Positions 1 through 17,304 of a DNA stretch of 17,304 bases are shown piece after piece. The translations under genes and the position numbers were made by a program. Below the pieces are notes generated by a model. It was not told the DNA's origin, did not search any database, and saw only the letters and a list, made by a program, of their open reading frames with translations. Within the stretch, counting starts at the first letter, position 1, and each line of letters opens with the position of its first letter. Source of the DNA: Candidatus Woesearchaeota archaeon (GTDB lineage: Archaea; Nanobdellota; Nanobdellia; SCGC-AAA011-G17; JACOZS01); the NCBI GenBank assembly GCA_016181215.1, contig JACOZS010000038.1, forward strand, positions 1 to 17,304, read 5' to 3'.

Positions 1-528
1 AATCCTGTCTGCCAAATGACCCTTAATCATGTATTTTAGATACTCCGCTATGGCTCTTGCCCCGTCAGGAAACCATAATCTGGTCTCTTGCTTGTTCACT
101 TCTTTAGGAAATGCTTCAAACGGAACACCAATATGGAAAGACTTATTTCCAGAAAACTTCAACCCTATATTTTTAATATCGTAAAATTTTAAGGCTTCAA
201 TTATCAGTTCAGCGCAGGCCTTGTTATATTCATAAAAATCAGAATCTATGTCTATCACAAGATCCCATCCAAGCCTCAAGTCATCTAATTCTTTTCTGGT
301 CATCCCTGTTTTCAAATCTAGGGGATTTCTCCAAGTTTCTTCAGAAATATGGAAACTTGTTGCTCCCTGTCTTGCCAGTTCATAAACATCGTTTTCAAAC
401 AATAAAACATCCGGTCTCTTCCCAAATCCTTTGTCTTTGAACTGAACAGCTATTTCTTTATTTTGTGCTTCTTTAACTATTGCTTCCTGCACATCCTTTC
501 TAGAATAATAATCTAAAATTCCCCCCAT
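1..528 (-). CDS. priS: Archaeo-eukaryotic primase (PriS-like catalytic subunit), N-terminal part, cut by window edge
   Basis: I translated 176 codons from ATG at 528; no stop occurs before base 1, so the C-terminus is outside the window. The product resembles archaeal small-subunit-type primases of the AEP superfamily, which make RNA/DNA primers for replication. Seen directly: an N-terminal YYSRKDVQEAI segment, a KRPDVL segment near residue 37, a GATSFH segment at 55-60, the hydrophobic-DID catalytic motif with D93 and D95 (metal-binding acidic pair), and SGNKSFHIGV at 126-135, matching the second AEP motif with its His (H132). The third acidic motif would lie beyond the edge. A TATA box centred about 26 nt upstream of the ATG supports this start and a leaderless mRNA. 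The missing end prevents deciding between a stand-alone PriS, a primase-like paralogue, or a fused PriS-PriL of the kind known in some DPANN. Confidence 0.85.
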   Translation of the reverse strand, partial: MGGILDYYSRKDVQEAIVKEAQNKEIAVQFKDKGFGKRPDVLLFENDVYELARQGATSFHISEETWRNPLDLKTGMTRKELDDLRLGWDLVIDIDSDFYEYNKACAELIIEALKFYDIKNIGLKFSGNKSFHIGVPFEAFPKEVNKQETRLWFPDGARAIAEYLKYMIKGHLADRI

Positions 529-548
529 TACTCTTTATCGGGCATAAC

Positions 549-566
549 CATTTATATAGTTTGCGC
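549..566 (-). promoter_or_regulatory. Leaderless promoter of the primase gene
   Basis: On the minus strand the 8-mer TATATAAA lies at 551-558, preceded by a purine-rich CGCAAAC stretch that can serve as BRE. Its centre is about 26 nt upstream of the primase ATG at 528. That is the usual archaeal TATA-to-start distance, so transcription should begin at or next to the start codon. It sits in the 68-nt gap after the prefoldin stop, giving the primase its own transcription unit. Confidence 0.65.
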
Positions 567-596
567 GGGTGTTTGGCAAGTAAAAGGCATGTAAAC

Positions 597-944
597 TTAT
601 TCTTTGGTTATATCTTCTTGAAGCTTATTAGCATAGATTAAGGCATTCTCCATCACTAGTTTCTTCGCTTCTTCAGTAGATTTAACAACAGCTACTTTAG
701 CCCCAACATTCATTACTAACTGTTTAGTATCCCCTACCTTGGCCTTGACAAATATTCCAGACCCCAATGGAGACATTATCTCTGTTCCTTCAGCCACATC
801 TTTAATGCTATCCAAGCTCTCGCTCAAACTCCCTAACTCAAAAACCTGCTGCCTTAGATTCACTATCTGCTGCTGAAGTTGATCAAGCTGCTGTTTAAGA
901 ACATGTAATTCAACATATTTTCTCTGTTTATCCTCATCTTTCAT
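597..944 (-). CDS. pfdA: Prefoldin subunit alpha
   Basis: The 115-residue protein has the prefoldin alpha plan: an N-terminal coiled coil rich in Leu, Gln and Glu (about residues 5-45, with a QQLDQLQQQI heptad pattern), a central beta-hairpin region (GTEIMSPLGSGIFVKAKV and a following NVGAKVAVVKS strand, about 53-88), and a C-terminal helix. Prefoldin is a jellyfish-shaped hexamer (two alpha, four beta) that hands unfolded proteins to the thermosome. It is somewhat shorter than the roughly 140 residues usual for the family because both helices are short. The ATG at 944 overlaps the eL14 stop by four bases (ATGA), so translation is probably coupled. It is the last gene of the ribosomal run. 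The beta subunit is not in this window. Confidence 0.85.
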   Translation of the reverse strand: MKDEDKQRKYVELHVLKQQLDQLQQQIVNLRQQVFELGSLSESLDSIKDVAEGTEIMSPLGSGIFVKAKVGDTKQLVMNVGAKVAVVKSTEEAKKLVMENALIYANKLQEDITKE

Positions 945-1264
945 TTCTTTTTTATTTCCTTTTCAATTTTTTTCTCTTTTTTAACACTTCTAGATCCTTT
1001 CTGTCTTTCCTTTCTCACTCTGGATTTTTTCTCTTCTAGTTTTAAACCTAATTCATTAAACCCTTTCTTAACTTCTTCATGACCAGCATTCTTTTTTATG
1101 TCTAATACCAGATCCAAAGGTTCTAAATGTAATATGCTGCATCTCTTTCTTCTGGTCTGTCCATCTATCATGACAAAATTCTTGTCTATTTTATCTACAA
1201 CCACGCACTTCAATCCAGCATCCCTCCCTGCAATCTTCACGCAAATACGTCCAACATCAATCAT
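941..1264 (-). CDS. rpl14e: Large ribosomal subunit protein eL14
   Basis: The 107-residue protein carries the SH3-like eL14 core (about residues 1-75): MIDVGRICVKIAGRDAG followed by CVVVDKIDKNFVMIDG and the RRKRC-LHLEPL signature. The remaining 30 or so residues are a Lys/Arg/Glu-rich tail likely to be unstructured or to bind rRNA. eL14 is an archaeal/eukaryotic-only protein of the large subunit. The ATG at 1264 overlaps the eL34 stop by 4 nt and the TGA at 941-943 overlaps the pfdA start. In many archaea cmk lies between eL34 and eL14, but here the two genes abut directly. Confidence 0.9.
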   Translation of the reverse strand: MIDVGRICVKIAGRDAGLKCVVVDKIDKNFVMIDGQTRRKRCSILHLEPLDLVLDIKKNAGHEEVKKGFNELGLKLEEKKSRVRKERQKGSRSVKKEKKIEKEIKKK

Positions 1265-1539
1265 AATTTAACCTCCAGTCTTGCCTTCTCTTTAATAACC
1301 TCACGCGAACATTCAAAACATAAATTCCCGCCATAAGGCCTGGCCACATTTTTTGCGCTTTTAGGTAAATTCCTCATGACATAAGGCAGTTCTCTGGCAA
1401 CACCGCTTAATTCCTTTCCGCAGTCACCGCATCTTGCCTTTCCTGGTTTCCTCTTACCATATCTAATCATAGGTATCCCTCCAGGCGTCCTTCTCGTAAT
1501 TTTTCTCTGATGCCTTGATCTTCTTCTTGGGCTTGGCAT
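1261..1539 (-). CDS. rpl34e: Large ribosomal subunit protein eL34
   Basis: I begin the protein at the ATG at 1539 (MPSPRRRSRHQRK), giving 92 residues. A GTG at 1551 would add four residues, but a GAGG Shine-Dalgarno-like run sits 6 nt before the ATG and family members normally start MP-x-P-R. Two zinc-knuckle pairs are visible, CGDC at 37-40 and CFEC at 74-77, with the TPGG and KPGKARC blocks typical of archaeal eL34. It binds the large subunit. It follows the DUF106 gene by 13 nt and overlaps eL14 by 4 nt. Confidence 0.9.
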   Translation of the reverse strand: MPSPRRRSRHQRKITRRTPGGIPMIRYGKRKPGKARCGDCGKELSGVARELPYVMRNLPKSAKNVARPYGGNLCFECSREVIKEKARLEVKL

Positions 1540-1552
1540 GTTATTCCTCACT

Positions 1553-2023
1553 TTAATAAATTTTAAAAACCTTTCTCAAAATAATGCTGAATACTAATGA
1601 CGCTAAGATATAGGTGCCTAACCATCCGAATCCTGTTCCAAACAAAGGAATGTGAACCCCCCAGGTTAAAATCTCTTCTGAAACCTTAAAAGTAGTTCCC
1701 ATCCACCCGAATATTAATATTAAAGGCAAAAAAGTAATTAACATTGGTCTAAAGTTGCTTCTCATTTGTTTTCCAGACAGCTCCCACATTTTTTTATTTA
1801 ATTCAGTCATTTTCCCTGCATCATTTTTATTATTCCTTATGTCTTCTCTAAGCTTGGTCATCTGTTCCCTGATCTCTTTAAGTTCCTGTTGATTCGTAAA
1901 TTTCTTGTAAATCCATGTAGTCAAAGCTGTTAATAAAAATGAAATTATGACTATACTCCATAATTTACTGAAATTATTTGTTATAGGTGCAAATAACCAG
2001 TCAAACATCTGGCTTAATACCAT
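1553..2023 (-). CDS. EMC3/TMCO1-like membrane insertase (DUF106, Oxa1/YidC superfamily)
   Basis: The 156-residue membrane protein has three hydrophobic segments (about residues 20-40, 94-113 and 128-150). Between TM1 and TM2 lies a charged cytoplasmic coiled-coil hairpin (about 42-88, KEIREQMTKLREDIR and following). This topology and its place directly after secY are characteristic of archaeal DUF106 proteins, relatives of YidC/Oxa1, EMC3 and TMCO1 that help insert transmembrane helices. The ATG at 2023 follows the secY stop with no spacer, so the translocon and this insertase are probably made from one message in coupled fashion. Family membership is clear; insertase activity is inferred from structural relatives. 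Confidence 0.85.
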   Translation of the reverse strand: MVLSQMFDWLFAPITNNFSKLWSIVIISFLLTALTTWIYKKFTNQQELKEIREQMTKLREDIRNNKNDAGKMTELNKKMWELSGKQMRSNFRPMLITFLPLILIFGWMGTTFKVSEEILTWGVHIPLFGTGFGWLGTYILASLVFSIILRKVFKIY

Positions 2024-3433
2024 TTATTGTTCCCCCATTACTTTTCTTAAAGCCGGATGCATGTCCATCATGTGATGTTGTGCAATATCTTCATACAATC
2101 TATAAACAATCATGACCGCTAATAATATGCTTGTTCCATTTGCCAACGCCCCGAGTAAATCAGCAAACGCAGATAATACCCCTATGGCCAATCCGCCTAG
2201 CACAGTTAATGTAGGTATATATCTGTTTAAAATCTGTTCTAAAACCCTTGGGTCTCTTCTAAATCCTGGTATTTGTAATCCGGAGGCCATTATTTGTTTT
2301 GCTTGAGATGCAGCCCCCATTCCAGAAGTTTGCACCCAAAATACTGAAAACATTACAGCTCCACCAGCAAGAATTGCCATATATGTCGCTGCATGAGCAA
2401 AATCTATTCCCCTTATTGATCCAGTCAAAAGCCCTTGTATTAAATTCGGCGGGAAAATCCATTGAATCAGGCCGGAAGCAGGCGAGTTTCCTGCAAATGT
2501 TCCAAAAAACGGATGCCCCCAGTTTTCTAATAATCGCGCCCATAATTGTATGTTAGCCAGTAACGCTGCGATTAATATGACAGGGATATTTGAAGTATAC
2601 AAAAATCTTAAAGGCCACCTCATCCCATATCCTCTGATTCTTCCGAAACTCAAAGGAATTTCAACCCTCATTGCTTGCGCATATACTGAAATAACAAACA
2701 CTAAAATAGTTGCCAGAATTGCTGCAGCTGCTAAAGCCGCTCCACTGGGGTTTCTACTTATTAAACTGGAAACAAAAACCCATAATTGTCCTACAGGTGC
2801 TTGTCCTGAACCAAAAGCAAACGTCCCTGCACTAGTTAATGGGCTAAATGCCCTGATGAACAATTGCTGTCCAACCCCTGCGGCTATAAACAAGCTTGCC
2901 CCAGAACCGAAACCCCACTTACTCACAACTTCGTCCATGAACATTATCAATAATCCGCCTATTATTAGTTGAAATATCAAAAACAGCTCAAAAACAAAAT
3001 AAGTCGGAGTCCCTGCAAGCTCAACTGGCGGAGCTAATCCTCCAAGAAAAACATAAATCGCTGATTCAAATATTACAAAAAATATTATAAGTATCTTCTG
3101 CAAACCTTGAAAGTAAACCCTGCCTTCATGTGTTGTCTGGTCTAATTTTAATATCCCAGAGCCAACAAGCAGCTGCAATACAATCGATGCTGTTACAATT
3201 GGACCAATACCTAAGGTAAATATGCTTCCAAAACTGGCACCCAATATAATGGCAAACTGCTCAAAATTAGCCAGCGCATTCTGCCCTAAACCAAATAAAG
3301 GAATAGCTGACAGGGCAAAAAATGAAACTAAAATCATCAAAGTCCACTTTAATTTAGTCTTAAATGGCAGTCTTTTCTCTGTTGGTTTTTTGACTTCCGG
3401 TAAACTTGTTATTAAATTTGAGAAAAAGCCCAT
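2024..3433 (-). CDS. secY: Protein translocase subunit SecY
   Basis: The 469-residue polytopic protein has about ten hydrophobic helices, the usual SecY number. It has the N-terminal cytoplasmic stretch LPEVKKPTEKRLPFKTKL before TM1, and family landmarks such as GIGPIVTASIVLQLL in TM2, KWGFGSGASLFIAAGV near residue 170, the basic RIRGYGMRWPLRFLYTSNIPVIL loop near 265, and MGAASQAKQIMASGLQIPGFRRDPR near 375. SecY forms the protein-conducting channel with SecE and SecG/Sec61-beta, which are not in this window. It begins 1 nt after the uL15 stop with an AGGT ribosome-binding run just upstream, and runs straight into the DUF106 gene. The classical archaeal adk is not downstream. Confidence 0.97.
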   Translation of the reverse strand: MGFFSNLITSLPEVKKPTEKRLPFKTKLKWTLMILVSFFALSAIPLFGLGQNALANFEQFAIILGASFGSIFTLGIGPIVTASIVLQLLVGSGILKLDQTTHEGRVYFQGLQKILIIFFVIFESAIYVFLGGLAPPVELAGTPTYFVFELFLIFQLIIGGLLIMFMDEVVSKWGFGSGASLFIAAGVGQQLFIRAFSPLTSAGTFAFGSGQAPVGQLWVFVSSLISRNPSGAALAAAAILATILVFVISVYAQAMRVEIPLSFGRIRGYGMRWPLRFLYTSNIPVILIAALLANIQLWARLLENWGHPFFGTFAGNSPASGLIQWIFPPNLIQGLLTGSIRGIDFAHAATYMAILAGGAVMFSVFWVQTSGMGAASQAKQIMASGLQIPGFRRDPRVLEQILNRYIPTLTVLGGLAIGVLSAFADLLGALANGTSILLAVMIVYRLYEDIAQHHMMDMHPALRKVMGEQ

Positions 3434-3434
3434 A

Positions 3435-3839
3435 TTAACCTGTTACTAAACTTCCTCCGGCCTTTTCTATTTTTATCTTTGCTCTTTCGCTGCAGCTTTT
3501 TACAGTAATCTTATATTTCCTTCTTGGTTCTCCTGTTCCAAGTAACTTATCATATCCTTGCTCAGTCAAATTAACTTCATCCTTGTCAGGCAAATCCTTA
3601 ATGTTTATTGCCCTTATATCGTCTCTTAATTTATTTGGAATTCCAAATCCCTTCTTCCCCCAATATTCTCTCCCGTAATATTTCAAAACCATCTTTCTTT
3701 TGTGATCTGCTCTTTTTCCGGTTCCAGCCATACCCCGTCCGCCTCTGTTTCCAGCTCCCCTGTGCTTCTTCCTGCTGCCATAACCATGAGTCGTATTTCC
3801 TCTCAATTTTGTTTTCTTTCTTCTGTGTGTTGCTGTCAT
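3435..3839 (-). CDS. rpl15: Large ribosomal subunit protein uL15
   Basis: The 134-residue protein has the uL15 signature: a very basic Gly-rich N-terminus (RRKKTKLRGNTTHGYGSRKKHRGAGNRGGRGMAGTGKRADHK, here summarised to its RGxxTHGxG and GxGNRGGRGxAG blocks), which threads into 23S rRNA, and a compact C-terminal beta domain ending KIEKAGGSLV. It is an intermediate-to-late assembly protein of the large subunit near the central protuberance. It starts 1 nt after the uL30 stop and stops 1 nt before secY, the standard archaeal order uL30-uL15-secY. Confidence 0.95.
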   Translation of the reverse strand: MTATHRRKKTKLRGNTTHGYGSRKKHRGAGNRGGRGMAGTGKRADHKRKMVLKYYGREYWGKKGFGIPNKLRDDIRAINIKDLPDKDEVNLTEQGYDKLLGTGEPRRKYKITVKSCSERAKIKIEKAGGSLVTG

Positions 3840-3840
3840 A

Positions 3841-4314
3841 TTAGATCATCTTCAATATTAATTCGTTTATTTTATCTTTTCTGTAACCCAAAGAGCCTCC
3901 TAAAGAAAAAGGCACCTTAACTCCTTTGGTTTCAAATCCTCCTCTTGGCGGACTTAATCTGAAAAAGGGTTTAAGTCCGGGAACTTCACTTAATTCTTTT
4001 TTAAATTCCATAAATTCTTTAGCAAAGGTATCAGAATCGATCTTTGTTTTGTCCTTCAGATAATTTTCTGTTAATCCTGCATTGCCCACTACTTTTCCTC
4101 TTTTCATAAGAAGGGTCTTGAAAATAGTTCCATCAATTTCACCCCAGGTCACATTATCCTTGACCTTTAGTAACATTCCAGAATACTCCACGCTATTAGG
4201 AATTATCACGCATGTATTTTTCTTGTATAACCTAAGCAGTTTCAAAGTATCTTTAATTTCCTTCGTCAATCCAATGTCCCCTCTCAGCCTTATCACAGCG
4301 ACCCTCTTTTTCAT
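3841..4314 (-). CDS. rpl30: Large ribosomal subunit protein uL30 (archaeal type)
   Basis: At 157 residues this is the long archaeal form. It opens with the ferredoxin-like core VAVIRLRGDIGLTKEIKDTL and KKNTCVIIPNSVEYSGML (about 4-50), followed by VTWGEIDGTIFKTLLMKRGKVVG and the C-terminal archaeal extension GLKPFFRLSPPRGGFE with a final SLGYRKDKINELI block. All are conserved in archaeal/eukaryotic uL30 (yeast L7). Its ATG overlaps the uS5 stop by 4 nt and uL15 follows after 1 nt. uL30 is absent from some reduced archaea, so its presence here is informative. Confidence 0.93.
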   Translation of the reverse strand: MKKRVAVIRLRGDIGLTKEIKDTLKLLRLYKKNTCVIIPNSVEYSGMLLKVKDNVTWGEIDGTIFKTLLMKRGKVVGNAGLTENYLKDKTKIDSDTFAKEFMEFKKELSEVPGLKPFFRLSPPRGGFETKGVKVPFSLGGSLGYRKDKINELILKMI

Positions 4315-5069
4315 CTGATTCCATCCAGCACACCAAGTTTGGTATAATCTTCATCTTTTATTTTGATTCTGCTTAGTTCTCTAATCCCTTCAAGACAGGC
4401 CTTAATCATATTAATTCTGGTCCTTGATTGCCCAAAACTTTTAGAATAAACGTCTTTTATGCCTGCTAGTGCCAGTACCTTTTTACATTCATTCTCAACA
4501 CATAATCCAGTTCCTTTTGGTGCAGGCATCAAATAAATTCTGCAGCTCCCGCACCTTCCGTAAACTGCGATAGGTATACTATGAGGCGCACCGCATTTAC
4601 ATTCCCAGCTTCCACACCCTCTTCTGACTTTAATCAAATTTAATTTTGCATCTCTGGTGGCTTTCTCTCTTCCAGGTAAAGTTTCTTTCGCAGTGCCATA
4701 TCCCAAACCAACATACCCATTCCCATTCCCAACCGCAACCATTGATGAAAAATGAGGTTTGTTGCCCTCTGCCGTTTTCTTTTGGGTTTGTTTCCAAATA
4801 CTTTTCTTTCCTCCGCCGAATTTACCCTTGCTCTGACCAACGCTTAACACCTCTATTTTCAAGTCAGGGAAAAAATAATCAACAATCCCGGCCTCAAGAA
4901 TTTTCATTCCGTTATCAATAATCAAATCTATGCTGCTAAGTTCTCCTTTCTTCACAGCAAATCCCAGTTTGGTTTTAGGCTGCCAGCCTGCCTTGTCAAA
5001 AGAGGTCTCCTTAACTATCCCGATCGGAATTTCCTCTTGTACCACAGGTTGTATTATTTCTTCTGCCAT
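4311..5069 (-). CDS. rps5: Small ribosomal subunit protein uS5
   Basis: The 252-residue protein carries the double-stranded-RNA-binding-like N domain (about 45-150: KIEVLSVGQSKGKFGGG, then FSSMVAVGNGNGYVGLGYG) and the C-terminal domain (about 150-235: KVRRGCGSWECKCG, HSIPIAVYGRCGS, MPAPKGTGL, LALAGIKDVYSKSFGQSRTRIN), in the archaeal arrangement. uS5 sits at the mRNA entry side and affects decoding fidelity. It has several extra cysteines (CGSWECKCG, CGSC, CVENEC), more than I recall for typical homologues. It starts 1 nt after uL18 and its stop overlaps uL30. Confidence 0.96.
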   Translation of the reverse strand: MAEEIIQPVVQEEIPIGIVKETSFDKAGWQPKTKLGFAVKKGELSSIDLIIDNGMKILEAGIVDYFFPDLKIEVLSVGQSKGKFGGGKKSIWKQTQKKTAEGNKPHFSSMVAVGNGNGYVGLGYGTAKETLPGREKATRDAKLNLIKVRRGCGSWECKCGAPHSIPIAVYGRCGSCRIYLMPAPKGTGLCVENECKKVLALAGIKDVYSKSFGQSRTRINMIKACLEGIRELSRIKIKDEDYTKLGVLDGIR

Positions 5070-5070
5070 T

Positions 5071-5562
5071 TTAATTCTTCTCTAATATTTTCTTTTTAAC
5101 CTCTTCAAAATTAACATTTTTTAAATGTAATCCTTTTATCCGTTCCTCGCTAGGTAAAGCTTCTTTGGAATATGGTATCTCTATCCCGGCATCAAGAACT
5201 CCTTTTAATATTGCATAAAATATTCCCCCGCGAACACTTCTGTATAATCCTAAATCAAGTACTGCCTCTTTTAGGTTCTTCTTTTTTGCTTTTATTCCGG
5301 CTAGAAGTCCAACCAAATATGCAGCAGTGGTGTTCCTTTTGGCCTTTTCCCAGCCGTATTTTTTAAGTTCATTGGTATGTGCTGCTGCTAGAATCAGATC
5401 TCCGTTCTCGCTATATTGTGCGAATTGTGCAATCATGTTCTTCAATGACCTTCTGACTACAAATCTTGGTTTTCCAGATTTAAGAAGCTGTAATCTTCTT
5501 TTATAATCAGTTTTTCCTTCTCTCTTCCTTCTAAATGGAATCCTAATTTTTCTTTTCGGCAT
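5071..5562 (-). CDS. rpl18: Large ribosomal subunit protein uL18
   Basis: The 163-residue protein shows the archaeal uL18 pattern: a basic N-terminus with RRKREGKTDYKRRLQLLKSGKPRFVVRRS (5S rRNA contact), then the alpha/beta core with NMIAQFAQYSENGDLILAAAHTNELKKYGW and NTTAAYLVGLLAG (about 42-95), and LGLYRSVRGGIFYAILKGVLDAGIEIPYS near 105-135. It binds 5S rRNA with uL5. The ATG at 5562 lies 20 nt inside the end of eL19, an unusually long overlap for this operon. The start is supported by the conserved N-terminal block right after it. Confidence 0.95.
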   Translation of the reverse strand: MPKRKIRIPFRRKREGKTDYKRRLQLLKSGKPRFVVRRSLKNMIAQFAQYSENGDLILAAAHTNELKKYGWEKAKRNTTAAYLVGLLAGIKAKKKNLKEAVLDLGLYRSVRGGIFYAILKGVLDAGIEIPYSKEALPSEERIKGLHLKNVNFEEVKKKILEKN

Positions 5563-6007
5563 GTTGTATTAGACTGTGTTCCTCCATATAAAGTCTTATG
5601 TGTCTCACGCTTCTAAAAAATCCGCCTTTTGATTTTTTGTATAATTCTCTATACACGGGTTTTGTAATTAGTTCATTAGTTCTAAATTTTTTTATATACG
5701 CTCTCTGCGATCTGACTGTATTTATCCATGCCCTTTTTCTTGGTGTTCTGGCCAGTCTTCCTCCTTTCCTTGAACCCAGTCCTTTTCTTCTTCCTTTTCT
5801 TTTTTGCGCTTTAATTTTTCTAATTCTGAATCTGGAAACTCCAGTCTCTGGCAACTTTTTTATATAACCTAATCCAATTAGATGCCTTATGTCTTTTTTA
5901 GTAATGGCCTTTTGAATGTCCTCTAATTTATTAGGATCTAAATGAACCCTTGTCTCTCCAATCCCAAGTAATTGTGCAGCTAATCTTTTCTGGGTCTGAA
6001 GCGTCAT
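5543..6007 (-). CDS. rpl19e: Large ribosomal subunit protein eL19
   Basis: The 154-residue protein is rich in Arg and Lys and matches eL19: TQKRLAAQLLGIGETRVHLDPNKLEDI at the N-terminus, ITKKDIRHLIGLGYIKKLP around 36-54, then the Arg/Gly-rich KRKGRRKGLGSRKGGRLARTPRKRAWI linker (about 69-95) that runs along 23S rRNA, and a C-terminal helix. It is an archaeal/eukaryotic-specific large-subunit protein that contacts the small subunit. It overlaps eL32 by 4 nt upstream and uL18 by 20 nt downstream. Confidence 0.95.
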   Translation of the reverse strand: MTLQTQKRLAAQLLGIGETRVHLDPNKLEDIQKAITKKDIRHLIGLGYIKKLPETGVSRFRIRKIKAQKRKGRRKGLGSRKGGRLARTPRKRAWINTVRSQRAYIKKFRTNELITKPVYRELYKKSKGGFFRSVRHIRLYMEEHSLIQHAEKKN

Positions 6008-6408
6008 CTTCCGCCCTCCAATACCTTTCTTTTTTCTTCCTTAAGTTTCTCAGCCATTTCATCTTTAGATTCCTTGGGTTCTTTTTCTTTCTTATCCTGT
6101 TTCTCAGTCTTCTTCTCTGCTTTTTTCTGGGTTTTTTCTTTTCTATTCTTTAGTGCTTCCTGCACTCTTGCTAAAAATTCACTTGGATTTCTTAGATTCA
6201 ATATTTTTACTCCTAACTCATTTGCTTTTTTCACAAGTTCCATCTTTTTCTTCAGTCCAACCGTACTCCCTATTATAATTACTTTTTTTCCTTCAACCTC
6301 AAAAGCATTATGAACTATATTTTGAGAAAATCCATCTCTAGTCAGTCCTCTGGCCTCTCTTGGACTAGAAAAGCCTATGTTTGGTTTTCTTCTATGGCCC
6401 CTTCGCAT
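6004..6408 (-). CDS. rpl32e: eL32, main body (N-terminal segment displaced to another frame)
   Basis: The 134-codon frame from ATG 6408 encodes the conserved eL32 body: RRGHRRKPNIGFSSPREARGLTRDGF, then VIIIGSTVGLKKKMELVKKANELGVKILNL (about 43-73), then a Lys/Glu-rich tail of some 45 residues. Archaeal eL32 normally has about 40 more residues in front. The first 22 or so are found just upstream in another frame (see the fragment at 6392-6472), and the connecting segment with the usual W-R-x-P-x-G block is absent. Either the protein is initiated at this internal ATG and is N-terminally truncated, or the sequence carries a deletion or assembly error. The body itself is unmistakable. Confidence 0.85.
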   Translation of the reverse strand: MRRGHRRKPNIGFSSPREARGLTRDGFSQNIVHNAFEVEGKKVIIIGSTVGLKKKMELVKKANELGVKILNLRNPSEFLARVQEALKNRKEKTQKKAEKKTEKQDKKEKEPKESKDEMAEKLKEEKRKVLEGGR

Positions 6409-6472
6409 CCTGTTTAAGAAATTCCGGTTTCTTGGCCTTCAATTCATTCCTGACCTGAAGCAGATTACTCAT
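6392..6472 (-). pseudogene. Out-of-frame N-terminal fragment of eL32
   Basis: A 26-codon frame starts at ATG 6472, eight bases inside the end of uL6, as expected for the native eL32 start in this tightly packed operon. Its peptide MSNLLQVRNELKAKKPEF then LKQDA matches the conserved eL32 N-terminus (leucine-rich start, KKPxF and RQD motif). It then reads KGP and stops at 6392, while the body of eL32 continues in the other frame from ATG 6408. The two frames meet at GGATGCGAAG. About 20 residues that usually lie between the QD motif and the MR motif are missing. I infer a deletion of a length not divisible by three. Confidence 0.75.
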
Positions 6473-7022
6473 GTCTTACTCCTGGTTTTTCAATAATAAA
6501 AACCCCGTCTTGGAATACTCTTCTATCTCTATCTGTTATCCTGGTCGCTTGCTCAATTCTTGAAGCCGTATTTCCTGCTCTCTCAATATCAGCTCCTTCA
6601 ACGATTACGAATTCTCCATCCACCTTAACCGAAACCCCTTCCATTATTCTGGCTTTTCTTGGAATTTTTTCACCAAGGAAATTTGAGATTTCCACAACCT
6701 TGCCTTTTACAACAGCACTTATGGGAAAGTGACCAGAACATATTTTTAATTTGTATTTGAATCCATCCTTAACTCCAGTAATCATATTCGTCACATGTGC
6801 TCTAAAAGTATTGAGGATTCTTTTGTCTTTTCTACTGTCCCCCTTAGTCTCCAATACTATGAGATTATCCTGCTTTGTCATTTTAACATTCGGGTCGACG
6901 AATCTTCTTTCCTGGATTCCCTTGCTTCCCTTTACTCTAAGTAATGTTCCTTCTATTGAAACCTCAATCTCATTAGGAATATCTATTCTTTCTTCCAATT
7001 TGGATTTTAGTTTAGTAGACAT
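6465..7022 (-). CDS. rpl6: Large ribosomal subunit protein uL6
   Basis: From ATG 7022 the protein has 185 residues (MSTKLKSKLEERIDIP...). A TTG at 7028 would add two residues and is less likely. The two repeated uL6 domains are visible: IPNEIEVSIEGTLLRVKGSKG with RRFVDPNV, and ICSGHFPISAVVKGKVVEISNFLGEKIPRKARI followed by VKVDGEFVIVEGADIERAGNTASRIEQATRI and the terminal DGVFIIEKPG. It binds near the sarcin-ricin loop region of the large subunit. It starts 11 nt inside the end of uS8 and its end overlaps the original eL32 start. Confidence 0.95.
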   Translation of the reverse strand: MSTKLKSKLEERIDIPNEIEVSIEGTLLRVKGSKGIQERRFVDPNVKMTKQDNLIVLETKGDSRKDKRILNTFRAHVTNMITGVKDGFKYKLKICSGHFPISAVVKGKVVEISNFLGEKIPRKARIMEGVSVKVDGEFVIVEGADIERAGNTASRIEQATRITDRDRRVFQDGVFIIEKPGVRHE

Positions 7023-7401
7023 ATGCAATTAATTTTCCCCCCATACCTTTGGATTTAGCTTCTTGATGTGTCATTAATCCTGTTGGTGTGCTTACCACAA
7101 TCAGTCCTATACCGGCTGCAGGCAAATATCTTTTCTCAAACTTTTCATAATTTCTTTTGCTGATTGAAAATCTGGGTTTTATCGCTCCGCATCTGTTTAT
7201 TGAACCAGCTAATTTTATAGTAAAATACCCTCCCTTGCCGTCCTCAGTAACATCAAATCCGTCTATGTACTTATTATCCTTCATAATTGTCAGCACCTGT
7301 CTAATAAGCTTGGAATTAGGTCTAACTATGCATTCTTTTTTTCCAACTCGTTCTGCGTTCCTTATGTTCGATAATGCGCTAGCCAAAGTGTCTTTTGCCA
7401 T
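7012..7401 (-). CDS. rps8: Small ribosomal subunit protein uS8
   Basis: The 129-residue protein has DTLASALSNIRNAERVGKKEC at the N-terminus, KLIRQVLTIMKDNKYIDGFDV (about 28-50), the RCGAIKPRFSISKRNYEKFEKRYLPAAGIGLIVVSTPTGLMTHQEA region (about 70-115), and the terminal GGKLIAYVY. The STPTGLMTHQEA block is the archaeal counterpart of the bacterial STSKGVMTDREA. It binds the central domain of 16S rRNA. It starts 9 nt after the uS14 stop. Confidence 0.97.
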   Translation of the reverse strand: MAKDTLASALSNIRNAERVGKKECIVRPNSKLIRQVLTIMKDNKYIDGFDVTEDGKGGYFTIKLAGSINRCGAIKPRFSISKRNYEKFEKRYLPAAGIGLIVVSTPTGLMTHQEAKSKGMGGKLIAYVY

Positions 7402-7410
7402 TCTGTTTCC

Positions 7411-7641
7411 TCACGAATATTTTTTAAATCCTATATCTGTAGCAACCTCTCTAAAGCATCTTCTGCATAAATTAAGCCCGAATCTGGCTATGTTCCCTTT
7501 CATGGTTCCGCATCTTCTGCATTTCTTTGTGATTTTTCCAAATTTTCTGTCCTTTGGTTTATTATGTTTCAAAAACTTGTTCAGTTTCTCAGGTTTCACT
7601 TCAAGTTGCTTGAGCATTTTTTTCCAATCGCTTGTTGTCAT
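7411..7641 (-). CDS. rps14: Small ribosomal subunit protein uS14 (zinc type, N-terminally extended)
   Basis: The C-terminal half is the zinc-ribbon uS14: CRRC at 41-44 and CRRC-F-R-E at 59-64, with KGNIARFGLNL between them. It lies in the 3' domain of 16S rRNA in the small-subunit head. The protein is 76 residues rather than the 50-60 usual in archaea because of a basic N-terminal extension of about 20-25 residues (SDWKKMLKQLEVKPEKLNKF). The ATG at 7641 overlaps the uL5 stop by 4 nt, which supports translation of the extension. Confidence 0.92.
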   Translation of the reverse strand: MTTSDWKKMLKQLEVKPEKLNKFLKHNKPKDRKFGKITKKCRRCGTMKGNIARFGLNLCRRCFREVATDIGFKKYS

Positions 7642-8144
7642 TCCACATTCACTCCAAATTCTTTTATTATGTAAGCTATAGCTTCATCCCTGTTAATCCT
7701 ATGTCTTCTTGGAAGTCTTCTTGGCTTCAAAATTCTTTTTTTAACCCTAAACCCTGCTCTTTGCAGCGTAACTGCAACTTCCAAACCAATAATTCCTATC
7801 TCCGCATCGTATTCCGCACCTGGAATATCCAGATATTCATTTATTCCAAAGGAAAAATTACCTTCATTATCAAAACTTGAGGCCTTCAGAGTTTTATTAA
7901 CCGCAGTTAGCAATCTGCTTAGTAAAACAATTGCTTTTTTCTTCCTTATGGTAACCTTAGTAGCAAGAGGTAATCCTGGCCTTACTCCCCAGGTGGGAAT
8001 TCTTTTTTGAGTAATTGTTTGTATTGGTTTTGCCCCAGATAAATTTGCAAGTAGCTTCATCGCCTTATCCAATTTGTCACCAGGTCCGCCTGCTCCAATA
8101 TTCAGGTTCACCTTCTCAATCGAAATATCTTTCATTTTATTCAT
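7638..8144 (-). CDS. rpl5: Large ribosomal subunit protein uL5
   Basis: I begin at ATG 8144 (MNKMKDISIEKVNLNIG), 168 residues, because archaeal uL5 starts with this block and it gives an 8-nt overlap with eS4. ATG 8174 would add ten residues with no family match. Landmarks are IEKVNLNIGAGGPGDKLDKAMKLL, PIQTITQKRIPTWGVRPGLPLATKVTIR (about 40-70), the FSFGINEYLDIPGAEYDAEIGIIGLEVAVTL region, and the archaeal C-terminus with RVKKRILKPRRLP. It binds 5S rRNA and P-site tRNA in the central protuberance together with uL18. Confidence 0.95.
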   Translation of the reverse strand: MNKMKDISIEKVNLNIGAGGPGDKLDKAMKLLANLSGAKPIQTITQKRIPTWGVRPGLPLATKVTIRKKKAIVLLSRLLTAVNKTLKASSFDNEGNFSFGINEYLDIPGAEYDAEIGIIGLEVAVTLQRAGFRVKKRILKPRRLPRRHRINRDEAIAYIIKEFGVNVE

Positions 8145-8820
8145 TTTCAAATCCTTTGTCAACAACAACGGCATACTTCTTTAAGGTTTCAGCTTTTTCT
8201 TTGCCCAAATTTAAAACAACCTTATCCTGCTGCATCCCCTTAAAACTCTTAATCTCATCAAGTATGCCAAGTTTACCAACGTGTTTTCCTCCAGTAAGAT
8301 AAACTGTAGCTCCCTTCTCAAATTTAAGGTGCTTCACTACGCTTTTTCCATCCAAAATTAAGCTGTCTCCAACCTTGTAAGCATCTTTATCTATCAATAA
8401 ATTAGTACCATCTATAAAATTAAGTTGTGTTACTTTGCCCCTCAAAACGGTTTTATTCATTATTTTAACAAATTTAGTTTTCTCATCATTCTTGGTCTCT
8501 TTAAGCCTTAGTTTTCCATTAGAATCAAAAAGAATAATGTAGTTTCCAACACCTTTAAGATTAACAATATCCAGGATTCCAGCATTGAACTTTGGTTCTT
8601 TTCTAGTTATCCCGTTAATAGAAACCTTTCCATCATTTAATATTGTCTTTACTTCTCTGCTGGTCTTAGCCAACTTTAAAATATCTTTTAATATTATATT
8701 TATAGGAATTCCAGTCTCCAAGCTGTGTGGACCAGGCAGAGGTCTTGTCACAAACTTACTTCCTTTCCTGGAAATTGGCCAGCTCTTTGGAGCCGCTACT
8801 CTCTTCATATGTCTGGTCAT
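8137..8820 (-). CDS. rps4e: Small ribosomal subunit protein eS4
   Basis: The 227-residue protein has the eS4 order of parts: the N-terminal HMKRVAAPKSWPISRKGSKFVTRPLPGPHSLETGIPI block (about 3-40), an S4-like RNA-binding domain with VKTILNDGKVSINGITR (about 58-75), a central beta domain, and a C-terminal KOW-type segment with GATVYLTGGKHVGKLGILDEI (about 168-190). It is archaeal/eukaryotic specific and occupies the small subunit near the foot. It overlaps uL24 by 4 nt and uL5 by 8 nt, the standard archaeal uL24-eS4-uL5 order. Confidence 0.95.
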   Translation of the reverse strand: MTRHMKRVAAPKSWPISRKGSKFVTRPLPGPHSLETGIPINIILKDILKLAKTSREVKTILNDGKVSINGITRKEPKFNAGILDIVNLKGVGNYIILFDSNGKLRLKETKNDEKTKFVKIMNKTVLRGKVTQLNFIDGTNLLIDKDAYKVGDSLILDGKSVVKHLKFEKGATVYLTGGKHVGKLGILDEIKSFKGMQQDKVVLNLGKEKAETLKKYAVVVDKGFENE

Positions 8821-9200
8821 TTTTTATTCCTCTCTAATGCCTTGATCCTCATCTTATCCTCTAAATTCAAATCCTGAAGCATCAGTTTTGATGGATGCAT
8901 TGGGTAATACACTTTTGTGCCGTCTCTTTTTGAGTACTGGGCATTTTCAACAAAAACCCTGTAATGTTTAATGTCGATCTGTGTAATTTTTCCTGTCTTG
9001 TTTCTGAATTGTCCAGCCATTACTTTTACTGTATCTCCTTTCCTGACTGGAAAACTTCTTCTCTTGTATTTTGTCCTCAATTCTTTTGACAAGTGCGCAG
9101 CCATCATCTTTCTTCTGATATGCAATGGTGCATTAGCTGCATATTTTGTTTTCTTCCTTGCCTTTATGCTTTTTCTCCACTGTATTGAAAATTCTTTCAT
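8817..9200 (-). CDS. rpl24: Large ribosomal subunit protein uL24
   Basis: Starting at ATG 9200, 1 nt after the uL14 stop, the protein has 127 residues. The upstream TTG at 9209 lies inside uL14 and is less likely. Landmarks are the N-terminal basic APLHIRRKMMAAHLSKELRTKYKRRSFPVRKGD block and the KOW motif GDTVKVMAGQFRNKTGKITQI, followed by VENAQYSKRDGTKVYYPMHPSKLML. It is an assembly-initiating large-subunit protein near the exit tunnel. Confidence 0.95.
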   Translation of the reverse strand: MKEFSIQWRKSIKARKKTKYAANAPLHIRRKMMAAHLSKELRTKYKRRSFPVRKGDTVKVMAGQFRNKTGKITQIDIKHYRVFVENAQYSKRDGTKVYYPMHPSKLMLQDLNLEDKMRIKALERNKK

Positions 9201-9201
9201 G

Positions 9202-9606
9202 TTACACAATTATACTGGCTACTTTTGCTATGCCAGGCCATCTATCAGCTGCCTCCTTAGCTATTGGTCCCTTGAAAATTGTCCCTTTAGGTGTTCCAAG
9301 TTTATCGTCCTTAAGTACAACAACGGCATTATCTTCAAACATAACCCTTAACCCGTCTGGTCTCCTATATGCCTTTTTCTGTCTAACTATAATCGCTGTA
9401 ACTACTGTCTTCCTCATAGTCTGTTCTCCATCATAAACCGAACACTTGATTAAATCCCCAACGCCGCCGGCGGGTTTTCTTCCTTTTACTGTCTTTGCTC
9501 CTCTGACTGAAATCAACCTAACCATCCTTGCCCCTGAATTATCACAAGTTTCAATATAGCTTCCATGATTCAATGATTTTGGTATTCTTGCTTTGAGTGC
9601 TTTCAT
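9202..9606 (-). CDS. rpl14: Large ribosomal subunit protein uL14
   Basis: The 134-residue beta-barrel protein has IETCDNSGARMVRLISV (about 18-35), GGVGDLIKCSV near 46-58, VVTAIIVRQKKAYRRPDG (about 66-85), FEDNAVVVLKDDKLGTPKGTIFKGPIAKEAADRWPGIAKVASIIV at the end. These match universal uL14, which lies at the intersubunit face. It overlaps uS17 by 4 nt (ATGA) and ends 1 nt before uL24. Length matches the archaeal norm of about 132-141. Confidence 0.97.
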   Translation of the reverse strand: MKALKARIPKSLNHGSYIETCDNSGARMVRLISVRGAKTVKGRKPAGGVGDLIKCSVYDGEQTMRKTVVTAIIVRQKKAYRRPDGLRVMFEDNAVVVLKDDKLGTPKGTIFKGPIAKEAADRWPGIAKVASIIV

Positions 9607-9929
9607 TTTTTAACCTCCAGAACTACAAAATTCTTTGTTTTGGATATGGGCCTGCTTTCCATTATTACAACTTTGTTTCCAGTGGTTACATCAAAACATC
9701 CAGGTACATGTGCTTTAATCCTTGTTCTCCTTTTTTCATATCTTTCATATTTGTGAAGGTAAAACAATCTTTGAAATTCAATAACAGCAGTCCTATGAAA
9801 CGGATTCCTAATTACTATGCCTTCAAAGGTTCTTCCTCTCACGCCAAAATTCGAATGAAAAGGACAATGTGCATCATTACATTCTTTTTCTGGAGACGCT
9901 ACTTCTACCCCGATATTTCTTGCTTTCAT
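9603..9929 (-). CDS. rps17: Small ribosomal subunit protein uS17
   Basis: The 108-residue protein is archaeal-type uS17: an N-terminal extension with CNDAHCPFHSNFGVRGRTFEG (about 17-37), then the OB-fold core with IVIRNPFHRTAVIEFQRLFYLHKYERYEKRRTRIKAHVP and the terminal VVIMESRPISKTKNFVVLEV. It binds the 5' domain of 16S rRNA early in assembly. The Cys pair before the OB fold is normal for archaea. It overlaps Rpp29 and uL14 by 4 nt each. Confidence 0.96.
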   Translation of the reverse strand: MKARNIGVEVASPEKECNDAHCPFHSNFGVRGRTFEGIVIRNPFHRTAVIEFQRLFYLHKYERYEKRRTRIKAHVPGCFDVTTGNKVVIMESRPISKTKNFVVLEVKK

Positions 9930-10183
9930 TTTTTGATTCTTTCCTCTATTCTGCCAAACAGTTCAATCCCAGGCACTTCGTACACCTTGTTATCTTGGTT
10001 AATGTGTATTACTATGTTTTTCTTCACGAAGGATTTTTCCCCTGTTTTTGTTTCAATTTTAATCATATTTCTTGTCTCATCAACTATTTTACCACTAAGA
10101 CCGATTTGTTTTTTGTTTTTTGCATTAATGATGCTGATAGTTTTTCCTATCAACATCCCGTTGACAATATTTTTAAATTTCAT
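9926..10183 (-). CDS. rnp1: RNase P protein component 1 (Rpp29/Pop4)
   Basis: The 85-residue protein fits archaeal Rpp29, an Sm-like barrel that binds the specificity side of RNase P RNA and helps remove 5' leaders from pre-tRNAs. Visible family features are GMLIGKTISIINAKNKKQIGLSGKIVDETRNMIKIET (about 9-46) with the strand pattern G-x-V-x-D-E-T-x-N, followed by KSFVKKNIVIHI and the final PGIELFGRIEERIK. Placement between aIF1 and uS17 is the standard archaeal position of rnp1. It starts 3 nt after the aIF1 stop. Confidence 0.92.
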   Translation of the reverse strand: MKFKNIVNGMLIGKTISIINAKNKKQIGLSGKIVDETRNMIKIETKTGEKSFVKKNIVIHINQDNKVYEVPGIELFGRIEERIKK

Positions 10184-10186
10184 TTT

Positions 10187-10495
10187 CTATATCACATCTA
10201 TGGAGTCTTGTGAAAAACCAAGGTTCACAAGCACATCTTTGACTTTATTTCTGTGATCGCCCTGCAGTTCTATCATCTGATGTTTGATCGTGCCTCCGCA
10301 CGCAAACTTTGACTTGAGTTCTTTTGCAACCTCTTTAATGTTGACGCTCTTCGTGTCAATCCCTTCGACAACAGTTATCATCTTTCCGAATCTTCGCTTC
10401 TCAAGTCTGACTTTCACTCGTTGCGATTCTTTTGCTATGGCTTCACATACACAAAGTTGTGAGTTTAACCCGCATTTGGGACAAACTTCATTCAT
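10187..10495 (-). CDS. Translation initiation factor aIF1 (SUI1 family)
   Basis: The 102-residue protein has an N-terminal cysteine cluster (C5, C8, C15, C17: CPKCG and CVC) typical of archaeal aIF1 and likely zinc-binding. The SUI1 domain follows, with [14 protein letters not shown] (about 34-47), [35 protein letters not shown] (about 62-95). eIF1/aIF1 binds the small subunit near the P site and controls start-codon selection. It overlaps uL29 by 8 nt and precedes Rpp29, a conserved archaeal arrangement. Confidence 0.95.
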
Positions 10496-10757
10496 GTTTT
10501 GTTTTCTTTACCTCCTTAGTTTTTTCTCGTTTAATTTCTTTAACTTCTGTTTTTGCCTGCTTTGATTTTTGGGTTAACATAGTATAAAGTCTGGCAACAA
10601 CCCTTCTAATCGCTTTTGCTCTTCCAGGATTCTCAGGAGGAGTATGCGTTGCTCTCTGGGCATTTATTTTCAAGAGTTCTTTATGCAATTCCTCTAGCTT
10701 GCTTATAGCTGTCTGCTCATCCATTTGTTTAAACTCATTCTTCTTTATTATTGCCAT
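10488..10757 (-). CDS. rpl29: Large ribosomal subunit protein uL29
   Basis: The 89-residue protein has the two-helix uL29 hairpin with [24 protein letters not shown] (about 14-37) and [22 protein letters not shown] (about 43-64), then a 25-residue Lys/Glu-rich tail. It lies near the exit tunnel where it contributes to docking of SRP and chaperones. The start [12 protein letters not shown] agrees with the family and gives a 23-nt overlap with the end of uS3, the longest in the operon. An ATG at 10724 would be 1 nt too far downstream of the uS3 frame logic and would lose the conserved N-terminus. Confidence 0.92.
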
Positions 10758-11493
10758 CTTGTTTTTCTACAGTTTCAGTAGTTTCAGTAACCTCTATTTT
10801 TTCTTCTTTCTTGGGTTCTTTTTTCTTTCTTTGTTTCCTTTTCGGTTTTTCCTGTTTTGCTTCAGATTTTTCTTCTTTAATCTCTTCAGTTTTAACTTCT
10901 TGTAAAAGCATAATCTTATCTGGTAAAAACACATCAGGCCCCATTATTCTAACTTGAATTCCGACAGATCCTGATCTTAAGTTGGACATAACGTATGCTT
11001 TGTCAACTTTGCTTACAGCAATATCCCCGGACTTTTTCAAGTAACCTGCAGAAAATCTCCAGGATTTGGCTCTCGCACTTGGAACTTTTCCAGATATTAA
11101 TATTTCTCCGCCAATAGCCCCTGCACCCATTATCTCCTGCAGCATTTTATAACCAACGCTCTTGAATCTCTTCCCGCCAAATCTTTCAAAAGTAGAAGCT
11201 ATTCTCTGAGCAACATAATGCGCATCAAGCATTGGATTCTCAACGTCGCCTATTTCAATTTGTGGGTTTTCCATCCCAAACTTCTTTTTCAAAGTCTCTG
11301 TAAGCTCCTTAATATTCCCGCCTTTGCTTCCCACAACCAATCCTGGTCTTGTAGTGTAAACTATAATCTTCTCCCCAAGAGGCGTTCTTTTAATTTCAGT
11401 ATGTGAGTATCCTGCACCAGCTAGGTTTAAAGCCAGATATTCTTTAACTTGCTGTTCCTTTATTTTCTGACTAACGAATTGTCTTTCTATCAT
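10735..11493 (-). CDS. rps3: Small ribosomal subunit protein uS3
   Basis: The 252-residue protein has the type II KH domain with TTRPGLVVGSKGGNIKELTETLKKKFG (GxxG-like loop about 54-61), and the C-terminal domain with HYVAQRIASTFERFGGKRFKSVGYKMLQEIMGAGAIGGEILISGKVPSARAKSWRFSAGYLKKSGD (about 92-160), in archaeal form. About the last 55 residues (from around 195) are Lys/Glu-rich low complexity with no fold. It lines the mRNA entry channel and has helicase-related contacts. It overlaps uL22 by 4 nt and uL29 by 23 nt. Confidence 0.96.
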   Translation of the reverse strand: MIERQFVSQKIKEQQVKEYLALNLAGAGYSHTEIKRTPLGEKIIVYTTRPGLVVGSKGGNIKELTETLKKKFGMENPQIEIGDVENPMLDAHYVAQRIASTFERFGGKRFKSVGYKMLQEIMGAGAIGGEILISGKVPSARAKSWRFSAGYLKKSGDIAVSKVDKAYVMSNLRSGSVGIQVRIMGPDVFLPDKIMLLQEVKTEEIKEEKSEAKQEKPKRKQRKKKEPKKEEKIEVTETTETVEKQDGNNKEE

Positions 11494-11930
11494 TTTCTTC
11501 CTTCTTTCTTTTCTTTGATTTCTCTTTCAGCAGCAATTATCTCAACATTTGTTGTTCTCATCCTTCTCCTTCCAAGTCTTCCTGGGTGCCAAATAGTGCT
11601 TCCTTTATTAGCCATTATGCTCTTAATGAATAAGGAATTGCTGTCAAGTCCTTTATGTGTTGCATTGGCTTCCAAAGAGTTTAGCAATTCTATGAAGAAT
11701 TTTGAGGCCTTATTTGGATACCTGCCGGGTCCAACCCCTCCCTTTCTATGACCAGTATCTCTGTTAAAAGTCCCAAATGGAACAGCCATTTCTTGCTGCA
11801 TGACTTTAGCCAGCATATCTCTGCTCCTCTCCACAGATTTTCCTCTTATGAACTTGCATATCTCAACGCTATGCTTCTTTGAAATAGGTAAATTCCTTCC
11901 AATGACTTTTGCAATATGTTCATTTGCCAT
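11490..11930 (-). CDS. rpl22: Large ribosomal subunit protein uL22
   Basis: The 146-residue protein matches archaeal uL22: NLPISKKHSVEICKFIRGKSVERSRDMLAKVM (about 14-45), then the archaeal insert PFGTFNRDTGHRKGGVGPGRYPNKASKFFIELLNSLEANATHKGL, the extended loop ending in HPGRLGRRRMRTTNVEIIAAE (about 115-136), which reaches the exit tunnel. It begins 1 nt after uS19 and overlaps uS3 by 4 nt. Confidence 0.96.
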   Translation of the reverse strand: MANEHIAKVIGRNLPISKKHSVEICKFIRGKSVERSRDMLAKVMQQEMAVPFGTFNRDTGHRKGGVGPGRYPNKASKFFIELLNSLEANATHKGLDSNSLFIKSIMANKGSTIWHPGRLGRRRMRTTNVEIIAAEREIKEKKEGRK

Positions 11931-11931
11931 T

Positions 11932-12348
11932 TTATTTCTTAGCTTTAGCTACTCCTGCGCTGGATTTTGTTGCTCCGACACCAGGAGCACTGTGTTCTAC
12001 TTTCTGTCTTGTCATTGAAAATTCACCTAAGTAATGACCAAGCATTTCAGGCATTATCGCAACCGCATTGAAAATTTTACCGGAATAAATATGAATCGTA
12101 GTTCCGAGCATTGCCGGTACAACAATCATATCCCTGCAGTGAGTTTTTATCGGCTTGCTGTACTTCCCTTCCTTGGCTTTCTTAACCTTCTCAAGTAACG
12201 CTTTGTATTGCGGATCAAATCCTCTGCTTAACCACCTTAACAACGTTCTCTTGCACCTGCTGGTCAAAAGATTTGCAAACTCTTTCATATCCATCTTCTC
12301 AAGTTCCTGCAGTGTTTTCCCTCTGTAAGTAAATTCTTTTAGTGCCAT
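11932..12348 (-). CDS. rps19: Small ribosomal subunit protein uS19
   Basis: The 138-residue protein carries an archaeal N-terminus ([35 protein letters not shown]) and the conserved core [47 protein letters not shown] (about 68-115), corresponding to the bacterial T-H-x-R-x-M-I-x-P block. It binds 16S rRNA in the head with uS13. Its ATG shares a base with the uL2 stop (TAATG), and uL22 follows after 1 nt. Confidence 0.97.
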
Positions 12349-13079
12349 TATCCTTTCTTTCCTCTTCCTGTTTTTTTAGCTCTTATTAATCCAACATTTC
12401 TTCCTGGAGGCGCATACCTAGGGGCATTCTTTGGTTTACCTACATGCCTTCCTCTACCAGACCCAAAAGGATGATCTACAGCATTCATGGCAACACCAGA
12501 GGTTTTTGGATATAATTTTCCTCTAGCTCTCATCAGCCAATGTTTTTTACCTGCTTTCAAAAATGGTTTGTCCTTTCTTCCTGCTCCTGCAATTATCCCG
12601 ACAGTCGCTCTGCATTCAGGATGAAACTCCCTTTGTTTTCCTGATGGCAATTCAATCAATATCTTGTCATTGCTGACCATAACCACTTTGGCTGTAGTTC
12701 CAGATGCTCTTACAAAACAGCCGCCATCACCGGGATAGCTTTCTATGTTGTAAATATTTGTTCCTTCGGGAATATTTCTCAACGGAAGTGTGGCCCCAAT
12801 CTGAACCGGTGCTTTGCTTCCAACAAAAACTTCATCTCCTTCTTTCACCATTTCAGGAGCAAACATGAATCCAAACTCATTGGTTTCATACTCTATTACT
12901 GCCAAGGGGGCTGAATGTCCTGGACATTTTACTAAATTAATTATCTTACCTTTAATTACCCCGTTCCTAATCTCATCAGTATAAGCCAGATGCTTCACCT
13001 CACCATACCATCTATGAGAATGCGCCCTGTAAGTCATGCTTCCTTTTCCCCTAGCTTGAATAATTGGTCTTTTACCCAT
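12348..13079 (-). CDS. rpl2: Large ribosomal subunit protein uL2
   Basis: The 243-residue protein, close to the usual 238-240 of archaea, shows [19 protein letters not shown] near the start, the OB fold and SH3-like domains ([38 protein letters not shown], then [18 protein letters not shown]), and the C-terminal [35 protein letters not shown] block containing the conserved His (H-P-F-G-x-G) near the peptidyl-transferase centre. It is essential for subunit association and peptide-bond formation. One base separates it from uL23. Confidence 0.97.
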
Positions 13080-13080
13080 G

Positions 13081-13341
13081 TTACATCAATCCCAATTGAG
13101 TCGCAACATCCAGCGCCTTTGAATCTTTGCTTAACTGCACGTATGCTTTTTTTCTTCCTTTCTGAATCATAGTATTAACCCCAGATACCTTAACTTTAAA
13201 TAGGTCCTCAACTGCTCTCTTTATCTGCGGCTTATCCGATTTCTTGTCAACAATGAACGTTAGTTTGTTCTCACTCTCCATAAGTCTGACTGATTTTTCT
13301 GTGGTCAGTGGATATTTTATTATTTTGTATGATTCAAGCAT
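13081..13341 (-). CDS. rpl23: Large ribosomal subunit protein uL23
   Basis: The 86-residue protein has the uL23 fold signature: [64 protein letters not shown]. It surrounds the exit tunnel and is the docking site for SRP and translocon. An AAGGT run 7-8 nt before the ATG looks like a ribosome-binding site, although the start lies 8 nt inside the end of uL4. Size and order uL4-uL23-uL2 are standard. Confidence 0.96.
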
Positions 13342-14188
13342 TTTGCTTTACCTTCTTCTGTTCTTTTTTAATAGGTTTGTAATCATTAGCAAATAATCTT
13401 TCTTTAGTCAATCTGTCTATCGCTCCTTCAGTAAATATGGTCAGACGGCCAACACTCGCTCCTGGTGCAAGCAATTCAGCATTAAGCATATCCACTCTAG
13501 CGATCTCTACACCCAAAAGGTTTCTTGCTGATTTTAACAATTCGCAATCATTGCCCACTACAATTAACGGACCTTTTTTAATTCTGTATCTTCTGCCTCT
13601 TGCTTTTCCTCTGCCTGCCCTTATCTTGGTTTCAGAAGTTCTTTCCAGTTCTTTCTCCAATCCTATCTTAATCAAAACAGTTTCTACTTCTTTTGTTTTA
13701 TTCAAAGTTTCGAATTTATTATCTAAAATCAAAGGAATATTGTTTGCTTTATGCCCCCTTCCCAGTACAATATCTTTAATCACTGTTGCTGCTAATGCGC
13801 TTCTGATCGCTTTTCTGTTCTCATTTGTATTTATCTTCAGTTCCCAATTCTTTATTGCTTTGGGAGGATGTGCTTTTCTTCCGCCAACAGTTCCAGGAGC
13901 TACAGCCGCAACCCATCCGAATCTTGTGCCTCTTCTCCATAAAACCTTCCTTGGAACTCTCGAGATACCATAACCATAACTTGTTTTGAAATCCCTTCTT
14001 CTCCTGGACAATTTCGCAGAATATCTTTGTCCAGCTTCTCCATACGCTCCGTATTTTTGTCTTCTATTTGATTGCAAAATGTAAACTGCTTTTCTAATTA
14101 AATCGTCTCTAACTTCTTCATTAAACTGTTCTGGTAAGTTTACTGTTTTCGTTTTGTTTCCGTTAATATCAAATACGTCGGCTTTCAT
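13334..14188 (-). CDS. rpl4: Large ribosomal subunit protein uL4
   Basis: The 284-residue protein has uL4 landmarks: [18 protein letters not shown] at the start, [40 protein letters not shown] with [27 protein letters not shown] (the tunnel loop, about 40-110), [14 protein letters not shown] near 120-135, and the C-terminal [40 protein letters not shown]. It binds domain I of 23S rRNA early and its loop narrows the exit tunnel. In E. coli uL4 also represses its own operon via the leader RNA; no such function is established in archaea. It overlaps uL3 by 4 nt. Confidence 0.96.
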
Positions 14189-15084
14189 TTGCGTTCCTTG
14201 CTGATGTAGGTTATTTCAGGAGTTAATTTATAGTTTGAATAGTTCCTCTTGCCCTCAGTTAGTATTACTGCTCTTCTGGTTGATCCGGGAATACTTCCAT
14301 GCAGCAAAACATAATCATTTTTAACATTCCCATAGTGCATAAACCCTGACTTAGGATTTACAGCCCCAGCATCATTGCTTATTTTTAAAATAATTTTGTT
14401 ATATTCTGTCCTCAAATGATATCCCATCTTGCCTGACTGCGCTACTGTCCATAAAACGTGTCTTGGCCTCCAGGGTCCAAGTGTTCCAATTCCCCTTTTG
14501 GTCTTTTCTGACTTATGGCTTCTGATTGGAACTCCAAATCTCTTTACAGTTCCCTGGAATCCTTTTCCTTTTGTAACTCCATGAATGTCTATTATTTGCC
14601 CTTCTTTAAAAACTTCAGATATCCTGATGTCTTTTCCTATCAATGATTTAGCAAAATTTAATTTATCTTCTTTCTTGCCACTTAAGCCAACTTCAAACAT
14701 ATCATTCTTCTTCTTGCCTATTCCAGTCAGCTTCGGTTGGCTCTGTAATATTAAACGAACATCATCATAATCTTGTTCATTCGAAACAACAAATCCGGAA
14801 TCAGTTTTTTTGTAAAATCTTAAAGAAATGGTTTTTAATGGTGGGCACTCAATAATTGTTGTGGGCAAGCTTACCTCTTGACCTTTAGTTATAGAATCCT
14901 TTCTATTATCTTTTAGTATGGTATGTGTCATTCCGACTTTGTATCCTAAAAAACCGAGAACCTTAGCACTATCTATGTTAGAACCCCAATTTCTTATTCT
15001 AGGCAACTCGCGCTTGGCTCTTTTTCTTGGCCAAAACTGCAAACTACCCCTTCTCGGCCTATTTAATCTATTCGAACCTGCCAT
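14185..15084 (-). CDS. rpl3: Large ribosomal subunit protein uL3
   Basis: The 299-residue protein has the archaeal uL3 plan: NRPRRGSLQFWPRKRAKRELPRIRNW at the N-terminus (rRNA-binding), KVLGFLGYKVGMTHTI (about 40-55), and the HGVTKGKGFQGTVKRFGVPIRSHKSEKTKRGIGTLGPWRPRHVLWTVAQSGKMGYHLRTEYN region (about 168-230), then HYGNVKNDYVLLHGSIPGSTRRAVILT. It is shorter than the roughly 335-345 residues usual in archaea. It is the first gene of the operon, begins at ATG 15084 without a clear Shine-Dalgarno, and lies behind a leader of about 70-80 nt. It organises the peptidyl-transferase region. Confidence 0.96.
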   Translation of the reverse strand: MAGSNRLNRPRRGSLQFWPRKRAKRELPRIRNWGSNIDSAKVLGFLGYKVGMTHTILKDNRKDSITKGQEVSLPTTIIECPPLKTISLRFYKKTDSGFVVSNEQDYDDVRLILQSQPKLTGIGKKKNDMFEVGLSGKKEDKLNFAKSLIGKDIRISEVFKEGQIIDIHGVTKGKGFQGTVKRFGVPIRSHKSEKTKRGIGTLGPWRPRHVLWTVAQSGKMGYHLRTEYNKIILKISNDAGAVNPKSGFMHYGNVKNDYVLLHGSIPGSTRRAVILTEGKRNYSNYKLTPEITYISKERK

Positions 15085-15164
15085 ATTTGCATCTTATACC
15101 GGACTTCAGATGCCTCGCCCTTTAGAACATCCTTTATCCAATTACTTCCCCAGTAACGGTAGGG
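15085..15164 (-). promoter_or_regulatory. Structured 5' leader of the ribosomal operon
   Basis: Between the promoter and uL3 is an untranslated stretch of about 70-80 nt with no ORF. Two hairpins can be drawn on the minus strand. One is at 15141-15157 (TTACT/AGTAA stem, GGGGA loop, closing G-U pair). The other is at 15089-15113 (GCATCT/AGATGC stem, 13-nt loop), ending 4 nt before the ATG. The second could mask or set the start site. The primase, antitoxin and dismutase genes here look leaderless, so this leader stands out and is a candidate autoregulatory site. No protein partner can be named from sequence. Confidence 0.45.
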
Positions 15165-15175
15165 TAATCTCTTGC

Positions 15176-15211
15176 TTTATAAGCCATTTATAAAGATTTC
15201 TGTCAAAAAAA
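15176..15211 (-). promoter_or_regulatory. Main promoter of the ribosomal protein operon
   Basis: On the minus strand an AGAAATC stretch (BRE-like) precedes TTTATAAA at 15187-15194, and a second TATA-like CTTATAAA lies at 15176-15183. Using a distance of about 26 nt from box centre, starts would fall near 15164 or 15153. This is the only strong promoter I see upstream of the 29-gene run. The segment TTTTTGACAGAAATCTTTAT is shared almost exactly with the antitoxin promoter. Confidence 0.6.
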
Positions 15212-15224
15212 TTCTGGATTTTTA
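15198..15224 (-). repeat. First copy of a 25-27 nt intergenic motif
   Basis: The minus strand reads TAAAAATCCAGA, AT, then a run of seven T followed by GACAGAA. It matches 16585-16609 at nearly every position apart from run lengths. It ends directly at the BRE/TATA region of the ribosomal operon, so it may act as a terminator for the toxin message and as promoter-proximal sequence for uL3. Confidence 0.5.
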
Positions 15225-15290
15225 CCTTCGGGCACGTTGCACTCTCACTCCGTTTTAGGAGTTTAACCGCGATTATGTACAATCGCGCCA
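15225..15290. other. Two tandem hairpins of unknown role between toxin gene and ribosomal promoter
   Basis: Two clean inverted repeats follow the toxin gene. CGCGATT/AATCGCG at 15268-15287 has a 7-bp stem and 6-nt loop. ACTCC/GGAGT at 15247-15262 has a 5-bp stem and 6-nt loop. On the minus strand GGCGCG and CGTGCC further out could also pair, competing with the first hairpin. The stretch is more GC-rich than the surrounding intergenic DNA. It may be the end of the toxin message, a small structured RNA, or a terminator; a T-run of seven follows on the minus strand (15205-15211). No tRNA, 5S or recognised RNA family fits. Confidence 0.4.
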
Positions 15291-15298
15291 TCACCTTA

Positions 15299-15544
15299 TT
15301 AATAAACATTATCTCTATGGCTAAATCTTAATAATATAATCTCATCCTGTTTAACAGCATAAATTAATCTATACGGCTTTATATAAAGGGTTCTTTCTCC
15401 TTTTAGATCATATCTTAAAGGTTTTCCAACAAGATGATCTTCTATTATTTTTTCAATCTGTTTCTTTATCTTTTCTTTTGTTGAGCCATCTTTAATTTTC
15501 TTAAATTGCCTCTCAAAACTTTCTGTAAGAGTAACTTTTACCAT
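15299..15544 (-). CDS. RelE/ParE-superfamily toxin
   Basis: The 81-residue protein fits the RelE/ParE toxin fold: an N-terminal strand VKVTLTESFERQF, helices with STKEKIKKQIEKIIEDHLVG (about 21-40), then KPLRYDLKGERTLYIKPYRLIYAVKQDEIILLRFSHRDNVY (about 41-81), the pattern PLRxxLxG-R-x-x-RLIY-x-V-x-x-D-x-I-x-LLxxxHR-x-x-VY of many archaeal family members. Such proteins cleave mRNA on the ribosome or target gyrase; which applies here cannot be told. Its ATG lies 7 nt inside the end of the AbrB-type antitoxin gene, the usual coupling in type II modules. Confidence 0.85.
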   Translation of the reverse strand: MVKVTLTESFERQFKKIKDGSTKEKIKKQIEKIIEDHLVGKPLRYDLKGERTLYIKPYRLIYAVKQDEIILLRFSHRDNVY

Positions 15545-15828
15545 TTCTTAAGTTCTTTTAGAAATTCTTCTTTTTCATGGGTTTTACATCTGCCCTGTTC
15601 TATCTCTTTCCATGCTTCTTCGATATCCTTTAAAAGAATAAGATCCTTTTTTAGTATAGGATTTTTGATTTTTTTAAGTATAATTAAATTATAGTCTGCG
15701 CTAGTTGTTGCAAAAACATCCCCCTCTTTAATCTTAAGATGTTTCCTTATATCCTTGGGTATTACTAATTGTCCTTTAGAGCTCACTTTTGTAAGTTCTG
15801 GAACCTGTTCTATTAGTTTATTTTTCAT
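15538..15828 (-). CDS. AbrB/SpoVT-type antitoxin
   Basis: The 96-residue protein has a swapped-hairpin AbrB domain at about residues 12-53, visible as TKVSSKGQLVIPKDIRKHLKIKEGDVF with a following LIILKKI strand. It binds DNA as a dimer. The acidic and Lys-rich C-terminal part (about 55-96, LILLKDIEEAWKEIEQG) probably wraps the toxin. It precedes and overlaps a RelE/ParE-type toxin by 7 nt, and a TATA box and inverted repeat upstream suggest autorepression, the normal control in such modules. The two together form a type II toxin-antitoxin pair; the pairing is inferred from position and family. Confidence 0.88.
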   Translation of the reverse strand: MKNKLIEQVPELTKVSSKGQLVIPKDIRKHLKIKEGDVFATTSADYNLIILKKIKNPILKKDLILLKDIEEAWKEIEQGRCKTHEKEEFLKELKKW

Positions 15829-15832
15829 AACT

Positions 15833-15847
15833 GTAAGAATGTCTTAC
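15833..15847. promoter_or_regulatory. Putative operator of the toxin-antitoxin pair
   Basis: A perfect inverted repeat, GTAAGA-ATG-TCTTAC, lies between the TATA box (15851-15858) and the antitoxin ATG (15828), just upstream of the expected transcription start. A dimeric AbrB-fold protein bound here would block RNA polymerase. I found no second copy in the window. Confidence 0.45.
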
Positions 15848-15850
15848 TAG

Positions 15851-15873
15851 TATATAAAGATTTCTGTTCAAAA
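15851..15873 (-). promoter_or_regulatory. Leaderless promoter of the toxin-antitoxin pair
   Basis: On the minus strand TTTATATA at 15851-15858 is preceded by TTTTGAACAGAAATC. The box centre is about 26 nt from the ATG at 15828, the same as for the primase gene, so the mRNA should be leaderless. Confidence 0.6.
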
Positions 15874-15940
15874 CCCAGTCCTAAATCTTAGAAATTATTA
15901 TTAGCTAGAGAATTTCTTTAATTCGTCTTGAAATCCAAGT

Positions 15941-16504
15941 TCACATTAATTCTTGTACTTTTTGATCAATATATCTGGCTTGATAAATTAAATTAAACTC
16001 TGGACTACGGTCCACACCTGGAGTTCCCCTCAGTAACACATTCGCCATGGTTCCTGCAACTAATCCTGAAAAAGCTCCAAGGGTATAAGGAATTTTTACT
16101 TGTAAGAAATCTTTCATGACTTCAAAATCTTCTGGGGCTATTGCAGGTCCAGGTTGAGCATCACCATAAATAAGTTTTGAAATACCATATACTAACAAGA
16201 ATCCAACCAATCCTCCTGTTATTAAATTATCTGGTGCGAATCTACCCATAGTTTTTAGATGAACAGTAGAGGGGAGTAACTCTCCAAGTTGCGATACTTT
16301 TTGGTTGTGTTTTACGTCTCTTTTATGCGGAAGTATGAACCTCAGTCCACTATTAACTTTCATGAGTTCTTTAGTTGTGTCTTCTAACGTTACCCTTTTT
16401 GAGAGCACTGGTTGCATTATTGGATGCTCTCTATACCATCCAAGAGTTCTTCTATGAACGTAAGTTACCTCTTCTTTGGTCAGGGGAGACTGAAGCCGCT
16501 TCAA
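15941..16504 (-). CDS. Unrecognised protein with two membrane segments
   Basis: I do not recognise this 187-residue protein. It has a basic, His-containing N-terminal region of about 90 residues (YVHRRTLGWYREHP near 15-28, LPHKRDVKHNQKVSQLG near 58-74). Two likely membrane helices follow, at about 93-113 (NLITGGLVGFLLVYGISKLI) and 134-158 (IPYTLGAFSGLVAGTMANVLL), separated by a short acidic loop. A final amphipathic helix has IYQARYIDQKVQELM. Both membrane segments are Gly-rich, suggesting close helix packing. The start is a TTG at 16504; no ATG is available before residue 29, so the true start is uncertain. It stands alone between the HTH gene and the toxin-antitoxin pair, all on one strand. 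Confidence 0.65.
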   Translation of the reverse strand: MKRLQSPLTKEEVTYVHRRTLGWYREHPIMQPVLSKRVTLEDTTKELMKVNSGLRFILPHKRDVKHNQKVSQLGELLPSTVHLKTMGRFAPDNLITGGLVGFLLVYGISKLIYGDAQPGPAIAPEDFEVMKDFLQVKIPYTLGAFSGLVAGTMANVLLRGTPGVDRSPEFNLIYQARYIDQKVQELM

Positions 16505-16516
16505 TTCGTTTTAAGT

Positions 16517-16530
16517 TTGTATATAAATCA
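16517..16530 (-). promoter_or_regulatory. Possible promoter of the two-membrane-segment gene
   Basis: TTTATATA lies at 16520-16527 on the minus strand, but its centre is only about 20 nt from the TTG at 16504. That is shorter than the 26 nt seen at the primase and antitoxin genes. Either the gene starts slightly further downstream, or another AT-rich box near 16540-16555 is used. Confidence 0.35.
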
Positions 16531-16584
16531 AGTACCATACTATTTTTAAAAATTTAGGTTTTATAATTCTTTTGTTACTCCCTG

Positions 16585-16609
16585 TTCTGTCAAAAACCTC
16601 TGGATTTTA
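16585..16609 (-). repeat. Second copy of a 25-27 nt intergenic motif
   Basis: The minus strand reads TAAAATCCAGA, two variable bases, then TTTTTGACAGAA. The same motif occurs at 15198-15224 with one extra A and extra T residues. This copy straddles the stop codon of the HTH gene (TAA at 16607-16609); the other lies between the toxin gene and the ribosomal promoter. The T-run could terminate transcription. Confidence 0.5.
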
Positions 16610-16816
16610 ATCATCCTTCTTCAACTTCTTTTTTGCCCTGTTATAAACAGTCCATATTGTCCTTTCATTTCTATTCAATAAAACAGCAATTTCCTTGTAA
16701 CTCAAATTAAGATTCTCTTTCATGTATTCCACAAGTACCTCAAGCACCTTTAGTCTCCTGTCTTTAAAAATCGAACTTGGGATATTTACCGTTTCATTTT
16801 CGTGTATTTTATACAT
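16607..16816 (-). CDS. Small helix-turn-helix protein, sigma region 4-like
   Basis: The 69-residue protein ends in a helix-turn-helix of the sigma-70 region 4 type: LSYKEIAVLLNRNERTIWTVYNRAKKKLKK (about 38-67), with the first helix at KEIAVLLN and the recognition helix at TIWTVYNRAKKK. The first 35 residues include IPSSIFKDRRLKVLEVLVEYMKENL. Archaea lack bacterial sigma factors, so this is likely a DNA-binding regulator; I have the impression of similar small proteins in DPANN genomes. Promoter boxes lie at 16848-16855 (TTTAAATA) and 16832-16839. It is divergent from the superoxide dismutase gene across 170 nt. Target unknown. Confidence 0.7.
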   Translation of the reverse strand: MYKIHENETVNIPSSIFKDRRLKVLEVLVEYMKENLNLSYKEIAVLLNRNERTIWTVYNRAKKKLKKDD

Positions 16817-16986
16817 TTTAACCTACAGTGTAATATAAATCTTCTGATATTTAAACCTTTTTATAGAACAAAAATAAAATATAACCAATTTATTAATTAT
16901 AAATACTTACATTGTAGTAAAATATTCAATAAAATTAGCTCTTTTATCACAACAAAGCATATAAACCATCCAAACAAAAACCAAGT
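16817..16986. promoter_or_regulatory. Divergent AT-rich intergenic region with two promoters
   Basis: This 170-nt gap separates the minus-strand HTH gene from the plus-strand dismutase gene. On the minus strand TTTAAATA at 16848-16855, preceded by AAAAAGG, is about 35 nt from the HTH ATG. On the plus strand ATATAAAC at 16959-16966, preceded by AACAAAGC, is about 25 nt from the dismutase ATG at 16987, fitting a leaderless mRNA. The middle is very AT-rich with no ORF or RNA gene. The small HTH protein could bind here, but no operator repeat is evident. Confidence 0.5.
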
Positions 16987-17304
16987 ATGGCCTACGAACC
17001 AAAAAATTTCGATCATTTGCTCGGAACCACGGGATTTTCAGATATCTTATTAAAAAATCATTTTACTTTATACCAAGGCTATGTAACTAATACTAATAAA
17101 TTGATTGATTCTTTGATGAATTTAACCAAAGAAAGTAAGATGAATACTCCAGAATTCGCAGAACTAAAAAGAAGGTTAGGCTGGGAATTCAATGGCATGA
17201 GACTGCACGAATATTATTTTGCAAACATGTCAAAAACTAACCAGATTTTAAACCCCGCCTCAGAATTCGCCAGATTATTAAAAGACCAATTCGGATCAAT
17301 AGAT
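16987..17304 (+). CDS. Fe/Mn-family superoxide dismutase, N-terminal part, cut by window edge
   Basis: I read 106 codons from ATG 16987 with no stop. The N-terminal helical domain of Fe/Mn superoxide dismutase is recognisable: PKNFDHLL, then LLKNHFTLYQGYVTNTNKL (about 21-39), giving the probable first metal ligand H25, and GWEFNGMRLHEYYFANM (about 65-81), giving H74. The enzyme turns superoxide into oxygen and hydrogen peroxide. The canonical HxxxH pair in the first helix is not intact: after H25 the sequence is FTLYQGY, so the usual second-shell His seems replaced. The C-terminal ligands (Asp and His) lie beyond the edge. Upstream TATA spacing supports the start. Confidence 0.85.
   Translation, partial: MAYEPKNFDHLLGTTGFSDILLKNHFTLYQGYVTNTNKLIDSLMNLTKESKMNTPEFAELKRRLGWEFNGMRLHEYYFANMSKTNQILNPASEFARLLKDQFGSID

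Follow-up and report, generated by a model that had tools for sequence, protein, structure and literature searches.

An archaeal eL32 gene split over two reading frames by the loss of a conserved N-terminal block, with an assembly artefact or minority allele favoured as the cause

The gene for ribosomal protein eL32 on contig C58 of a draft archaeal assembly (Candidatus Woesearchaeota, here G000; the window is the whole contig, 17,304 nucleotides) occupies two reading frames, a 26-codon N-terminal ORF and a body of 134 amino acids, and lacks between them a block which is present in the relatives; it is the only copy found. The cause of the loss we infer from the surrounding evidence. The sequence-only reading of this DNA had put a true truncation and a misassembly forward as alternatives, and both are kept here, although a fixed deletion seems to us less likely than an artefact (of the assembly or of a chimeric read) or a defective minority allele. 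Compared with an ordinary archaeal eL32, the gene would have lost about 71 nt at a single internal site, out of frame, with microhomology of no more than 3 nt at the join. A chimeric read could have produced this, as could, where coverage was low, a faulty gap closure or a mistaken join over a short overlap; alternatively, the assembler may have taken a minority defective allele. The living population would then mostly carry an intact eL32.

The ribosomal-protein cluster of C58 lies on the minus strand, with eL32 between uL6 (start codon ATG 7022) and eL19 (Table 1). This position is like that in the archaeal spc cluster, to which L32e is assigned in the sections of PMC10833476 that deal with it. 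The division of eL32 over two frames, claimed from the sequence alone, was borne out, as was the overlap of the start at ATG 6472 with the end of uL6. The ORF from ATG 6472 encodes MSNLLQVRNELKAKKPEFLKQDAKGP before its TAG, while the body frame begins MRRGHRRKPNIGFSSP; the two share 17 nt, stop included (6408-6392). Both pieces resemble the eL32 protein P0002, with 19 of 23 residues equal in the N-terminal block and 103 of 133 in the body, identities which indicate that their match to eL32 is not due to chance. The body protein matches the L32e family (PF01655) with 53.2 bits against a cut-off of 25, over profile positions 34–108 of 108, and the six-frame search of G000 gives 57.1 bits with a match beginning at profile position 28. 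No single frame of the C58 gene covers the profile over its full length, and the N-terminal ORF by itself has no Pfam match.

Table 1. Position of the eL32 pieces, of their junction and of the neighbouring genes in the window.
Feature	Position	Strand	Remarks
uL6	6465..7022	-	Intact, upstream of eL32; 8 nt overlap with eL32 start
eL32 N-terminal ORF	6392..6472	-	26 codons and TAG (6394-6392); final KGP read beyond the junction
Deletion junction zone (GCG)	6404..6406	-	Inferred loss of about 71 nt; from P0002 and P0137
eL32 body ORF	6004..6408	-	Starts at out-of-frame ATG 6408; 134 aa and stop; PF01655
eL19	5543..6007	-	Intact, downstream of eL32; 4 nt overlap with eL32 end

The extent of the loss can be estimated from the nearest relatives found, P0002 (179 aa, 77% identical) and next P0137 (177 aa), both of which are intact. 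They read QDA-HKLKRLG..W..(P/S)KGRHSQMREK-RRGHRR, with 23 residues separating QDA from RRGHRR, and in C58 the second frame comes directly after QDA. The missing stretch would therefore be about 71 nt, that is 23 codons and 2 nt (69+2), the exact length being deduced from these two proteins, and a loss of this size would account for the observed change of frame. The out-of-frame loss proposed earlier, of a length that is no multiple of three, is thus supported, but not its proposed length of 55–65 nt. Across 56 aligned relatives (42 loci, the best-scoring among the 98 other matching genomes, and 14 database proteins), which all keep the block, the same spacing is 23 in 39, 22 in 13, 24 in 2, 21 in 1 and 17 in 1, the last being P0008, whose start falls inside the block. 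The block residues W33, G38 and R44 (the W, the first G and the second R) are kept in all 55 rows besides P0002. In a second set, the W with P, A or S and the G are present in 40 of the 40 database matches besides that of C58 itself (37 recognised by pattern and three by eye, namely P0153, P0156 and P0162, all WRKPKG). Unlike these archaeal proteins, the C58 copy is without 23 residues, including the W-x-x-P-x-G and S-K-x-R motifs, and changes frame at the junction; the block is absent from the window and from the whole of G000. P0002 aligns through the lost block with solved archaeal eL32 chains (the top 3 alignments; 69 distinct chains matched), which indicates that the block belongs to the normal form of the protein. 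The N-terminal portion of eL32 extends along the 23S rRNA. As a separate observation, one of the database proteins, P0155, is an eL32 of 235 aa with helix-hairpin-helix Pfam domains besides PF01655. The search of the reference genomes gave no close relative, only one distant Aenigmatarchaeota locus, and the viral contigs gave no match.

At the junction, the first frame reads CAG GAT GCG AAG GGG CCA TAG and the second ATG CGA AGG GGC CAT AGA. ATG 6408 falls within the GAT-GCG (Asp-Ala) codons with which the N-terminal block closes, its frame being shifted forward by one base, and the conserved methionine of the S-K/Q-M-R block lies three residues further out in the relatives. Being built from the bases of an Asp-Ala pair, the ATG is no counterpart of that native methionine, and the M of MRRG is thus not the one of the conserved block. 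The join allows a microhomology of 0–3 nt, judged from the residues that P0002 and P0137 have at its two edges, with all codons allowed. The earlier suggestion of a deletion between GATGC-like direct repeats is unlikely to hold: GATGC at the right edge would require Met as the last lost residue, where P0002 and P0137 have Lys and where Met occurs in 1 of the 56 rows. One 10-nt repeat pair is present near the junction, at 6358 and 6508, and neither copy lies at the junction itself.

The loss is private to this genome among those compared. In the survey of the order, 99 of 103 genomes have a PF01655 match (the exceptions are G041, G054, G055 and G102), with one match per genome in all 99. The match begins at profile position 1–5 in 98 of them (in G080, one of these, the gene runs off the end of a contig), and at position 28 in G000 alone. 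No second or displaced copy of eL32 was found in G000 (66% complete) with P0002 as the query and E values up to 10, the only matches being the two pieces on C58. This private loss, together with the residues kept elsewhere, the lack of any trace of decay and the fragmented state of the draft (450,027 bases in 85 contigs), is what favours the artefact.

Incomplete ribosomal-protein genes have precedents in genomes assembled from metagenomes. In the parts of PMC10833476 that concern them, the Heimdallarchaeote bin272 is given a partial L32e, and genomes with partial universal ribosomal-protein genes are considered possibly misassembled. The C58 case is alike in that a conserved single-copy gene is incomplete in a draft; it differs from bin272, as far as that source describes it, in that the gene is internal to a contig of 17.3 kb with both flanks intact and no visible cut end. 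Some observations do speak against an artefact. An overlap of 0–3 nt is too little to produce the join alone, and a short-read assembler normally needs reads that span it. The contig is otherwise clean, in that the other 28 genes that were checked along it all have open frames and Pfam matches above cut-off, and its composition is even across the site (GC3 of 0.336 and 0.328 on either side of the junction). A chimera of two distant genomes was rejected as there is no break in composition, although a chimera of two close strains would escape detection. The database searches with the protein gave no intact eL32 allele of the species itself at high identity. The 90% cluster of P0001, which is the C58 eL32 protein in its 134-aa form, has two member sequences with this form as the representative, and the second member may be a fragment. 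Another contig, of 2178 bases, carries P0016, a uL6 that differs by one residue, so that this species was assembled on at least two occasions.

A general proneness of the assembly to errors was considered and rejected on six other contigs of G000 (40,727 of the 450,027 bases), where ORFs of at least 40 aa cover 91–100% and where one suspicious overlapping ORF pair without Pfam matches was seen, on contig C2. The tRNA-synthetase and RpoB matches of G000 have no internal stops in 6 places, two of the synthetase matches being partial. Several features noted on the way are recorded here in their own right. In the C2 locus L054 (1-1133), the stretch 1-120 is repeated near 870-960 and two overlapping ORFs in different frames have no Pfam match; the region is perhaps a decayed tandem duplicate. 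SufB of contig C6 (L058, 2313-4877) is one frame of 854 aa that appears to contain an in-frame intein, with Hint and LAGLIDADG matches lying inside the SufBD core. Pairs of small ORFs on two contigs (L053 2880-3394, minus strand, and L057 8113-8621, plus strand) resemble each other, read MS.IFEV.DKTKRKIYLTE and MKGKMF.YYDE.GDFLEIG, and are toxin-antitoxin-like by arrangement only. In the window, two small overlapping ORFs at 15299-15828 (minus strand) adjoin uL3 and look by eye to be of RelE and AbrB type.

A real deletion in the sampled genome is possible, if less probable than an artefact or minority allele, and about half of that probability would go to a functional gene. If the deletion is tolerated, eL32 would be made without its first 46 residues from ATG 6408, through coupled reinitiation after the 26-codon ORF; we regard this as unlikely, even though several observations agree with it. 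The 26-codon ORF ends 17 nt downstream of ATG 6408. The assembly yielded no eL32 besides the C58 form, which also represents the database cluster. The start of uL18 lies 20 nt inside eL19, likewise without a Shine-Dalgarno match, and this neighbouring precedent makes reinitiation at ATG 6408 conceivable by analogy. The Shine-Dalgarno scan found GGAG 6 nt before ATG 6472 and no match before ATG 6408, which counts against the internal start but says little, since 7 other scanned starts lack one too, among them uL6, whose start was taken 3 nt off in the scan; of the 30 sites in all, 14 have a match of at least 4 bases and 8 show no match. The body is open and has no excess of private changes, with 6–9 private to P0001 and 5–7 to P0002 against each of six outgroups, so that it gives no sign of decay. 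This would fit a body that is still under selection, but a recent event accounts for it equally well, as would an event that never took place in a cell. Against a tolerated loss stands the missing block itself, with residues that none of the 55 aligned relatives has lost. It is more doubtful still that eL32 works here as two cistrons or in an N-truncated form, with a 26-residue peptide and a 134-residue body produced through overlapping reinitiation and the otherwise invariant W-x-x-P-x-G linker dispensed with; in the sequences compared, such a linker loss in a core ribosomal protein is seen in none of the relatives examined.

The remainder of that probability falls to a real deletion in a defective copy, again an unlikely case, with an intact eL32 located in the third of the genome that is missing from the assembly, or else carried by most of the population. 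The completeness of 66% leaves room for it, and the uL6 sister sequence with its one changed residue shows that strain variants exist; however, ribosomal-protein clusters are single in the relatives searched, and every one of the 99 order genomes with a PF01655 match has just one.

Programmed frameshifting or bypassing, by which both frames would be fused into one protein, is very improbable. In its favour, the frames overlap at 6408-6392 and each has a conserved sequence. Yet the junction holds no recoding RNA structure beyond chance (z -0.33; an equally good fold in 68 of 200 shuffles), and the local codons are poorly suited to slippage as read, CCA-TAG re-pairing poorly (CCA to CAT) and GGG-C weakly. 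In the relatives a single uninterrupted frame encodes eL32, with no conserved slippery site, and a fused product would still miss the block. The frameshift decoding that had been considered from the sequence alone accordingly found no support. Least credible of all is a reduction of eL32 common to the lineage: a family-wide loss lies beyond the genome comparison, G000 being the sole member of its family among the order genomes compared, but P0002 and P0137 are intact and the N-terminal part is kept in 98 of 98 other order genomes, which rules out a reduction at the level of the order. The comparison with related eL32 sequences proposed in the sequence-only reading thus gave no lineage-wide reduction at that level.

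With an artefact or minority allele as the preferred cause, the likelier lesson is that single-copy marker genes used for the quality of metagenome-assembled genomes and for trees can hide internal deletions despite a profile match above the cut-off. Should the deletion be real and expressed, eL32 would be made without its first 46 residues, probably via coupled reinitiation, and if this is true, a small-genome archaeon can lose from a core protein of the large subunit a linker that is kept in all the relatives examined.
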